Below, in pieces: positions 1 to 64,000 of a DNA stretch of 64,000 nt (within the stretch, counting starts at the first letter, position 1; each line of letters begins with the position of its first letter). The notes beneath the pieces are model-generated. The model was given only the letters and a program-made list of their open reading frames with translations, was not told the origin of the DNA and did no database searches. A program made the translations under genes and the position numbers. Where the stretch lies: NCBI GenBank assembly GCA_022567305.1, contig JADFHF010000006.1, positions 1-64,000 of the forward strand, written 5' to 3'. The stretch comes from Bacteroidota bacterium. Lineage in GTDB: Bacteria > Bacteroidota > Rhodothermia > Rhodothermales > UBA10348.

Positions 1-164
1 TTCCCTTCTGCGTATCGGTAGTCAATTCGAGATTCAGGAAAGGAAGAAAGTAGATCTTTCATTCGATGCTGCTGAGATCTCAACACATCGACGATTTCCC
101 CGTCAGGGACCTGATCGATATATCCTTGATAGAACTCGTTGTACTCGCCGGGTGATGGATGCAC
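1..164 (-). CDS. DinB family protein, N-terminal part (cut by window edge)
   Basis: The minus strand stays open from a GTG at 164 to the window edge, giving 54 residues (start MHPSPGEYNE, then YIDQVP and, near the edge, DYRYAEG). This pattern of a helix carrying Y-x-x-YI-x-x-VP followed by ...DYRYA-x-G is how DinB-type putative metal-dependent hydrolases begin; the next residues would normally be KW-S/T. A weak purine stretch (cggaa) precedes the GTG. DinB proteins are four-helix bundles, often thiol- or metal-dependent, and mostly of unknown substrate. The frame upstream of the GTG is closed by a TAA, so no ATG start is available. The C-terminal metal histidines lie outside the window, so the family call rests on the N-terminal helix only. 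Confidence 0.6.
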   Translation of the reverse strand, partial: MHPSPGEYNEFYQGYIDQVPDGEIVDVLRSQQHRMKDLLSSFPESRIDYRYAEG

Positions 165-347
165 GATTTCCGAATGTTTAGGTGAAACGGGTTAACACAA
201 TTGAGCAAATATAATCCCGCAGGCAAATGTATTGATGGCCGAGGCGGTTTTCTTGGGGTCACTACGTCTACATGGCGTCTATCTCGTACGCTTCAGCGAG
301 AAGGGATCGTCCCCAATTCACACGATGGCGCTCGTCCAGTAAACCGA

Positions 348-2441
348 TCAGCGGCTCGAGTCGAATTCAATTCTTACCAGGCGTGCGTCCGGATTCCGGG
401 TGTTCCAGTTGGTACCGTACTCGAGTAAGTAGAACACACCGCCCAGTCCGATGATCATGTCCATCGGGCGACTGAACTCTACATGAGGTGCGAATCGTTC
501 CATATACGCGTAGTCGCCAGTTCCATCCATCGTTACGGCGAAAATCAGATGCCGCATCCACTCATAGATGATCAACTTGCCGTCGTAGTACTGCGGAATT
601 TGATGGTCCGACTTCTCATAGTCGTCGAAGTAATAAACCGGTCCCGCCAAAGCCGTTCTTCCACCCTCTCCTACGAGCGGAAATTCAGGTGAAGCGTCAT
701 ACGGATACCAAATAAATGCCGGCTGTGCGGACGGCAGTGTTTGCAAACCGGTGTTGTTCGGCGAACGGTTTATAGGATGTTGGGCGTCAAAGGGTGATAG
801 AGATCGCCGATCCGCGAAATCAAAATCTACATACGGCTTGTTGTTCGCTACGAAGTAGGGCCATCCGTAGAAACCGGGCCCACGCGCCTGATTGATCTCG
901 TCGTGGCCTTTTGGGCCTCGTTCAGAATCGGACTCGGTCGCGTCGGGACCCACTTCTCCCCAATACAGAAAGCTTGTGTGCGAATCGATCGAGATCCGAA
1001 ACGGATTGCGGTTACCCATGATGTAGATCTCCGGCCTCCCTTCAGAGCCGCCCGGAGGAAATAGATTGCCGTCGGGAATGACGTACCCGCCGTCGTCGCT
1101 CGGCTGAACCCGCAGAATCTTCCCGCGAAGATCATTCGAGTTGGCCGACGATCTCTGGGCATCCCAAGGGCTTCGACCCGCTTGTTCGTCGATTGGGCTA
1201 AATCCATCCGAAGCAAACGGATTCGTGTTGTCACCCGTTGATAGATACAGCAAGCCTTCGGGTCCAAACTCAAGAGAACCACCGCTGTGGCAGCATTCGA
1301 CGCGTTGGGTTTCGACTTCCAGAATAACCGATTCTGAATGGAGTGAGAGGGGTGCACCGTCCAGCGTAAACCTGGACAGAAACTGCTTGGACTCGTTAAT
1401 GGGTGGAGCGTAGTATAGATAAATCCATCGGTTTCGTTCATACCCCGGATCGACCGCCAGGCCCAGCAGCCCGTCTTCCAGCTCTGAATACACGTCGAGA
1501 GTCGTAATCAGGTCGGTTCGACCCATTTCTGGATCATAGACTTTGAGATCACCGCGTCGTTCAATAAAGAGAATTCGACCGTCGGGGAGCTGATCTAGCT
1601 CCATGGGTTCATTCAGGTTCTCGTCCAGAACGATTTTCTGGAATCCCGTCTGTGAAGGAAGAACGCCCGGCCGATCGTAATCCAGTTCGCTATCGGCTCC
1701 CTTTCTGTCTCCGACTGCGTACCGCAGGCCCCCAGAAATATGATCCCTAAACAGGGGCTCCGAATACGATTCCTCAACGTGTCCTAGCGCGGTGTAAAAA
1801 GATCTTCCGCCGTCAAATTCATGGTACCAGGAGAGGGGGTGAGGGTCCGGGCCCGGTTCATGGTCTGCGGGATCGTACGAAGATTCGTCAATCGTAATCA
1901 GTACGTTGACGTCCGGGTTTGTATAGCGGATGTTATACCATTCATCCGTTCGAGTCCAGATTTGGGGAAGCGATCGGGTGGACGGGTGATTTGCGTCGAC
2001 GACCGAGAGCACGGCCTCCTGGATGGCTGGATGATTGATGAAGTACCCGCCGACGAGACGGCCATACCACGGCCAACTGAATTCCGTATCCGATGCGGAG
2101 TGAATACCCATGTACCCTCCGCCGGCTTGGATAAATCGCATGAACGCCTCTTGCTGAGCTTCGTCGAGAACGTCACCCGTCGTATACAGAAAGATGACGG
2201 CATCATACAGGCGAAGATGGTCATCGGTGAAAAGATCCGCATCGGTCGTCGTGTCGGCTACGATTCCGTTCTCTGTGGCGATCTTAGTCAGCGCTTCTTG
2301 GGCGGTTGGGATCGTCTGATGATAGAAAGTGGTCGTTTTCGAGAACAGAAGAACTCGGGCTTCTCGATCGGGTTGCGCCCAAATGAAATACAAACCGATT
2401 ACCAAAATCACAGCGCCCAGAATGGAGAGTATGATTTTCAT
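348..2441 (-). CDS. ThuA domain + PQQ-type glucose/sorbosone dehydrogenase fusion
   Basis: A 697-residue protein that starts with a membrane anchor or uncleaved signal (residues 3-21, ILSILGAVILVIGLYFIW) and so probably acts outside the inner membrane. Residues about 27-245 form a ThuA-like (trehalose utilisation, glutamine-amidotransferase-fold) domain, with the typical TTTFYHQTIP, GGGYMGIHSASD and GHVEESY motifs. Residues about 265-690 form a six-bladed propeller of the soluble glucose/sorbosone dehydrogenase family (ECCHSGGSLEFGPEGLLYLSTGDN, IYIMGNRNPFRI). The two domains are commonly fused in planctomycetes and Bacteroidota and are presumed to oxidise sugars, but the substrate is not known. 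The gene is divergent from the dioxygenase-like gene at 2622, leaving a 180-bp shared promoter region. No clear Shine-Dalgarno precedes the ATG at 2441. Confidence 0.85.
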   Translation of the reverse strand: MKIILSILGAVILVIGLYFIWAQPDREARVLLFSKTTTFYHQTIPTAQEALTKIATENGIVADTTTDADLFTDDHLRLYDAVIFLYTTGDVLDEAQQEAFMRFIQAGGGYMGIHSASDTEFSWPWYGRLVGGYFINHPAIQEAVLSVVDANHPSTRSLPQIWTRTDEWYNIRYTNPDVNVLITIDESSYDPADHEPGPDPHPLSWYHEFDGGRSFYTALGHVEESYSEPLFRDHISGGLRYAVGDRKGADSELDYDRPGVLPSQTGFQKIVLDENLNEPMELDQLPDGRILFIERRGDLKVYDPEMGRTDLITTLDVYSELEDGLLGLAVDPGYERNRWIYLYYAPPINESKQFLSRFTLDGAPLSLHSESVILEVETQRVECCHSGGSLEFGPEGLLYLSTGDNTNPFASDGFSPIDEQAGRSPWDAQRSSANSNDLRGKILRVQPSDDGGYVIPDGNLFPPGGSEGRPEIYIMGNRNPFRISIDSHTSFLYWGEVGPDATESDSERGPKGHDEINQARGPGFYGWPYFVANNKPYVDFDFADRRSLSPFDAQHPINRSPNNTGLQTLPSAQPAFIWYPYDASPEFPLVGEGGRTALAGPVYYFDDYEKSDHQIPQYYDGKLIIYEWMRHLIFAVTMDGTGDYAYMERFAPHVEFSRPMDMIIGLGGVFYLLEYGTNWNTRNPDARLVRIEFDSSR

Positions 2442-2621
2442 CCGATTAGGATTGTCATTGATGATGAGATATCAAAATCAAAATAGCCAGAAAACATGGA
2501 TTTCGGGATACGCATAGCAGCCAAACCAGCAGCCAAGCCAGCCGTCGTAACCGGGACGCAGCAACCTCCACCAGGCTCACGAGTCAACAAGTCATCTGAA
2601 AAGCACAAGCCCTGAACGATC

Positions 2622-3221
2622 ATGAGACCTCTCATTGTACCTGTCATACTGTTGTCGCTGACTGGTTTATGCCAGGCCCAACAGACGAGACCCGATCTCT
2701 ACGTTTGTGAAGGCTGCGAGGCCATCTACGAACACTCCTTCGAGAATTTGAGCTGGGAAACAACGATCCCTGACGATACCGAGCCTGGGGAACCCACCAT
2801 CATTTCAGGAATCGTTTATCAGACCGACGGATCGACACCGGCAGAGGGCGTTATTCTGTATGTGTATCACACGAACGCAGAAGGTGTGTACCCCAAACGC
2901 GGAGATGAAAAAAAGTGGGCCAGAAGACATGGATACCTTCGTGGATGGATGAAAACGGATGCAGATGGACGATATCGGTTTACAACGATTCGTCCTGCGA
3001 CGTACCCGAGTAACACCGAACCGGCACATATCCACATTATTCTGAAAGAACCGAAGCGTCAAGAATACTGGATCGATGCCTACCATTTCGAAGGCGATCC
3101 ACTGCTCACGCAGGAACAGACTTTCAATCGGCAGCAGCGCGGGGGCTCAGGAATCATCCCGCTTGTTCTCAATGAAAAAGGAGTCTGGATTGGCGTCCGC
3201 AACATCGTCCTCGAGTACTGA
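2622..3221 (+). CDS. Secreted intradiol ring-cleavage dioxygenase-like protein
   Basis: A 199-residue protein with a signal peptide (MRPLIVPVILLSLTGLCQA, cleaved before QQT). The rest is the beta-sandwich of intradiol dioxygenases: ISGIVYQTDGSTPAEGVILYVYHT, then GWMKTDADGRYRFTTIRPATYP and PAHIHI. Candidate iron ligands of the family are visible: Tyr82 (or Tyr80) in YVYHT, Tyr128 in ATYP and His136/His138 in AHIH. Catechol and protocatechuate dioxygenases are cytoplasmic; this exported single-domain form is a common Bacteroidota variant of unknown substrate, possibly acting on extracellular aromatics. It stands alone on the plus strand between two minus-strand blocks. Confidence 0.8.
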   Translation: MRPLIVPVILLSLTGLCQAQQTRPDLYVCEGCEAIYEHSFENLSWETTIPDDTEPGEPTIISGIVYQTDGSTPAEGVILYVYHTNAEGVYPKRGDEKKWARRHGYLRGWMKTDADGRYRFTTIRPATYPSNTEPAHIHIILKEPKRQEYWIDAYHFEGDPLLTQEQTFNRQQRGGSGIIPLVLNEKGVWIGVRNIVLEY

Positions 3222-3247
3222 AGGATCCGAAGTTGCGATGGTGTCGA

Positions 3248-3715
3248 TTATGAGCGAACATCGACGTCGAAGTACGACCAATGCTTTTTCGCTACTGAAA
3301 AGAGATTGATTCCGGCAAGAATCAACAATGGGGACGACCATGCTCCGGGCATGATGAATCCAAGAAACACGGACAGAATGAGGTGCCCTATTCCATTCGC
3401 GATCATAAATATGGAGAAAAATAGGGCCACACTTCGCATTCCGCCGCCTCGAGCATGGGCCAGCGGTGTTAGAAAAAGAAGGATGACCAGTCCCGAAACA
3501 AGGGCCGTCAGGCAGCCGGAAAACGTGAGTGCGGGCAACGAAAAAGCCGTAAATCAGTCGCGAAGGAATTCAACCGCTAGATTGTAGAGCGCAAGAAAAT
3601 CGTTCAACGCTTCGTCGGCAACATGGACACCCACTGCAAGCACCAGGAGGAGCCACGCTACCGCGGGTGTTCTGATCGATGAGAATGGCAGCGTTCTTAT
3701 ATGGACCCCCTGCAT
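3248..3715 (-). pseudogene. HXXEE-type membrane protein gene interrupted by one in-frame TGA
   Basis: From the ATG at 3715 the frame encodes 53 residues (MQGVHIRTLP..., with a membrane helix AVAWLLLVLAVGVHVADEAL), then a TGA at 3554-3556. It continues in the same frame for about 100 residues (LPALTFSGCLTALVSG, IMIANGIGHLILS, IMPGAWSSPLLILAG) to a stop at 3248. Together these reproduce the HXXEE-domain membrane protein layout (HVADEAL...FL..YN, then PxxTF, NGxGH, PGxxSAPLL). The TGA falls in the loop between the first and second helix, where CGA (Arg) is one transition away. The ATG overlaps the end of the Nramp gene, with AGGAG 13 bases upstream, so the two were translationally coupled. Either a fresh pseudogene or a sequencing or assembly error. 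The second half has a TTG at 3538 but no ribosome site. Confidence 0.7.
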
Positions 3716-3723
3716 TCGATATC

Positions 3724-5025
3724 CTAGGCTCCTAGCCACCCTCTCCAGGCCAACCATCCGAAGAATACGAGTGTCGCGAGAAGAACCGATACAGTAACTG
3801 GGCGATTGACCGAGCCGCCGACCCACTGTTTCCGGCCGTTCAAGATTAGCAGGCCGAGAGCCAGGAGCGGTAGAAAAGCCGCTCCCGTGATGGTGTACAA
3901 TTTTTGAATCTCCTTGAAGCTCATAAAAAGGCCGAGAACGGGTAGAGTAGCGATACCAAAGAGATACGCTCGATACGGCTTGTTCTGAAGAGTGGAAATG
4001 CTGTCGCCTGTATGGCTCGCCTCGGACTTTCGGACAATGAACAACCTCCAGAAATCTGCAAATAGATACGGCACCGCTTGCCACACGCCCAGAAGACTGC
4101 TGAATACAGCTCCGAAGGCTCCGATCAGAAAGATCCATTTCCCAACCGGACCGATGGTGGATTGCAGTTGATCGGAAAGGACGACCAGTAGATCGGCTCC
4201 ACTTCCCTCGATCTGCACAGACGTGCCCACGATGACCATGGCCAACCCAAATACGATCGTGACCAGGTACCCCACTCCGAGGTCGATACGACACACCGTC
4301 ATTTGATCGATTCCGAATCTATTTTTCTCTCTGATCCAATATCCGTAGCAAAGGATCGTGAGCGTTCCGCCGATCCCGCCCATTAACGCAACCGTCCACG
4401 TAAGTCCCTCGCCATCTGCGTCAGGAATGGAGGGAATGAACAGCCCGGAAACGACCGATTCTGTACCGGGCCAGAGAAGGATTGCCGTGGTGACTACGGA
4501 GGTGAACATGAGCGCTATGCATGCTCCCATTATTTTTTCGAAAAGTGGAAATCCACCGCCTAGGACAAGCCCCAACCCGATCAGACTCGCCGCCACTCCG
4601 AAAACGATTTTCGCATCCGCCGGATCTGAAAAGACAGGGACCATGGCGTGAATAGCGACACCATTTGCGCTCATCAGAGCAGCACCCACGAAAAATGACC
4701 AGACCAGTAAATACGGGAGGAACAGCCACCCTACGATCGGACTGAGTCGCTCGGCGGCGCCTTCCAGGAGCGTTTTTCCCGTTGCCAGTTGCCATCGCGT
4801 GAGTCCCTCGGTGAGAACGAACTTCAGGACACCCCCCACAAGGACAGCCCAGAGAACAGCGGTTCCCAGTTTGCTTCCTGAGAATGTGGCCGTAGCCAGA
4901 TCGCCGGCACCGACGCCTGTCGCGGCAATCAGAATCCCCGGGCCAATTATTTCGAAGAACCCTAGCCGCTTTTTTTGATTGATTGGTGGAGGCATCGTCG
5001 GTTCAGGCGTCGTCGGTTCAGGCAA
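3724..5025 (-). CDS. Nramp-family divalent cation transporter, atypical motifs
   Basis: About 433 residues and 11 predicted membrane helices, starting FFEIIGPGILIAATGVGAGD, which is the Nramp first helix. In classical Mn/Fe Nramp proteins this helix carries D-P-G-N and the sixth carries M-P-H. Here the first position reads GVGAGD (about residues 37-42) and the sixth-helix region reads MGGIGGTLTILCYGYWIREK, so both canonical metal-binding motifs are replaced and the ion may differ from Mn or Fe. The start is uncertain: a TTG at 5025 lies inside a 15-bp tandem repeat that encodes PEPT units, and an ATG at 4995 gives a protein 10 residues shorter. It lies downstream of the arginase-family gene and overlaps the broken HXXEE gene. 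Confidence 0.85.
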   Translation of the reverse strand: MPEPTTPEPTMPPPINQKKRLGFFEIIGPGILIAATGVGAGDLATATFSGSKLGTAVLWAVLVGGVLKFVLTEGLTRWQLATGKTLLEGAAERLSPIVGWLFLPYLLVWSFFVGAALMSANGVAIHAMVPVFSDPADAKIVFGVAASLIGLGLVLGGGFPLFEKIMGACIALMFTSVVTTAILLWPGTESVVSGLFIPSIPDADGEGLTWTVALMGGIGGTLTILCYGYWIREKNRFGIDQMTVCRIDLGVGYLVTIVFGLAMVIVGTSVQIEGSGADLLVVLSDQLQSTIGPVGKWIFLIGAFGAVFSSLLGVWQAVPYLFADFWRLFIVRKSEASHTGDSISTLQNKPYRAYLFGIATLPVLGLFMSFKEIQKLYTITGAAFLPLLALGLLILNGRKQWVGGSVNRPVTVSVLLATLVFFGWLAWRGWLGA

Positions 5026-5065
5026 TGTCGGCTCAGGCCATGTCGGTTCAGGCCGTGTCCGTTCC
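4991..5065. repeat. 15-bp tandem repeat, five units, across a gene junction
   Basis: Five consecutive 15-bp units (4991, 5006, 5021, 5036, 5051) follow the plus-strand pattern GGCxxxGTCGGTTCA, with few substitutions and no length change. The array covers the last six codons and the stop of the arginase-family gene, the 22-bp spacer and the first eleven codons of the Nramp gene. On the minus strand each unit carries GCCTGA, so in the arginase frame every unit ends with the same stop. In the Nramp frame each unit reads xPEPT. Gain or loss of units would therefore leave the upstream enzyme untouched and change the Nramp N-terminus by five residues per unit. Confidence 0.85.
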
Positions 5066-5887
5066 GTCGTGCATCAACGCCAGGAGTTCCTTCAGCAGCT
5101 TGGCCGCGAGCATGGCCGTTATCCCCGCAGGATCTCGATCCGGATTCAATTCGACGATGTCGGCTCCCACGACGGGCGCGTCAATCGACTGGAGAATCCC
5201 CAGCACGTCGCGACTGCTCAAGCCACCCGGTTCATGATGGGAAACGCCCGGGGCGAAAGCGGGATCGAATACGTCCATATCAATAGAAACATAGAGGGGC
5301 CCCTCGAGTGCCAGATCCTCCGTCGGACTCCACACATTGGCCGTGAAGACCTCGACACCGAATCGTTCAGCTTGCTCCTTCTGATGCGGATTCGTGGCCC
5401 GAATGCCGACCTGTATCAGCCTGCTGGCGAGCCGTTCCTCCATGATCCGTGCGAAAGGACAGGCGTGCGAGAACCTGTTTCCATCGAATTCATCATAGAG
5501 ATCGGGATGTGCATCCAGCTGTAGGATGGTTAAGTTCGAATGCGTCTCCGCCATACCCCGCACGATCGGGTAGGCAATCGAGTGATCCCCTCCAAGAGAA
5601 ATGGGTCGCGCGCCCTCGGCGACAATACGCTTGATTGCCGCCTCAATGTTCAGGAACGATTCAGTGCTGTTCATTTCACCTAGGTCGTTCAGATCGCCAA
5701 GGTCGGTCCATCGATTCGACGCACTCAGATCCATTCCATTTTCTGCGCACAAATTGGCCGATTCCGAATGCAAGGCCGCTCGAATTCGTGCAGGCGCCTT
5801 TGATGCACCCTTAAGAAAAGACGAATGGTCATCGAACGGAATGCCCAGCAGAGCAATGGTACCCGACTCGAGTGCGTCAAAATTCAT
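5048..5887 (-). CDS. Arginase/agmatinase-family ureohydrolase
   Basis: A 279-residue cytoplasmic enzyme of the ureohydrolase superfamily, which cleaves the guanidino group of arginine, agmatine or similar compounds to release urea, or hydrolyses formimidoyl groups. All manganese ligands are present: His102 and Asp101 in GGDHS, Asp125/His127/Asp129 in DAHPD, and Asp203/Asp205 in SIDMDVFDPAFAPG. Length and the motif GVSHHEPGGLSSRDV fit agmatinase or formimidoylglutamase; the substrate cannot be decided from motifs. ATG at 5887. The gene is followed after 22 bp by the Nramp transporter on the same strand, so it may share a transcript with a metal importer; its last codons lie in the 15-bp repeat array. 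Confidence 0.85.
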   Translation of the reverse strand: MNFDALESGTIALLGIPFDDHSSFLKGASKAPARIRAALHSESANLCAENGMDLSASNRWTDLGDLNDLGEMNSTESFLNIEAAIKRIVAEGARPISLGGDHSIAYPIVRGMAETHSNLTILQLDAHPDLYDEFDGNRFSHACPFARIMEERLASRLIQVGIRATNPHQKEQAERFGVEVFTANVWSPTEDLALEGPLYVSIDMDVFDPAFAPGVSHHEPGGLSSRDVLGILQSIDAPVVGADIVELNPDRDPAGITAMLAAKLLKELLALMHDGTDTA

Positions 5888-5927
5888 GGTCTACGTTGCT
5901 CATGGGTCCGGAATAACTATAATTCCC

Positions 5928-6194
5928 TTAAGCGGCTTCTACCGTCTTCGCCGGTGAGATCTTGTTGTAGAGCCAGGCGAATACAAAACCGCCTATGAAA
6001 CCATCGGCAAACCCCCACAATAGGCCTATTACGCTACCCATGGGAGAAAAAGCATAACCCTTGTACACTTGACCGAGAGCCGTCGTCGAACTGTCTCCAC
6101 CACCGGTAGCAATCACCCACCACGATAACATAAAGAGCGTTAGACCCCATACAATCCCGCTCGTCAGAGCAAGTGATTTGACGTCAAATTTCAT
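5928..6194 (-). CDS. Small two-helix membrane protein (holin-like annotation family)
   Basis: From the ATG at 6194 (AGGTGATCAAA just upstream, a good ribosome site) an 88-residue protein follows with two hydrophobic helices: LTSGIVWGLTLFMLSWWVIA and SPMGSVIGLLWGFADGFIGGFVFAWLYN. The frame stays open further upstream, but the site decides this start. Proteins of this shape are widespread in Bacteroidota and are usually labelled bacteriophage holin, although they sit in ordinary chromosomal contexts and I know of no proof of lytic activity. No lysin or phage gene is adjacent. It is upstream of, and on the same strand as, the arginase-family gene, 40 bp away. Confidence 0.7.
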   Translation of the reverse strand: MKFDVKSLALTSGIVWGLTLFMLSWWVIATGGGDSSTTALGQVYKGYAFSPMGSVIGLLWGFADGFIGGFVFAWLYNKISPAKTVEAA

Positions 6195-6894
6195 TTTGAT
6201 CACCTGTAGTTGACTATAGTTTTGTCGTCCTCTCAGTTGGACTGCAACATCGGTTTCGATTGGATCGTCTTGGTTCCGAAATCCTATCAAAACATCGATT
6301 AAAGAATAATAAGAGACCTTATGGTTTCGATTGGGTTTGAAAGAGTCCGGTGTTTTCCTTAACCGATCCCGTAAACCTGACAATATCGAGTCCTTTTGGG
6401 GAATCTAATGGAGAAGGTAACTCCGGTCCTCTGGAAGGGAAAACAAGAAAGGCGAGCACCCAATCGACCTGAGACTCGAGGTAGAGAAAAGGCGCCAATA
6501 CTTCTCACTCCGGATTTGTCTTAAGGCGTCGTACTGGAATCCCAAGGCTCATCTGGTTGGTGCTGAGCATCGCCAGGGTTTCATGAAGGTTAGAGGCTCA
6601 ATAACGACTAGTTATCGGAAGTCATACTGCGAGAAGATTTAGTTCTCGTGCCAAGATGAGAGTCTCAATAAAGTCCCACTTATCGACCGTCCAGGAACCA
6701 TAATGTGAATGATTCTTCGTAATTGACCTCATCGCAATCAGTCATCCCGTATCGGAGCTTACGAGCATGTATCGAGTTGACAAGCACAACCCATTTCGAT
6801 ATAATCACCATTCCTAGTAGGCTTTTTTGACGACAAAAAGGAGCCATTTTGCTTGACAACCCAGAATCAGCGTCACCGTTGGGAGGAACGTCTC
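6195..6894. other. 700-bp gap; only a recombinase relic seen
   Basis: This gap separates divergent genes at 6194 (minus) and 6895 (plus). Its only recognisable content is the broken recombinase start at 6408-6642. A short inverted repeat (ATAAC-5-GTTAT, 6601-6615) lies inside the relic. I see no tRNA or complete gene; the last 200 bp presumably hold the promoter of the secreted protein. Confidence 0.5.
6408..6642 (+). pseudogene. Decayed tyrosine recombinase (phage integrase), N-terminal relic
   Basis: An ATG at 6408 with GGGGA seven bases upstream opens MEKVTPVLWKGKQERRAPNR and runs to a TAA at 6522. This start matches the arm-binding domain that opens Bacteroidota phage integrases (VTPVLWK-x-K...). 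A second frame, shifted by one base, overlaps from 6505 and runs to a TAG at 6640. It reads ...KASYWNPKAHLVGAEHRQGF, which matches the next conserved block (xHWNPKxxRVxAxHxxA). The DNA-binding domain is thus split by a frameshift, and the core and catalytic domain (R-H-R-Y) are absent. I infer the remains of an integrated element whose body has been lost. The assignment rests on motif resemblance. Confidence 0.55.
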
Positions 6895-8853
6895 ATGTTC
6901 CGGCGTAGCATAGTTCAAAACCTCACGGGATTCCTGGCCATCCTCTGCATCCTTGTTCCCAGTTCTTCACAGGCGCAATCGGTTTGTTCAGGGCTTCCCT
7001 TCCTTGGTACAAATGGACCTGAGCTGTGTGTGCATATCGAGGAGACGCCGGCGGGTGCCAGCATGGATTTCAGAGGGCCAGCGGGACCTGGTGTCCCTCC
7101 CATATCGATTTCCGAAACTATTGGGGACTACTTTGTCGATATCACCGTTGCCTATTCTTTCGATTCAGGAGGAATGGCGATCGCGGTCACCGGGACTGTC
7201 ATGAGAACGGCTTCTGGTACGGGGGGAATCAGCGTGGTCGCAGATGGCGGATGGGGTACGCCGCTGGCCGCGGGCCGCGGTGATCTAAGGTTGAATGGCT
7301 TTTCCACTGGCACGAGTCTAACGCAGCTCGGCGGTGCAGCCGGGTTTCCGGTCGGCTTAATCCCTGAACAAGATCTAGCGTATACGGGATTCCCGGCGAT
7401 CCTCGAAGTGCCGACGAACGGCCCCGAGGTCTTCAGAGAAGTACTCCAGGGTCAACCGCGTGCGGATGGAGCTGTGGCGGTGCACGTCATTAATACGTTC
7501 CATGTCAACATCGTCGGCGAATCCGTGACCGTCCCCGGTTTCGTTGGCTTCGGCGACTGGTTCTCGCTCGTTCTGCCTGGAGATATCGCTGTAAAGATAA
7601 CTAATTCCGTGGAGGAGAACGGCGATTATGACTTCTGGATAGAGCTCGTTAATACGGATACGTTTGTGTCAATAATCGAACTATTTATAGAGACAGAACC
7701 GCTTCCGGATCCCGATTCTGTGAGCGGCATGGGGCCTGACGGACCTCTCAACTGTGGAGAAATTCCCGGCGGTTTAGGTTGCTCGACCGGTTTTAACGTT
7801 CCGGATAACGCCAAGTATGACGTGCATTTTCTCGGAACTTTCGTGCCTGGAGCCGACGAACAGCATGGCGAAATAACGATTTACAAGGATTTCGCTCTGG
7901 ATGGGGTGTACAATTTTTGGCTGGAACGACCGCCAAGCACTAACTCGCCCCCAATAAGTTTCAATTCATTTCTAGACCTGGAAATGCTTAGGAGCGACAC
8001 ATTATCGTTTCTACTGGACGAGTTTTTTTCCGATCCAGACGGTGACCCTCTGAACTATTCAGCGAGCAGCTCCGATCCGTTGGTCGTTAATGCCGGCATC
8101 ACTGGCAAAAGATCAAGGGGTAATTCACCGGGCGCTTACGTTAATGCCGTCGTAACAGACGGTACACTCACGCTCTTTGCCGCTCGTGAAGGGAACGCTT
8201 CCATCACAGTATTCGCTGACGATTCCCGGGGGGGCGTCGCTTCGGATCAGTTCAACGTGATGGTTCTACCGAGTAACTCTCCCCCTGTGGTCACTGTTCC
8301 GTTTCCGAACCTCACGATGCAAGCAGACAGAGATGTCGAAACGCTAGACTTAAACACGCACTTCACGGACGCGGATGGCGATAATTTAACTTTCACGGCG
8401 ACTAGCTCAGATCCGGCTGTTGCAGAAGCTACGATCAATGATGGAATTCTTACAATTAGAGCCCTCACAAAGGGAACAGTTACGGTTACGGTTACAGCGA
8501 ATGATGGTCGGGGCGGCACCGCAGAAGCAGCAGTCCAGGTCAACGTGCCTACCAAGACGCATGCAGACGAACTCGGTCGTGTTATTCCTACCAAATTCGA
8601 GCTATATCAGAATTATCCCGACCCCTTCAACCCAACGACGACGATTCGCTTTGACATCCCAGAGACGTCGAGGATAAATCTATTCGTTTATGATATGCTT
8701 GGGCGGCAAGTGGCGAGCTTGGTGGAGGGGATGGTATCAGCCGGTAAACACGTAGCTACATTTGACGCTCGTGGCCTAGCCAGCGGGACTTATATCTATA
8801 GTCTTGAAACCCCCGATGGCGTCTTCTCCAAGACGATGCTTTTGGTGAAATAA
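6895..8853 (+). CDS. Type IX-secreted surface protein with Ig/cadherin-like repeats
   Basis: The ATG at 6895 has GGAGG eight bases upstream and a signal peptide (MFRRSIVQNLTGFLAILCILVPSSSQAQ), so I reject an upstream TTG. The mature protein (652 residues in total) has an N-terminal globular part of unknown fold containing a cysteine pair. Two tandem Ig/cadherin-like modules follow (DPDGDPLNYSASSSDP and DADGDNLTFTATSSDP, each ending xxTVTVTANDGRGGTA-like). The C-terminal 80 residues are a type A sorting domain: LYQNYPDPFNPTTTIRFDIP, then YDMLGRQVASLVEG, SGTYIYSLET, ending MLLVK. Such proteins are exported by PorSS/T9SS and anchored or released at the cell surface. Function unknown; probably adhesive or a cell-surface binding protein. 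Confidence 0.85.
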   Translation: MFRRSIVQNLTGFLAILCILVPSSSQAQSVCSGLPFLGTNGPELCVHIEETPAGASMDFRGPAGPGVPPISISETIGDYFVDITVAYSFDSGGMAIAVTGTVMRTASGTGGISVVADGGWGTPLAAGRGDLRLNGFSTGTSLTQLGGAAGFPVGLIPEQDLAYTGFPAILEVPTNGPEVFREVLQGQPRADGAVAVHVINTFHVNIVGESVTVPGFVGFGDWFSLVLPGDIAVKITNSVEENGDYDFWIELVNTDTFVSIIELFIETEPLPDPDSVSGMGPDGPLNCGEIPGGLGCSTGFNVPDNAKYDVHFLGTFVPGADEQHGEITIYKDFALDGVYNFWLERPPSTNSPPISFNSFLDLEMLRSDTLSFLLDEFFSDPDGDPLNYSASSSDPLVVNAGITGKRSRGNSPGAYVNAVVTDGTLTLFAAREGNASITVFADDSRGGVASDQFNVMVLPSNSPPVVTVPFPNLTMQADRDVETLDLNTHFTDADGDNLTFTATSSDPAVAEATINDGILTIRALTKGTVTVTVTANDGRGGTAEAAVQVNVPTKTHADELGRVIPTKFELYQNYPDPFNPTTTIRFDIPETSRINLFVYDMLGRQVASLVEGMVSAGKHVATFDARGLASGTYIYSLETPDGVFSKTMLLVK

Positions 8854-9363
8854 TCAGACCCTCATTCTCAAGAAGAAACCCTCGCCGCTCAGTTGTAGTG
8901 GGGGCTTTCTTTATCTACGCTCAATAACGTTTTATTCTAGGGGTAAGGCTTCCGGTAATCCTCAATTTTCGGAAGTAGACCGGAATCGTTATCAGCGTAC
9001 ATGTGCGCCACCCCGATCTGCACTTATTAAGGCCCGATCACCTATTTGCCTTAGTTTCTTAAGGCGGTTTAGCTAAGGAATCCCCGATTCCAGCCAATAA
9101 GGCGTACATATGTTGGGTTTCACGTTTGACAACCCCCTATGACAGGCGGAGAATTACGCTGTCTACGACTTACCTAATCTCCTTTATAAGGCATGGTTGC
9201 TGTCCACCGTGGGCAGTTTCACAGTTGCCATTTTTGCCACGAAAGAGTACGTAGTTCTACCGGCTGGCACGTGCGAATAAGGGGCTCTCACCCCGATGAG
9301 TTTCGCCCCCCTCTGCAAAGGTGTAATTCGCGCCTTGCACGCGGACGCAGGTGTCCTACCTTT
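8854..9363. other. 510-bp gap after the secreted protein
   Basis: Apart from the terminator-like hairpin at 8873-8911 and a small stem (GCCTTA/TAAGGC near 9050-9066) I find no gene or recognisable relic here in six frames. The facing genes end at 8853 (plus) and 9364 (minus), so no promoter is needed. Confidence 0.4.
8873..8911 (+). terminator. Probable rho-independent terminator
   Basis: Twenty bases after the secreted protein stop, AAGAAACCCTC pairs imperfectly with GGGGGCTTTCTT around a loop of about 14 bases. The right arm contributes a T-rich tail (TTTCTTTAT). The stem has one mismatch and a wobble, so it is weaker than the one at 51845. Confidence 0.5.
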
Positions 9364-10011
9364 TCAATCTGAGATGAAGCCCACCTGCTTGTGGCTCCCA
9401 TCACAGAACGGTTTATTCTGAGAGGATCCGCAGCGGCATAGGGCAGCGCCCACACCTTGTCGTCGTTCATGGCCACTGGCGCTCACGATAGTTACAGGAC
9501 CTGCGAGTAACAGGGGACCGTTTTTACTCGGCGTTACCGTGAGGCAGCCTTCCTTTTCACCGACTTTTACTCCACCGGCGCCGAGCACACCTGCATCCTG
9601 AAAGCCTTCCAGGTGGCTGTTGTCGCAGAGAGGTTTGTTCTTCGAGAGACCGCAGCGGCAGAGCGCAATTCGTGTATCCTTGAGCAAAACCGTTCCGTCC
9701 TGCTCTACTACCTCGATAGCGCCGTGCATGTAAAGCGGGCCGTCCGCTTGGATCGTGACGATGTTCGACGAGGATATAGCCTCAGAAAACCCACCGTCTT
9801 TGCGATCGAAATGCAATGCCCCTGTTGGGCAGTGCATGATGACCGTCGCCAAAGTATCGGCATTTGTATTGTCCGGCTCCACCCAAGGGCTCTTTTCAGG
9901 GTTGAAGACCTGCGGAAGTCCAGAAACGCACTCCCTAGCGTGAATGCACCGCTTCACGTCGTAGCGGACGGTGACCTGTTCGCCTTCGTAGGTGTAGACT
10001 TTACTTTCCAT
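9364..10011 (-). CDS. Ferredoxin-like + double CDGSH iron-sulfur protein
   Basis: A 215-residue protein built of three iron-sulfur modules. Residues 15-70 are a divergent 4Fe-4S segment (Cys22, Cys28, and Cys61 in CPTGAL). Residues 112-133 are a CDGSH-type 2Fe-2S site (Cys118, Cys120, Cys129, His133; here CDNSH). Residues 186-207 are a second one with the canonical CDGSH (Cys192, Cys194, Cys203, His207). CDGSH (mitoNEET-like) clusters bind 2Fe-2S through three Cys and one His and are linked to redox sensing or electron transfer. The arrangement is common in bacteria but unassigned biochemically. The ATG lies at 10011; the gene stands alone between gaps. Confidence 0.9.
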   Translation of the reverse strand: MESKVYTYEGEQVTVRYDVKRCIHARECVSGLPQVFNPEKSPWVEPDNTNADTLATVIMHCPTGALHFDRKDGGFSEAISSSNIVTIQADGPLYMHGAIEVVEQDGTVLLKDTRIALCRCGLSKNKPLCDNSHLEGFQDAGVLGAGGVKVGEKEGCLTVTPSKNGPLLLAGPVTIVSASGHERRQGVGAALCRCGSSQNKPFCDGSHKQVGFISD

Positions 10012-10395
10012 GAGACATCACCTCGTCTGTGTCCATTTAAGTCTCTGATTACGGATTCCAGTGCGGTCGGCCAAGATCAAGGTATGTGTTAACTGGTGTC
10101 GAATCACGCCCTCTAGGATGTTGTCTTTGCCGCCTCCTCATGGCGTACGATAGCCTCAAGTGTAATGCGCGGGCAGATATTATCTTCAATGCAGTCAACC
10201 AAGTGAGTCGACACCCCCCGAATCATCCTGTCCATGTCTGCGTCAAGGCTCCACGTACCGGTTAGGATATCGGTTGCGGTGGATCTGTCAGGTAGATTTC
10301 GTCAACTCCATGTTCACCGATTTTAGTCCGCAGACTATACGTTAGACAGTTGGTGCGGCCTCGGCAGGACGGCCGGTTGCGGCGGTAGTTCTTCC
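10012..10395. other. Gap with possible gene remnant on the minus strand
   Basis: Between the CDGSH gene and the glyoxalase stump, a minus-strand frame is open from 10301 down to a TAG at 10113 (about 63 codons). It contains an internal ATG near MDRMIRGVSTHLVDC and reads on through CPRITLEAIVRHEEA. It looks more protein-like than chance, but I cannot name a family. No ribosome site or upstream start is visible, so a truncated relic is likelier than a gene. Confidence 0.3.
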
Positions 10396-10599
10396 TTGAA
10401 TGACCAGAGAAAGAGGAGGCGGTATCATGAAGCATTCTCACTCCCCTTGAAGGATTTTGACGGCGAGAAGAATCGACTTGAACAGCTTGGTGGAAGCGTG
10501 AAAACGGCTGAGCACGCCTGGGTTCATTGGCTATCTCTTTACGTCAGGAATCCAGAAGGCAATCGTGTTGAGTTAGTTTGCTATGATGAACGTGTCTAG
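10396..10599 (+). pseudogene. Glyoxalase/VOC-family C-terminal stump
   Basis: An open frame of 67 codons whose last 55 residues match the C-terminal half of a glyoxalase/bleomycin-resistance (VOC) protein: FSLPLKDFDGEKNRLEQLGG, then AEHAWVHWLSLYVRNPEGN and VELVCYDE. The N-terminal half, with its first metal ligand and the beta-alpha-beta-beta-beta module, is missing; nothing similar is found in the 380 bp upstream. It therefore cannot form the usual paired module, unless it dimerises in trans. I call it a truncated gene. GGAAGCGTGAAAAC occurs inside it (10491 region) and again just after its stop (10602 region), hinting at a small local duplication. Confidence 0.65.
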
Positions 10600-10689
10600 A
10601 GGAAGCGTGAAAACAGGCGTAGCGATGTGCAATCACGGCGCTCTCTGGAATGACTCCCGTTCTCACGGTGTCCTGTCAAGGGCCGTGTT

Positions 10690-10776
10690 CCGGTCAAGCG
10701 ATTCGGTCGATTTGGCCGTCGTGTTCTCCGTTTCAGTTTATAAGCGGTACGTTCTGGGTGTCCGATGAGTTCATGA
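10690..10776 (+). repeat. ~90-bp imperfect direct repeat, copy A
   Basis: Begins CCGGTCAAGCGATTC and ends GAGTTCATGA, sharing most positions with copy B at 13955-14043. The two copies have the same orientation and bracket the PadR-permease pair. Common blocks are CCGGTCAAGCGATTC, AAGCGGTxCGTTC and TGTCCG..GAGTTCATGA, with short indels between. No reading frame is conserved between copies. Together with the operator at 10851 it fills most of the 307-bp gap before padR. Confidence 0.65.
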
Positions 10777-10820
10777 GCGGCTCTCAGAGAGCGAATTTTT
10801 TGTGGAAGTACCTGTAACTT

Positions 10821-10869
10821 CTATGTATCTATCGCGTGAATAGGATTATTTACATAGTGATTCTATGTA
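10821..10869 (+). promoter_or_regulatory. Probable PadR operator: perfect 7-5-7 palindrome
   Basis: TACATAG-TGATT-CTATGTA (10851-10869) is a perfect inverted repeat ending 37 bases before the PadR start codon. A third half-site CTATGTA lies at 10821-10827. PadR-type repressors bind palindromes with ATGT/ACAT halves, so autoregulation of the padR-permease pair is a reasonable inference. Confidence 0.6.
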
Positions 10870-10906
10870 CGTTCGCTGATTTCAGAAATCTAGTTGTCGA
10901 GTAAAG

Positions 10907-11248
10907 ATGATCTCTAAAGAACTTGTTGGTGCCTCTTCCCGCTCGATTTTACTCTCCATACTTGATCGAGGAGACTCGTACGGATACGCCATCCTCCGCC
11001 GCTTGCGAGAGCTGTCTGGCGGCGAGGTGGAGTGGAAAGACGGAATGCTCTATCCGGTTCTACATCGACTGGAGGATGAGAGGTTGATCAAATCGTTCTG
11101 GGTTCACACCGAAAGGGGTAGAAGGCGCAAGTACTACAGAATTCTGGCGAAAGGTCGTAAGGCGCTTGAGATCGAGAAGAAGCAATGGCTCCAGGTAGAT
11201 GCCGTACTGGCGCAGCTCTGGGGATTGAAACCGCGGCTCGCGGTATGA
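10907..11248 (+). CDS. PadR-family transcriptional regulator
   Basis: A 113-residue winged-helix protein. Residues 10-90 carry the PadR signature (ILLSILDRGDSYGYAILRRL, then WKDGMLYPVLHRLEDERLI and RRRKYYRILAKGRKAL). The short C-terminal helix is typical of the subfamily-2 PadR proteins that travel with ADOP permeases. It probably represses its own operon through the palindrome 37 bp upstream. The permease gene starts 51 bp downstream on the same strand, so the two should be cotranscribed. The ligand is unknown; PadR-permease pairs often respond to antimicrobial or membrane-active compounds. Confidence 0.9.
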   Translation: MISKELVGASSRSILLSILDRGDSYGYAILRRLRELSGGEVEWKDGMLYPVLHRLEDERLIKSFWVHTERGRRRKYYRILAKGRKALEIEKKQWLQVDAVLAQLWGLKPRLAV

Positions 11249-11298
11249 CCCCCATCCCATTGATCCGACAGAAAGAACGATTTTAAACCTTTCGATCC

Positions 11299-13953
11299 AT
11301 GTCCGACTACACATTCAACCTGGAGACGGCCATTGCCACATGGCGTCAGCTACTGTACCGGAATCGGGCGTTCCTGACCGATGACATAAATGAACTCGAA
11401 AATCACCTTCGTGATCATATCGATGACATGATGCGCCAGGGAGCCGACGCAGAAACGGCTTTTCGAACTGCGCTGACGCAGCTGGGGAATTTTGCTGATT
11501 TGGAACCGGAATATCAGAAGGTGCGATTTGGACACCAGAAGCGCCTTCGCACGATTCAAAGGGAGGTAAACTGGAGTGTCGCTATGCTAAAAAATTATGT
11601 CCTTTCCGGTGCTCGCAACATCAAGCGTCACCCCGGTTACACCTTTATCAATCTTTTCGGGTTCGCGCTGGGAATTGCCTGCTCCATTCTGATCGGCCTG
11701 TATGTGCATCAGGAATTGAGTTATGATAACTGGCACGAGAAAGGCGATCGAATTTACCGGGTTACGCGACAGCTCACGAGCGAGGATGGGATTCACTTTT
11801 CAGCCAGATCGGCCGTACCCGTCGGGCCGACGCTGGCTCTTGAGTTTCCCGAAATCGAAAAGTCGGTTCGTTTCTGGAGAAGTTTTCAATCGACTCTAGG
11901 TGGACCTAGAGAGACTTTTCGTGAATCCGGGCTCTACTTCACAGATCCTAACGTGTTCGACGTGTTTTCGCTCGAGCTGCTAAATGGCGATACCCAGACG
12001 GCGTTATCTGAGCCGGGGAGCATGGTGTTGACGGAGTCTGCCGCCGAACGGTATTTCGGAGATACTGATCCTATAGGACGCATTCTGGACTATCGCGGCT
12101 ATCCGGGAAATGACAGCCTGCAGTTTATGGTTACCGGCGTATTGCGTGACTTACCGGAGAATACGCACCTCGCATTCACGGCTCTAGCTACACTCGTCGG
12201 AATCGATACCGAGGCCGGAAATTTTGGGTCTAGCAAACCCATCTGGACATACGTTCTTCTTCCAGAAAACGTAGATCCAGAGATACTCGAAAAGAAATTT
12301 GCAGGATTTGTAGACCGGCATTTTGACTTCGAGACTACGGCGCTGACAATGCATCTGGAGCCGCTTATGGACATCCATCTGAGCTCCCGCTATCTCGGTG
12401 GATTCAAGCCTAACAGTAGCATGACGTATCCGTCCCTATTTAGTCTGATTGGACTCTTTATCCTCATCTTGGCGTGCGTCAATTTCGTGAATCTGTCCAC
12501 CTTGCGGACCTCCACGCGAGCCCGTGAGGTCGGCATACGAAAAGTATTCGGAGCGGTTCGTCGACAGCTAGTCGCTCAGTTCATGGGGGAGGCAATCTTG
12601 CTAGTGTTTGTAGCGTCGGCGATTGCGGTTGGATTTGTGGCGATCTCCATCGGGGAAATCAATTCAAAATTTGAAATGGCACTCTCTCTTGACGGCACTA
12701 CCGCAGCAGCGTGGATCATTCTTGCCGCCTTAATACTTGGCGTGGGCGGTCTCACGGGTCTGTATCCAACGCTGGTCTTGTCGAGCATGAAGCCCGTCAC
12801 CGCGCTGAAAAAACGCCTGACTGCCGGAGGTTCGCCGCTGCTCCGAAAGGGCCTTGTGGTTTTTCAGTTCACTGTTTCAGTCTCTCTTATCGCCTGTACG
12901 ATGGTGGTTTACAACCAACTTGACTACTTCCAAAAAAAGGACCTCGGCTTCGACAAGGAATTGATCGTTGTCATGCCTCGGACAATTAACGAAAACGCTG
13001 TTCGGACCGCGTTCGAACGATATCCCGATGTGATTCGGGTTTCGGTTTCTCAGCGGGTACCCGTTAGCAGACTTGCGTCGGATGGACGCCCTGTGACGCC
13101 TGAAGGATTCGACATGCCCATCAGCGTCGACAGCTACATTGTAGACGACAATTTTCTGGACACATTTGGACTGCAACTGCTTGCGGGTAGAAATCTATCC
13201 GAGGAGCGGCCCTCCGATGAGAGCGCATTTATCATCAACGAAACAGCTGTTAATCGCTTTGGGTGGGGAACTCCCGAGGCAGCGCTCGGGCGCCAGTTAG
13301 CCTGGCATTCGGAAACGGGTCCCGTGGTGGGCGTCGTGAAAGACTTTCATATCGACTCCATGCATGCACGCATCACACCGTTGGTGCTTCAGCTCAAACC
13401 AGGATTTCAGTGGTGGCGAACGTTTATCTCAGCGAAGATTAGAGCCGAAAATGTTGCTAATACCCGAGTCTTTCTGGAGAATACCTGGCGCGAACACAAC
13501 CCTGGCGGGGCATACGAAGCTTTCTTCCTCGATGACAGTTTCGAACAGTTGCACCGTGCGGACGCGCGAATCGGGCGCATCTTTTCCGGATTCGCCGGCA
13601 TCGCGGTTCTCATTGCATGCCTGGGTTTATTTGGGTTGGCTGCCTATACAGCCGAGCAACGCGTGAAAGAGATCGGAGTACGCAAGGTAATGGGGGCCTC
13701 AATGGGACAAATCATCATCCTGCTGTCGAAGGATTTTGTTATCCTCGTGGGTGTGGCCGTCATAATCGCGATTCCGATCGTGGCATACAGCATGAATGCC
13801 TGGTTGTCCTCATTTGCTTACCGGATTGAGCTGGGCCCCGGCATTTATTTATCTTCCGCCATAGTGACGCTGGTTATTGCCTTGAGTACGGTGAGTTATC
13901 AGGCAATTCGAGCCTCGAGATTTAATCCCGTGAAATGCCTTCGGCATGAGTAA
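11299..13953 (+). CDS. ADOP/MacB-type duplicated ABC transporter permease
   Basis: An 884-residue permease. Residues 1-75 form the short helical prefix found on PadR-linked permeases (ETAIATWRQLLYRN, EIENHLRDHIDDMM-like). Residues about 100-330 are a first helix plus MacB-like periplasmic domain, and residues about 370-510 hold the first FtsX core (FILILACVNFVNLST, REVGIRKVFGA). The same plan is repeated: helix near 520, periplasmic domain 540-750, and FtsX core 765-880 (ACLGLFGLAAYTAEQRVKEIGVRKVMGAS). The protein thus has eight membrane helices and no ATPase; the ATP-binding partner is not in this window. Likely export of a peptide, lipid or toxic compound, or mechanotransmission. Copy B of the direct repeat starts immediately after the stop. 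Confidence 0.9.
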   Translation: MSDYTFNLETAIATWRQLLYRNRAFLTDDINELENHLRDHIDDMMRQGADAETAFRTALTQLGNFADLEPEYQKVRFGHQKRLRTIQREVNWSVAMLKNYVLSGARNIKRHPGYTFINLFGFALGIACSILIGLYVHQELSYDNWHEKGDRIYRVTRQLTSEDGIHFSARSAVPVGPTLALEFPEIEKSVRFWRSFQSTLGGPRETFRESGLYFTDPNVFDVFSLELLNGDTQTALSEPGSMVLTESAAERYFGDTDPIGRILDYRGYPGNDSLQFMVTGVLRDLPENTHLAFTALATLVGIDTEAGNFGSSKPIWTYVLLPENVDPEILEKKFAGFVDRHFDFETTALTMHLEPLMDIHLSSRYLGGFKPNSSMTYPSLFSLIGLFILILACVNFVNLSTLRTSTRAREVGIRKVFGAVRRQLVAQFMGEAILLVFVASAIAVGFVAISIGEINSKFEMALSLDGTTAAAWIILAALILGVGGLTGLYPTLVLSSMKPVTALKKRLTAGGSPLLRKGLVVFQFTVSVSLIACTMVVYNQLDYFQKKDLGFDKELIVVMPRTINENAVRTAFERYPDVIRVSVSQRVPVSRLASDGRPVTPEGFDMPISVDSYIVDDNFLDTFGLQLLAGRNLSEERPSDESAFIINETAVNRFGWGTPEAALGRQLAWHSETGPVVGVVKDFHIDSMHARITPLVLQLKPGFQWWRTFISAKIRAENVANTRVFLENTWREHNPGGAYEAFFLDDSFEQLHRADARIGRIFSGFAGIAVLIACLGLFGLAAYTAEQRVKEIGVRKVMGASMGQIIILLSKDFVILVGVAVIIAIPIVAYSMNAWLSSFAYRIELGPGIYLSSAIVTLVIALSTVSYQAIRASRFNPVKCLRHE

Positions 13954-13954
13954 G

Positions 13955-14043
13955 CCGGTCAAGCGATTCAGTCCATTCGACTGACGAGCTTTCGTTTTCC
14001 GTTTGAAAGCGGTGCGTTCCGAAAATGTCCGTGGAGTTCATGA
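13955..14043 (+). repeat. ~90-bp imperfect direct repeat, copy B
   Basis: Same-orientation partner of copy A (10690-10776), beginning one base after the permease stop codon. It starts CCGGTCAAGCGATTC and ends GAGTTCATGA. Together the copies bound a 3.3-kb segment holding only padR, its operator and the permease. Confidence 0.65.
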
Positions 14044-14154
14044 CTGACTCCTTGCTTAACGCGATTCGGGTTCCAAGTAAAAAAGGGCAGCTTGAACACG
14101 CTCTTGTTTGGTTGTAGGTTCAATAAAGCCGATCAAATCCATTTTAACTTTGCC

Positions 14155-15474
14155 ATGCGTACGACGCTTTTCATTGTTCTGATCACGACGAGCCTGTTTG
14201 GCGTTTCACCTAAAGCGGCCGCGCAAGACGCGATCTCTGAAATTGAACAGGCGATCGTGGACCATATTGATTCACGTTCCGATCGAGCCCTTCAACTGCT
14301 GGAACTTGTGGTCAACATCAATAGCGGCTCTCTGAATTTGGAAGGCGTCCGCGAAGTGGGTCGGGTTTTTGAAAGGGAGTTTGACTCAATTGGTTTTGAA
14401 ACGCGGTGGGTTGACGGCAGCCCTTTTAATCGGGCCGGTCATCTCGTTGCATCCCGGAAGGGAGATGGGCCTCATTTCGTCATGATCGGGCACCTCGACA
14501 CCGTGTTTGAACCCGATAGCCCGTTTCAGAAATATGAGCGGCTGTCTGAATCGCGTGCCCGCGGCCCGGGTGTCTCCGACATGAAGGGCGGAAACGTGAT
14601 CATACTCGAAGCGCTCCGTGCCCTGAATGCAGTCGGCGTTCTCGATCGCATGACGGTAACAGTTGTTTTGATCGGTGACGAAGAATCGTCGGGACGTCCT
14701 CTGGATCTTTCACGGAAAGTACTTTTCGAGGCAGCCGAGGCGGCAGACATCGCCCTTGCGTTTGAAAATGGAGATGACCAGCTCGAGACGGCCGTGATTG
14801 CTCGACGCGGTTTTTCGGGCTGGAAGTTGGAAGTAACGGCCAAACCCGGCCACTCGTCTCAGGTTTTCAAAGAGGATATGGGTTATGGCGCCATTTACGA
14901 AGCCGCGAGGATTCTCAGCAGTTTTTATCAGGAGTTGGCAGGAGAAGAAAATCTGACATTCAATCCAGGTGTGATCGTTGGCGGCACGACCATTCATTAT
15001 GACGCGTCCCAATCATCGGGTACTGCATTTGGCAAATCCAACGTCATTGCCGAGCGGACAACCGTCGAGGGCGATCTTCGCACGCTCACGATCGAGCAAA
15101 GGGAGTCGGCCAAGGATCGAATGAGGGCGATCGTATCCAAGAGTTTGAACGGGGCAACAGCCGAAATCACGTTTTCCGACGGGTACCCTCCCCTCGCACC
15201 CACGGACGGTAATCGACATCTTCTTTCCTTGCTGGACCAAACCAGTCGTGACCTGGGTTTTGGCGGAGTTTCAGCCGTCGATCCGAGCAAAGCCGGTGCA
15301 GCCGACGTGTCCTTCACGGCGGGATTGGTCGATATGGCCCTGGACGGTCTCGGACTCCTCGGAGCGGATAATCACACTGTGAATGAAACGGCCAATCTGA
15401 ATCTACTCCCGATTCAGGCCAAAAGAGCGGCCGTCCTGATGCACAGAGTGGCGTCTACGGAGGGTACCGATTAG
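14155..15474 (+). CDS. Secreted M20-family metallopeptidase, carboxypeptidase G2-like
   Basis: The ATG at 14155 gives a clean signal peptide (MRTTLFIVLITTSLFGVSPKAAA, then QDA), so the upstream TTG at 14092 is not used. The 439-residue precursor shows the di-zinc site of M20 enzymes: His113 and Asp115 in GHLDTVFEP, bridging Asp142 in GVSDMKGG, and catalytic Glu176 with ligand Glu177 in IGDEESSG. A final histidine lies in GADNHTVNE. The dimerisation domain lies between about residues 205 and 315. The spacing resembles glutamate carboxypeptidase (CPG2), which removes C-terminal Glu from acylated substrates; the true substrate is open. It acts outside the cytoplasm. Confidence 0.9.
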   Translation: MRTTLFIVLITTSLFGVSPKAAAQDAISEIEQAIVDHIDSRSDRALQLLELVVNINSGSLNLEGVREVGRVFEREFDSIGFETRWVDGSPFNRAGHLVASRKGDGPHFVMIGHLDTVFEPDSPFQKYERLSESRARGPGVSDMKGGNVIILEALRALNAVGVLDRMTVTVVLIGDEESSGRPLDLSRKVLFEAAEAADIALAFENGDDQLETAVIARRGFSGWKLEVTAKPGHSSQVFKEDMGYGAIYEAARILSSFYQELAGEENLTFNPGVIVGGTTIHYDASQSSGTAFGKSNVIAERTTVEGDLRTLTIEQRESAKDRMRAIVSKSLNGATAEITFSDGYPPLAPTDGNRHLLSLLDQTSRDLGFGGVSAVDPSKAGAADVSFTAGLVDMALDGLGLLGADNHTVNETANLNLLPIQAKRAAVLMHRVASTEGTD

Positions 15475-15523
15475 GTCCCCGGCGCGAACCGCGTCTATTC
15501 GGGACTTATGCGAACGCGCCTTT

Positions 15524-15958
15524 CTAGGCCCGCTCGTGATCACCCTTCCAGTTCGTTATGGCCTTCTTGATATCATCTTCGCTGAGTCCATCATTTACGG
15601 CGCGTGCGGCCAGGTCGTCGTATTCCTCGTCGGCCGCAAATCGCAGACCGATGATCTGACGCATATCGAGACGAGAATCGAGCAGTGAGCCGTTCCGGAC
15701 GTAGTTTCGAAGGTTTTCTTCAACTCGAATGGCTCTATCCTGAGCCTTCAGAGCAAAACCTCGAAGAAATAGGAAGATGAAGATGTTCCCGAAGGCTATC
15801 GCGAAAATGAGCGAGGCACTATAAAGACCGGTTCCGTCCATCGACTTGAAGAAATTGATTGCCGCTCCGATCACGGTAGCCACGATCAGTAACGCGAGGA
15901 AATAGTGGAAAAGAGGGATGAATCTGCGGTGGTTCGAATAATTTTGCTGCTCGGCCAT
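15524..15958 (-). CDS. DUF6526-family two-helix membrane protein
   Basis: A 144-residue protein opening MAEQQNYSNHRRFIPLFHYF, then two membrane helices (residues about 15-35 and 47-66). A soluble tail carries RDQxAIRxEE-like text (AQDRAIRVEENLRNYVRNG) and ends in a short helix-turn-helix (GLSEDDIKKAITNWKGDHERA). This pattern is the DUF6526 family of Bacteroidota and related phyla; no function is known. It converges on the M20 peptidase gene, 50 bp away, and is divergent from the DMT transporter gene. Confidence 0.75.
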   Translation of the reverse strand: MAEQQNYSNHRRFIPLFHYFLALLIVATVIGAAINFFKSMDGTGLYSASLIFAIAFGNIFIFLFLRGFALKAQDRAIRVEENLRNYVRNGSLLDSRLDMRQIIGLRFAADEEYDDLAARAVNDGLSEDDIKKAITNWKGDHERA

Positions 15959-16019
15959 TGCGATGCCATAGATTAATTGCGGGGTGAAAAAGGTAGAGAA
16001 CAGACCTCCGGATTTCCAA

Positions 16020-16895
16020 ATGAAACGAACTCACAGTTGGCTGGCGTACGCTCTCGTCACCACTGTTTTTTGGGGCGTTTGGGGAGCCCTGATCGAGATT
16101 CCAGAAAAATCAGGGTTCCCGGCTACTCTCGGTTACGTGGTTTGGGCGCTCACGATGATTCCACCCGCCCTTGTGGTTCTGGCCCGAGTTGGATGGAATA
16201 TCGAGCGTGATAAATCTGCCATTCTACTGGGCTCAATCATCGGCCTTCTAGGCGCCGGCGGCCAACTCGTGCTGTTTCAAGCGCTTCGAATGGGTCCAGC
16301 CTACCTGGTATTTCCCGTCATTTCACTTGCGCCCGTTGTAACGATTGGCCTCTCATTCTGGCTCCTGAGAGAGCGAACGGGGTTTCGGGGCTGGATCGGT
16401 ATTTCGATAGCCATCATCGCGCTTCCACTGCTCTCCTACGCCCCCTCGTCACAGAGTCATAACGTGAGTCTGTTTTGGATTCTATTGGCACTGGTCGTGT
16501 TTTTCGCCTGGGGACTACAGGCCTACGTTATCAAGCGTGCAAATGAAACCATGAGCGCAGAAGGCATCTTCTTCTACATGATGCTTACCTCCATCATGCT
16601 GATCCCTCTGGCAATCGTGATGACGGATTTCTCTGAGACCATAAACTGGGGAGCCGACGGACCTCTGCTGTCAGCTGGTATTCAGATTCTCAACTCAATC
16701 GGGGCTCTGTGTCTGGTTTACGCGTTTCGATACGGGAAAGCCATCATTGTGTCGCCTCTGACGAACGCCGTGGCTCCCGTGATCACTATCGTTCTGTCTC
16801 TTTCGATTTACGCCGTCATCCCGAATCCAATTATAATCATCGGAATCTGTTGCGCCGTTCTCGCGGCGTTCCTATTCGCCGTTGAGGGCGAATGA
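16020..16895 (+). CDS. EamA-family (DMT) transporter
   Basis: About 291 residues with ten hydrophobic helices arranged as two five-helix halves, typical of drug/metabolite (EamA) exporters. Recognisable are the first helix (LAYALVTTVFWGVWGALIE), the half-end motif LxPVVTIGLSFWLLRERTGFRGWIGI, and the second-half PLTNAVAPVITIVLSLSIY. The ATG at 16020 starts directly before helix 1. A GTG at 15984 would add twelve charged residues and cannot be excluded. Substrate unknown. Its 3' end overlaps the opposing acyltransferase gene by 24 bases. Confidence 0.85.
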   Translation: MKRTHSWLAYALVTTVFWGVWGALIEIPEKSGFPATLGYVVWALTMIPPALVVLARVGWNIERDKSAILLGSIIGLLGAGGQLVLFQALRMGPAYLVFPVISLAPVVTIGLSFWLLRERTGFRGWIGISIAIIALPLLSYAPSSQSHNVSLFWILLALVVFFAWGLQAYVIKRANETMSAEGIFFYMMLTSIMLIPLAIVMTDFSETINWGADGPLLSAGIQILNSIGALCLVYAFRYGKAIIVSPLTNAVAPVITIVLSLSIYAVIPNPIIIIGICCAVLAAFLFAVEGE

Positions 16896-18143
16896 CCCCG
16901 AGTCAGGAACGATAATGCCAGCTCCCATTCTCCATAAGCCTCCCTCGTTCATATGGCCGACAATGATTTGCTGAAGTGACGTGCTTTGGGGCCAGGTATT
17001 GAAATCCGAACCGACGTCTCCAAAGACTCTCTCGATGGTCTGTCTTGAATCAGCCTCGGGTTCCGGAATCAGATTCCATTCATTCAGAAATCGAATAATA
17101 TTGGTGTCGGCAGGTAGGTGATCCTTCAGTTGCCGGTCTAGCAACCAGGAAGAACACGTGAATGCCCGTGGCTCGAATTCTGGAAAATGTCTTTTGAAGA
17201 AGGGAAGCGAACGGCTGAATGAACGGCAACACCGGGTGTAGTCCATCGTCCCCGTCGCAGGGATATGCACGCCCAACACGCTGTCGCCCTCCTTCAGGAT
17301 TTCGTCCCACTCACCTTCTTCCAGGCGAACAAGATTCCTTTCGATCGCCCCATCACGGCTCACGGGATAACCTTCGACGTAGGCGCCCATCGACAAAGAG
17401 GTGCGCCACACGTGAGTCTCCCGCAAGCCGTCAGATCCGTTCAACAACCCATCCGCTCTGACTTCCAGACCATCTTCAGCAAGAATCTGGATGGTCTGAT
17501 CATCCCTACGACGAAAAATCAAATATGGATGCCGAAATTCGGTCGTTTCGAACTGAAGGCGACCGATTTTGAAAACGTTACCGACGAAGTGTCGACATAG
17601 CCAGTCCTGCTCGTGAAAACCCCAGCGACCGGTTTCTTCCTTGTAATCGAGTAGCCATAATTCCAGGTCACTCAGCGTGTCGGCCGTTACAAATTCTGAG
17701 ACTCCGACGTGACGATGGAATTCAATCAGGCGAGGAACCGTTGAAAGAAATACATAGACATAGAATAATTCAATGTCCGCGTGCACATCTCCGGGCAGTT
17801 TAGGCCAGTTGAAGACGCCTGAAACCCGGGAAAATGATCCTGATGAATTGGAACGCCTATCCAATCGCCTGACCAGTTCCTGATGACAGTGCCAGTGCAG
17901 CATCTCAAGACCGGGGACGTCGCGAAAAAGCTGAGCACGCTCTATTAATGCACGCTCAGCCTTAAAATTCATTCCGAGCAATCGGCAGTTCGACTGAATG
18001 GAACCAGCGGTAAGAAGATCGCTCGCACGGTCAGAAAAAGAAGCAGCCGTTCTTTCCCATCTTTTCTCAAAGTGGGGACGCGACGTCTCTACCTTAAGCG
18101 TTGATAGAATCTGATCTAAAGTCTGGGCGGCGTCCTCTCCCAT
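16872..18143 (-). CDS. GNAT-like acyltransferase (NAT_N/GNAT_C type)
   Basis: A 423-residue cytoplasmic protein. The N-terminal two thirds contain W-rich helical text (WGFHEQDWLCRHFVGNVFKIGRLQFE) seen in NAT_N domains. The C-terminal third carries the GNAT_C signature: GDSVLGVHIPATG, FFKRHFPEFEPRAFTCSSWLLDRQL and PADTNIIRF. These acyltransferase-domain proteins are widespread and uncharacterised; by fold they should transfer an acyl group from acyl-CoA to an amine. The ATG lies at 18143. The next gene on the strand starts upstream at 18546, and the 3' end overlaps the transporter gene tail-to-tail. Confidence 0.75.
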   Translation of the reverse strand: MGEDAAQTLDQILSTLKVETSRPHFEKRWERTAASFSDRASDLLTAGSIQSNCRLLGMNFKAERALIERAQLFRDVPGLEMLHWHCHQELVRRLDRRSNSSGSFSRVSGVFNWPKLPGDVHADIELFYVYVFLSTVPRLIEFHRHVGVSEFVTADTLSDLELWLLDYKEETGRWGFHEQDWLCRHFVGNVFKIGRLQFETTEFRHPYLIFRRRDDQTIQILAEDGLEVRADGLLNGSDGLRETHVWRTSLSMGAYVEGYPVSRDGAIERNLVRLEEGEWDEILKEGDSVLGVHIPATGTMDYTRCCRSFSRSLPFFKRHFPEFEPRAFTCSSWLLDRQLKDHLPADTNIIRFLNEWNLIPEPEADSRQTIERVFGDVGSDFNTWPQSTSLQQIIVGHMNEGGLWRMGAGIIVPDSGSFALNGE

Positions 18144-18162
18144 TAAGAATGATTAAATGCTC

Positions 18163-18546
18163 CTATTTACTCTCCTTCTTCGGCGGATTCATGACCATAA
18201 TGCCAGGCTCCTGGCCCTCCGGTCCACATTCTCCCTCATACCCTTTGTTCGCCTTCAGTTTGAGATCACAGAGAATAAAGGATCCTGCTTGAAAAGAAAA
18301 GTTGAGACCATTATCGCCCAACTCAATGTCAGTTAGTTCTAAGAACCCTATCTGCTCCTGAAACAGTGTGATTCTTAGCGTATCGTTTTCTACTGCGACC
18401 TCAAAGGTCACGTCCATTTTATCTTGATTCGGTGGAAATACGAAGCCGGTCCATGTACCGGACTCGATTTCTTGTGCCTGGGCATTTTCGCTCAATAAAA
18501 AGGCTGAAATAAACACAAAAACAATGGCTGATACTAGATTGCGCAT
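18163..18546 (-). CDS. Small exported protein of unknown function
   Basis: A 127-residue protein with a signal peptide (MRNLVSAIVFVFISAFLLSENAQA, cleavage before QEIE). The mature part looks like a small beta-barrel or sandwich: GTWTGFVFPPNQDKMDVTFE, alternating hydrophobic strands, two cysteines (CDLKL and GECGPEG) and a lysine-rich end. The opening GxWxGxxxPP resembles exported proteins that bind small hydrophobic ligands, but I do not recognise a family. It ends 19 bp before the acyltransferase start on the same strand, so they may be cotranscribed. Confidence 0.65.
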   Translation of the reverse strand: MRNLVSAIVFVFISAFLLSENAQAQEIESGTWTGFVFPPNQDKMDVTFEVAVENDTLRITLFQEQIGFLELTDIELGDNGLNFSFQAGSFILCDLKLKANKGYEGECGPEGQEPGIMVMNPPKKESK

Positions 18547-18654
18547 GATTGATTCGACATGTGTGTTAGCGTGCGTTTTCGTGAACCCGCTAGACTTACC
18601 TACGGACTCATAGAATGGGCACGATTACGTGTCGATCCCTGTCGGAGTTGCGAC

Positions 18655-19077
18655 CTATAACGCCACACCCAATAATTCGAAAAGGGTCTGACTTAGCCCA
18701 GTATCCCGATTTGAGTATCTGACGACCACCAACGATTCTTTCAGAAACACATCACGGCCTGGATTCTTATTGGCCAGCGTATAGGCGTTTGACATGGCGT
18801 CTCCGATTTTTTCGAAGCCATATACATCCAGCACTTCGCGGTCGTTGAGATAGAGACGACTGCTGGATATTGCCGCAATGCTCAGATTCGGAAACCCTCG
18901 CTCGGTAATGAATACGCCTTCGTCCTGGAGGCTTTTGGTTAGCCAGGCGATGTCGGTCGTTTGACGCTCTTCCTCTGCCTGATCACTGGCCACATTTTTC
19001 GCCGACGTACACGCCGACACACCGGACATTACGAAGACCAGCATCGTACCGTACCCGATTAATCTTGTCATTTTCAT
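18655..19077 (-). CDS. Hypothetical lipoprotein
   Basis: A 140-residue protein with a type II signal (GYGTMLVFVMSGVSAC; lipobox VSAC, acylated Cys at about 23). The mature part (about 118 residues) is a single domain with SLQDEGVFITERGFPNLSI and SSRLYLNDREVLDVYGFE, and contains no cysteine beyond the lipid-bearing one. I recognise no family; the LxxREVLDVYxFE text suggests a small alpha/beta domain. A probable outer-membrane or periplasmic lipoprotein. About 260 bp without features separate it from the next lipoprotein gene. Confidence 0.6.
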   Translation of the reverse strand: MKMTRLIGYGTMLVFVMSGVSACTSAKNVASDQAEEERQTTDIAWLTKSLQDEGVFITERGFPNLSIAAISSSRLYLNDREVLDVYGFEKIGDAMSNAYTLANKNPGRDVFLKESLVVVRYSNRDTGLSQTLFELLGVAL

Positions 19078-19340
19078 TGAATTCCCTCTCAGGTTCTTTT
19101 GGTGAACACGTTCAAGTCATACGGATGCGGACTTCAAGACGTGTGCCGAAAGATGACAGGTTGCGTCAGCACTTCGCGAGTGGTTGTTCAGACACTTTGA
19201 ATCTACCGGGGAGCGGCCTGAACGGAATTAGGGTTTGCACACAGTCCGGCTCCGTTTCCGCCTTCCGCTCAAGAATCTGGACGCCTTGTGTCGTTACGGC
19301 TCCGTGATTGCTGTTGTATTTGCTGCTGTGATCTAACCCG

Positions 19341-19901
19341 CTAATCCGACGCTAATTCATCTACCAACGACTCCCTGATCGAACGAAGCGTATCAACCAG
19401 GGCAGAAATGGGTTCGAGAACGGCGTTGAATTCAAACAGGACTTTCTTCGTCCGATCGCCGATGGTGACCTCAATCCATTCCGAACCCCCATCGGCACAA
19501 TCAGGACAGCCGTACACCTCGCTCATTCCATCAAGGATTTCAAAATCGACGAGGGCGGTGAGTTTCTGCCAGGTCTCCTGGCTTAGCTCCTTCTCGAGTA
19601 GCTGATCCGGGGGACCTTGACGACCTTTGTCCCAAGCTCGTCGCGTCAACCGGGAGAATCTTGATTCAACCACCAGTTCGGTAATGCAGTAACCAATGCA
19701 AAATCCGAAGGAAGTCCCGCTCCGAATCTGCGTGACTCCGCTCTCAGGGTCATCAGGTCCCGAAATCTGGCACGATCCAAGAAAAAGACTTAGAACGAAG
19801 AGTAAGAAAAACGATCTCAAGTGCACTATCATTGGCGAAATCGTTTGCCGTGACGACTCGAGACTTGGACCCGTGTCTTTGATCCCTGTTTCACCGGGCA
19901 T
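19341..19901 (-). CDS. Hypothetical lipoprotein with cysteine pairs
   Basis: Two starts are possible. The ATG at 19901 has GGAAGG ten bases upstream but adds 23 residues before the signal. The ATG at 19832 opens a standard lipoprotein signal (MIVHLRSFFLLFVLSLFLGSC) but has no ribosome site. The mature protein has a Cys-rich strand (FGFCIGYCITELVVE) and a C-P-D-C pair (YGCPDCADGGSEW), then a strand IEVTIGDRTKKVLFEFN. Four cysteines in two pairs suggest disulfides or a metal site. I do not know the family; similar short lipoproteins with a GYC-x-T motif occur in Bacteroidota. Confidence 0.6.
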   Translation of the reverse strand: MPGETGIKDTGPSLESSRQTISPMIVHLRSFFLLFVLSLFLGSCQISGPDDPESGVTQIRSGTSFGFCIGYCITELVVESRFSRLTRRAWDKGRQGPPDQLLEKELSQETWQKLTALVDFEILDGMSEVYGCPDCADGGSEWIEVTIGDRTKKVLFEFNAVLEPISALVDTLRSIRESLVDELASD

Positions 19902-19921
19902 CAAATATCGCCCTTCCGGTT

Positions 19922-22900
19922 TCAGTCCGAAAGAATACCGATCAATGTTTCGGTCCGAGCTACAAAATTGTCCAGCTCAGACGCCCATCGTTCTACCTCG
20001 GCGCGCAGTTCTTCCAAGCGCCGATAGCCGTCCTGGCCTGGTGCTTGATCCGCAGACGACGTCATTCCGCGCAAATAGCTCAGCTGATTGAGCAGCATCG
20101 GGGGCGGGTAACTCTCCGAATCGTCCGTAACGAGTTCAGCATAAATGCGGTCGAGTCCCTCCTCGATCTCAAGAGCCCGCCCGTTTTTATCTTCAATAAG
20201 ACTTTCCAGGGATTCGAGCGTGGAGTCAATTTGTGCGACGAGCTGATTGGCTTGAGACATGAGATCCCTGACCTTCAGATTGAAAGCCAGTTGCTCGTCA
20301 AGTTGGTCCTGCGTAATGCCGTCGGCGGCAATTCTTGGGTCGATCAGAATCCGGACCTCGTGCTCGGCCGTCCAGTCCCCGGCCGTCAACCTGATCGTAT
20401 ATCGACCGGGAACCGCCAACGGTCCTCGTACCGTCTCGCCCTCCCAATCGACGGTGCCCGCATGCCGCATATCCCACGTAAACCGGTGCATGCCCGCGTC
20501 GGTGCTCAGCTCTTCATCAAGCGTCCCGGGACAAGGATCGCGCCGACCCTCACTCTCCCCTGAATGAGTCGCTGCCGTTTCGCTCGAAATACTAATTAGT
20601 ACGGACCCCGTACTATCTAGTACATTTAGTACGAGTGGTATACTAATTGCGTCCGACAGATAATAGTCCACATGCACACCTGGATGGGCGTACTGGGGCT
20701 GTTCCTTTCCGTTGTCTGTTCCACACATTCTCACCCGATAGGCGTCCCGGGGCTGAAAAAGATGTTTTTCAGAATGAGCTACGTGCTCATTGATCTGATG
20801 AAGAGGACTCAGATCGTCCAGGATCCAGAACGAGCGACCCATGGTTGAGAGCACCAGATCCCCGCGGTGAACCTTGATGTCGGTAACGGGCACAACGGGG
20901 AGATCCAGCTGAAAAGATTGCCAATGCGCGCCATCGTCAAATGAGATGAACAGGCCGAATTCGGTTCCCGCATATAGCAGCCCTTCGCGGTCGGGGTCTT
21001 CCCGAACCACGCGGGTGGGATAGTCATCCGGAATTCCATTCTCTCCGGATGTCAGGAGCGTCCACGATGCTCCGTAGTCGGTCGTTCGAAAGATGTAGGG
21101 ATGGAAATCATTGAGCAGGTACCGATATCCCGCTACGTAAGCCTTGCCACCCCTGAAGGGCGAGGGTTCGATGTGCTGAATGCGGCCTTCCGGCGGCATA
21201 CCCCGTGGAGTGACGTCGGTCCAGGTCACCCCATCATCCCGTGAGACATGAACGAGCCCGTCGTTCGAACCCGTCCAGATAACGCCCTGTTCCACCGGAG
21301 ATTCTTCGATGGTATAGAGCGCACTGTAGTGCTCTTCTCCCGTTATATCGCGTGTGATCGGTCCTCCGGAAACCATCTGTCGTTCGGCACGAAACGCCGT
21401 CAGGTCCGGGCTGATGGTCTCCCATGTCCGACCTTCATTTCGGGTTCGATGAACGTACTGGGAGCCGTGGTATATCACATTCGGATCATGCGGTGAAACC
21501 CGAATAGGCACGACGCGCTGGAAGCGATACGCGAGTTCAGCCGGGTTTCGGCCATACATATTTGCCGCGCCAACGTAGTACTGTTGTGCCTGACCGGTGG
21601 CTCGATTGTATCGAGAAAATCGTCCTTTGCAGTTGCTGTAGACAATGTTTTCGTTTCCCGGTTTGGGTACGGCGGGTCCCGTTTCGCACCCCCCGATCGC
21701 TTCCCAGTACGCCGTCGAGCCGCCCGGAAGACTCCGAGGTCGAGCACTCGGTACCGCAATCGTCGAGTTGTCCTGTTGTCCGGCGTAAATCCAGTACGGA
21801 AATCGATCGTCCACATGAATCTGATAGAGTTCAGCCGTTGCCTGATTGCGCTGCGTGGACCAGGTTTTTCCCCCATTCAGCGAGACGTTGGCCCCTCCGT
21901 CATTGGATTGGATCATGATCTCGGGATGATTTGGGTTGATCCACATGTCGTGGTTATCGCCGTGGGGCGTAGATCGCCGACTGAATTCCTGACCTGCATC
22001 GACCGACTTGTAGAACCTCTCATTGTTCACATAAACGATGTCCGCATTCGTCGGGTCGGCGTCAACGTTGGTATAGTAGAAAGGGCGATTCATCAGACCG
22101 CTCTCCGCGTTCACGAGATACCATGATTCACCTTGGTCGTTTGACCGATACAGTCCCTCTTTTTCCGGTTCCGTCTCTATCAGAGCATATATCCGACTGG
22201 GGTCGTCCGGCGTTACCGCCAGGTCGATCTTGCCGACAAGACCTTGGGGCAATCCCGTTTCTACTTTTTTCCAGGTTCGTCCGGCGTCCGTAGACTTGTA
22301 GATTCCATCTTCTTTGTCGTCACCGCTGATAATCGTCCATGGTTTGCGTTCAGCGAACCACATAGCGGCGTACACCTCATCGGCGTTTGCAGGATTCAGT
22401 TCGAGATCCACAGCTCCCGTTTTCGACGAGACGTGAAGGACCAAATGCCAGGATTTGCCACCATCGCTGGTTTTATAGACACCCCGTTCCGGATTGGACC
22501 CGAATGGACTTCCAAGAGCGGCCACGTATACGACTTCGGGATTGGTCGGATGGATGACGACCGCTCCAATCTGGCCCGTTTCACGCAGGCCGGTATGCTC
22601 CCAGGTTTCGCCGGCGTCCAAGGATTTGTAAACGCCCTTTCCCAAGATGACGTTACTGCGAATCCCTTCAGAACCCGTTCCCACATAGATCACATCTGGA
22701 TTTGAATCGGCGACATCGATCGCACCGATCGATCCTGTCTCGAAAAATCCGTCTGAAATATTGGCCCAGTTCTGACCGGCATCTGTTGATTTCCAGACAC
22801 CCCCTCCAGTCGCCCCGAAATAAAACGTGTAGGGTTGATCGCCATGCCCTGCCACTGCCGTTACGCGACCGCCGCGAGTCGGACCGACCATTCTAAAATC

Positions 22901-23050
22901 CAGATCGGCAAAGAGCGATGGGTCAACAACCACGTTGGGATTCGCGGTCGAATCCTGAGCCTCAGAAGTTTGGACTGGACCGAATAGAAGGGGAATGACG
23001 ACTGAAATAGCGGCGACACGGCGGGCATCATGCATGACGAGAAAATTCAT
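19922..23050 (-). CDS. Sortilin/BNR beta-propeller exoprotein 1
   Basis: A 1,042-residue exported protein. The ATG at 23050 is followed within ten residues by a signal sequence (AAISVVIPLLFGPVQTSEA). The first ~720 residues are a large propeller of BNR/Asp-box repeats (FGATGGGVWKSTDAGQNW, GVYKTSDGGKSW, GLYRSNDQGESW and others) of the VPS10/sortilin and xyloglucanase-like type. The last ~300 residues combine an Ig-like part (GMHRFTWDMRHAG, PGRYTIRLTAGDW) and an alpha-helical tail. No sorting domain is present. It is one of three paralogs in this window (also 25625 and 34085). Function unproven; ligand binding or polysaccharide handling outside the cell is plausible. Confidence 0.8.
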   Translation of the reverse strand: MNFLVMHDARRVAAISVVIPLLFGPVQTSEAQDSTANPNVVVDPSLFADLDFRMVGPTRGGRVTAVAGHGDQPYTFYFGATGGGVWKSTDAGQNWANISDGFFETGSIGAIDVADSNPDVIYVGTGSEGIRSNVILGKGVYKSLDAGETWEHTGLRETGQIGAVVIHPTNPEVVYVAALGSPFGSNPERGVYKTSDGGKSWHLVLHVSSKTGAVDLELNPANADEVYAAMWFAERKPWTIISGDDKEDGIYKSTDAGRTWKKVETGLPQGLVGKIDLAVTPDDPSRIYALIETEPEKEGLYRSNDQGESWYLVNAESGLMNRPFYYTNVDADPTNADIVYVNNERFYKSVDAGQEFSRRSTPHGDNHDMWINPNHPEIMIQSNDGGANVSLNGGKTWSTQRNQATAELYQIHVDDRFPYWIYAGQQDNSTIAVPSARPRSLPGGSTAYWEAIGGCETGPAVPKPGNENIVYSNCKGRFSRYNRATGQAQQYYVGAANMYGRNPAELAYRFQRVVPIRVSPHDPNVIYHGSQYVHRTRNEGRTWETISPDLTAFRAERQMVSGGPITRDITGEEHYSALYTIEESPVEQGVIWTGSNDGLVHVSRDDGVTWTDVTPRGMPPEGRIQHIEPSPFRGGKAYVAGYRYLLNDFHPYIFRTTDYGASWTLLTSGENGIPDDYPTRVVREDPDREGLLYAGTEFGLFISFDDGAHWQSFQLDLPVVPVTDIKVHRGDLVLSTMGRSFWILDDLSPLHQINEHVAHSEKHLFQPRDAYRVRMCGTDNGKEQPQYAHPGVHVDYYLSDAISIPLVLNVLDSTGSVLISISSETAATHSGESEGRRDPCPGTLDEELSTDAGMHRFTWDMRHAGTVDWEGETVRGPLAVPGRYTIRLTAGDWTAEHEVRILIDPRIAADGITQDQLDEQLAFNLKVRDLMSQANQLVAQIDSTLESLESLIEDKNGRALEIEEGLDRIYAELVTDDSESYPPPMLLNQLSYLRGMTSSADQAPGQDGYRRLEELRAEVERWASELDNFVARTETLIGILSD

Positions 23051-23239
23051 TTTACTAGCAGTCTGAACGAATATCGGTGGGCCAGCAGGTGCCAATATTA
23101 GGCCCTGAATCACCCAAATGCCAGTTATGGATGACCAAGAATGCCCTCTCGTATGAAACCATCCGTTCCGCACTAACGTACGGATATCAACAATGCTAAT
23201 ATTTTAGCAGCATCTTAGAACTCGTCCAAGAATTGAAAC

Positions 23240-24249
23240 ATGATCTCATTGCGATCCATTCTCTCGGCCCTCGTCTTGTCGTCGCTCGCCACAGGGGCCT
23301 GTCTCGCCCAGGATGTCAAGGACATGAATGTGGGCGAACTTATTCGGGCTCTGGAACACGAAAATCCTATCATTCGCTCGCGGGCGACCTGTTCTCTGGG
23401 TGAAATGGGACAGCGCGCACGACCATCTCTTAACGCTCTTCTTGAACTTCTTTCTGACGATACGGTCGTAGCGTACAACGTCTGTGAGGGGATTGGAAGG
23501 AGGAATGACTGGAATTCGTATCGGAGTGTTCCAAAAGAGACGGTTGTGCAGATCGCTCGCCCGGTGAGCTCGCGTCCCGTGCTCTAACCGAATTAGGGAG
23601 CGTATCGAGAGTACCGCTCGAAGAAAAACTAAAACATCATTCCGCCTTTGTTCGCATGAACTCTGCCTGGGCCCTCGGCGCACTGGGCTACAACCAATCC
23701 GTGTCTCCCTTGAGCGAAGCCATGCGAGATTCCTCTTCCGACGTCCGCGAAAAGTCTGCCTGGGCACTTGGCGCCATTGGCATTAGCGAAGGAATTCCAG
23801 CGCTAATAGGGGCCGTTGATGATCCGGACGAGGACGTGCGGGAAATGACTGCGTGGGGAATGGGAGCGATCGGTAGTCGATCGAGCGTAGAGGCACTTTC
23901 CGCTCTAATCGTGGACGATTCACCTGGTGTAAGAGAAAACGCCGCGTGGGCGCTGGGGGCCATTGGTTCGAGAAAAGGGGTTCCGGCACTTATTATGCTC
24001 CTGAAGGATTCAGAGTTCGATATTGTTGAGAATGCCGTTTGGGCGCTCGGCGCTATTGGTCACTCGAGTGGTATTGAACCCCTTCTGCCGCTACTGGGAA
24101 GCGAAGAACCGGAAATCCGCAAGCAGGCGGCATGGTCCCTCGGCGCTATTGGAAACGAACGTGCTCTTGACGCCCTTATCGAACTCATGGAAGATGAGGA
24201 CTCAGAGGTGCGAAAAATGGCGATGTGGGCCGTACGCGCGGTTTACTAG
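23240..24249 (+). pseudogene. Exported HEAT-repeat protein gene with a frameshift
   Basis: The ATG at 23240 opens a signal peptide (MISLRSILSALVLSSLATGACLA) and the first HEAT unit (LIRALEHENPIIRSRATCSLGEMG), ending in an out-of-frame tail at 23587. The -1 frame continues from 23509 through SPGELASRALTELGSVSRVP into six clean 31-residue HEAT/PBS-type repeats (xAWALGAIGxxxxVxALxxLLxDxxxxVRxx) to a TAA-type stop region at 24249. The shift must fall between 23509 (after a TGA in the -1 frame) and 23587. The joined protein would be about 335 residues. A real indel, an assembly error, or less likely programmed -1 frameshifting (AAAAG at 23533) would explain it. Divergent from exoprotein 1. Confidence 0.7.
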
Positions 24250-24255
24250 GGCAGG

Positions 24256-24702
24256 CTACGCCGGGGTACAATCGATCTGCGGGGGTTCATCCCGGGTGGG
24301 GACAGCGCTTTTTTCACCCCACCAGCGGAGAGCCGTGTAAACATACCAGGCTCTGAATCGACACATACCGTCGTCTATACACATTTTTTTGAGTAAGCGG
24401 TCCGCGTACTCGCGCGAATCCGAATGGTCCAGAATCTCCATTCGCATCAGCTGATATAGAACATCATGCACAAGCGATCCCCGCATGAATGTGGCTGTAT
24501 CGATGGTCGGTCCGCTGGGTCCGTCCCAGGAGTATCCTTTCTTGACGATCAACTGACCTAGATCCGAGAGGCTCAAATATCGGGTCTCGACCGGAATCGC
24601 GGGTCGCATTTCGATTTCAATATGGAAGTCCTCCACCAACTGATACTTGTAGTAATTCAGTTTTCTGAAGCAGGATTGGCGATCGGTCGACAGTGAGTTC
24701 AT
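24256..24702 (-). CDS. DUF1353-family protein
   Basis: A 148-residue protein carrying the DUF1353 core: VKKGYSWDGPSGPTID, then RGSLVHDVLYQLMRM, DRLLKKMCIDDGM and RAWYVYTALRWWG. The domain is known from T7-like phages and from many bacterial chromosomes; its function is unknown. Here it follows a methyltransferase gene by 11 bp on the same strand and converges on the HEAT-repeat gene. No other phage gene is next to it, so I do not infer a prophage. ATG at 24702. Confidence 0.8.
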   Translation of the reverse strand: MNSLSTDRQSCFRKLNYYKYQLVEDFHIEIEMRPAIPVETRYLSLSDLGQLIVKKGYSWDGPSGPTIDTATFMRGSLVHDVLYQLMRMEILDHSDSREYADRLLKKMCIDDGMCRFRAWYVYTALRWWGEKSAVPTRDEPPQIDCTPA

Positions 24703-24713
24703 TCGAGATTTAC

Positions 24714-25346
24714 CTATCGAGTGTACAGTTCAATCTGCCAGAAAGGAGTTCTGACGACGCTCTGGCGCCGAAGTCCGTGTGACTCCGGAATCTGCCTGAT
24801 CTCCTGCGGCGAGTGTACGAATGATCTGAACGGATCTCCATTGGTTTTCCTTTTCAGGTTTTCGATTCCCATCGCCAGGTGGACGAACCAGCGATTTCTA
24901 GGATAACTCATTGCAAATACCCGACCGCATTTCTCGACTGCGGTTGATAACATGCCCCGATAATCGGGGTAACAGCAGACAACCCGGTCGAGCGTTACGA
25001 TGTCATGCGATTCAAGCGTTCCTTCGTACTCAGCAATGTCTCCTTGTATGAATTCTACCCGTTCACGGTGCCCGCGTCTTACACTTTCTTTTGCAGCTAC
25101 GTCGTTGTAGGCCGACGAGAGGTCGATATGCGTTGCACTTGAACAGGTATCCTGAAGCAGCTCATGATGAATAACTCCTAGCCCAGCGCCAATATCGAGT
25201 AGCGTGGCATTCCGCAGATCCTGACCGCGAATGGAGTCGAGTAATATCTGGGTCGTCCGATCCGGACCTTGCTTTTGGTATCGGGCCAGGTCTCTCTCGG
25301 CATGCTTACTGCCAAAATGATGATCTCTGGGATCGCAACATTTCAT
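24714..25346 (-). CDS. Class I SAM-dependent methyltransferase
   Basis: A 210-residue Rossmann-fold methyltransferase. Motif I is LLDIGAGLGVIHHELL (about residues 48-63), the acidic ribose-binding position follows in ATHIDLS, and motif IV is DIVTLDRVVCCYPDY, followed by AVEKCGRVFAMSYPR. This set resembles the family that includes magnesium-protoporphyrin O-methyltransferase and related small-molecule methyltransferases, but the substrate cannot be set from motifs. It starts with MKCCDP, and several Cys/His near the N-terminus (CCDPRDHHFG) are notable. It precedes the DUF1353 gene by 11 bp. ATG at 25346; the 278 bp upstream hold no supported gene. Confidence 0.8.
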   Translation of the reverse strand: MKCCDPRDHHFGSKHAERDLARYQKQGPDRTTQILLDSIRGQDLRNATLLDIGAGLGVIHHELLQDTCSSATHIDLSSAYNDVAAKESVRRGHRERVEFIQGDIAEYEGTLESHDIVTLDRVVCCYPDYRGMLSTAVEKCGRVFAMSYPRNRWFVHLAMGIENLKRKTNGDPFRSFVHSPQEIRQIPESHGLRRQSVVRTPFWQIELYTR

Positions 25347-25624
25347 CTCTCAACCGTTCATATCGCATGAGCTCTCAACCCAACAAACGAGGATCGACGC
25401 GCGGCTCCGACACGCACGCGATTTCTGGCCACCGGTTGTCTGCCTATCAGCCAAAGTCAACTCCGTCCACTTAATTTGAACAGGCCTTATCAGATCGGAG
25501 GCTCGGTGGCGATATTCCCGGGCCACATGCAGCTTGATTCGATTTCGAACGGATCCCGGCAGTTCTGAAAATGCATCAAGACGGGTCGCTTCGAACGAGA
25601 TGATCGATCCACCGGGGCGGCTAA

Positions 25625-28600
25625 TTACTCATCTGTTGAAACGGCTGGGATTTCGGCATCACGAACCATCTCATTGAAAATGGGAAGTTGTTCTTCCAAA
25701 ATCGTAGCCAGCCGTTCCAATTGTTCGTCGATCTGTTGCATGAGTTCGTCCCGAACGGCGTACGCTTGATCGGTCGGACGATTATCTCCGCCCGAAACCA
25801 CACCGCCGACCGCCGCCAGCTTATTGTTGAGCCGGATCGGAAAGTTGAGAGGATCTTGACCGGATTGGTTTTTCGTCTGATACAGCGCTTCCTCTACATT
25901 CTTGAGATCATCAAGAAGCGATGCAGCAACCGCCTTTATGGTGTCGGTCTGTGCAAGATCAATCGGCAGACGATCCGTTACACCGTTAACCTGGGTACGA
26001 ATGGCCCGAATGCGCTTTATCGCCTTGTGCGTCTCGCCCAGCTTATCGCGAATGGAAATCAGAAACTCAAATTGCTCGTCTAGTTCGGCCTGTGTCGCCG
26101 ATGACCGCGGATCCTGCAGGATAGTAAAGCCAACGGTCGACGAATCATCCTCAACAACGAGACGCGCCTGATATTTTCCCGGAGCCGCCCGCGGACCGGT
26201 CACACTCCCGGACCACATGATGAGTCCGTCAAAGGTATCTGCATCTTCGTAACGCATGTTCCAGGCGAATGTGTTGATCCCTTCCTCTATCGGTACATCG
26301 TCTTCCGTAGTAAACGACTTGATGATCGTTCCGTCTTCCTCCAGAATTCGGAGCGTAACGGCCGCGCTGTCGGGTTCCGATCCCAGGAAATACCGAAGTC
26401 TGACAGAACTTCCTCCGCCAAATCCACCACCGGACCGGACGGTTGGAAACGGTCCATACAGTACGTGGGAGGCAGCCAATTCACTCGCCTGAACTTTGTG
26501 AAGGACCATCAAGTCCTCCATGATCCAGAATCCTCTTCCTTGCGTAGCCACGACCAGGTCGTGCTCCTTCCAAGCCAGATCCGTAATCGGAACGATCGGA
26601 AGATTTTGTTGAAAGTCACTCCAGTGGTCGCCGTCGTCGAATGAGATATACATCCCGCTCTCTGTTCCAGCGTACAGGAGTCCGGCGCGTTCCGGGTCGG
26701 GTTGAATGGCTCGGGTGAAATGCTGGTTGTCGATACCGTCTGTAATCTTCGTCCAGCTTTGCCCGTAGTCGGTCGTTTTGTACAGATACGGTGCGAAGTC
26801 GTCTGACTTGTACATCGTAGCGGCGACGTACAGTCCACCGGGCTCGGTGGGGTGCGCGACCATGTCGTTGATCATGATCCACTCGGGCATGATCCGTTTT
26901 GCAGGAGTCACGTTTGTCCAGGTTGCGCCGCCATCTCGTGTGATATGAATGAGTCCGTCGTCCGAGCCCGTCCAGATAACACCCGGCTCGGATCCCTCCT
27001 CGAGGGTGAAAATGGTCCCATAATACTCGATGCTCGTGTTGTCCTGGGTGATAGGTCCTCCGGAAGACTTCTGTTTTTCCGGGTCATTGCGCGTGAGATC
27101 TCCGCTGATGGCCTCCCAGGACTGGCCCTCATTCGTCGTTTTGAACAGAACCTGCGCACTCGTATAAAGCACGTTGGAATCATGGCGCGAAAATTTGATC
27201 GGGAAATTCCACTGGAATCGGTACTTGTAATCTTGCGCTCCGTGTCCCATCGGATTGTCGGGCCAGACGGTAACGGTCCTGCGCTCACCCGTTCGGTGGT
27301 TGACACGGGTCAAGAAACCGTCATAGGATCCGCCGTAAACGATCTCCGGATCGTCAGGGTCGGGAGCGATCCAGGCACTTTCGCCACCTGCGGTCGACTC
27401 CCATTCGCGCATGTTCCGTCCATTCGAAGTGTGCAGAATGCGTACAGTCGAATTGTCCTGCTGGCCGCCATATATCCTGTAGGGAAAGTGGTTGTCCGTG
27501 GTGACCCTGTAAAATTGGGCCGTTGGTTGATTGTCATCGTAGGATGACCAAGTTTCTCCGCCATCGAAGGTTACCTGCCCTCCTCCGTCATCACCGATAA
27601 TCATCCGGGACGAATTTCGCGGATCGATCCAAAGGTCGTGATGATCCCCATGCGGCGTACTAATGGGGTCATACGTCTCTCCTCCGTCCTTGGAGCGATG
27701 AAATCTTACATTGAGCACATAGACCATGTCCTCGTCCTCGGTATCGGCGTAAATGCGTGTGTAATACCAGGCTCTTTGACGCAAACTGCGGTCGGAGTTG
27801 ACTTTTTCCCAAGACTCTCCACCATCTTCGGATCTAAAAACCCCTCCGTCTTCGGCCTCGACGATCGCCCAGACGCGTTCCGGATTGACTGGAGAAACCG
27901 TAACCCCGATGATTCCCAGCGTGCCGGTTGGCAGGCCATTATCCTGGTTGGTCAATTCTTCCCAAGAATCGCCCCCATCCGTTGACTTCCAAAGGGATGA
28001 TCCGGGGCCGCCGCTATTCAAGCTGTAAGGCGTCCTGTCCAAATTCCACATGGCAGCGTACAATATCCTGGGGTTAGTGGGATCCATTTGCAGATCAACC
28101 GCACCCGCTTCGTCACTTACAAAGAGGACCCGTTCCCAGTTCTCTCCGCCATCGGTCGATCGAAATACCCCTCTTTGTTCATTGGGCCCGAATAGATGCC
28201 CCAAAACGGCAGCGTAAACCAGGTCCGGGTTCTTTGGATGGATCCGAACACGAGGAATGCGCCTGGAGTCGTCAAGCCCGATGGATTTCCAGGTCTTGCC
28301 CGCGTCGACGGATTTCCACATTCCGTACCCGTGGGACACATTCCCACGAACGGTCTTTTCCCCACCACCGACATAGATCACGTTCGGGTCCCATTCGCTG
28401 ACAGCCACCGCGCCGATGGACCCACCAAAAAACTCGTCCGAAATATTACTCCACGACTGACCTCCGTCGGTCGTCTTCCAGACGCCTCCCCCGGTTGATC
28501 CCATGTAGTGCACGAGCGTCTGACCAGGAACTCCGGTTACGGCCGCCGAACGCCCTCCTCGATACGGCCCCACAAGCCGATACTCCAACCCGTCATACTG

Positions 28601-28681
28601 TTTCGGGTCTATTTCTTGAGCGTACAGGTCGATGACGAGAAGGAAGCACAAAACGAATGTGAGCGGTGCGAGCTTCTTCAT
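25625..28681 (-). CDS. Sortilin/BNR beta-propeller exoprotein 2
   Basis: A 1,018-residue protein with a clear signal peptide (MKKLAPLTFVLCFLLVIDLYA, then QEID). Asp-box repeats fill residues about 25-700 (YMGSTGGGVWKTTDGGQSWS, GMWKSVDAGKTW, GVFRSTDGGENW, HITRDGGATW). They are followed by an Ig-like segment (GINTFAWNMRYEDADTFDG, PGKYQARLVVEDD) and a helical tail (ELDEQFEFLISIRDKLGETH). Organisation matches exoproteins 1 and 3, including the GGQQDNST strand and GPYRGGRSAAVTGVPG opening. Probably periplasmic or surface-exposed; no T9SS domain or lipobox is seen. Substrate unknown. Confidence 0.85.
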   Translation of the reverse strand: MKKLAPLTFVLCFLLVIDLYAQEIDPKQYDGLEYRLVGPYRGGRSAAVTGVPGQTLVHYMGSTGGGVWKTTDGGQSWSNISDEFFGGSIGAVAVSEWDPNVIYVGGGEKTVRGNVSHGYGMWKSVDAGKTWKSIGLDDSRRIPRVRIHPKNPDLVYAAVLGHLFGPNEQRGVFRSTDGGENWERVLFVSDEAGAVDLQMDPTNPRILYAAMWNLDRTPYSLNSGGPGSSLWKSTDGGDSWEELTNQDNGLPTGTLGIIGVTVSPVNPERVWAIVEAEDGGVFRSEDGGESWEKVNSDRSLRQRAWYYTRIYADTEDEDMVYVLNVRFHRSKDGGETYDPISTPHGDHHDLWIDPRNSSRMIIGDDGGGQVTFDGGETWSSYDDNQPTAQFYRVTTDNHFPYRIYGGQQDNSTVRILHTSNGRNMREWESTAGGESAWIAPDPDDPEIVYGGSYDGFLTRVNHRTGERRTVTVWPDNPMGHGAQDYKYRFQWNFPIKFSRHDSNVLYTSAQVLFKTTNEGQSWEAISGDLTRNDPEKQKSSGGPITQDNTSIEYYGTIFTLEEGSEPGVIWTGSDDGLIHITRDGGATWTNVTPAKRIMPEWIMINDMVAHPTEPGGLYVAATMYKSDDFAPYLYKTTDYGQSWTKITDGIDNQHFTRAIQPDPERAGLLYAGTESGMYISFDDGDHWSDFQQNLPIVPITDLAWKEHDLVVATQGRGFWIMEDLMVLHKVQASELAASHVLYGPFPTVRSGGGFGGGSSVRLRYFLGSEPDSAAVTLRILEEDGTIIKSFTTEDDVPIEEGINTFAWNMRYEDADTFDGLIMWSGSVTGPRAAPGKYQARLVVEDDSSTVGFTILQDPRSSATQAELDEQFEFLISIRDKLGETHKAIKRIRAIRTQVNGVTDRLPIDLAQTDTIKAVAASLLDDLKNVEEALYQTKNQSGQDPLNFPIRLNNKLAAVGGVVSGGDNRPTDQAYAVRDELMQQIDEQLERLATILEEQLPIFNEMVRDAEIPAVSTDE

Positions 28682-28792
28682 AATCTTGGAGTTGGCCTTC
28701 GATGCTGGTTGTTACGAGCGTACAAATGTCCCCATGGACGGGTGGGCATAGAATGTACTGGATGTTGTATCAGATCGCTAGAATTCCACGCG

Positions 28793-29374
28793 CTAGACGA
28801 GCTTACCAGCACCTGGCGGTAGCCAATGCGGATCCTGGTTTTTCCACTTTACCGTGCAGCCGATCGGGTTCGTCACCGGCGTTCGCAGAGGACGACGGGC
28901 CAGCGCGTCTTCCAATGCATTTTCGAGATCATTGACAGAAATCTGGGACGAATCGCGAGGGCTATCCACACCTCGGCCGGTATAAACCAGCTTACGTTCG
29001 CCGTCAAACACAAAAAAATGCGGGGTTTTCAAACCACCGTACGCCAGGACGACTTCCTGTGACTGATCCCGTGCATAGATCCAAGGAAAATCATACGTCT
29101 CCATCCGCTGAACCATATGAGCATAATCGTCGGTCGGGTGTGTGATTTCGTTGTTCGAGTTGATTCCGATAAACGCGACACCGTCGTCCCTGAAGCGCTC
29201 GACGGTGGATCGAGTGACCTCATCGGATCCGATCACATACGGACAATGATTACACGTAAAGAATACAACCAGGATTGGCGATGACTCGAAATCGGCCAGC
29301 GAGTACTCCTTTCCGTTTGTCGCAGGAAGATTGAACTCGGGTGCGTTTTCCCCAATTTGAAGTGTAAATGGCAT
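28793..29374 (-). CDS. Thioredoxin-fold (AhpC/TSA-like) protein with CNHC motif
   Basis: A 193-residue thioredoxin-fold protein without a signal peptide. It begins like peroxiredoxin and TlpA-type proteins ([22 protein letters not shown]), and the active site is [10 protein letters not shown] (C-N-H-C at about residues 40-43). [12 protein letters not shown] and [21 protein letters not shown] follow. C-terminal Cys in [10 protein letters not shown] is conserved in this group, which are often called thioredoxin family or redoxin domain proteins. Likely a cytoplasmic disulfide reductase or peroxidase-like enzyme. It is upstream of exoprotein 2 on the same strand, with about 110 bp between them. 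Confidence 0.85.
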
Positions 29375-29507
29375 CGCTGCAGGCCCCCAGGTTTTTCTGA
29401 TTCCGATTTTACGTCGCCAGATGTTCTGTGACGCTGCCCGGAAAAGAAATTCTCTAGGAAAATGGAATCGTCTCAGGTAGTGAACGAGCCTAGCTCCTCA
29501 TGAGAAG

Positions 29508-29537
29508 AGCCCGAAGAAGCTTTCGCTCCTCCGGGCT
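29508..29537 (-). terminator. Rho-independent terminator
   Basis: AGCCCGAAGAAGC-TTTC-GCTCCTCCGGGCT forms a 13-bp stem with two mismatches and a four-base loop, 35 bases beyond the stop of the LTXXQ lipoprotein gene. In the minus direction it is followed by TCTTCTCAT, giving a modest T-rich tail. Confidence 0.65.
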
Positions 29538-29571
29538 TTCTCCCTTTCTCCACACCCATCACAGGTTGACT

Positions 29572-30576
29572 TTATCCGATACCGTCGCGGAAGCGGCGAG
29601 CATGACGGATTCGGTGCCCCGCGCGGCTTTCGAGGGCCCCGTGGATGACAAAGATCTCGAGCTGCGTCTGATCCAGAATCGAAATGAGTTCGTCCGTCAC
29701 CTCTGAAGTGGCCGCCTGAGCCCATTCTTTCACCTCCTCGCGGGTTGCGCCGGAGTCAATCAGTTCCTGGAATGCTTCTCGGAGCTCTTCCACTTTATTG
29801 TGCAACACTTCAAGGGCCAGAACTTGGTCGTCATCCAGTCCCAACACGGCTATCATGACTTCGCGGGCCGCTGCTCGATAGGCTTCCAGTTCTTCCTTCC
29901 GCTCCTCCAGCGCCGCTTCTCGATCTGCCTTCATCTGTTCGAGGATGGCCTTCTGATCATCCGTCAACAGGTCCTGCCACGCGTTTTTGAGTCCTTCTCC
30001 CAGCGCTTGAAGGGCCTCCCGAAATGCCTCATCTGAGAGTGAGCCACTAAGATGCTCTTCGCGAAGCGCGTCTAAATCCAATCTGAACTGCTCACGAAGA
30101 GTAGAGATCGCTGCCTTTTGATCTTCCGTAAGACCTAGATGGTCCGCAAATGCACCGGCTGATGGCGCTCCTCCGAAGTGGCCAAATCCGCGGTGACCGT
30201 TAAACCGATCTGCGAATCCACCGCCCTGACCATGATCGAACCCGGGACGACCGAAGATATTTCCTCGGTTCTCGAGCCTGTTGAGCAGCCGCTCAATCTG
30301 TTCATCGCTCAACGTTTCCTGCAGCTCGGCAGCCACGTACCACAAAAAACCCGGCTCATGAGCGCCGTCTTCGTGTTTCGCAAATGCACGTTCCAGGATG
30401 TCTGTCTCGGCCGCATCCAGTTGCAAATCCGCAGCGATGAACGATACAGACGCTACGATTTCCGCTGTCATCTCCGCGTCGTCGTCAACTGAAGACGAAT
30501 CACATGCGGCCATTCCCAGGAAAAGGAATCCCGTCAACACATAATGACCGAACGGTTTCTTTAAGAATAATTTCAT
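29572..30576 (-). CDS. LTXXQ (Spy/CpxP-like) lipoprotein
   Basis: A 334-residue lipoprotein: signal YVLTGFLFLGMAAC with lipid-bearing Cys25, then an acidic linker. Long helices carry LT-x-x-Q-type motifs twice (LGLTEDQKAAISTLREQFR and LLTDDQKAILEQMKADREA), as in Spy, CpxP and zinc-binding periplasmic chaperones. A glycine/histidine/phenylalanine-rich loop (GFDHGQGGGFADRFNGHRGFGHFGG) sits near residues 115-140 and could bind metal. The end is coiled coil plus RIRHARRF. Probably an envelope stress chaperone. Single gene with its own terminator; the divergent side is a 190-bp gap to the permease. Confidence 0.75.
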   Translation of the reverse strand: MKLFLKKPFGHYVLTGFLFLGMAACDSSSVDDDAEMTAEIVASVSFIAADLQLDAAETDILERAFAKHEDGAHEPGFLWYVAAELQETLSDEQIERLLNRLENRGNIFGRPGFDHGQGGGFADRFNGHRGFGHFGGAPSAGAFADHLGLTEDQKAAISTLREQFRLDLDALREEHLSGSLSDEAFREALQALGEGLKNAWQDLLTDDQKAILEQMKADREAALEERKEELEAYRAAAREVMIAVLGLDDDQVLALEVLHNKVEELREAFQELIDSGATREEVKEWAQAATSEVTDELISILDQTQLEIFVIHGALESRAGHRIRHARRFRDGIG

Positions 30577-30770
30577 GTTTTCTCTCCCTCGAATATCGAC
30601 TTCTAGATGATTGATAAAATCGAATTAGTTTCTGGACCTAATATCGGCCGAATGGGCTCTCTAGTTGTCACAATTCCATCACATTTGTCTTTCAATCGAT
30701 CAGGCGCAATAAGAAAACCCTTCCGCGTGCGCTAAACGAGACGCCGGGAAATAGTTTACGCCAAACCGAT

Positions 30771-31886
30771 CTACGCCTTTGTGTTCGGATTTGCTTTAAG
30801 ATTTGCTTTCAGAATTCGCCAGAGCCCCAGTGTGAGGACGGGTATTACAAATACGATCCAGTATCCCCACGTGAGCGCCCCGTACCCGGATGCAATCAGA
30901 TCAACAATGCCGATGGCATCGGCCAGAAATATGGCAAGCACCAGGATAATGATCGCGATCCCGAATCGAAGGACTCGGGGCATGCGCTTGCCCTTCTCCT
31001 CATAGACTCCGTTCACACGCTCATTGAAACCGTGAATGAGACCAATTCCCGTTTCTATCAAAGTCCCAAAGAGTATGATTTGAAAAACGAGACGAAGAAT
31101 CGGGATGTCCAAATGGCTGAGAAGAAAGTCAGCCGGTATCGATGCCGAGAGAATCTCGGGGTACTGCCCCAGCATAGCCGTATAAATCATGACTCCCGGA
31201 AGCATGGCCAGAAGGCCTGCGATACTTCCTGATAAGAGAGCTTCTTTCCTCGACTCGATATGTCGGGTGGCAAACAGCATGGCGGGCATGATTCCAACGT
31301 TGTATGCCGCGTATCGCGCACCGCTCAGCCACCAACTAGCACCCGGGCTGGATGCACTGATATTCTCGTCAATTACACCACCGAACCGGTTCACAGCGAC
31401 GATGATGAGCACCAGAAAAACAGCATAAAGAGCAAACGACCAGATGGACAGCGCCTTTTCGATCAGCGGGGTCCCGTAGAATACGAGAACGCCCACGACC
31501 AGGATCATGGTGATAATCCCAACGATGGATGGAATGCCAAACACTTCCGTGGTCAACTCGCCTGCCGCGGAACCCAGGACTGAAACGACGAGAATCATCC
31601 CGGTTACGTAAACGACTTCGTATCCAATCCAGGCTTTTCCCAGAAGCTTGTTTATGAACGAACGATAATCGTAGGACCTCTGTAGTCTGGCCAGTTCGAA
31701 GCCGATGGCTAGAACGATGCTCCAGATAATCGTAGATACCACAATCCCATAGTAACCGGCCGCCGGACCGTCACTCAGGAAGAATTCCACCAGTTCACGG
31801 CCGGTGCCGTAGCCCCCTCCAATGACGATAGACTGAAAAACGAATCCGGGGAGGAGGTATTTCAGGAATATGGGTGAGCGAAACAT
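30771..31886 (-). CDS. YkvI-type membrane permease
   Basis: A 371-residue membrane protein with about ten helices. The N-terminus IFLKYLLPGFVFQSIVIGGGYGTGRELVEFF matches the YkvI (COG3949) family, which has an APC-like (LeuT) fold and is annotated as uncharacterised. The G-G-G-Y-G-T-G-R-E run in helix 1 is the expected broken-helix substrate site. It is the last gene of a run on the minus strand: exoprotein 3, DgcA type, DgcN type and this permease, 12 bp after the DgcN-type gene. The context suggests uptake or efflux of glutamate or another amino acid; this is inference. Confidence 0.75.
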   Translation of the reverse strand: MFRSPIFLKYLLPGFVFQSIVIGGGYGTGRELVEFFLSDGPAAGYYGIVVSTIIWSIVLAIGFELARLQRSYDYRSFINKLLGKAWIGYEVVYVTGMILVVSVLGSAAGELTTEVFGIPSIVGIITMILVVGVLVFYGTPLIEKALSIWSFALYAVFLVLIIVAVNRFGGVIDENISASSPGASWWLSGARYAAYNVGIMPAMLFATRHIESRKEALLSGSIAGLLAMLPGVMIYTAMLGQYPEILSASIPADFLLSHLDIPILRLVFQIILFGTLIETGIGLIHGFNERVNGVYEEKGKRMPRVLRFGIAIIILVLAIFLADAIGIVDLIASGYGALTWGYWIVFVIPVLTLGLWRILKANLKANPNTKA

Positions 31887-31898
31887 GGGCCGTGCTCG

Positions 31899-32963
31899 TT
31901 AAGTCACGAGCGATTTAATTATCGGAACGATGACGTCGACACCGTCCTCAATTGGCCAGCAGACAGGAATCTCCAACCGGGACTGCAACTCCCGCTGGTA
32001 GGCATGCTTTTTCCCCTCGTCCCATCCAAGCCCATTTAGCGTCACGGCCAGTGTATCAGCCCCGTACATCCGTATGAGTTCGATCTCGTCTACCGGGTCG
32101 GGGACACGCGTTCCGATCTTCTCTTGATCCACAAAGTGTGTTCGAGCCGGATAGTGCTGAAGAATCACGCCCGAGGCATTTCCAGAAAGAATGAATTCGG
32201 AACCGGCGGGACCCGATGGATTTCTCAGAGAGCCCTGCCCTTCGATGAGGATCAATTCAGGACGGGATTCTTTCTCGCACTCCAGGATTACGCGCTCGAT
32301 CTCGCCACTGATGAAATCATTCGGTGTGGCGTCGAAAATAAAACCGTGCTGATATCCTTGCATCCAACCGGTTTGACCCGTGTAGAGCATTTCCGTGTGA
32401 ATTCCTGCGGCATTGCAGGCCTCCCAAAGGATTCGACAGGTTGTTCTTTTCCCTACGGCACAATCAGTGCCGAGAACCGGGACTACTTTTGCGTGGATTT
32501 TCAGAATATCGCCGGTCCAGAATCGGAGGTCGCGGGTCTTTCGAGGTCGGCGGATGTCGATGAGAGCGACTCCGTGTTCTTTCGCCAGCCGGTTGAATTC
32601 AGGATCGTCGCCGAGCGCGTCATGCAGCCCGCATACGACGGTCATTCCATTCTCGATGGCGGCCCTGATCTCGCTTCGACAACTCTCTGGCAAACCTCCC
32701 CCTGAAAAGGCTACTCCGACCACGAAAACGGGTGGTTTATCGTGTTTTTCAAGGTAGCTCGCCAACGTTGGAAAGATCGGCACGCCCAGCGTCCGGCCGT
32801 CCATCACGTCCCCGGCATCTTTTCCAGCGTGCTTTTCGTCCAGTACAGCCTTGACCTCGAAGCGCTCACTCCCGCGGAGTAACCCGTGACACGTCTTGGC
32901 AAAGTCCTCGTGGAGTAGACTGTTTGTATAAACGACGGCGTCCTGTTTGGTCAGCTTACTCAA
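31899..32963 (-). CDS. dgcN: DUF1611/DgcN-type D-glutamate N-acetyltransferase
   Basis: A 354-residue cytoplasmic protein of the DUF1611 family. The N-terminal Rossmann-like part (GVAFSGGGLP, TVVCGLHDALGDD) is followed by a P-loop-like segment (VPVLGTDCAVGKRTT) and conserved MLYTGQTGWMQGYQHGFIFD and LIEGQGSLRNPSG. In marine gammaproteobacteria, the member DgcN acetylates D-glutamate to N-acetyl-D-glutamate, which DgcA then racemises. The DgcA-type epimerase gene lies directly upstream and overlaps this start by eight bases, which strengthens the call. In other genomes DUF1611 proteins were tied to dipeptide epimerases in murein recycling, so L-Ala-Glu handling is the alternative. No assay evidence is available here. 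Confidence 0.8.
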   Translation of the reverse strand: MSKLTKQDAVVYTNSLLHEDFAKTCHGLLRGSERFEVKAVLDEKHAGKDAGDVMDGRTLGVPIFPTLASYLEKHDKPPVFVVGVAFSGGGLPESCRSEIRAAIENGMTVVCGLHDALGDDPEFNRLAKEHGVALIDIRRPRKTRDLRFWTGDILKIHAKVVPVLGTDCAVGKRTTCRILWEACNAAGIHTEMLYTGQTGWMQGYQHGFIFDATPNDFISGEIERVILECEKESRPELILIEGQGSLRNPSGPAGSEFILSGNASGVILQHYPARTHFVDQEKIGTRVPDPVDEIELIRMYGADTLAVTLNGLGWDEGKKHAYQRELQSRLEIPVCWPIEDGVDVIVPIIKSLVT

Positions 32964-34056
32964 TCGTCACACTCTCACAGGATGCAAGAAACTCTGGATC
33001 CAGATCGGCCCCGTGGCCTGCGGCGTCTGGAATCGTGACTCCTTCGGGGGTGATTTCGACGCCTTCCAGAACCGGGTCGATTTTGTGATCGTAGTGGGTA
33101 TCGAGATCGGCAAATCGAATGACCTCCCGAGCCGAAACCAGGTGCGCAGACGCTGACAATCCCAACCGCGTCTCCGACATGCTTCCAACCATACACGCCA
33201 TCCCGGAATCCTCGGCGATGTCGGCAATCTTCATTCCGTTAAAGATACCTGCCGACTTGGCCAGTTTGATGTTCAAGAGATCACAACATCCGTCCCGAGC
33301 GAGAATTTCAGCATCATGGTGATCGAAAACGGATTCGTCCGCCATGATCGGTATCGACGTACTGTTTTTGACTTCCCGAAGGCCTTCGTAGTCCCAATAT
33401 TTGACTGGTTGTTCGCAATATTCGATGCCCTGATCCTTGATTCTGTCGAGCACGCTTTTGGCCGTCTCGCGGGTCCAACCCTGGTTGGCGTCAATTCGGA
33501 GAGGTGTCTCCGGACCAATGGCGGCGCGGATTGACTCAATTCGCCTGACATCGTCTTCCAGACCCGTCCCCAGCTTCACCTTGATGGCTTGAAAACCCTC
33601 CTCCTGGTAGGAGACCGCTTTTTTGGCCATTGCGTCCGGATCATCAATCCCGATCGTATTGTCAGAAAAGAAGACTCGCCGAGTCCCTCCGAGTACTTCG
33701 AACAGAGGTCGATCCGTAGCCTTTCCAGCCAGATCATAGAGTGCCATATCGAAGGCACAGCGTGCGGTCGTGTTGTGAACATACAGATCGCGCATTGCCA
33801 TCGTGTGGCGCTCGATTTCAAGAGGATCCATCCCCAAAAGAAGCTGCGCCAGATCGGTGGCCACGGCGACAACGGTACCCTGGCTTTCACCCGTAATGCG
33901 GCTCGTTGGACTTCCCTCACCCCAACCATATAGCCCTGAATCGGTCCGAATCCGAACGAATACGTTCTGGGTAGAGTCTGAGGATCCCAATGCAATCCGA
34001 AAAGGTGACCAGAACGGAATATTCACCTTGAAGAGATCGATTCCGATGATTTTCAT
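32956..34056 (-). CDS. dgcA: DgcA-type racemase / dipeptide epimerase (enolase superfamily)
   Basis: The ATG at 34056 (MKIIGIDLF...) gives 366 residues; the TTG at 34107 lies inside the previous gene and is rejected. The enolase-superfamily active site is complete: K-x-K in FQAIKVKLG, Asp in RIDANQGW, Glu in GIEYCEQPV, Asp/Glu in IPIMADESV, and Lys in LLNIKLAKSAGI. This is the muconate-lactonising subgroup, which holds L-Ala-D/L-Glu epimerases and the N-acetyl-D-glutamate racemase DgcA. Overlap with the DgcN-type gene favours the N-acetyl-D-glutamate route. The gene begins 28 bases after the stop of exoprotein 3, so the four genes probably form one transcript. Confidence 0.8.
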   Translation of the reverse strand: MKIIGIDLFKVNIPFWSPFRIALGSSDSTQNVFVRIRTDSGLYGWGEGSPTSRITGESQGTVVAVATDLAQLLLGMDPLEIERHTMAMRDLYVHNTTARCAFDMALYDLAGKATDRPLFEVLGGTRRVFFSDNTIGIDDPDAMAKKAVSYQEEGFQAIKVKLGTGLEDDVRRIESIRAAIGPETPLRIDANQGWTRETAKSVLDRIKDQGIEYCEQPVKYWDYEGLREVKNSTSIPIMADESVFDHHDAEILARDGCCDLLNIKLAKSAGIFNGMKIADIAEDSGMACMVGSMSETRLGLSASAHLVSAREVIRFADLDTHYDHKIDPVLEGVEITPEGVTIPDAAGHGADLDPEFLASCESVTIE

Positions 34057-34084
34057 GCTTGGTAAATGGTGCGGAGTTTGGCGA

Positions 34085-37000
34085 TTACTCGAATTGGACT
34101 GGATCAAATCCAGTAACCAGGGAAATTTCTGCAGCGTCTACTTCGGCGGTATAGACGGGCCACTCCGTCTCAAAGAAGCCATTCACATCCGCGATCATGG
34201 CCTCAAGAACCTGGCGTGTCTTGGCCATTGCCCGGTCCTCCGTTGACGTTGGAGAGTTATAACCAGAGCCGATATAACTGGAGGCCGTACGTAGATATGC
34301 GCTTACCGTGTACGGATCTCGATAGATGCCTTGTTTCCCGTGTTCTCCGAATAAACGATCACTGAACGCATTCAGCGAGTCTTTCACCGCTTTAGAGGAC
34401 TTTTTCAGTGCTTTGGCGACATCATCATCGAGATCGTCGAGCTGTGCCGTTACGTTGTCGATGGATTCCACGGCGTCGCGGAGATGATCGGCGATCTGAG
34501 TTGCACTGGTTACCAGGCTGGCCAGGACATCGGATAATTCAGAGCGCGCTTCCAGTCCCTCCGTTCCGAAATCCAATCTAGGATCGAGGTCGACACGGAT
34601 GTCCGTTTCACCGGATGAAGCACCATAGGTGATTCTAGCCGTGTAAATACCCGGAAGTACCCGAGCACCAGATGGTTCCGGGGCGTCATCATCCGGTTTT
34701 TCGCGACTGGGAAACCTGACCCCTTTTCTTGTCAGGTCCCACTCTGTACGGTTGATTCCAACTTTTGCAGGGCCGTCAATCGAGCGAATCACGGTTCCGT
34801 CGCGATTCAATATTTCGATTTTGACTTCTTCCGGGGCGTCATCGTTGTCGCCGTCTTCTTCAGAGTCTTCGTCGTCGTCTTCATCCCGAACCCCTTCTTC
34901 TACTTCACCGTCTTCTTCATCGTCGTCGTCTTCTCCTGGTTCATAGGCATCCGGATTGATCGAATAAGAAAGTCTTGCCCCCCGGGGTCGGTTTTCACCA
35001 GCGAAAATCGCATTGCCCCGAAACCGTGTTCCCGATGCTTGAATGTTTGAGGCTAGGTACGCATTAGGAACCTCAAACACGTACACGGCCTCGTCCAGAA
35101 TCTGAGCCCCCTCCGACGCAATGGCTCGAAGCGGCCGAATGTCATCCAGCACGTAAGCGGATCGCCCAAACGTACCGATAACCAGGTCATGCTCACGAGG
35201 ATGAATCACCAGGTCCATCGTTGACGCGGTTGGATAACCCTGTGTCCATTTCGTCCACTCTTGTCCTCCATCCACGGAAACATACAGGCCGAATTCCGTA
35301 CCGAGAAAGAATAATTTCTCCTCGATAGGATCCTGAACGATCGAGAGTGCATAGCCCCAGACCTCATCAGGATCCACCATTTCTTCCCATCGCTGACCCC
35401 AATCACGCGTCCGATAGACGTACGGTCTCCAGTTATCGCGGCGGTGATCGTCAATCACGGCGAAGGCCTCGGCTTCATTAAACGTCGATGGCTTGATCTG
35501 CGTGACCCACGAGCCATCGGCCACGCCCCGAATATTCTCCGCGACGTTTTCCCACGTTTCTCCGCCGTCGCGCGTGAGCTGGATGTTGCCATCGTCCGTG
35601 CCCACCCAAAGCACGCCTTCCGTCAACGGACTGGCACCAATCGAAACAATGGTCGTGAAATTTTCCGCCTGCGTTACGTCATAGGTCAGTCCGCCGGACT
35701 CAAGTTGCTTTTGTTTTTCGGAGTCGTTGGTTGTCAGATCCGGTGAGATGACCGACCAGCTATTCCCCTTATCCTCACTCTTGTGAAGAAATTGACTCCC
35801 GTAATAGATCGTGGACGCATCGAACGGATCCTGGGCAAATCCCGCGTTCCAGTTGAACCGAAGGATTTCGCCGTCTGGATGAAGGGGTTTGAGATACTTG
35901 GCATTCCCCGTCACTTTGTCGTAGCGCCTAAGGCTTCCTCCCTGACTCATCGCATACCCGAATCGAGAGTTTTCCGGATCTGGAGAAACATCAAATCCGT
36001 CACCGAATGCCACTTCCTGCCAGTAACTGTTTCGGATTCCGCCTGATTTCCATACATAGGCAGGACCGATCCAGGAGCCATTGTCCTGCATGCCTCCCAT
36101 CACGTTGTATGGGAATTCCATGTCCACGTTGATGTGGTAGAACTGGGCGACGGGCAAGTTTTCTGCGAAACGCCACGTCTTCCCGCGGTCCCTGGAAATG
36201 TTCAACCCACCATCGTTCCCCTCGATGATGAAATCCTTATCGGTAGGATCAATCCAGAACGCGTGATGATCCGGATGGACACCGTCCGGGCCATAGCTCT
36301 GCATGAGTTGTGAGAACGATCGGCCCGCGTCATCGCTCACTGATACGACGGAATGGACATGATAGATACGATTCTCGTTGGCCGAATCCACAAAAATGTC
36401 CTGGTAATAAAATGGGCGCTGGGTAACCTGGGCCGAATCGTTGACGGTAGTCCACGAATCTCCTCCGTTGGTTGACCGGTAAAGCGCGTTCTTCTCCGCT
36501 TCGACGAGCGCATAGGCCACGTTGGGGTCGCTTTGTGCAAAAGCCAATCCGATTCGTCCGAGTTCGCCTTTGGGCAGACCGTCCTCGTCCGTTTGCCTCT
36601 TCCAGGTCTTACCCCCATCGTATGTCACGTGAAGGGCTGATCCGGCGCCGCCTGACTTAAAAAACCATGGCCAGCGACGGAATTCCCACATCCCAACCAG
36701 AATGTGATCCGGATTCGACGGGTCCATGACCATGTCACCAACGCCTGTCTTCTCATTCTCGTAGAGAATCTTTTTGAAAGACTCCCCGCCGTCCGTGGTT
36801 TTGAAAACGCCTCTCGTCTCGGTCTCTCCGTAAATAGGCCCGAGCGCTCCGATGTAGGCCACATCGGGATTGTCCGGATGCAGCAGAATCCGATGAATAC
36901 TTCTGGTTTCATCGAGCCCGAGGTGGGTCCAGGAGCTTCCACCATCGATCGTTTTGAATAGACCATTTCCAGCCGACACACTGTTCCGCGGATTTCCTTC

Positions 37001-37345
37001 TCCTGTGCCAACCCAAATCACATCCGGATTAGACTGGTTGATGGCAATCGCACCAATCGAATGAGCCGACTCCTCATCGAAAATCGGCTCCCATTCTACG
37101 CCCCCACTCGTCGATCGCCACAGGCCGCCTGAAGCGGTACCTGCATAAATGATATCCGGGTTGCCATGTACGGCGTCTATCGCAGTAACTCGACCGCTCA
37201 TCCCGGCCGGTCCGATACTACGAGGCTTCATCGCTTCGAATTTTTCCATGTCGAGCTGTTGAGCCGAAGTCACAGGTAACGTGATCAAGGCTAATACGGC
37301 GGTAGCAAGAAACGACCAAAATGAGCGAAACCGTGGGGCAAACAT
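34085..37345 (-). CDS. Sortilin/BNR beta-propeller exoprotein 3
   Basis: A 1,086-residue exported protein with signal peptide (residues 1-27, FLATAVLALITLPVTSA, cleaved before QQLD). Asp-box repeats occupy about residues 45-740 (YAGTASGGLWRSTSGGVEW, GLFKTIDGGSSW, GVFKTTDGGESF, QLTRDGGETW). A linker with a run of Asp and Glu (about residues 800-835, more than 20 acidic residues in 35) is unique to this copy. An Ig-like part follows (DGTVIRSIDGPAKVG, PGIYTARITYG) and then a helical tail. It opens the run containing the DgcA/DgcN-type enzymes and the permease. It may be an extracytoplasmic ligand-binding or hydrolytic partner of that uptake route; this is a guess from context. Confidence 0.85.
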   Translation of the reverse strand: MFAPRFRSFWSFLATAVLALITLPVTSAQQLDMEKFEAMKPRSIGPAGMSGRVTAIDAVHGNPDIIYAGTASGGLWRSTSGGVEWEPIFDEESAHSIGAIAINQSNPDVIWVGTGEGNPRNSVSAGNGLFKTIDGGSSWTHLGLDETRSIHRILLHPDNPDVAYIGALGPIYGETETRGVFKTTDGGESFKKILYENEKTGVGDMVMDPSNPDHILVGMWEFRRWPWFFKSGGAGSALHVTYDGGKTWKRQTDEDGLPKGELGRIGLAFAQSDPNVAYALVEAEKNALYRSTNGGDSWTTVNDSAQVTQRPFYYQDIFVDSANENRIYHVHSVVSVSDDAGRSFSQLMQSYGPDGVHPDHHAFWIDPTDKDFIIEGNDGGLNISRDRGKTWRFAENLPVAQFYHINVDMEFPYNVMGGMQDNGSWIGPAYVWKSGGIRNSYWQEVAFGDGFDVSPDPENSRFGYAMSQGGSLRRYDKVTGNAKYLKPLHPDGEILRFNWNAGFAQDPFDASTIYYGSQFLHKSEDKGNSWSVISPDLTTNDSEKQKQLESGGLTYDVTQAENFTTIVSIGASPLTEGVLWVGTDDGNIQLTRDGGETWENVAENIRGVADGSWVTQIKPSTFNEAEAFAVIDDHRRDNWRPYVYRTRDWGQRWEEMVDPDEVWGYALSIVQDPIEEKLFFLGTEFGLYVSVDGGQEWTKWTQGYPTASTMDLVIHPREHDLVIGTFGRSAYVLDDIRPLRAIASEGAQILDEAVYVFEVPNAYLASNIQASGTRFRGNAIFAGENRPRGARLSYSINPDAYEPGEDDDDEEDGEVEEGVRDEDDDEDSEEDGDNDDAPEEVKIEILNRDGTVIRSIDGPAKVGINRTEWDLTRKGVRFPSREKPDDDAPEPSGARVLPGIYTARITYGASSGETDIRVDLDPRLDFGTEGLEARSELSDVLASLVTSATQIADHLRDAVESIDNVTAQLDDLDDDVAKALKKSSKAVKDSLNAFSDRLFGEHGKQGIYRDPYTVSAYLRTASSYIGSGYNSPTSTEDRAMAKTRQVLEAMIADVNGFFETEWPVYTAEVDAAEISLVTGFDPVQFE

Positions 37346-37621
37346 GCGTGTATGGAATTGGTGGCTATGGATCCGAGTCGCGCAGAATCAATGGTTCGCG
37401 GCAGAAAATACATCAACAGTGACTCTGTTATGGCGACTGGCCGCCGGGCTGAAGCCATGACAAACGACCCGATCAACAGAACAAATATGCACGGGCCGTT
37501 ATCTTCTTTGTTCTGACCGCTGTGTCGGTGAACGTCCTTCGGAGATTGCCGACAGATCAGCATCAAAAGCCGAGAACTTGAAAATCAATTTGAAATCTCG
37601 ATTTAAACCGGAGGCAATGTC
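37346..37621. other. 276-bp gap before the small ORF
   Basis: Nothing supported here. An open frame 37291-37566 on the minus strand overlaps the exoprotein 3 start and shows no ribosome site, protein motif or hydrophobic signal. The region presumably holds the exoprotein 3 promoter. Confidence 0.35.
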
Positions 37622-37765
37622 ATGAAATCAAAGATTAGACTTGCTTCTGGGCTGTTGGTCATCACCGATGCGTCGACATTCCGGACTCTGGCCATCAGAT
37701 CACGCGGGGTTCGTCGCGCGCTTTTTCAACCCGTCGCGGAGCCGAGCCTTGAATTCCATGTTTGA
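37622..37765 (+). CDS. Possible 47-residue peptide gene
   Basis: An ATG at 37622 has GGAGG seven bases upstream, one of the best ribosome sites in the window. It opens MKSKIRLASGLLVITDASTF and closes at a TGA at 37765, after an arginine-rich middle and a hydrophobic end (RRALFQPVAE...). A strong terminator follows 58 bases on. The arrangement is that of a small independent transcript. The peptide resembles no family I know and could be a decayed signal-peptide gene; the frame stays open for another 34 codons after the TGA. Confidence 0.35.
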   Translation: MKSKIRLASGLLVITDASTFRTLAIRSRGVRRALFQPVAEPSLEFHV

Positions 37766-37823
37766 TTCATCGTGCATTTCCCTGCGTCGTGTCCTGGTTA
37801 TTCCGCTGCGCCGGTGAAGAAAC

Positions 37824-37857
37824 AAGTGGAGTCAATGTTGACTGGCTCCACTTTTAC
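37824..37857 (+). terminator. Rho-independent terminator
   Basis: AAGTGGAGTC and GGCTCCACTT pair over ten positions (one G-T wobble) around a ten-base loop, followed by TTACTTTTGG. It is well placed to end the short transcript that includes the 47-residue ORF, and in the minus direction it is followed by GTTTCTTC. Confidence 0.7.
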
Positions 37858-37948
37858 TTTTGGTGGATGAACTCTGTTCGTCTTCATTAGTGGCTAAGAA
37901 TTTCCTATTCTTTCGGCGCCACATCTCTATCACCTGACGAAGCGGTCT

Positions 37949-39655
37949 GTGACTCCAGTCGACGCGAGCGGACGAACATTACGCTATGGCCCGTATCCGG
38001 AGCTGTCGATTCCCGCCATCCTGGTTGGATACCTCCTGGGTGCCATCATAGCCGTAAGTATAGGATACGCGGCCCTCATCCTTGGTTTTTCGATAGAGGG
38101 TTCGGAGCTGGCAGCCATTCTCGGCTTCGGAATCCTACGAGGGATGATGCGGCGAAATAGCATCGTCGAAAACAACATCAATCAGACGATCGCCAGTGGC
38201 GTAAACGGCGCTTCGTCCGGAATGATGTTCTCGGTTCCGGCACTTTTCATTCTGGGTGAAACAGACTTCAGCTACCCGTTGATGGTCTTTGGATGCATCG
38301 CCGGCGCCGTCATGGGAATCGCTTTCATCATTCCACTGCGGAAACAGATGATTGATTTCGAGCGGCTCACGTTTCCCGGAGGTGTCGCTGTAGCGACGAT
38401 TCTGAAATCACCCGGTTCGGGCATGAGGAAGGCCGGCTACATGGTGGGAGGAATAATGCTCAGCGGAATGGTCCATGCGATCTCGAATGCGACGGGATTC
38501 GCAAATTGGGACCTGGGCGTGCTGATTGGTATGCCCGAGTATATGAATGGCGTCTGGTACGTGTCGCTTCTCACATTCGGTGTCGCTTTTATTGCCGGAA
38601 AGGGCGGCGTCTTTTTCATCATTGGCGGCTATGTGTGTTACTGGATACTGGCACCCATCATGGCTTTTCAGGGCGTCCTGCCTACGACGGATCCCGGCGA
38701 GCTGCGCCTACTTTTATTCAGACCGGTTGGAATCGGAATGCTGATTGGTGGAGCCGTGGCCGGCATCGTACTTGCTTTTCCACTCGTCGTGAGCTCGATC
38801 CGTTCGATGCAGGACGCAGCAAAAACCAAATCGGCGCTCTCGAAAGATGAAATGCCGATCAAACTGCTTTACATGGCCATAGCCGGGGCTTCAATTCTGC
38901 TGTTTGTCATCGCCATGATGTCTACGGCCGAGATGGGACTCGGTCGAGGGTTGGCCATGGCGGTCCTTGGAACACTTTGGATCTGGATGGCCGGCGTTAT
39001 TCTCTCGGAATGTATTGGCCGAACCAACTGGTCTCCGCTCTCGGGTATGACACTGATTGCGGTCACGATCCTGATTATGATTTCGAGCGGACTTGGCTCC
39101 AAGGCAGCCATCGTTTCTTCGCTCATGGTTGGAGCCGCGGCCTGTGTGGCCATGTCCCAGGCAACCGATCTGATGCTGGATTTAAAAACGGGCTATCTGG
39201 TCGGCGCTTCACCCAAAAAGCAGCAAATTGGGCAGTTTCTGGGGAGCTGGCTGGGACCCATCATCGTGATGGGATTGATCGTCTTGCTGCATGAATCGGA
39301 CGGGTTGGGAAGCGAAAAACTTCCTGCTCCGCAGGCCACTGCCCTGGCCGGTGTAATCGAGGGTATTCTGGGCGGAACCGTACCCATTCAAAAGTATGCG
39401 GCCGGTGCTGGACTGGGCGCCATATTGAGTTTGTCTGGAATCGGGGGACTGGGAATACTGGTGGGCCTCGGATTCTATCTACCCTTTAATATCATCCTGA
39501 CGTACAGCCTCGGCACGGCTACCCGAGTGATTCTTGACAAAGTGAAAGGACACCGTTTTTCTGACGACGTTGGAATCCCGGTTGCAGCGGGCCTCATTGT
39601 TGGCGAAGCGCTGGTCGGTGTGGGATATGCGATGAGCAAAGTATTTGGAGGCTGA
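37949..39655 (+). CDS. OPT-family oligopeptide/metal-chelate transporter
   Basis: A 568-residue integral membrane protein with about 14-16 helices. It starts PYPELSIPAILVGYLLGAIIA, the OPT-family opening, and keeps SGVNGASSGMMFSVPALFILG, FPGGVAVATIL and GAAACVAMSQATDLMLDLKTGYLVGASPKKQQIGQF. It ends with a repeated gate-like segment (SGIGGLGILVGLGFYLPFNIILTYSLG). OPT proteins move oligopeptides or siderophore-type metal complexes by proton symport. The start is a GTG at 37949 with no upstream ATG fitting; the ribosome site is weak. It follows the terminator at 37824 and precedes a small membrane gene by 41 bp. Confidence 0.85.
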   Translation: MTPVDASGRTLRYGPYPELSIPAILVGYLLGAIIAVSIGYAALILGFSIEGSELAAILGFGILRGMMRRNSIVENNINQTIASGVNGASSGMMFSVPALFILGETDFSYPLMVFGCIAGAVMGIAFIIPLRKQMIDFERLTFPGGVAVATILKSPGSGMRKAGYMVGGIMLSGMVHAISNATGFANWDLGVLIGMPEYMNGVWYVSLLTFGVAFIAGKGGVFFIIGGYVCYWILAPIMAFQGVLPTTDPGELRLLLFRPVGIGMLIGGAVAGIVLAFPLVVSSIRSMQDAAKTKSALSKDEMPIKLLYMAIAGASILLFVIAMMSTAEMGLGRGLAMAVLGTLWIWMAGVILSECIGRTNWSPLSGMTLIAVTILIMISSGLGSKAAIVSSLMVGAAACVAMSQATDLMLDLKTGYLVGASPKKQQIGQFLGSWLGPIIVMGLIVLLHESDGLGSEKLPAPQATALAGVIEGILGGTVPIQKYAAGAGLGAILSLSGIGGLGILVGLGFYLPFNIILTYSLGTATRVILDKVKGHRFSDDVGIPVAAGLIVGEALVGVGYAMSKVFGG

Positions 39656-39696
39656 CCAATGCAAATAATCTTAAACCCGATTAATACTCTGATTCG

Positions 39697-40248
39697 ATGA
39701 ATAAAATAGGGTTAGCACTCCTTTCACTGGCGTTCCTGGTCGGCGCATACCTCTCTGTCCTTCACGCGACTGAAGTCAATTGGACGCTGTTTCTTATCGT
39801 ATTTGCCGTCGGACTGGCGGGCGTCGCACTGGCCCGGATAGGATCTAAAGCAGCTGCCACATCGACCGATGTTCTGGAGTCGAATCTGGCTGTAGTTGGC
39901 CAGAGTCTGAAAAATATCGTAAAACACGTCTCGGCTTTGAATAAAGAACAAGAGACCATTCCGACGTACGATATGGGCAAGGAGATTGACGGCCGGGTAC
40001 TCGACGACCTGAATAATTTTGTTGAGGCACGAAGCGCGATTACCCATACGTATGGTCTGCAAGCCTACGCCGAGGTCATGAGCCACTACGCAGGCGGAGA
40101 GCGGTACTTGAATCGTGTTTGGTCGGCTTCGGCAGACGGATATGTCAACGAAGTGAAGGACTATCTGGAACGATCTCTGGAACAGTTCCAAATTGCCAAA
40201 GAAAAGCTTTCCGGACTTTCGAGCCCCTCAAGCGACCAACCCGGTTAA
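39697..40248 (+). CDS. Two-helix membrane protein, unknown
   Basis: A 183-residue protein. Two adjacent helices (IGLALLSLAFLVGAYLSVLHA and LFLIVFAVGLAGVALARIG) are followed by a helical, probably coiled, soluble part. Recognisable text includes VLESNLAVVGQSLKNIVKHVSALNKEQETIPTYDM-like, EARSAITHTYGLQAYAEVMSHYAGGERYLNRVWSASADGYVNEV, and a serine/proline end. I do not recognise a family. It lies 41 bp after the OPT gene on the same strand and may be a subunit or accessory; the 3' end lies eight bases from the opposing oxidoreductase gene. Confidence 0.65.
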   Translation: MNKIGLALLSLAFLVGAYLSVLHATEVNWTLFLIVFAVGLAGVALARIGSKAAATSTDVLESNLAVVGQSLKNIVKHVSALNKEQETIPTYDMGKEIDGRVLDDLNNFVEARSAITHTYGLQAYAEVMSHYAGGERYLNRVWSASADGYVNEVKDYLERSLEQFQIAKEKLSGLSSPSSDQPG

Positions 40249-40256
40249 GGCTTCGG

Positions 40257-41501
40257 TTAGGGTTTCCAGATGCCTGCGGCCACTTGCGGGATATACGAAT
40301 CGAGCCCTTCCGGCTTCCACTTGATGGTGCGTTCTTGCTCTGCGCTCATATATGCGGTCATCAGGAGCTCGGTCACGTCGAGTCCGGCGTGAAAATCTTC
40401 CCACGGCTGAACGCCATCCAGAAAACATTCGATGAAGAATCGATTTTCATTTTCGTATCCATATTCGGAGGCCTCGTTTCCGACAAACGGCATGAGTCCC
40501 TGCTCTGCGTTCTGCTTTTCAACCAAATCCTCGCCGGCTTCTCCTTGCACGCGGCGACTGAAAAACAATTGGCCTCCTGAATCCAGAGAATTGAGTTGCA
40601 TCGTGTATTCCGGACCCAGGAGCTCCGAGCTCAACCGGAGTCCTGCACCAACAAATCCCCAGGAGGTCGTGGTTTCTGCGATCAACGGCCGACCGTCGCT
40701 GTCTCGAAACTCAATCGTCGCACTGGCATAATCTTCGGAAGGTCGATTCAAATAGTCTACCTCCGCACCATAGGTCTCTTTGAGTAATTCAGCATACTCA
40801 GGCCTGGACCACTTCAGACTCGCAATCTTAGCCGTAACCTTGACCGGTTCTATGCTATTTCGAGGGGCGCCCGGTTCGGTGAGCAAGAAACGAACAACTT
40901 CGACGCTGTGGCACATCATGTCATTCAGTACACCGCCGCCTTGAAGATCACCCTGCCAGAACCAGGGCATGTGGGGGCCGCTGTGCTCTTCGGCGGCACG
41001 TGCCAGATAAGGTCGGCCTGAAATCGAAGCCCCGCGTTTCCAGGCGATCTCTCGTCCGCGCTGGAGCGAAGGCGAGAATAGTTGATCTTCCAGATAGCCG
41101 TGAAGCAGGCCGGAATCTTCTACCAGTTCGACGACTCGTTTCGCCTCGGCTACGTTTCTGCCGAGCGGCTTTTCACAGGCGATACCAACCAGCTCGCCTT
41201 TACCGGTTTTGAGTGCATCCACGATTTCTTCCATGTTTTCAACGCGCCGATGGTTCGGACCACAGATCCAAATGCAATCGATCTCAGGATCCGCCACCAT
41301 GTCCGTGATGCTATCGTACGCACGAGCCTGGCCGACACGCGTCTTGCGCGCGAGCTCAGCGGCCGTCTCTGCATTCGCCGAATTGGGACTCCAGACACCT
41401 AGAATATCCGCGTCGCGAACAGCGACCCACGAGCGGATGTGAAATCGAGTAATGAAACCGCTGCCAACAAAGCCGACTCCGAGCCGTCGAGATACACCCA
41501 T
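40257..41501 (-). CDS. Gfo/Idh/MocA-family oxidoreductase
   Basis: The ATG at 41501 gives 414 residues; a TTG at 41525 would add eight residues without a ribosome site. The Rossmann core starts LGVGFVGSGFITRFHI, then IACEKPLGRNVAEAKRV supplies the E-K-P of the active site. The C-terminal sheet domain has the typical HSVEVVRFLL and a long loop with NENRFFIECFLDG. These NAD(P)-dependent enzymes act on sugars, inositols and related polyols; the substrate here is unknown. It ends eight bp from the preceding plus-strand gene and its start faces a broken envelope-protein gene. Confidence 0.85.
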   Translation of the reverse strand: MGVSRRLGVGFVGSGFITRFHIRSWVAVRDADILGVWSPNSANAETAAELARKTRVGQARAYDSITDMVADPEIDCIWICGPNHRRVENMEEIVDALKTGKGELVGIACEKPLGRNVAEAKRVVELVEDSGLLHGYLEDQLFSPSLQRGREIAWKRGASISGRPYLARAAEEHSGPHMPWFWQGDLQGGGVLNDMMCHSVEVVRFLLTEPGAPRNSIEPVKVTAKIASLKWSRPEYAELLKETYGAEVDYLNRPSEDYASATIEFRDSDGRPLIAETTTSWGFVGAGLRLSSELLGPEYTMQLNSLDSGGQLFFSRRVQGEAGEDLVEKQNAEQGLMPFVGNEASEYGYENENRFFIECFLDGVQPWEDFHAGLDVTELLMTAYMSAEQERTIKWKPEGLDSYIPQVAAGIWKP

Positions 41502-41525
41502 ACCGCCACCAGGTCTAGTCCTCAA

Positions 41526-42701
41526 TCAGAATCGAGCGTTCATTCTTGAATTGACGACGTTGTTATAAATCGAACCGAAGTTGTAGCAGAACCCCATCCG
41601 GACATCGTATCCATAGGACGTGGGAAGTTGCTTCGTTCCAAGCATAATCTCATGTTCCTCTAGTTCTTCCTTTACGAGGAACAACTGATCTTTTAACAGT
41701 TCGTAGCCGAATCCGAAATTGACATTCAGTCCGTGAATAAGCCTGACAGTGATCGAAGCTCCAACCTCTACACGATAGTATTTAAATTCCGAAGATTCAA
41801 AATCTGTCAGAAAGTTGGATCCCTCGAGTTCAGCGTGAGCCGATCCCCAGGGCTGACGATCGTCCAAATTTAGCTTTAGACTTCGGCTCAGAAGTTTCTC
41901 GTTCGTTTTGTCAAATACGTTTAACTCTTCATACTCTACCGTCTGGAACCGAAATTCATAAACAAACGTGATCTGTCTCTGGTCAGATTCCGCCTATGGA
42001 AAAAAACTGTATTCGATTGCCGGTGCCAGTTAGGAAGACCGTTTTCGATTTTGCTGGGTCGACGTGTCCATAGAGGATGACAGACCCACAGACCACTTTG
42101 GAGCGATACCGCTAACGATATAGGCCCAGAAACTCCCGTTTTCCATAATGCTCGTGATCGTTTCATCACCCAAGTCGAAATTTCTCTCCCGGTAGTTCAT
42201 GTTCAGTCTAAATGTCAGCTTCCAATCCTCGGTGGTTCGATTCGCGCTAAGACGCCCCCTCAAATTCACATGGTCCGTTGATTCTTCGGCGTCATAATCA
42301 CCGGTCAGACTGACTCCAAAAATCCAAGAGTTCCATGGGTCATCCAGTGGATTTGATGTCACCGTTTCTTCCTCAAAGAGGGGCGCAACGGAAATCTCCA
42401 GTGGATCGGCGATGGTAGTGCGTGAGATGTAACGAACCAAGCCTTCCTCGATCTTTCTCACCAGACCCGTCCGTTCGGTCGTCACCAGCACGTGAATGTG
42501 GGCCTCTGTCCGTTCGCGAACGTAGTTTACATACCGAATTTCTCTTCGGATATAGTTCAAATCGCAGGTTCTTCGTTCACAGTCCAGATAGACGTCGATG
42601 GGTTCCAGGCTGCCGTTTTACGCCGTGACAATGCCCGGGCGAAGGAAGTCAATCATGGTCGGAAGGCCCAGAAGCAAGAAACACTTCGCTTCAAGCTTCA
42701 T
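41526..42701 (-). pseudogene. Envelope/outer-membrane protein gene with three in-frame stops
   Basis: From the ATG at 42701 one frame runs 391 codons to the terminal stop at 41526, but carries three inner stops: TAA at 42618-42620, TAA at 42030-42032 and TAG at 41994-41996. The first ends the signal peptide (MKLEAKCFLLLGLPTMIDFL..., where VTA-Q would be cleaved). The pieces between read DVYLDCERRTCDLNYIRREI, VNYVRERTEAHIHVLVTTERTG, and a beta-barrel-like tail (WKLTFRLNMNYRERNFD, ITFVYEFRFQTVEYEE). The start matches a Bacteroidota/Gemmatimonadota family of outer-membrane beta-barrel proteins. Homologs as I recall them have more residues between TTERTG and the GLVRYI block, so an in-frame deletion is also likely. 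No frameshift is present. Confidence 0.7.
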
Positions 42702-43135
42702 CTGGGGAGCGGAGGGTTTGAGAATGGGCCTAATACAGGAAAGCCTGGCCTTACGGGGCCAGGCTCCTGTTCGAGGACAAACCACATTGAGGACATATCT
42801 GAAAAAGTCAGAATGTCGCTCGAAGCTGGGATCGACGGGGTACTTGAACCCTTAAATTATTATCCAGGCATTGGCCCGTTTTCTTGACGTGTATCATTGC
42901 CGATTTTGAGACAAATGATAAGGGACTACGCGAACTGTGGCCGCTCCATATACACTATTCTTTCCGAATTAATGTCGCCTGGAGGTAATCGGCTACGAAT
43001 CTATCAAAGTCGCTCGACGACAGATCACCCTTCATTTTTTAGGAGCACTATCAACACCGATACGGATGATATAGCGATAAACTTCACTCCCTGATGGGCG
43101 TATCTACGAGCCGTTTATCATGAAGGACGAAAAGC
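42702..43135. other. 434-bp gap with one hairpin
   Basis: No gene supported. At 42742-42765 a perfect nine-base stem, AGCCTGGCC/GGCCAGGCT with loop TTACGG, could act as a weak minus-strand terminator (TTTCCTG follows), although no minus-strand gene lies upstream of it. The rest should hold divergent promoters of the broken barrel gene and of the gene at 43136. Confidence 0.4.
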
Positions 43136-44473
43136 ATGTTGCAGGATTTTCAGAAGAAGCTTTATCAACACATTAAGGCGCAACTCCCGGAGTCGGAATT
43201 CTATACGATCGACCAGTTGAGCGCGTCACAAATTCCTGCGGACGTCGGACATTTCCTGTCTCAAACGCTCGCGAGACGTGCGACGCTGGAAGCCAAAGAT
43301 CTAATCACATGCGCTTCACCCTGGATTGATTTTGATCTGGCGTCCGCAGAGCGATTGGTCGCTGACTTTACGACACAGCTCGGACAAAACGGAAGATTTC
43401 CAAAGGCCGAGTTTGATAAGGCTTTGGTCCGTGCCATTGACTACTGTAGCCAGTACCTGATTCTGCCCATCACCACACTGGCTACGTTTGCAATCTCCAA
43501 TCGAGACCAGGAGAACTCTCTTGCTGATATAAGACGCAGGGCCGGATATTTTCTCTACCACGGAACCGTTCTTCAATCGCTTGACGAGTTCCTGAATAAC
43601 GCGGATGGAACGCCTATCACACGCGCTTCGATCGAATCACACCTTCGAAAGGTTGCAACAGAAGAGGCGGAAAGCTTTGGTGCGGACGCTTGGCTTGTCT
43701 TGATGGATCCTTCTTTTTCTGCATATTTAATCGCGTACCCCAACGCAGAAGGGATGCCGATTCAGATGATTCAAGCGTTTCTGGAAGAACGGGGAGCCAA
43801 CAAGTTGGCGGCTGCGCTTGGGTCGTCCGCAGAAACGGTTAACGGACACCTCTCAGCGGATACGCTGGCACAGGAAATCCGCGCGTTTTTGGAGCCGATC
43901 GTTGCTACGCCGGCCCCGTCCAGACCCATTCAGCAGGAGAGCAGTGATCTACCGCTCTGGAAACAGTTTGCGAAAGGCGAACCATCCGATTCGGTGAAAC
44001 ATCTGCAACCTGAACAACAGACCGAACCACTCTGGAAGACGTATCAAGCGGAATCGACACGTCCTGGCGCCGCGGTGTCAAGCAAGTCGGCAATTGCGCC
44101 GCCAAACCCATCGCCAAGTTCGCCAATGGCCGAGTCGCCGAGCGGAGTGCCAGACACCATTCAAGGCACGATGCAAAGCGCGTTGCCAGCCGAGCTGCCG
44201 AGCAAGTCGCCAAACACCGCATCGACACCTGGTCTGGGTTTGGATCTGGGAGATGCCCTCGAACACCGTGACCGTTTTGTCAAAGAGTTATTCGAGGGTG
44301 ACGCGGCGTCGTTTGAACAAACCCTGAATCGACTCTCATCGGTTCGGTCGTGGGATGAAGCCTCACAAATTCTGACGTTCGATGTCTTCCGCAAGTACCG
44401 GATAGATATTTACAGTGAGGCTGCTATTCTTTTTACAAACGCCGTCGAACGGCAGGTCAAGCAGCATAGTTAG
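43136..44473 (+). CDS. Unknown cytoplasmic protein with duplicated PLWK motif
   Basis: A 445-residue protein with no signal peptide or membrane helix. Residues 1-260 look globular, mostly helical (DFQKKLYQHIKAQLPESE, TLEAKDLITCASPWIDFD, AVDYCSQYLILPI-like). Residues 260-370 are a low-complexity Pro/Ser/Ala linker holding two copies of a short motif, DLPLWKQFAKGE and TEPLWKTYQAES. Residues 370-445 form a conserved-looking domain, DALEHRDRFVKELFEGDAASFEQTLNRL, then ASQILTFDVFRKYRIDIYSEAAILFTNAVE. I recall similar C-termini in Bacteroidota proteins of unknown role but cannot name the family. It lies 71 bp upstream of an acyl-CoA carboxylase gene. Confidence 0.65.
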   Translation: MLQDFQKKLYQHIKAQLPESEFYTIDQLSASQIPADVGHFLSQTLARRATLEAKDLITCASPWIDFDLASAERLVADFTTQLGQNGRFPKAEFDKALVRAIDYCSQYLILPITTLATFAISNRDQENSLADIRRRAGYFLYHGTVLQSLDEFLNNADGTPITRASIESHLRKVATEEAESFGADAWLVLMDPSFSAYLIAYPNAEGMPIQMIQAFLEERGANKLAAALGSSAETVNGHLSADTLAQEIRAFLEPIVATPAPSRPIQQESSDLPLWKQFAKGEPSDSVKHLQPEQQTEPLWKTYQAESTRPGAAVSSKSAIAPPNPSPSSPMAESPSGVPDTIQGTMQSALPAELPSKSPNTASTPGLGLDLGDALEHRDRFVKELFEGDAASFEQTLNRLSSVRSWDEASQILTFDVFRKYRIDIYSEAAILFTNAVERQVKQHS

Positions 44474-44543
44474 CTCCTGCGTACCTTGATCCAGCTCTTC
44501 ATTCGAGGCTGTTTATCACATCTTTCAGGTTCATCGGGAAAGT

Positions 44544-46118
44544 ATGACCTCCAACAATTCTGATCATACAGGTGTCGAGGATCGATTCAAGGACCTCGAA
44601 GATCGCCGAAATCAAGCACGCCTGGGTGGCGGAACGGAACGACTCGCCCGGCAACGGGAAAAGGGTAAGCTAACCGCCCGTGAACGGATCGAAATCCTCT
44701 TGGACAACGGCTCATTTCAGGAGCTGGGAATGTTCGTTCGGCACCAGACGAAGGAGTTCGGCTTGGAAGAGAACCGTCCATACGGAGACGGAGTGGTAAC
44801 TGGATATGGGAATGTCGATGGGCGCCTCGTCTACGTGTACAGCCAGGACTTTACGGTTTTTGGTGGCTCACTCGGTCATGCCCATGCTCAGAAAATCGTG
44901 AAGATCATGAATCTGGCACTCGAAAACGGAGCGCCGATTATTGGTCTAAATGATTCTGGCGGGGCCCGAATTCAGGAAGGCGTTGTGTCTCTGGGCGGTT
45001 ACGCGGACATCTTTCTCCTGAATACCCTGGCGTCAGGAGTCATTCCTCAGATTTCTGGTGTCATGGGTCCGTGTGCGGGCGGCGCCGTGTACAGCCCCGC
45101 GATCACGGATTTTGTATTCATGGTGGAAAAGACAAGCTATATGTTCGTAACCGGCCCCAATGTGGTGAAAACAGTCACGCATGAGGAAGTCACATTTGAG
45201 GAACTGGGGGGCGCTGAAACCCACGCTACAAAGAGCGGTGTGGCCCACGTAACCTGTACCAACGATGCAGAATGCCTACTTCAAATACGAGAACTGCTTT
45301 CTTATCTCCCACAGAATTGCGAGGAGCCACCGCCATCGTTCGAACCGAGAGACCCCATCGATCGCGAAGATGCAGAGTTGGATTCGATCGTTCCGGATAA
45401 TCCGAACAAGCCGTATGAGATGCGCTCTGTAATCGAACGAGTAGTGGATGACGGGAAGTTCTTTGAAATCCACACTGATTTTGCTCCCAATATCATCGTC
45501 GGATTTGCACGTCTTAATGGTCGGTCAGTGGGCTTAGTCGCAAACAATCCGGCCATTCTGGCTGGAGTGCTCGATATTAACTCTTCAGTCAAGGGCGCAC
45601 GATTCATCCGATTTTGTGATGCGTTCAACATCCCTCTCGTCATCCTGGAAGATGTACCCGGCTTCATGCCTGGTACGGAGCAGGAATGGAACGGAATCAT
45701 CCGAAATGGTGCCAAGCTTTTATACGCCCTTTGTGAAGCAACCGTACCGAAAATAACGGTGATAACGAGGAAGGCCTATGGCGGAGCGTATGACGTGATG
45801 AACTCCAAACACATTCGTGGAGACCTGAACTACGCCTGGCCTACCGCAGAAATTGCCGTGATGGGCCCCAGGGGGGCTGTAGAAATCATATTTAAACGGC
45901 AGATCGCGGAAGCCGATGATCCTGAAGCAGTCGAAGAGAAATTAATCGACGAATACCGCGAAAACTTCGCTAATCCATACATTGCTGCCGAATACGGCTA
46001 TATAGACGATGTCTTTGAACCCAGAAAAACCCGAGAGATGCTCATACGTGGTCTGGAAATGCTCAAGAACAAGGTTGCCCACAATCCACCCAGAAAGCAC
46101 GGAAATATCCCCCTCTAG
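44544..46118 (+). CDS. Acyl-CoA (propionyl-CoA) carboxylase beta subunit
   Basis: A 524-residue carboxyltransferase. It has the two-domain crotonase fold of PccB/AccB proteins: N-terminal oxyanion glycines in [24 protein letters not shown] and [17 protein letters not shown], and C-terminal [25 protein letters not shown] and [16 protein letters not shown]. It transfers carboxyl from biotin to an acyl-CoA, usually propionyl-CoA, giving methylmalonyl-CoA. The biotin carboxylase partner is not in this window. ATG at 44544 (weak ribosome site GGGAAAG). It may share a transcript with the unknown protein upstream. Confidence 0.92.
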
Positions 46119-46291
46119 AAACCCCGTTAGGAAGGTCATGGTCGTTTTGTTCACCCTTTAGAGACCTGTGACGTGAGAAACCTTCAAATCCCGTTTACGT
46201 TTGGGCAACTCATTCTCTCTTTCAGGAGTCTCGGTGGGCGACTAGGTTTTCTCTAGCAGCAGTCATCATTCACAATCGAGCTTTCTTCGTT

Positions 46292-48427
46292 TTGCTACGA
46301 TACATTCTCCCTGCGGTACTGTTTGCACTTGTACCCGCTGCAAATCCCGTATTAGCCGTTCAGACCCAGGAATCCGGTGTTCTCTCGCGCGTGAATATCC
46401 TTCCGCCCGACGACCTGGAACTCGAAGATGGGTTGTTGGCGGATTACGCGTCTCCGGACTCTCTGACTGAAGCACAACTGCTCGCTCGACTGGCGAGATT
46501 ATATGAGTTCCAGGCCGAAGTACTAACGGCGATGGCTCTCGGCCATGAAGACGACGTATCGCCTCTACTGGAGGGCGCTCTTACGGATTTGTCTGAGCTT
46601 CTGAAGCATCAATATGTTCGCGAAGAACCGCGATTCATGGAAATTTATCAAGTGTTAGTCAGCGAATACGAGCGCCAGTTCGGGATTTCCGACACGTTGT
46701 TCCTGGCTTATGGAGACATATTCGACACGAGATCAGATGTGTTCGCTGCGCTTGAAAAAGTTCGAAACCCACTCCTTGAAGATGTCTTCAGACCGGAGCT
46801 CCAGCCGCTTCAGACTACCGTCCCCATGACCATGAACCGTCTCGTGGAAAGCACCATGCAGACGCTTCTCAAAACACCCGATCGGCATCTCATTCATTGG
46901 TTGGAGCGAGCGGACACCTATTTCCCGATGATCGAACAGATCTTCAGAGAGGAAGGCATTCCGGACGAGTTGAAGTACCTAGCAATGATCGAATCTGGCT
47001 TGAATCCCAAGGCGAGGAGCTGGGCTCGAGCCGTTGGCATGTGGCAGTTTGTTGCCGGTACGGGAAGAGCTTACGGCCTTGAGATTAATGCGTGGGTTGA
47101 TGACCGAATGGATCCTGAGAAATCCACGCGTGCCGCCGCGAAACACCTGAAAGATCTATATGCGCGGTACGGGGATTGGCATATTGCCATGGCGGGTTAT
47201 AATTGCAGCCCTCGGTGCATCAGACGGGCGATCAACCGGGCCAAATCAGATGGACACGCCGTTCCAACGTATTGGGATATGTATCGGTACCTGCCCCGCG
47301 AAACGAGAGGATACGTTCCGATGTACGTCGCCACCTCTTTCATTATCTCAAATCCCAATGCGTTTGACTTGAAACAGGTGAAACCCGGTCCGGCTTATGA
47401 ATACCAGCTTATCCCGGTTCAGGGTATGTTATCGTTACGCGAAATCGCAGATCTAGCTGGAACCGATCTTTCGACGATGAGAGCACTCAATCCCAGTCTT
47501 CGACGTTCCACGCTACCCCCCTCGACCGGGCTATTTTATTTAAAAATACCTGTTGGGTCGACTGATCAATTTTACGCCGCCTACGACGCGCTCCCCGAAT
47601 CGGTCAAACAGCCGGCCGGAGAATACGTGGTTCGACGCGGCGACACGCTCGGTGAAATCGGGACGCGGTATGGAGTCAGTGTGTCGAGACTCATGCAGAA
47701 GAATGGGCTCCGGAGCACTCGCATTCAAATTGGTCAGCGATTGGTCGTGCCTTTATCCGACTACAGCCAGACGCTCCCTGAAATCGTGGGCGCCACAGGA
47801 ACACTCGTGCAATACGGCCGGCGCTCAACGCGTCCAATCATTTCAATCACGCAGCGTCGGACCTCGACAGCAGCGGGTTCTTCGAAAATCGTTCAGGCGA
47901 GTGCGCCGGCGTCGGGACCCTCCCAATCGTCGACGTCCAATGTACCCAATGGACAAACCCGAATTGTTTACACCGTAAGACGCGGCGATACTCTGGGTAA
48001 AATTGCCGATCGGTTCAAGGTATCGGTTTCCCAACTCCAGTCTTGGAACAACCTCCGCGGGACGCGGATCATCTCTGGAGCGCGACTGTCGATTTATACA
48101 GATTCCGGGTCGGCGTCGACTTCGGGACAGATTACCTACGTCGTAAAATCCGGTGACACCTTGTCCAAGATCGCTACGCGGCACGGAGTTACCGTCACGA
48201 ATCTGCGACGATGGAACGGTATTAGTGGTTCAAGAATTCGGACAGGACAGCGACTCAATATTCGCTCCGGCTCCGGATCTGAAATGGTGATCCATACCGT
48301 ACGAAGAGGAGACACCCTCATTGGGATCGCAAGTCGATATGCGGTTACCGTGGCGAAGATCAAGGAATGGAATACGCTCCGTAGCAACACCATTCGTGTC
48401 GGTCAACAACTAAATATCTTTCGGTAG
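46292..48427 (+). CDS. MltD-like lytic transglycosylase with four LysM repeats
   Basis: A 711-residue envelope protein with a signal peptide (LRYILPAVLFALVPAANPVLA). The start is the TTG at 46292, since no ATG lies between the preceding stop and the signal. Residues about 205-340 are the SLT domain, with catalytic Glu in LAMIESGLNP and WQFVAGTGRAYGL plus GDWHIAMAGYNCSPR. Four LysM modules follow (EYVVRRGDTLGEIG, VYTVRRGDTLGKIA, TYVVKSGDTLSKIA, VIHTVRRGDTLIGIA). These enzymes cleave glycan strands of murein, forming 1,6-anhydro ends, and bind murein through LysM. Standalone; downstream lies the sigma-factor operon. Confidence 0.9.
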   Translation: MLRYILPAVLFALVPAANPVLAVQTQESGVLSRVNILPPDDLELEDGLLADYASPDSLTEAQLLARLARLYEFQAEVLTAMALGHEDDVSPLLEGALTDLSELLKHQYVREEPRFMEIYQVLVSEYERQFGISDTLFLAYGDIFDTRSDVFAALEKVRNPLLEDVFRPELQPLQTTVPMTMNRLVESTMQTLLKTPDRHLIHWLERADTYFPMIEQIFREEGIPDELKYLAMIESGLNPKARSWARAVGMWQFVAGTGRAYGLEINAWVDDRMDPEKSTRAAAKHLKDLYARYGDWHIAMAGYNCSPRCIRRAINRAKSDGHAVPTYWDMYRYLPRETRGYVPMYVATSFIISNPNAFDLKQVKPGPAYEYQLIPVQGMLSLREIADLAGTDLSTMRALNPSLRRSTLPPSTGLFYLKIPVGSTDQFYAAYDALPESVKQPAGEYVVRRGDTLGEIGTRYGVSVSRLMQKNGLRSTRIQIGQRLVVPLSDYSQTLPEIVGATGTLVQYGRRSTRPIISITQRRTSTAAGSSKIVQASAPASGPSQSSTSNVPNGQTRIVYTVRRGDTLGKIADRFKVSVSQLQSWNNLRGTRIISGARLSIYTDSGSASTSGQITYVVKSGDTLSKIATRHGVTVTNLRRWNGISGSRIRTGQRLNIRSGSGSEMVIHTVRRGDTLIGIASRYAVTVAKIKEWNTLRSNTIRVGQQLNIFR

Positions 48428-48615
48428 ACCGAGCGCACAATTCTCTCAAGGGTGTAACCGTACGTTTCGATTCTCGTCTACTTCTCGTTTGTGGCATGGT
48501 TCAGAAAGTGCGCTTCAGAGCGCTATTCCAGCGAGACGGGCAATTTTTGTATGAATGCAATAATTCTCACCATTGATGCGTTCATAGCCCGAACTGAACG
48601 TCAGGCGACAGGAAG

Positions 48616-49260
48616 ATGGCTTTCCCACAAGGGGTAAAAGACCGGATAAGCATTGCCAATCCATCGGATGAAGAACTGGTATCGGCATATGTCGACCAGG
48701 GTGACGAACGTGCGTTCCGAATGCTGGTCGAGCGACATCAGGAAAGAGTCTTTGGATTTCTGCTCGGAATGGTCCGTGATCGGACGGTTGCCAACGACCT
48801 TTTTCAGGAAACGTATATCCGGGTTATCTCAGCCCTTCAACGGCAGCGAGCTTCGTACGCTCAACAGGGTCGATTTCTTGGCTGGGTGTTGAGGATCGCG
48901 CGTAATGCTGCGCTCGATCATTTGCGCACCCGAAAACGATGGCAAGATGTATCCGCAACCGTCGACGAATCGGAGACATCCTTTTGGGATCGTCTTCCTG
49001 ATAATGAACTCTCCTCAGACGTTGTCTTGCACAACTCCGAACAAGAGAGTTTTTTACGGGAATGCATCAATGATCTGCCTCCTGAACAGAGGGAAGTTTT
49101 ACTTCTTCGCCACGAAGCTGAGTTAACGTTCAGAGAAATTGCAGAACTGACTGATTGTTCGATTAATACGGCACTGGGACGAATGCGATATGCCCTTCAT
49201 AACCTGAGACACATCATTGCTTCGTCGGATAAAGTGGAATTATCAGAATTCGGTCCCTGA
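48616..49260 (+). CDS. ECF-type RNA polymerase sigma factor
   Basis: A 214-residue ECF (group 4) sigma factor. Region 2 contains AFRMLVERHQERVFGFLLGMV and NDLFQETYIRV with the polymerase-binding pattern; FLGWVLRIARNAALDHLR follows. Region 4 holds LPPEQREVLLLRHEAELTFREIAELTDCSINTALGRM, a helix-turn-helix for the -35 element. GGAAG precedes the ATG by three bases. The next gene, 25 bp on, encodes a membrane protein with the layout of an anti-sigma factor, followed by two exported proteins. I infer an envelope-stress regulon with this sigma at its head. Confidence 0.92.
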   Translation: MAFPQGVKDRISIANPSDEELVSAYVDQGDERAFRMLVERHQERVFGFLLGMVRDRTVANDLFQETYIRVISALQRQRASYAQQGRFLGWVLRIARNAALDHLRTRKRWQDVSATVDESETSFWDRLPDNELSSDVVLHNSEQESFLRECINDLPPEQREVLLLRHEAELTFREIAELTDCSINTALGRMRYALHNLRHIIASSDKVELSEFGP

Positions 49261-49285
49261 CCGAAGGAAGAAATGGTAGACCGTT

Positions 49286-49924
49286 ATGGAAGAAAAAAGG
49301 AACATTTTACTCCACCTTTACGGAGAAGCAGACTCGGCTAGCGATCTGCGTAGTTTGTTGAAAGACAAAGAACTACAGAGAGAGCATCAAGCGCTGAGCG
49401 AGGTAAAATTCCGTCTCGACCACCTGGATCCATCTAGACCAGATTCGAACACCCTTGATCGGATCATGGCTCACGCAGGAAAAGCGGCTGCCTCAACAGC
49501 AGTTGGCGATCGACGGGGAGACCGGCCACCCCTTTGGCGCACAAGGCCCATTCGGCGGGTACTCATTCCTGCGATGTCTATTGCCGCGGCGATTGTCATC
49601 GCCGTGGGCTTCGGATATTTTTCGTCCCCAACAACCAGCGTGAACCCAACAAACGAACAGATCACGGCTGAAAATAGGGCTGCTGAGGTGGAGTCACTCC
49701 TCAGAGCAAGACCCGTCGCTCCTGACCACACGATCCAGAGCGCAGCTGGCACGATCGATCCACTCCTTGTCTGGGATTATGCCCAATCCCTGCGAGAGTT
49801 GTCCAGACGGATCGAGACGATGCGCCCTCTCGATGATTTGGATTGGGGTGCCAGATCGATCCCTTTGGAAACGCTACCAGGAGGCACCATTCCAGGGATT
49901 CTCCAGGCGTCGTCCCAACGATAA
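49286..49924 (+). CDS. Probable membrane anti-sigma factor, no zinc motif
   Basis: A 212-residue protein of cytoplasmic-membrane-periplasmic layout. Residues 1-80 are acidic and helical (LLHLYGEADSASDLRSLLKDKELQREHQAL). After a basic stretch, residues 88-112 make one membrane helix (RRVLIPAMSIAAAIVIAVGFGYF). The outside part has a helix SLREARPVAPD-like and ends ...MRPLDDLDWGARSIPLETLPGG. The zinc-binding H-x-x-x-C-x-x-C motif of many ECF anti-sigma factors is absent. The position 25 bp after the sigma gene supports the role. It carries an LDW near the end, a tripeptide that also closes the two downstream exported proteins. Confidence 0.65.
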   Translation: MEEKRNILLHLYGEADSASDLRSLLKDKELQREHQALSEVKFRLDHLDPSRPDSNTLDRIMAHAGKAAASTAVGDRRGDRPPLWRTRPIRRVLIPAMSIAAAIVIAVGFGYFSSPTTSVNPTNEQITAENRAAEVESLLRARPVAPDHTIQSAAGTIDPLLVWDYAQSLRELSRRIETMRPLDDLDWGARSIPLETLPGGTIPGILQASSQR

Positions 49925-50051
49925 TTGATTCAGCTTCATTAAAAGTATAGTATGATATACGAACGGTATTCGATCAATCGTTTCTCCAAAAGTGCCATGG
50001 CTGTGATACAAGCTCGACCATTAAATTGATTACGTTATTGAAGTAGATAGA

Positions 50052-50963
50052 ATGATGAGAAAATTTACAATGAGGATTCCGGTACTCACACTTGCATTCT
50101 TTTTTTTAGGGCTACCCTTCTCTGATGTTCAGGCCCAGGACAGGATGCATGTGGTGACGATTGAAGACGGAAAAGTTTTCATCGACGGCACGCGAGTACC
50201 TGATGATGAGCTCCCCCCTTCGCTGAAGATCCGCAATCGAGAGCTTAGTTGGAATTTTTATGGCGATGCGCTCCTGGAATTGAACGGCACGGTTTACCAG
50301 TTACTCGATGGAAAACTGGTAGAAGCTGACGACGATATTGCCAGAGACGGTCGGGTTGTCGTGTTCTTTCGCGATCCAGAGGACGAGAACTCAATGGTTC
50401 GCGTTCTCTCCCGGAGAGATCCTTTTCAGTTCAGCCTGCAGGAGCCCTACCGGCGCTACGGTGTCGTGATGGAGGATTACATGAGGGCGCTGACTAATAA
50501 GGCAAAGGAGTTCGACATTATACGGAAGCAGATCGCCGAACAAAAAGGGGAGCATGCACTCGTCCTGGCTGAGCAGCTCCAACTTCAGGCTGAAAGTGCC
50601 GCGCGAATCGCCTTGGCATTCCCGCGTGTGGAATTCGAGAGTTATCTGAACGGTATTCACGACCAGAATTTAGACCTCTACGGAGAGCTGGTCCGCGAAC
50701 ACGACATGGAGACAGATACGCACCGCCTTGCCATGGAAACCCGCGCGACCCGAAACGCCCAGCAGCGGGAGCAGCTTGTTGAAGAACTGAGAAGACGACT
50801 CCACGAGGCCTTTCAGCTGAAACAGCAGAACAGAGAGCAAGAAATTGAGCAACTTGCGGACAGGCTTCAGGAGTTACACGAGAAGCTTGGTCAACGAGCT
50901 GATCTCCGTCAACAGATTATTGAGAGCAGGCTGAAGGAACTCCTCGGCGAACTCGACTGGTAG
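50052..50963 (+). CDS. Exported coiled-coil protein 1 of the sigma operon
   Basis: A 303-residue exported protein: signal peptide (IPVLTLAFFFLGLPFSDVQA, then QDRM). A short domain follows, VTIEDGKVFIDGTRVPDDEL...SLKIRNREL, then YGDALLELNGTVYQLLDGKLVEADDD. From about residue 165 it becomes a long coiled coil rich in Glu, Gln and Arg (QIAEQKGEHALVLAEQLQLQAES, ELRRRLHEAFQLKQQNREQE), ending KELLGELDW. The DGKVFIDG start and LDW end recur in the next gene, so they are paralogs. No family is known to me. ATG at 50052, 127 bp after the anti-sigma gene. Confidence 0.7.
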   Translation: MMRKFTMRIPVLTLAFFFLGLPFSDVQAQDRMHVVTIEDGKVFIDGTRVPDDELPPSLKIRNRELSWNFYGDALLELNGTVYQLLDGKLVEADDDIARDGRVVVFFRDPEDENSMVRVLSRRDPFQFSLQEPYRRYGVVMEDYMRALTNKAKEFDIIRKQIAEQKGEHALVLAEQLQLQAESAARIALAFPRVEFESYLNGIHDQNLDLYGELVREHDMETDTHRLAMETRATRNAQQREQLVEELRRRLHEAFQLKQQNREQEIEQLADRLQELHEKLGQRADLRQQIIESRLKELLGELDW

Positions 50964-51010
50964 GTTCGGATTTCAATCCGCCTACTTCGCGCTTTTTAAG
51001 AACTGATTAA

Positions 51011-51790
51011 ATGAACGATTTAAGTACAATGACAACAAAACTGACTCACGCCGTTCGAATCCTTGGAACGCTGGCACTACTCATCCTTTTTGCGCTCCCG
51101 GCGAAAGCCCAGGAAGGCAAGGAGATCGATGTAAATCGCATTGAGGTTAAAGATGGGAAGGTCTATGTAAACGGCGAAGAAGTGAAAGAACTCGAAAACA
51201 AAGACTTGCGGATCCACTTCTCCTCGGACCGAGATCATGGCCTTACCTTTTTCCGTGGGGATAAAGACGGCGATCATGGCTTTGCCTTTTTCCGTGGAGA
51301 TGGAAAAGGTGGTTTTGGTAACTTTTCCATTCGATCACCGCGCCTGCTTGAATCGTTCGACAACGAACCGTTTTTCGTTTGGGAAGACAACGACTTTCGC
51401 CATGCAAAAAATGATTTCGACTTCTCGATGCAGATGGCGCCGTTTCACGAGAGCATGGAAATGATAAGAGACGGGGCGTTTAAATCTTTCATGATAGGAT
51501 CCGGAAGCAACGGTGAGATTCGAAAGCTGGAGAGAAAATCTCGCGAGCTTGCCCGAAAGATTCGACGTGCGGAAGACAGCGAAAAAGCTGAGCTCAATGA
51601 AGAGCTCGAAGCGCTCGTTAATCAGATATTTGAACTGAAGCTCGAGACTCATCAGGAGCGCATCCGTAAAATCTCCGCTGACCTGGACCAGCTTCGTGAG
51701 CAGGTCCAGGACCGCATCGCATCGCGAGAACAAGTTATTCAGCGTCGCCTGAGCCAACTCCGCGGAGAGCGAGACACACTTGATTGGTAA
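51011..51790 (+). CDS. Exported coiled-coil protein 2 of the sigma operon
   Basis: A 259-residue exported protein and paralog of the previous gene. Signal sequence LTHAVRILGTLALLILFALPAKA is cleaved before QEGK. It then reads NRIEVKDGKVYVNGEEVKEL, a region with repeated acidic GDKDGDHGFAFFRGDGKGGFG (three Gly/Asp/Phe turns near residues 79-105), and a coiled coil from about 165 (GEIRKLERKSRELARKIRRA) ending RGERDTLDW. The first gene's DGKVFIDG and this DGKVYVNG align. Spacing is 47 bp and a perfect terminator follows 54 bp after the stop, so this closes the operon. Confidence 0.7.
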   Translation: MNDLSTMTTKLTHAVRILGTLALLILFALPAKAQEGKEIDVNRIEVKDGKVYVNGEEVKELENKDLRIHFSSDRDHGLTFFRGDKDGDHGFAFFRGDGKGGFGNFSIRSPRLLESFDNEPFFVWEDNDFRHAKNDFDFSMQMAPFHESMEMIRDGAFKSFMIGSGSNGEIRKLERKSRELARKIRRAEDSEKAELNEELEALVNQIFELKLETHQERIRKISADLDQLREQVQDRIASREQVIQRRLSQLRGERDTLDW

Positions 51791-51844
51791 ATCCGCCTCA
51801 TTATTGAGCGGAAAGCACCGGTTCGAATAAACCGCTGCGTGCAT

Positions 51845-51884
51845 GAGATCCCCGATGCGAACTTCGCATCGGGGATCTTTTTTT
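51845..51884 (+). terminator. Strong rho-independent terminator
   Basis: AGATCCCCGATGCG and CGCATCGGGGATCT form a perfect 14-bp stem around AACTT, followed by eight T residues (51877-51884). It ends the sigma-factor operon. The clearest terminator in the window. Confidence 0.92.
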
Positions 51885-52080
51885 TAAAGACCCGTTACCC
51901 GCAAATTTATCCTTATTCGGGGTCATTTGGACTGTTTTTGTACTCACGTTATTCGCTTTGCCTAATTATACTGCACCTCAAGCTGGCCGATACTTGTCCT
52001 GTAGAAACCGTGTTGGATTCGACCATTTATGAGAATTTGATCGCGTAACAAATGACTTTGAACGGAGTCGTTTGAACTTA

Positions 52081-53601
52081 ATGACCAGGTTAGCTAGCCA
52101 TATTTTATTAGTCAGACGGCGAGTGGTTGTACTTCTCTTGTTCTTTGCGTCTGCCCTGATGACAGGAGGATCCGCGTTACCTGAAAACAATTCGGCTCGG
52201 ATCGATCGAATATCCTTTTCTCCAGCGGGCGAGACCGAGTATCATCTTCGCTTACACAGCGACCGTGAAATCCCATGGTATGGTATTGCTCCCTTGGAGG
52301 CAGCAGATGGATTGCGCCTTACTCTGCTCAACGCGAGGCTCGCCGAAAACGCCGTGTTGGATACAGCCGAAGGCCCCGTCGAATCCTACACGGCATACGA
52401 GGAGAACGGAAAGGTCGTTGTTGATGCCATATTCTCGGTTTCGGATCTAAAGACGACTGTTCATCAGGACCCTGACAGTTATGATATCATTCTGGTCATA
52501 ACCGGTCGTTTTGATCGTCCGTTATCGGATATTTTGTTTCGTCTGGCACAATCTGCAACCGCCCGATCAGATACAACCGCCACGATCGCATCGAAACCGG
52601 AGGTGACTGATTCCCGGAATGATTCATCGAGGATTCAGGAAGAAACCCACGGAATAACGAACATACCTAATCGGATCCCCGTTGTCGATCCTGTAGCGCT
52701 TCCGAGAAGGTCCGATATCGCAAATGTTGACGCGCCTTCAACCGAAGATTCGACGGGCAATTCCCATGCATCGACCGAACCCGTAATCAGTGATATGGAT
52801 CGAATGTTTGCCGCTGCGCTCAGTAGGAGTACTTCGGCAGAACAAAAGACAATAGGTGCGGAGAACGGTCAGACGAATACAGCTAGCAGCCAGTGGACAC
52901 TGGATACGGTAGTAATCGACGCTGGACACGGAGGGTGGGACGAAGGAGCCTTTGGCCTGGGTGGTACGCTCGAGAAAGATCTCGCCCTTGATCTGGCAAA
53001 AAAGTTGGGTAAGCTGCTTACCGAAAACCTCAGTGTCAAAGTGGTTTATACGCGTACGGACGACCGCTTCATTTCATTGGCAGAGAGGGGTCGCTTTGCC
53101 AATCAAGCAGGCGGAAAGCTATTTCTCTCCATCCATGCCAACTCATCCAAATATCGGTCGGCACGCGGTACGGAAACCTTTTTTCTAGGAATGCACCGAT
53201 CTGACTCCGCGAAGGTGGTCATGGAGCGCGAAAATGAAGTCGTCAAATTGGAATCCGACGGAGATCAATATCAGAAGTTGACCCAGGCTTCACTCGCTCA
53301 ACAGGCGCTGGCCCAGAGTTCGTTTATGCGGCATAGCGAGATGCTCGCGGAGGCCATTCAGCGTCAATTCAGGGAGGGGGCCATTCGGCGGGATCGAGGA
53401 GTAAAGCAGGCAGGATTCTATGTTTTATTTGGCGCATCCATGCCCGCCGTACTTATCGAATTGGGATTCCTGACCAATCCATATGAGGAAAAATTCCTAG
53501 CCTCCGACGCCGGGCAAACGACCATGGCGAATGCTATCTTTCGAGCCGTAGAATCCTTTAAGCTCGAATACGAGAAGACGCTTCAGATCGCTTCTCAGTA
53601 G
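52081..53601 (+). CDS. N-acetylmuramoyl-L-alanine amidase with AMIN-like domain
   Basis: The ATG at 52081 (MTRLASHILLVRRR) opens a signal sequence (VVVLLLFFASALMTGGSA); the TTG at 52072 is rejected. An AMIN-like beta domain covers about residues 37-140 (IDRISFSPAGETEYHLRLHS, IDIILVITGRF-like). A Ser/Thr/Pro linker leads to Amidase_3 at about 280-500: VVIDAGHGGWDEGAFG with zinc His, GTLEKDL with zinc Glu, LSIHANSS with zinc His, and ELGFLTN with the catalytic Glu. It cleaves the amide between MurNAc and L-Ala during cell separation. 25 bp downstream is apt. Confidence 0.9.
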   Translation: MTRLASHILLVRRRVVVLLLFFASALMTGGSALPENNSARIDRISFSPAGETEYHLRLHSDREIPWYGIAPLEAADGLRLTLLNARLAENAVLDTAEGPVESYTAYEENGKVVVDAIFSVSDLKTTVHQDPDSYDIILVITGRFDRPLSDILFRLAQSATARSDTTATIASKPEVTDSRNDSSRIQEETHGITNIPNRIPVVDPVALPRRSDIANVDAPSTEDSTGNSHASTEPVISDMDRMFAAALSRSTSAEQKTIGAENGQTNTASSQWTLDTVVIDAGHGGWDEGAFGLGGTLEKDLALDLAKKLGKLLTENLSVKVVYTRTDDRFISLAERGRFANQAGGKLFLSIHANSSKYRSARGTETFFLGMHRSDSAKVVMERENEVVKLESDGDQYQKLTQASLAQQALAQSSFMRHSEMLAEAIQRQFREGAIRRDRGVKQAGFYVLFGASMPAVLIELGFLTNPYEEKFLASDAGQTTMANAIFRAVESFKLEYEKTLQIASQ

Positions 53602-53625
53602 CAGAATATTTCAGATCGCGACACC

Positions 53626-54147
53626 ATGATGGAACGCCTCTCTCGGGCTGTTCGAACCGTCGCTGATTTCCCGACTTCCGGAATTCAGTTCAAGGATATC
53701 ACCCCCATTCTGTCCGACGCTGAGTTGCTCCGTTTCGCAGTCGAAAGTCTTGCTGATCCGTATCGAAATGCAGGAATTACGAAAGTGATCGGTATCGAAG
53801 CCCGCGGATTCATTTTTGGCGCGATGCTGGCGGATGAACTGAATGCCGGGTTTATTCCAGTTCGTAAGAAAGGAAAGCTGCCGTACACAACGGTCGAAGA
53901 GACCTATTCACTGGAGTACGGGAGCGACACGATCGAAATGCATACGGACGCCGTCCACGAATCAGATCGTGTTCTGATTCACGACGATGTGATTGCAACA
54001 GGGGGTACGGCAGCCGCAACGCATCGTCTTGTTGCGTTCGGAGGCGGTTCTGTTGTCGGGTATTCATTCCTGGTGGAGCTCTCAGATCTAAACGGTCGAG
54101 CCCTCCTGGATCATGGCGTACCCGTGCATTCTCTTCTTAAATACTGA
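53626..54147 (+). CDS. apt: Adenine phosphoribosyltransferase
   Basis: A 173-residue type I phosphoribosyltransferase. The start MMERLSRAVRTVADFPTSGIQFKDITPIL and the ARGFIFGAMLADEL element are characteristic of Apt. The PRPP-binding loop reads VLIHDDVIATGGTAAA, and RKKGKLPYTTVEETYSLEYG is the flexible loop. It converts adenine and PRPP to AMP in purine salvage, in the cytoplasm. The first or second Met (53626 or 53629) may start it. Its 3' end faces the RidA gene 21 bp away. Confidence 0.92.
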   Translation: MMERLSRAVRTVADFPTSGIQFKDITPILSDAELLRFAVESLADPYRNAGITKVIGIEARGFIFGAMLADELNAGFIPVRKKGKLPYTTVEETYSLEYGSDTIEMHTDAVHESDRVLIHDDVIATGGTAAATHRLVAFGGGSVVGYSFLVELSDLNGRALLDHGVPVHSLLKY

Positions 54148-54168
54148 GACCGCTGGATCGGGATCGAC

Positions 54169-54570
54169 TCAGCGAACGGCCGTACAGGAAATTTCTACGC
54201 GAGCACCCCTCGGAAGAGCGGCAACCTGAACGGCTTCTCGGGAGGGGGCATCTTCATCAAAATATCGGGCATAGATCTCATTAACCTGCCCATAATCGTT
54301 GATATCGGTCAGGTAAACTCGACACTGAACGACGTGCTCCATATCCAGATCTGCGGCGTGAAGTAGCGCTCGAAGGTTATCGAGGACTTGCTCCGTTTCG
54401 GCTTCAATGCCGTCCGAAAGCAGGTGACCGGTTGCGGGATCAATTGCAATCTGTCCTGAACAGTAAAGAGTATCGCCCACCATAATGGCTTGGCTATACG
54501 GCCCAATGGCTGCCGGAGCACCCTGTGTTTTAATTCGGGACCGCTCGATAGATACATCTTTTCTACCCAT
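54169..54570 (-). CDS. RidA-family (YjgF) reactive-intermediate deaminase
   Basis: A 133-residue RidA/YjgF/UK114 protein with the family pattern: GPYSQAIMVGDTLYCSGQIAIDP, then EAETEQVLDNLRALLHAADLDMEHVVQCRVYLTDI, and the arginine/glutamate site in APSREAVQVAALPRGARVEISCTA. It hydrolyses reactive enamine/imine intermediates such as 2-aminoacrylate from serine and threonine metabolism. Trimeric and cytoplasmic. ATG at 54570. Divergent from the SDR gene, with about 100 bp between. Confidence 0.92.
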   Translation of the reverse strand: MGRKDVSIERSRIKTQGAPAAIGPYSQAIMVGDTLYCSGQIAIDPATGHLLSDGIEAETEQVLDNLRALLHAADLDMEHVVQCRVYLTDINDYGQVNEIYARYFDEDAPSREAVQVAALPRGARVEISCTAVR

Positions 54571-54675
54571 CCGATTTACTCCACCGCGTATCTTTGGCTA
54601 ATTGTGGCTGCTAAATTCAATCGTTTGCAAGCACAACACAAGCGAATATTCTTCTAAGAACAAACGATACAGGGA

Positions 54676-55476
54676 ATGGATTTCGGATTGGAGGGCGCTT
54701 CTGCATTCGTCGCAGGGGCAAGTAGCGGCCTCGGAAAGGCGATTGCAGCCGAATTGATAAAGGAAGGATGCCGTGTCGCGATATGCTCACGTGACCAGGC
54801 TCGAATTGAAGCAGCAGCCGACGACCTCAATCTTTCGGGGAAAAAGCTCGCTGTGCCAATCGCTTGTGATGTTACCGATGAAGACCAGATTAAGGAGGCT
54901 CTTCGAGAGTCAGCGGAAGCATTCGGCGGGCTTAATATCCTCGTGACTAACGCCGGCGGCCCGCCACCCGGCTTCGTAGATGATTTTGATGCCTCCGCCT
55001 GGCGTGATGCTCTTGAGCTGAACTTGATGAGTACTATCAACCTGTCGCGACACGCGTTGCCCTTTCTTCGGGCCGCGGCCAAAGATAGCTTCGCGTCGAT
55101 CCTGATGGTTACTTCTCTGACGTCCAAACAACCTGTGCCGAGCCTGTATTTGTCCAACGTTTCGCGAGCGGGAGTCCAGGGATTCGCAAAAAGCCTGTCA
55201 GAGGAGCTTGGGCCGGCGGGTATAACGGTCAACACCATTTTACCCGGGTACACGCGTACCGACCGACTCCGTCATTTGTCCGAAGCCCAGAGTGAACGGT
55301 CTGGACAATCGACGGAAGAAATTGAGGCCGAGTGGGGCCAAAACTGTGCGCTCCGACGCATTGGAACGGAATCGGAGTTTGCTGCGGCTGCAACGTTTCT
55401 TTTGAGTCGGAGAGCGAGCTACATCACGGGGGTTTCGTTATCAGTGGATGGCGGTGCGGTGAAATCGTTGCTGTAA
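54676..55476 (+). CDS. SDR-family oxidoreductase, non-canonical active site
   Basis: A 266-residue short-chain dehydrogenase-like protein. The NAD(P)-binding motif is VAGASSGLGKAIAAELI and the acidic turn ICSRDQAR follows; CDVTDEDQI and ILVTNAGGPPPG are also typical. The usual catalytic Tyr-x-x-x-Lys is not present: the aligned stretch reads LSNVSRAGVQGFAKSL after SLTSKQPVPSLY, giving Ser and Arg in place of Tyr and Lys. GITVNTILPGYTRTDRL and SYITGVSLSVDGG confirm the fold. This subgroup is common and often mislabelled 3-oxoacyl-ACP reductase; whether it is a true dehydrogenase is open. The next gene starts three bases after the stop. Confidence 0.85.
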   Translation: MDFGLEGASAFVAGASSGLGKAIAAELIKEGCRVAICSRDQARIEAAADDLNLSGKKLAVPIACDVTDEDQIKEALRESAEAFGGLNILVTNAGGPPPGFVDDFDASAWRDALELNLMSTINLSRHALPFLRAAAKDSFASILMVTSLTSKQPVPSLYLSNVSRAGVQGFAKSLSEELGPAGITVNTILPGYTRTDRLRHLSEAQSERSGQSTEEIEAEWGQNCALRRIGTESEFAAAATFLLSRRASYITGVSLSVDGGAVKSLL

Positions 55477-55478
55477 AC

Positions 55479-56432
55479 ATGCGGGGACTCCTAGTTATCA
55501 CTATTGGCGCTCTCTTTCTTCGGATGAGCCCCATCGCGGCGCGAGCTCAGGTCACCGCCCCTTCTCAAGGTCCATTCATCCTGGTTCTCGGAATTGGACA
55601 AGACGCAGGAGTACCCCAGTCGGGAAATCATTCACATCCGGGTTGGGCCAATCCGGACGCTGCCCATCTGGCAACCAGCCTGGGTTTGGTCGATCCAAAT
55701 TCAGGAAAGAAATGGATGTTCGAAGCAAGTCCGGATTTTCGTCGCCAATGGTATATGCTCGAGACGACAGAGCCCTCATCGGACGCATTGGCTCCCGACG
55801 GCGTATTTCTTACGCATGCGCATATCGGACACTATACCGGACTCATGTTTTTGGGCAACGAGTCCATGGGAGCCTCAAACGTGTCGGTTTATGCGATGCC
55901 GCTTATGGCCGACTACCTGGAGCTGAACGGTCCGTGGGATCAGCTGGTTCGTTATCAGAATGTCCGCCTCCACAAGATGGGTGAAAAAATCCCGGTTCGA
56001 CTGACGCATGAACTTCAGGTGATTCCATTTCTTGTTCCACACCGTCAGGAATACTCAGAAGTTGTGGGTTATCGGATTGAAGGACCCAACCGCACGGCTC
56101 TTTTTATTCCTGATATCGACAGTTGGGAAGAATGGGACGAGGAAGGCTATCGCATTGAAGGCGTTCTACAATCGGTCGATATTGCGTTTATTGATGGTTC
56201 TTTCTTTGCGGATGGAGAAATTCCCGGAAGAGATATGAGCGGCTTTCCGCATCCGTTTATCTCCCATACCATGAGCCGGTTAAGCGCTCTTCCGGACAAT
56301 CAACGCTCAAAAATCCGATTCATTCATCTGAATCATACCAATCCGGCGTTGAATCTGGAATCGGAGGCTGCGAAGTCCGTAATCGAGGCCGGATTCGGTC
56401 TGGCCCGGCCTCTCGACCGGTACGATTTATAA
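55479..56432 (+). CDS. Secreted metallo-beta-lactamase-fold hydrolase, PqqB-like
   Basis: The ATG at 55479, two bases after the SDR stop, opens a signal peptide (RGLLVITIGALFLRMSPIAARA). The 317-residue protein resembles PqqB-type MBL proteins: VLGIGQDAGVPQSG, an H-x-H-x-x-H metal motif THAHIGHYTG whose usual Asp is Gly, VIPFLVPHRQEYSEVVGYRIE, LFIPDIDSWEEWD and FIHLNHTNPAL. Export sets it apart from cytoplasmic PqqB. Substrate unknown. The tight spacing suggests cotranscription and coupling with the SDR gene; there are no other PQQ biosynthesis genes here. Confidence 0.8.
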   Translation: MRGLLVITIGALFLRMSPIAARAQVTAPSQGPFILVLGIGQDAGVPQSGNHSHPGWANPDAAHLATSLGLVDPNSGKKWMFEASPDFRRQWYMLETTEPSSDALAPDGVFLTHAHIGHYTGLMFLGNESMGASNVSVYAMPLMADYLELNGPWDQLVRYQNVRLHKMGEKIPVRLTHELQVIPFLVPHRQEYSEVVGYRIEGPNRTALFIPDIDSWEEWDEEGYRIEGVLQSVDIAFIDGSFFADGEIPGRDMSGFPHPFISHTMSRLSALPDNQRSKIRFIHLNHTNPALNLESEAAKSVIEAGFGLARPLDRYDL

Positions 56433-56470
56433 CGAAGCCGGAGCGTGGTCGTTGTCGCCAAGTCACAGAT

Positions 56471-57049
56471 TTACGCTTCGAGTTTCAGAATTATTTCCCG
56501 AGTTTTGGTAATCTGAATCATGTGCCGTCGAGCATGAGTAACCACAACTGCCATTCCATCGGCCAGCGTGAATCGAATCAGTGGCGAAAGCGGTGAAGAA
56601 AAACGAACCACATTAAAATTCTTACCGTCGACCTGCCCAATCAGATCAGCCAATTGATTCAGCTGCGCATTGAATTCGCTTTTCGTTGCCAGGCAGTCTA
56701 TAGTGGATAAGGGCCTGAATTTTCTCGGCGCGGGCAGGCGTCGCCCCGATGACGGCGAAAGATTAGATAGAAACACCCTTCCTGTCCATGACGGTCTGTA
56801 GGGAAGCGAATCGCCGTTATCGATTTTCGGCGAGATGCTGGCAGCTTGGCTCAATCGCGGCAGATATTCACTCCCCGTCCTGTTGAGGTGCCCGATGCAC
56901 GAGAGGATTGACCAGGATTGGGGCGCGGGCTGGCGTTGCATTTCCGCGTCCGAGAGATCTGATGTCTGATCCTCGATGTCGTTTTTAAGCTCTTTGATGT
57001 CCTGCAGAAGTCCTCTTAGAAACGAATTCGCAGCGTCCTTTTCTCTCAT
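56471..57049 (-). CDS. DinB-family protein
   Basis: A 192-residue DinB-type four-helix protein: LLQDIKELKNDIEDQTSDL, then WSILSCIGHLNRTGSEYL with the first metal histidine, and THARRHMIQITKTREIIL with the C-terminal His pair. The family includes bacillithiol transferases and metal-dependent hydrolases; no substrate can be assigned. ATG at 57049. It sits between two MBL-fold genes, converging on the exported one by 38 bp. The second DinB gene of the window is at the left edge. Confidence 0.8.
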   Translation of the reverse strand: MREKDAANSFLRGLLQDIKELKNDIEDQTSDLSDAEMQRQPAPQSWSILSCIGHLNRTGSEYLPRLSQAASISPKIDNGDSLPYRPSWTGRVFLSNLSPSSGRRLPAPRKFRPLSTIDCLATKSEFNAQLNQLADLIGQVDGKNFNVVRFSSPLSPLIRFTLADGMAVVVTHARRHMIQITKTREIILKLEA

Positions 57050-57092
57050 TCGATCTTCTCTTTCAAAATAGAAATGACATCGAACTTGGAGA

Positions 57093-57893
57093 TTAGGTGC
57101 CGACCGAAAACGTCAGACCATCGAAGGCGAACGAAATACCGTCGGGAAGTTTGGCTTCTTCTTCTGCATGGAGCACGCTGTGAGCCATGTGGATGAAATA
57201 CGTCTGGCGGGCGCCAATCTCCTGCGCTACGTCGACGGCCTGTGTTATGGTCAGATGCATTGGATGCGAATGATGACGAAGAGCGTCGAGCACTAGTACA
57301 TCCAGGTCCTGAAGAAGCGCCATACTCTCGTCGGGTATACAGCTTGTATCCGTGATATACGCAAATTTGCCGATTCGATATCCGTAAATCATAAGATCGC
57401 CGTGCTCAGCCGGGACGGGAATGACGGTTGTATCGTAACTCTGGTTGCTCCGACTCATCACATGAAACGGTTCGTCGACCGCTTTCAACACCAATTGGGG
57501 GGTTCCTGGATACGTTCCGTCCCGAAAAATGTAGGCAAACATACGGTTGAGGATTTCGACTGAATCTGGGGAGGTAAAACAGGGGATGGCTTCCCTGTTC
57601 TCGAACAGAAATGGGCGAAGATCATCAAGTCCCACGACGTGATCAAAATGATGATGCGTAATCAGTACGGCATCAATGTTCAAAATTTCAGCCCGCAACG
57701 CCTGTTCGCGGAAATCAGGACCAACATCTATCAACAGATCAACATCTTGGGTCTGAACGTAACAGGAGCACCGAAGCCGCTTGTCCCGCGGATCCTCTGA
57801 CCGACAGACCTCACATGAACACCCGATTACGGGCACACCCGTAGATGTACCCGTTCCGAGAATGGTAATCTGAATTCCGTCCTCCTCAGTCAT
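57093..57893 (-). CDS. Metallo-beta-lactamase-fold hydrolase, PhnP-like
   Basis: The ATG at 57893 has GGAAG six bases upstream and lies inside the end of the preceding gene; the longer TTG start (57917) is rejected. The 266-residue protein reads ITILGTGTSTGVPVIGCSC-x-VC and LITHHHFDHVVGLDDLRPF (H-x-H-x-D-H), then VIPVPAEHGDLMIYGYRIGKFAYITDTSCIP and TYFIHMAHS. This is the PhnP/YycJ-like cyclic phosphate phosphodiesterase branch, with four extra cysteines near the N-terminus (CSCEVC, RCSCYV) that probably bind structural zinc. Cytoplasmic. The substrate is inferred only. Confidence 0.85.
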   Translation of the reverse strand: MTEEDGIQITILGTGTSTGVPVIGCSCEVCRSEDPRDKRLRCSCYVQTQDVDLLIDVGPDFREQALRAEILNIDAVLITHHHFDHVVGLDDLRPFLFENREAIPCFTSPDSVEILNRMFAYIFRDGTYPGTPQLVLKAVDEPFHVMSRSNQSYDTTVIPVPAEHGDLMIYGYRIGKFAYITDTSCIPDESMALLQDLDVLVLDALRHHSHPMHLTITQAVDVAQEIGARQTYFIHMAHSVLHAEEEAKLPDGISFAFDGLTFSVGT

Positions 57894-58176
57894 CGTCTTC
57901 CGACTCGAACTCAACAAGCGTGTCGGTCTTCCAGGCTTCCTCGAGTGCCTGCCTGACAGCGGGTTTCAAATAGACGGAATCGATTGGAAGATTCTTCAGA
58001 GCCCCGGCCAGAACAGCAACCTGAATCTCGGGAGGGTGTTGCCGGTTGAGCATCAATATTTCCTCACCTTTACGAATGCAGTACCCCCCTCTGAAATTCC
58101 CTTTTTCTTTTCTCACCCGTACATCCAGCTGACGGGCCGCTTCTTCGAGTTCCTTAGCGATCTGTACCGATTTCAT
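57886..58176 (-). CDS. Small conserved protein, unknown
   Basis: A 96-residue protein, MKSVQIAKELEEAARQLDVRVRKEKG, then FRGGYCIRKGEEILMLNRQHPPEIQVAVLAGAL, VYLKPAVRQALEEAW and an acidic end ESEDDD. It looks like a small alpha/beta domain. I recall similar short proteins in Bacteroidota without a function. Its 3' end overlaps the MBL gene start by eight bases, implying coupled translation. The 14-bp repeat array lies immediately upstream of its start. Confidence 0.7.
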   Translation of the reverse strand: MKSVQIAKELEEAARQLDVRVRKEKGNFRGGYCIRKGEEILMLNRQHPPEIQVAVLAGALKNLPIDSVYLKPAVRQALEEAWKTDTLVEFESEDDD

Positions 58177-58212
58177 TCCTGCTCCGATTCAAATACGTTT
58201 TGTCTTGGGTCG

Positions 58213-58338
58213 GTCACATCAGCCCTGCGTTATTCGGTCCGCGTCATCAGGTCCGCATCATTGAGTCTGCGTAACTCGGTTTGCGCAACTTGTTCAGAGA
58301 AATCAGGACTGCGCAACCAGGTCTGCTACATCGGGTTG
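58213..58338. repeat. 14-bp degenerate tandem repeat, nine units
   Basis: Nine units of exactly 14 bp stand in perfect register from 58213 (units at 58213, 58227, 58241, 58255, 58269, 58283, 58297, 58311, 58325). The plus-strand pattern is GCGxxATxxGGTCC, most regular in units two to five (GCGTTATTCGGTCC, GCGTCATCAGGTCC, GCATCATTGAGTCT, GCGTAACTCGGTTT). A unit of 14 cannot be a coding repeat. It fills the gap between the barrel gene stop (58350) and the start of the small conserved gene (58176). Confidence 0.8.
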
Positions 58339-58349
58339 AATGGCCTTCT

Positions 58350-59102
58350 CTACCAAAATACGCCAATTCTGACTCCGTGCTGCATGCCTTCGAAATCTTG
58401 ATCACTCCCGAACTGCGCTTCCAGGTTCCATTTTTGCCAGCGAAAGGAATAACCCGCCGCGATTCCAATGTTTCCGAACACCGGCCCGAATGTCAATTCA
58501 ATGTCTGCATCGAGGAGCGAAGACGTTCCACTCCCTAATCCGAAAGAACTCGATGCTAAACCGAAGAATGGCATGAGATGGGCGGAAACTCTCGTAAATC
58601 CAGATTCACGCACAACGCCCACTCCGATTCCGATTGCCAAAACAGTCGATTCGAATCGGTCGAAGGACCCTCCTGAACCATCTGCTGACAAGCGGCGGTA
58701 GCCACTGTGAAGCGCGACCGGAACGACAAATTGCGTCATGGCTTTGCGTGATCCGGGGAAGGGTCGCAGTGCGCCACTCAAATGAATGACGGTTTCTATT
58801 AATTCCAGGTCGCCACCTTCATCGTCAACTCCCTTTTGCGTCCCGCGTGCTAGGGATACGAAGATTCCCGGCCTCGAGAAGAACAATCCAAGGATGGGAT
58901 CGGAAAACTCATAATCCTGAATAGAAGTGCAATTTCCGTCGCCATCCCTGCTCAAACAGGATGGACTGTCGGGAGAAAAATTCGGGATTGAATAGGACAG
59001 GCCCACAGACTGACGCGCCGCATCCTGTGATCCATAGTCCCGCTGCCTGGCTTCGGTCTCAATCACTAATCCAAAACAGAATAGAACTGAGATTGCACCC
59101 AT
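58350..59102 (-). CDS. Outer-membrane beta-barrel-like protein
   Basis: The ATG at 59102 lies just after the RNase E/G stop (59104), so translation is probably coupled. The 250-residue protein has a short signal (MGAISVLFCFGLVIETEA). A strand-turn pattern with aromatic and glycine alternation follows: SVGLSYSIPNFS, GIFVSLARGTQKG, TVLAIGIGVGVVRESG, DIELTFGPVFGNIGIAAGYSF, ending HGVRIGVFW with a terminal aromatic typical of outer-membrane barrels. Two cysteines and a disulfide-like DGDGNCTS loop are near the start. No family recognised. Confidence 0.6.
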   Translation of the reverse strand: MGAISVLFCFGLVIETEARQRDYGSQDAARQSVGLSYSIPNFSPDSPSCLSRDGDGNCTSIQDYEFSDPILGLFFSRPGIFVSLARGTQKGVDDEGGDLELIETVIHLSGALRPFPGSRKAMTQFVVPVALHSGYRRLSADGSGGSFDRFESTVLAIGIGVGVVRESGFTRVSAHLMPFFGLASSSFGLGSGTSSLLDADIELTFGPVFGNIGIAAGYSFRWQKWNLEAQFGSDQDFEGMQHGVRIGVFW

Positions 59103-59103
59103 C

Positions 59104-61011
59104 TTACCGATTCTGTTTCCGGTCACTAACGTTCTTATTTCCTCGATTTCTGCGTGGGCTGCGTTTTTGCTTATTTGGCCGAGACGAAATTTCCTTGCCT
59201 GATTTTCCGTCGAAAAATCTGAATCCCAGCGGATCCATCCGAACATCTGACTCAAGATTTATCCGAATTTTGTGTTTCAATAACCACCGGGTCCGCTGTG
59301 ATGGAAACTTTCGGTTTAGATAGGCGGCCGTAAACGGATGAACCACAAGTTTTACGGGTCCTGGTCGGCCCGATTCCCGATACGCCACCAGCCAATCTTC
59401 AATCTTCCCGGTTACGTCTTCCGGCTCGATCGGGTGTCTGTGCTTTTGTCGAAAGTCTGGCTCGTGACGCGATCTCGAATCTCCACGTCTATCTTCTGAA
59501 TCAGGCTTCTCCTCCATGGAGAACGTGGCGGTAATACTGGGCCTCAGTCTCTGGCGCGTAATTTGGATCAGACCAAAATCGCTCATCGGAAGCACCTTCG
59601 TAACGGCTCGATCCTTCCTGAACTCACGGCGGAGCAGATCATGTACTTTGCGCCGATTTCGTTCCTGGCGCATATCGATGAAATCGACCACTAAAATTCC
59701 CCCCAGATCCCGAAGTCGAACCTGTTGAGCGATCACCATGACCGCCTCAATATTTACTTTAAGGGAGTTTTCCTCCTGGCTCAAACCTCTACCCGCTCGA
59801 CCCGAGTTTACGTCGATGACGTGCATGGCCTCGGTATGCTCAATGAAGAGGTATCCACCGGACGGCAGGTCTACCCGACTCGCAAAGGCCTGATCGACCG
59901 CCTTGTCAATCTTCACCGCTTTGAAAATGGGTTGTCTCGCGGTGTGTTGTCGCACTTTGGGTGCCATCTTCGGGGCAACAGCCTGGATATACCCCTTGAT
60001 GTTTCTATACAGACGAGAGCTATCGATGAGAATCCTTTCAAAATCTTCCGAGAAAAAGTCTCGGATGATCGAAGACGCCATGTTGACATCTTCGTGAATG
60101 ACCGTTGGCGGCTTCGCGCGATTAGAGAGTCGTTGCTCGACTTTACGCCATTTCTCAACAAGCAATCTCAGATCGGTGTCGAGTGCTTTTGCATTGTGTC
60201 CAGACGCGACGGTACGAACGATGACGCCAAAGCCCTCAGGCAGCAGACTCTTAGCCAGCGCCCTCAGGCGTCGTCGCTCCTTGAAGGACATGATTTTCTT
60301 GGAGACGGCGACGTAATTAGCCATGGGAACCAACACCAGGAATCGTCCAGCAAGCGATATATCCGTGGTAATTCTGCTGCCCTTGGATTGGATGGGTTCC
60401 TTACTGATGCGAACCAGAATGGGCTGATCTTTCCGAAGGAATTTTACCGGATCGGGATTCTCCGTGGAGCCATTCGTCCGACGGGAGGGTCTGTTCGTAT
60501 CCGTCCACTCGGGCGAATTCTTCGATCGTTGATGCTGATTCGAACGTCGCTCGCCGCGTGACGATCGATCGGTGATGTGCGAGTGCTGTTCGGCTCTGCG
60601 ATTCGCCGAATCACCGACTTCCTCGATCTCGTATTCGGTATCCTCGCCGTTCGACGTATCTCGTCGCGCTGATCCTCGGCGAGGATGGTGCCGCACTTTC
60701 TTACTGATCTGATGGGAATACTTTGTTTTGAATGTCCCGACGTTCGGCTGATCTTGTTTGATGAATTCAAGCCAATCAGGCAAACTTCCGATCAGATCTG
60801 AAAAGTGTAAAAATGCATCCTGTTTTTGCCCGATATCGACGAATGCGGCTTGGATGCTGGGCATGACTCGGCGAACTTTGCCGAGAAACAGGTTGCCAAT
60901 CGTCCGCTCGAAGTCGACGGTCTCAATAAAAAGTTCGACCAGCTCTCCATTTTCAACAATGGCAATTCTGGTCTGCTCCGGTTGGGCATTGATAATAATT
61001 TCTTTAGACAT
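59104..61011 (-). CDS. Ribonuclease E/G, lacking the zinc-link cysteines
   Basis: The ATG at 61011 (MSKEIIINAQPEQTRIAIV) starts a 635-residue protein of the Rne/Rng family. The S1 domain (GNLFLGKVRRVMPSIQAAFVDIG) is split by a charged insertion, about residues 85-195, rich in Arg, Ser, His and Asp. The catalytic residues are visible in VIDVNSGRAGRG and LVVDFIDM. The zinc-link Cys-x-x-Cys, normally just after RQRLRPS, is replaced by a charged sequence, and the whole protein has no cysteine. A C-terminal RNase H-like part follows. It processes and degrades RNA in the cytoplasm. A 790-bp gap precedes it. Confidence 0.85.
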   Translation of the reverse strand: MSKEIIINAQPEQTRIAIVENGELVELFIETVDFERTIGNLFLGKVRRVMPSIQAAFVDIGQKQDAFLHFSDLIGSLPDWLEFIKQDQPNVGTFKTKYSHQISKKVRHHPRRGSARRDTSNGEDTEYEIEEVGDSANRRAEQHSHITDRSSRGERRSNQHQRSKNSPEWTDTNRPSRRTNGSTENPDPVKFLRKDQPILVRISKEPIQSKGSRITTDISLAGRFLVLVPMANYVAVSKKIMSFKERRRLRALAKSLLPEGFGVIVRTVASGHNAKALDTDLRLLVEKWRKVEQRLSNRAKPPTVIHEDVNMASSIIRDFFSEDFERILIDSSRLYRNIKGYIQAVAPKMAPKVRQHTARQPIFKAVKIDKAVDQAFASRVDLPSGGYLFIEHTEAMHVIDVNSGRAGRGLSQEENSLKVNIEAVMVIAQQVRLRDLGGILVVDFIDMRQERNRRKVHDLLRREFRKDRAVTKVLPMSDFGLIQITRQRLRPSITATFSMEEKPDSEDRRGDSRSRHEPDFRQKHRHPIEPEDVTGKIEDWLVAYRESGRPGPVKLVVHPFTAAYLNRKFPSQRTRWLLKHKIRINLESDVRMDPLGFRFFDGKSGKEISSRPNKQKRSPRRNRGNKNVSDRKQNR

Positions 61012-61801
61012 ATATGTCTTGCGTCCAGGCACCACCTGGGGGCGTACAGATTCGTCTGGCTACGACCAGGGCCCTTCAAAGGCCCCCTTCGATCGTTCGA
61101 TATGAGGATAGGTTTACTACCCCATGCGTGGCCAAAACACGCGATGCTAGAAAAAAGAATCCTTTTCAATATGTCTGAAAAACGAGTCAGCATCGAGTTC
61201 TGCGTAGCATTTAAACGCCCACGTTCGGGTGCGCTGTGCTTCCGTGTTATAGTTGATGGTACAAAGGATGGCCACTTCCCTCCGAATGCGGAGCGGGCGG
61301 ATATCCTAGCGTTTGAATTTGCACTGATGGACTCGTTCCTATGGTGAGTCCGCGTTCCGACGGCAGCCTGAATAATCCGGCTGAACCATAATAAAAGGAT
61401 CGGTAGTTCGAGAATAAAATCAAACACTGATCCTTTGAGCGGCCTTTTTAGCAGGGTCCTGAAACGGATAGAATCCGTATTCATCGCAACACGCGTTTGT
61501 TCGAGCCTGCTTGACAACAATATAGAATGGGTGAATGGTCGGTTTTTCAGTCAAATACTCGCGATGTGTGGGTATCGGTAACCGAAGGGTACACAAAGTG
61601 CGGTATGGCCCTGTAAATGGCTTGCACCGGGTAAATGATCCCGATAACCTTTGGCCTTGACGCGGAGATAGGAATAACCTCTAAGATAAATTCGTTGAGT
61701 CAGAGCAACGAAATCGCAAAATCAGGGTAGTACTGAATTCCTCGACCGACACTATATAACAAGACGGATCCCACCCGTTAAGCCTACTGGACCTTTCAAT
61801 T
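61012..61801. other. 790-bp gap between divergent RNase E/G and citrate synthase genes
   Basis: Nothing secure. A plus-strand ORF at 61171-61347 (58 residues, MSEKRVSIEFCVAFKRPR...) lacks a ribosome site and a family match. At 61394-61438 AAAGGATC and GATCCTTT form an eight-base stem with a long loop. Just upstream of the RNase start, GGGCC/GGCCC pairs in the leader. The length suggests regulated 5' leaders, known for rne in other bacteria, plus the citrate synthase promoter. Confidence 0.35.
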
Positions 61802-62974
61802 ATGGCCACGTCCAATCTTCCTCTATCAACCAACGGCAAATCAAAACCCGCACAGTCAGGGGGGCTAGAGGGTGTTGTAGCACTGGAAACCAAAATCTGC
61901 CACATCGACGGACAGAAGGGAGAACTGATTTATGCCGGGTACGACATTCAAGACCTCGCCGCAAATGCGACGTTTGAGGAGGTCGCTTTCTTACTCTGGA
62001 ACGGACGCCTGCCGTCTTCCGAGGAGACGGAAGTGCTGATTCGGAAATTTGCCGCTGAGCGAACACTCCCGCCCATGATCGTCGACATTCTACGAATGAC
62101 CCCGGAGGATGCCAATCCAATGGCGGCCCTTCGAACCGGCATATCCGTTCTTTCACTTTTTGATGGTGAAGCGGATGATTCGTCTCCAGAGGCCAACTAT
62201 CGGAAAGCCATCCGATTGACCGCCCGAATTCCTGTGTTGATTACCACATTCGATAGAATTCGAAAAGGAAAGGAAATCGTGCAGCCGTTGCGAGAAGGGT
62301 CGGAAGCCCACAATTTTCTCTACATGCTCTTAGGTGAGGAACCGGGTGAAGCCGCGGTACGCACATTCGATGCATGCCTCGTGCTGCACGCCGAACACGG
62401 CCTCAATGCTTCAACGTTTGCAGGCAGGGTCATTGGGGCCACCTTGTCGGATATGTATTCTGCCATAACCGGCGCCGTCGGCGCACTTAAAGGACCTCTG
62501 CATGGCGGCGCGAATATTCGAGTGATGGAGATGCTCAATGATATTGATCGGAAAAACGCCAATCCGAAAGCGTATATCCAGTCTCTTCTTGCTCAGAAAG
62601 CGCGCGTGATGGGTTTCGGACATCGCGTTTACAAAACTCTTGATCCCCGGGCAGCTATCCTTCGTGAAATGCTGGACGACCTGAGCCGCGAGCGAGGAAC
62701 AAGAAAGTGGTACGAGATGAGCCTCGAGATCATGGATATCATGGAGACTGAAAAAGGGCTCTATCCGAACGTAGACTTTTTCAGCGCCTCGGTCTACGCA
62801 ACGCTGGGTATAGACTCGGATCTCTTCACACCCATATTCGCTCAATCCCGGATTACCGGCTGGACCGCGCATTTGCTTGAACAATGGAAAGACAATCGAT
62901 TGATCCGTCCGAGAGCCGCATACACAGGCCCTCGCGGTCTTTCGACAAAAAGGCTGAATTTGAATCCCGGATGA
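61802..62974 (+). CDS. gltA: Citrate synthase
   Basis: A 390-residue citrate synthase, catalysing oxaloacetate plus acetyl-CoA to citrate, in the cytoplasm. Active-site elements: His in LHAEHGLNAS, His in GPLHGGANI, the MGFGHRVYKTLDPRA loop, and Asp in NVDFFSASVYATLGI. The short length fits the short-chain bacterial form. ATG at 61802. It lies upstream of sdhC on the same strand, separated by 226 bp, so TCA cycle genes are clustered here. Confidence 0.93.
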   Translation: MATSNLPLSTNGKSKPAQSGGLEGVVALETKICHIDGQKGELIYAGYDIQDLAANATFEEVAFLLWNGRLPSSEETEVLIRKFAAERTLPPMIVDILRMTPEDANPMAALRTGISVLSLFDGEADDSSPEANYRKAIRLTARIPVLITTFDRIRKGKEIVQPLREGSEAHNFLYMLLGEEPGEAAVRTFDACLVLHAEHGLNASTFAGRVIGATLSDMYSAITGAVGALKGPLHGGANIRVMEMLNDIDRKNANPKAYIQSLLAQKARVMGFGHRVYKTLDPRAAILREMLDDLSRERGTRKWYEMSLEIMDIMETEKGLYPNVDFFSASVYATLGIDSDLFTPIFAQSRITGWTAHLLEQWKDNRLIRPRAAYTGPRGLSTKRLNLNPG

Positions 62975-63200
62975 GTCTTCGGTGGTTTGATTGAGATCGG
63001 GCAATCGCTCTTGCCGCAGCCCGCAATTCCCGTATTCTTCGTCTCGGTGGCAGTGATCTACGCTCATTTCAACATTATTTGAAGGCCTCCGTTTGTAGAT
63101 TTCAAACGCAGGCGAAATGTACGTTCACTGCGCGCTTGAACGCTCTCCCGGTTGCCACCACAACACGAACTTCGGATTCGTTCATCCTCATTCTGCGGAA

Positions 63201-63890
63201 ATGACTCAATCCCGCTCGAAGCTTCGAAGTCTTTTCTCGTCCCAGGTTGGCAAGAAACTGTTGACGGGAATCACAGGTCTCGCCCTGGTCGTCTTCGTGC
63301 TGGAGCACATGCTGGGGAATTTGCAGTTTCTAGCCGGGGATGATGCATACAACGCGTACGCCCACTTCCTCGTGGGTCTCGGCCCCGCGTTATGGGTGGT
63401 CGAAGTCATTCTTCTCGTATTTCTACTCATGCACATCGCACTCGGCATCAAGATTTGGATGGGCAGCCGTCGGGCTCGTACGTCTCGATATCGGAAGAGC
63501 AAAAGTGCGGGTGAACCGAGTCGTCAAACGCTTAGCTCACGAAGTATGCTGGTGACGGGGCTCGTTATCGGCATTTTCCTGGTCATCCACCTCGCGTCGT
63601 TTAAGTACGGAGCATACTACGAGACTACGATCGATGGCACGGTTATGCGGGACCTCGCACGGCTCATGCGACAGAAATTTCATGATCCGGCGTACGCATT
63701 CGGGTATCCAGCAGTCGTATTACTCCTGGCCGTTCATCTCAGACACGGGATCTGGAGTGCTTTTCAATCCCTTGGCGCCATGAGACCATCTATTTCTAGA
63801 CCTGTGTACACCTTGGGTGGATTGTTGGGGCTCGGAATTGCCGTCGGCTTTCTGATCGTTCCCATCGCCATATTTTTTGACTGGGTATAA
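63201..63890 (+). CDS. sdhC: Succinate dehydrogenase cytochrome b subunit
   Basis: The ATG at 63201 gives 229 residues (MTQSRSKLRSLFSSQVGKKL); an upstream start at 63117 is rejected because it would add 28 hydrophilic residues before the first helix. Five membrane helices carry the diheme histidines: VLEHMLGN, LLMHIALGI, FLVIHLASF, and VHLRHGIWSAFQSLG. This is the single-subunit cytochrome b558-type anchor found in Bacteroidota, which passes electrons from succinate to menaquinone. The sdhA start is 30 bp downstream. Confidence 0.9.
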   Translation: MTQSRSKLRSLFSSQVGKKLLTGITGLALVVFVLEHMLGNLQFLAGDDAYNAYAHFLVGLGPALWVVEVILLVFLLMHIALGIKIWMGSRRARTSRYRKSKSAGEPSRQTLSSRSMLVTGLVIGIFLVIHLASFKYGAYYETTIDGTVMRDLARLMRQKFHDPAYAFGYPAVVLLLAVHLRHGIWSAFQSLGAMRPSISRPVYTLGGLLGLGIAVGFLIVPIAIFFDWV

Positions 63891-63919
63891 TTCCAGACGA
63901 CACGAATTCCGCACAACTC

Positions 63920-64000
63920 ATGCATTCAGTTCTTGCTTCAAACGTTCCACCGGGCCGACTAGAAGAAAAGTGGGACAATTATAAGAGCCGTGTGAAGTTG
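63920..64000 (+). CDS. sdhA: Succinate dehydrogenase flavoprotein, N-terminus (cut by edge)
   Basis: An ATG at 63920 opens 27 codons to the edge: MHSVLASNVPPGRLEEKWDN, then YKSRVKL. Bacteroidota SdhA proteins begin like this (x-IPxGPLxxKWxxYKSxxxLV), before the FAD-binding Rossmann part. Adjacent to sdhC on the same strand, which makes the call safe despite the short length. Confidence 0.85.
   Translation, partial: MHSVLASNVPPGRLEEKWDNYKSRVKL

Follow-up and report, generated by a model that had tools for sequence, protein, structure and literature searches.

An ECF sigma factor operon with two exported coiled-coil paralogues, a predicted regulator of outer-membrane-assembly stress in Rhodothermales

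Introduction

Surveillance of outer-membrane assembly is poorly known in Gram-negative bacteria outside Proteobacteria. In the sigmaE precedent, the anti-sigma factor is released by proteolysis and a periplasmic partner protects it, as described for RseB and DegS (PMC8103513). In Bacteroides, ECF21 sigma factors are associated with the Das/Dma systems, in which a dual membrane-spanning anti-sigma factor carries a long disordered tether and ends in an outer-membrane beta barrel (PMC13088901, PMC9308784). Class I anti-sigma domains (ASDI) are built as a three-helix bundle with a linked fourth helix, and their zinc motif is optional (PMC7406223). A text search of the open-access literature returned no described ECF system from Rhodothermales or Salinibacter.

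Here we analyze an operon located in a 64-kb stretch of DNA from a member of the Rhodothermales (hereafter, the window). An initial annotation had noticed a sigma factor followed by a membrane protein without the zinc motif and by two exported coiled-coil paralogues, and had proposed that they might form an undescribed envelope-stress module.

Results

Organization of the operon

The genes for the sigma factor, the anti-sigma candidate and two exported proteins, named P3 and P4, form one run on the plus strand, closed by a terminator. Its parts are as follows.

48558..48582, plus strand: promoter element CAATAA-N15-CGTT, candidate autoregulated ECF promoter, 34 nt 5' of the sigma start codon
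48616..49260, plus strand: ECF sigma factor, 214 aa (Pfam Sigma70_r2 9.5e-15 and r4_2 2.6e-11; NCBIfam TIGR02937 6.5e-30)
49286..49924, plus strand: zinc-less single-pass anti-sigma candidate, 212 aa, placed after sigma in all orthologous loci
49547..49621, plus strand: transmembrane helix of the anti-sigma candidate, residues 88-112 in the AF2 model, with a hydrophobicity maximum at residue 91
49766..49777, plus strand: anti-sigma tail motif 1, LVWD, with W163
49829..49846, plus strand: anti-sigma tail motif 2, LDDLDW (residues 182-187), with W187; consensus LDW(G/D)ExAVPLExLP
50052..50963, plus strand: P3, exported, 303 aa, with an N-terminal beta domain and a C-terminal coiled coil (AF2 model), ending in LDW
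50700..50957, plus strand: C-terminal helical domain of P3, common to P4
51011..51790, plus strand: P4, exported paralogue of P3, 259 aa
51521..51775, plus strand: C-terminal helical domain of P4, aligned by hhalign with P3 and with the protein of another class described below
51779..51787, plus strand: C-terminal LDW of P4
51845..51887, plus strand: intrinsic terminator, a 16-pair stem (51845-51879) followed by a T run

The four frames and their motifs agreed with the initial annotation, including LDDLDW near the anti-sigma C-terminus, the LDW ends of both exported proteins and the perfect terminator. The promoter element, the second invariant tryptophan of the anti-sigma candidate (W163) and the regulon were absent from it. 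The sigma factor is of the ECF sigma-70 type, with regions 2 and 4 only (Pfam, NCBIfam), and may fall into an ECF group that already has a number.

The operon is flanked by genes for a LysM-type lytic transglycosylase (46292-48427) and, 3' of the terminator, for an N-acetylmuramoyl-L-alanine amidase and apt (52072-54147). The amidase gene stays next to the operon in much of the Rhodothermales, the transglycosylase gene only in the family of the window.

Conservation across Rhodothermales and beyond

Relatives of P3 were found in all 60 Rhodothermales genomes, and relatives of P4 in 48 of them. Rhodothermus marinus and Salinibacter ruber, both available as laboratory strains, carry versions with P3 alone. 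Co-occurrence with a sigma gene was the check proposed by the initial annotation: a sigma gene adjoins the P3 relatives in 52/52 loci not cut by a contig end, and the remaining 8 loci, which have no sigma gene, all stop at a contig edge next to P3 or P4. Among the loci examined, no exported coiled-coil homologue lay away from a sigma gene, so the outcome that the initial annotation had named as refuting did not arise; the only proteins found elsewhere share the N-terminal domain and have no coil. The order sigma, anti-sigma, P3 and, where present, P4, usually followed by the amidase and apt, is held across 15 families of the order. The feature stands above chance, because this layout recurs across Rhodothermales and the terminal tryptophan is invariant in 29 P4 homologues.

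The coil-less proteins occur in three genomes of one family (f15; L164, L165, L166), as tandem arrays of exported proteins of 400-480 aa with a P3-like N-terminal domain and no sigma neighbour.

Among 296 genomes sampled across the phylum, the coiled-coil matches outside Rhodothermales fell in one family of the same class and in families of a different class, and the loci examined there showed the same layout of sigma, anti-sigma and P genes. In the other class, the P protein was confined to one family (sample of 119 genomes), and in some loci the gene at the anti-sigma position encodes a classic HxxxCxxC protein. Profile comparison shows homology between the P proteins of the two classes that extends through the C-terminal tryptophan (E 1e-16). 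Profile comparison of the anti-sigma proteins of the two classes gave no significant similarity (probability 1.5%). Their correspondence is therefore drawn from gene position, the membrane helix and two invariant tryptophans, the profiles themselves not aligning. In the other class these tryptophans are present in 11/11 sequences, the anti-sigma tail reads LLDWE, and the P proteins end in YLDWE, YLRWD or similar, with W usually followed by D/E.

The anti-sigma candidate

The protein encoded after sigma contains no HxxxCxxC motif and no cysteine before its sole membrane helix. In the AF2 model, its N-terminal helices (residues 2-11, 19-24, 28-45 and 54-73) were predicted at high pLDDT. The NCBIfam anti-sigma profile NF052375 matched weakly (5e-7, below cut-off). 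A fold search of the model against the PDB gave 7 matches, all of them anti-sigma domains (MucA, RslA, RseA), each individually non-significant (E 2.4-8.3).

W163 and W187, both in the extracytoplasmic tail of residues 113-212, are invariant in 36/36 Rhodothermales sequences. In this alignment the residue after W163 is D/E in 35 of the 36, the residue after W187 is D, G or E, and leucine is the most frequent residue two positions before either tryptophan. The tail motif appears to resemble the P terminus; this likeness was spotted after the fact and is offered as a lead.

In two families, f13 (L097, L101, L112) and f3 (L093, L095, L120), P4 is lost and P3 has no terminal tryptophan; both tryptophan motifs of the anti-sigma candidate are kept.

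The exported proteins P3 and P4

Both proteins begin with a signal-peptide-like segment, ending around AQAQ in P3 and KAQ in P4. A short N-terminal region with G-x-V-x-x-N/D-G follows (EDGKVFIDG in P3, KDGKVYVNG in P4), then the C-terminal helical domain. By BLAST the likeness of P3 to P4 is weak (30%, E 0.0012); by profile comparison (hhalign 99.9%, E 2e-31) their paralogy is significant over the C-terminal 85 residues. P3 was modelled with AF2 as a monomer (pLDDT 84), with strands over residues 32-120, helices over residues 133-299 and a floppy C-terminus.

P3 ends in GELDW and P4 in DTLDW. Homologues of P4 end mostly in D-x-(L/Y/F)-(D/E)-W, with the terminal tryptophan present in 29/29. A terminal tryptophan was found in 19/46 P3 sequences, and it is often missing outside the family of the window.

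The initial annotation knew of no described family for these proteins, and searches bore this out: P3 and P4 are an exported family absent from Pfam and NCBIfam. Comparison with the PDB by sequence and by fold gave nothing notable for either protein, the fold search of P3 being non-significant. Coiled-coil matches (golgin, laminin, Wzc and, for 1/46 members, MakE) were rejected as an identity for P3 and P4, being driven by composition.

The promoter element

All pairs of 4+4 bases with spacers of 14-19 were searched in the upstream regions of 53 sigma orthologues and compared with shuffles. CAATAA-N15-CGTT was found in 37 of these loci, the shuffle maximum for any such pair being 4-6. Written as CAATA(A/T)-N14/15-CGTT, the element lies 5' of sigma in 45/53 loci, with 0 for the reversed control and 0 on the opposite strand. 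The copy at 48558-48582 is the sole exact match in the window. The window's own genome has 10 exact matches (reversed control 3), of which several are probably due to chance. In 12 relatives, element matches elsewhere numbered 1-5 per genome, and matches to the reversed pattern 0-1.

The element also precedes the sigma gene outside Rhodothermales. In the second family of the same class it was found with N15 in both genomes. In the other class it was present with N14 in most loci, with near-matches in L155 and L157 and none in L163. Because the element is near-universal before the sigma factor's own operon, we infer from these sequences that it is read by this sigma factor itself.

The predicted regulon

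The genes behind element matches were read first; their orthologues were then collected and 350 nt upstream of each were scanned. Regulon membership was assessed for each set of orthologues, not by a genome-wide score. The element was found upstream of bamA in 20/27 genomes, mostly 60-140 nt before the start (85 nt in the window's own genome). It lies upstream of an htrA/degP-like gene (7/28) and of bamD (4/30) in a minority of genomes, and upstream of a second sigma gene in 4/30. Target identities were assigned by Pfam domains, namely POTRA for bamA, trypsin plus PDZ for htrA and YfiO for bamD. The reversed control of these upstream scans gave 0/115, and the rest of the same target loci, about 277 kb, contained one element match.

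As the element stands before bamA, htrA, bamD and the second sigma gene, the module is a predicted counterpart of E. coli sigmaE. The envelope-stress module put forward in the initial annotation is well supported by these placements, and we consider it highly probable that it regulates the response to outer-membrane-assembly stress.

The second sigma gene behind the element suggests a putative sigma cascade. This very conserved gene, with the element, was seen in Salinibacter-like and Roseithermus genomes and in one other (L202, L207, L208, L296).

Two further proteins were observed behind the element. A conserved membrane-anchored coiled-coil protein of about 200-240 aa, with RPxRLxMGLGIATxxLFSxNLLAMLSQ and no Pfam match, occurs in two genera (L182, in the window's own genome at G000:C99:16154, and L213 in G005). 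An exported protein of about 430-450 aa with IFIDCxYCDxxYIKExIPxVNYVRDxxDADVHVL (L161:4327-5622, L162:2358-3683, L358, L360) has its gene within the sigma operon of the second same-class family, and its homologue lies behind the same element in two genomes of the other class (f26). The L161 member had no Pfam match.

Discussion

Proposed mechanism

The sigma factor would recognize CAATA(A/T)-N14/15-CGTT, including the copy before its own operon, and the single-pass anti-sigma factor would hold it at the inner membrane through N-terminal helices like those of zinc-free class I anti-sigma domains. P3 and P4, produced from the same promoter, would most likely dock on the anti-sigma tail via the two L-x-W-acid motifs. 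Once docked, they could sense the envelope state and protect the anti-sigma factor against proteolysis, in the way that RseB protects RseA. The C-terminal L/Y-x-W of P4, resembling the tail motif, may compete for this docking site. A failure of outer-membrane assembly would lead to loss of the anti-sigma factor, and sigma would raise bamA; in some lineages, free sigma would also raise htrA/degP, bamD and the second sigma factor. The anti-sigma activity, the docking of P3 and P4, the anti-sigma proteolysis and the envelope signal are all putative steps. Taken whole, an autoregulated outer-membrane-assembly stress operon that corresponds in function to E. coli rpoE-rseA-rseB, with P3 and P4 docking on the anti-sigma factor, is the reading that we favour with some reserve. 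We put the chances of P3 and P4 acting directly on the anti-sigma factor at about even.

The targets of E. coli sigmaE include periplasmic chaperones. P3 and P4, whose genes sit in the induced operon and whose modelled build is helical and coiled-coil, might likewise be effectors, that is, periplasmic Skp/Spy-like coiled-coil chaperones that rescue outer-membrane proteins and make no contact with the anti-sigma factor. We consider this rather unlikely. Their place beside sigma in every locus examined is more in keeping with a regulator than with a general chaperone; an effector role does not account for the invariant terminal tryptophan or for its resemblance to the tail motif of the anti-sigma factor; and Pfam and NCBIfam gave no Skp/OmpH or Spy match for either protein, the OmpH profile included.

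In a second alternative, the C-terminal L/Y-x-W of P3 and P4 would be a signal to a PDZ domain or a BAM component, mimicking the C-terminus of an unfolded outer-membrane protein and activating a DegS-like protease that cuts the anti-sigma factor. A free terminal aromatic residue does recall how misfolded outer-membrane proteins bind the DegS PDZ domain through their C-terminal peptides (PMC8103513), and a trypsin plus PDZ gene belongs to the predicted regulon of some genomes. However, the P proteins of the other class usually carry D/E after the tryptophan (YLDWE, YLRWD), which is unfit for a PDZ groove that takes a terminal aromatic, and BamA of Rhodothermales ends in SLGQGFGQ, not in LxW. 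This signal role is improbable.

Finally, a metal-sensing module, with the exported helical proteins as metal-binding controllers of the anti-sigma factor, as the layout of cnrYXH and of CpxP-like proteins might suggest, is ruled out for practical purposes on family and regulon evidence, since Pfam gave no Metal_resist/CpxP match, LTxxQ is absent from P3 and P4, and the predicted regulon comprises BAM and HtrA, not metal export.

Returning to docking of the exported proteins on the anti-sigma tail, the distribution of P3 and P4 bears on which of them is the partner. Several families without P4 keep both tryptophan motifs of the anti-sigma factor; therefore P4 is not the sole partner there. Every tryptophan-bearing anti-sigma factor is accompanied by P3 or a P-like protein, whereas P4 has been lost in several families; this makes P3 the likelier receptor and P4 a modulator. 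More speculatively, and with odds that we place well short of even, P4 could be a dosage-reading decoy, in competition with the anti-sigma factor for the P3 coiled coil via their common L/Y-x-W-acid/carboxylate motif. Such a decoy would tie the stability of the anti-sigma factor to envelope traffic, and the sigmaE-like system would predate the divergence of the two Bacteroidota classes; if true, this would be a signalling principle not described before.

The locus offers a candidate dedicated BAM-stress sigma factor for a whole order, with a related operon in another class, and its explicit promoter code makes the regulon testable. Moreover, the invariant single tryptophan is an obvious residue to mutate in this family of exported putative regulators.

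Comparison with known systems

CnrYXH, CpxP and Spy resemble the present module in that an exported helical protein works with a sigma factor or a kinase sensor; they differ from it in family, in the LTxxQ motif and in regulon. The ECF21/Dma systems share with it a Bacteroidota ECF sigma factor and a membrane anti-sigma factor tied to the outer membrane. Unlike Dma, the anti-sigma candidate described here has 212 aa, with about 100 residues after the membrane helix and no C-terminal beta-barrel domain, and the exported proteins are separate.

E. coli sigmaE (rpoE-rseA-rseB-rseC) likewise combines an ECF sigma factor, a single-pass zinc-less anti-sigma factor, periplasmic partners encoded in the same operon and an autoregulated promoter, and it has targets of the bamA, bamD and degP type, predicted here from sequence alone. 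In E. coli, DegS and RseP cleave the anti-sigma factor sequentially; in the present genomes, HtrA-family genes exist. The differences lie in the CAATA(A/T)-N14/15-CGTT promoter, in the tryptophan motifs of the anti-sigma tail and the P4 C-terminus, and in periplasmic proteins that, unlike RseB, combine a coiled coil with a beta N-domain, P3 and P4 having no RseB match in Pfam or NCBIfam. Thus, a sigmaE-like predicted regulon (bamA, htrA) appears to depend on a promoter and on periplasmic partners that differ from those of E. coli.
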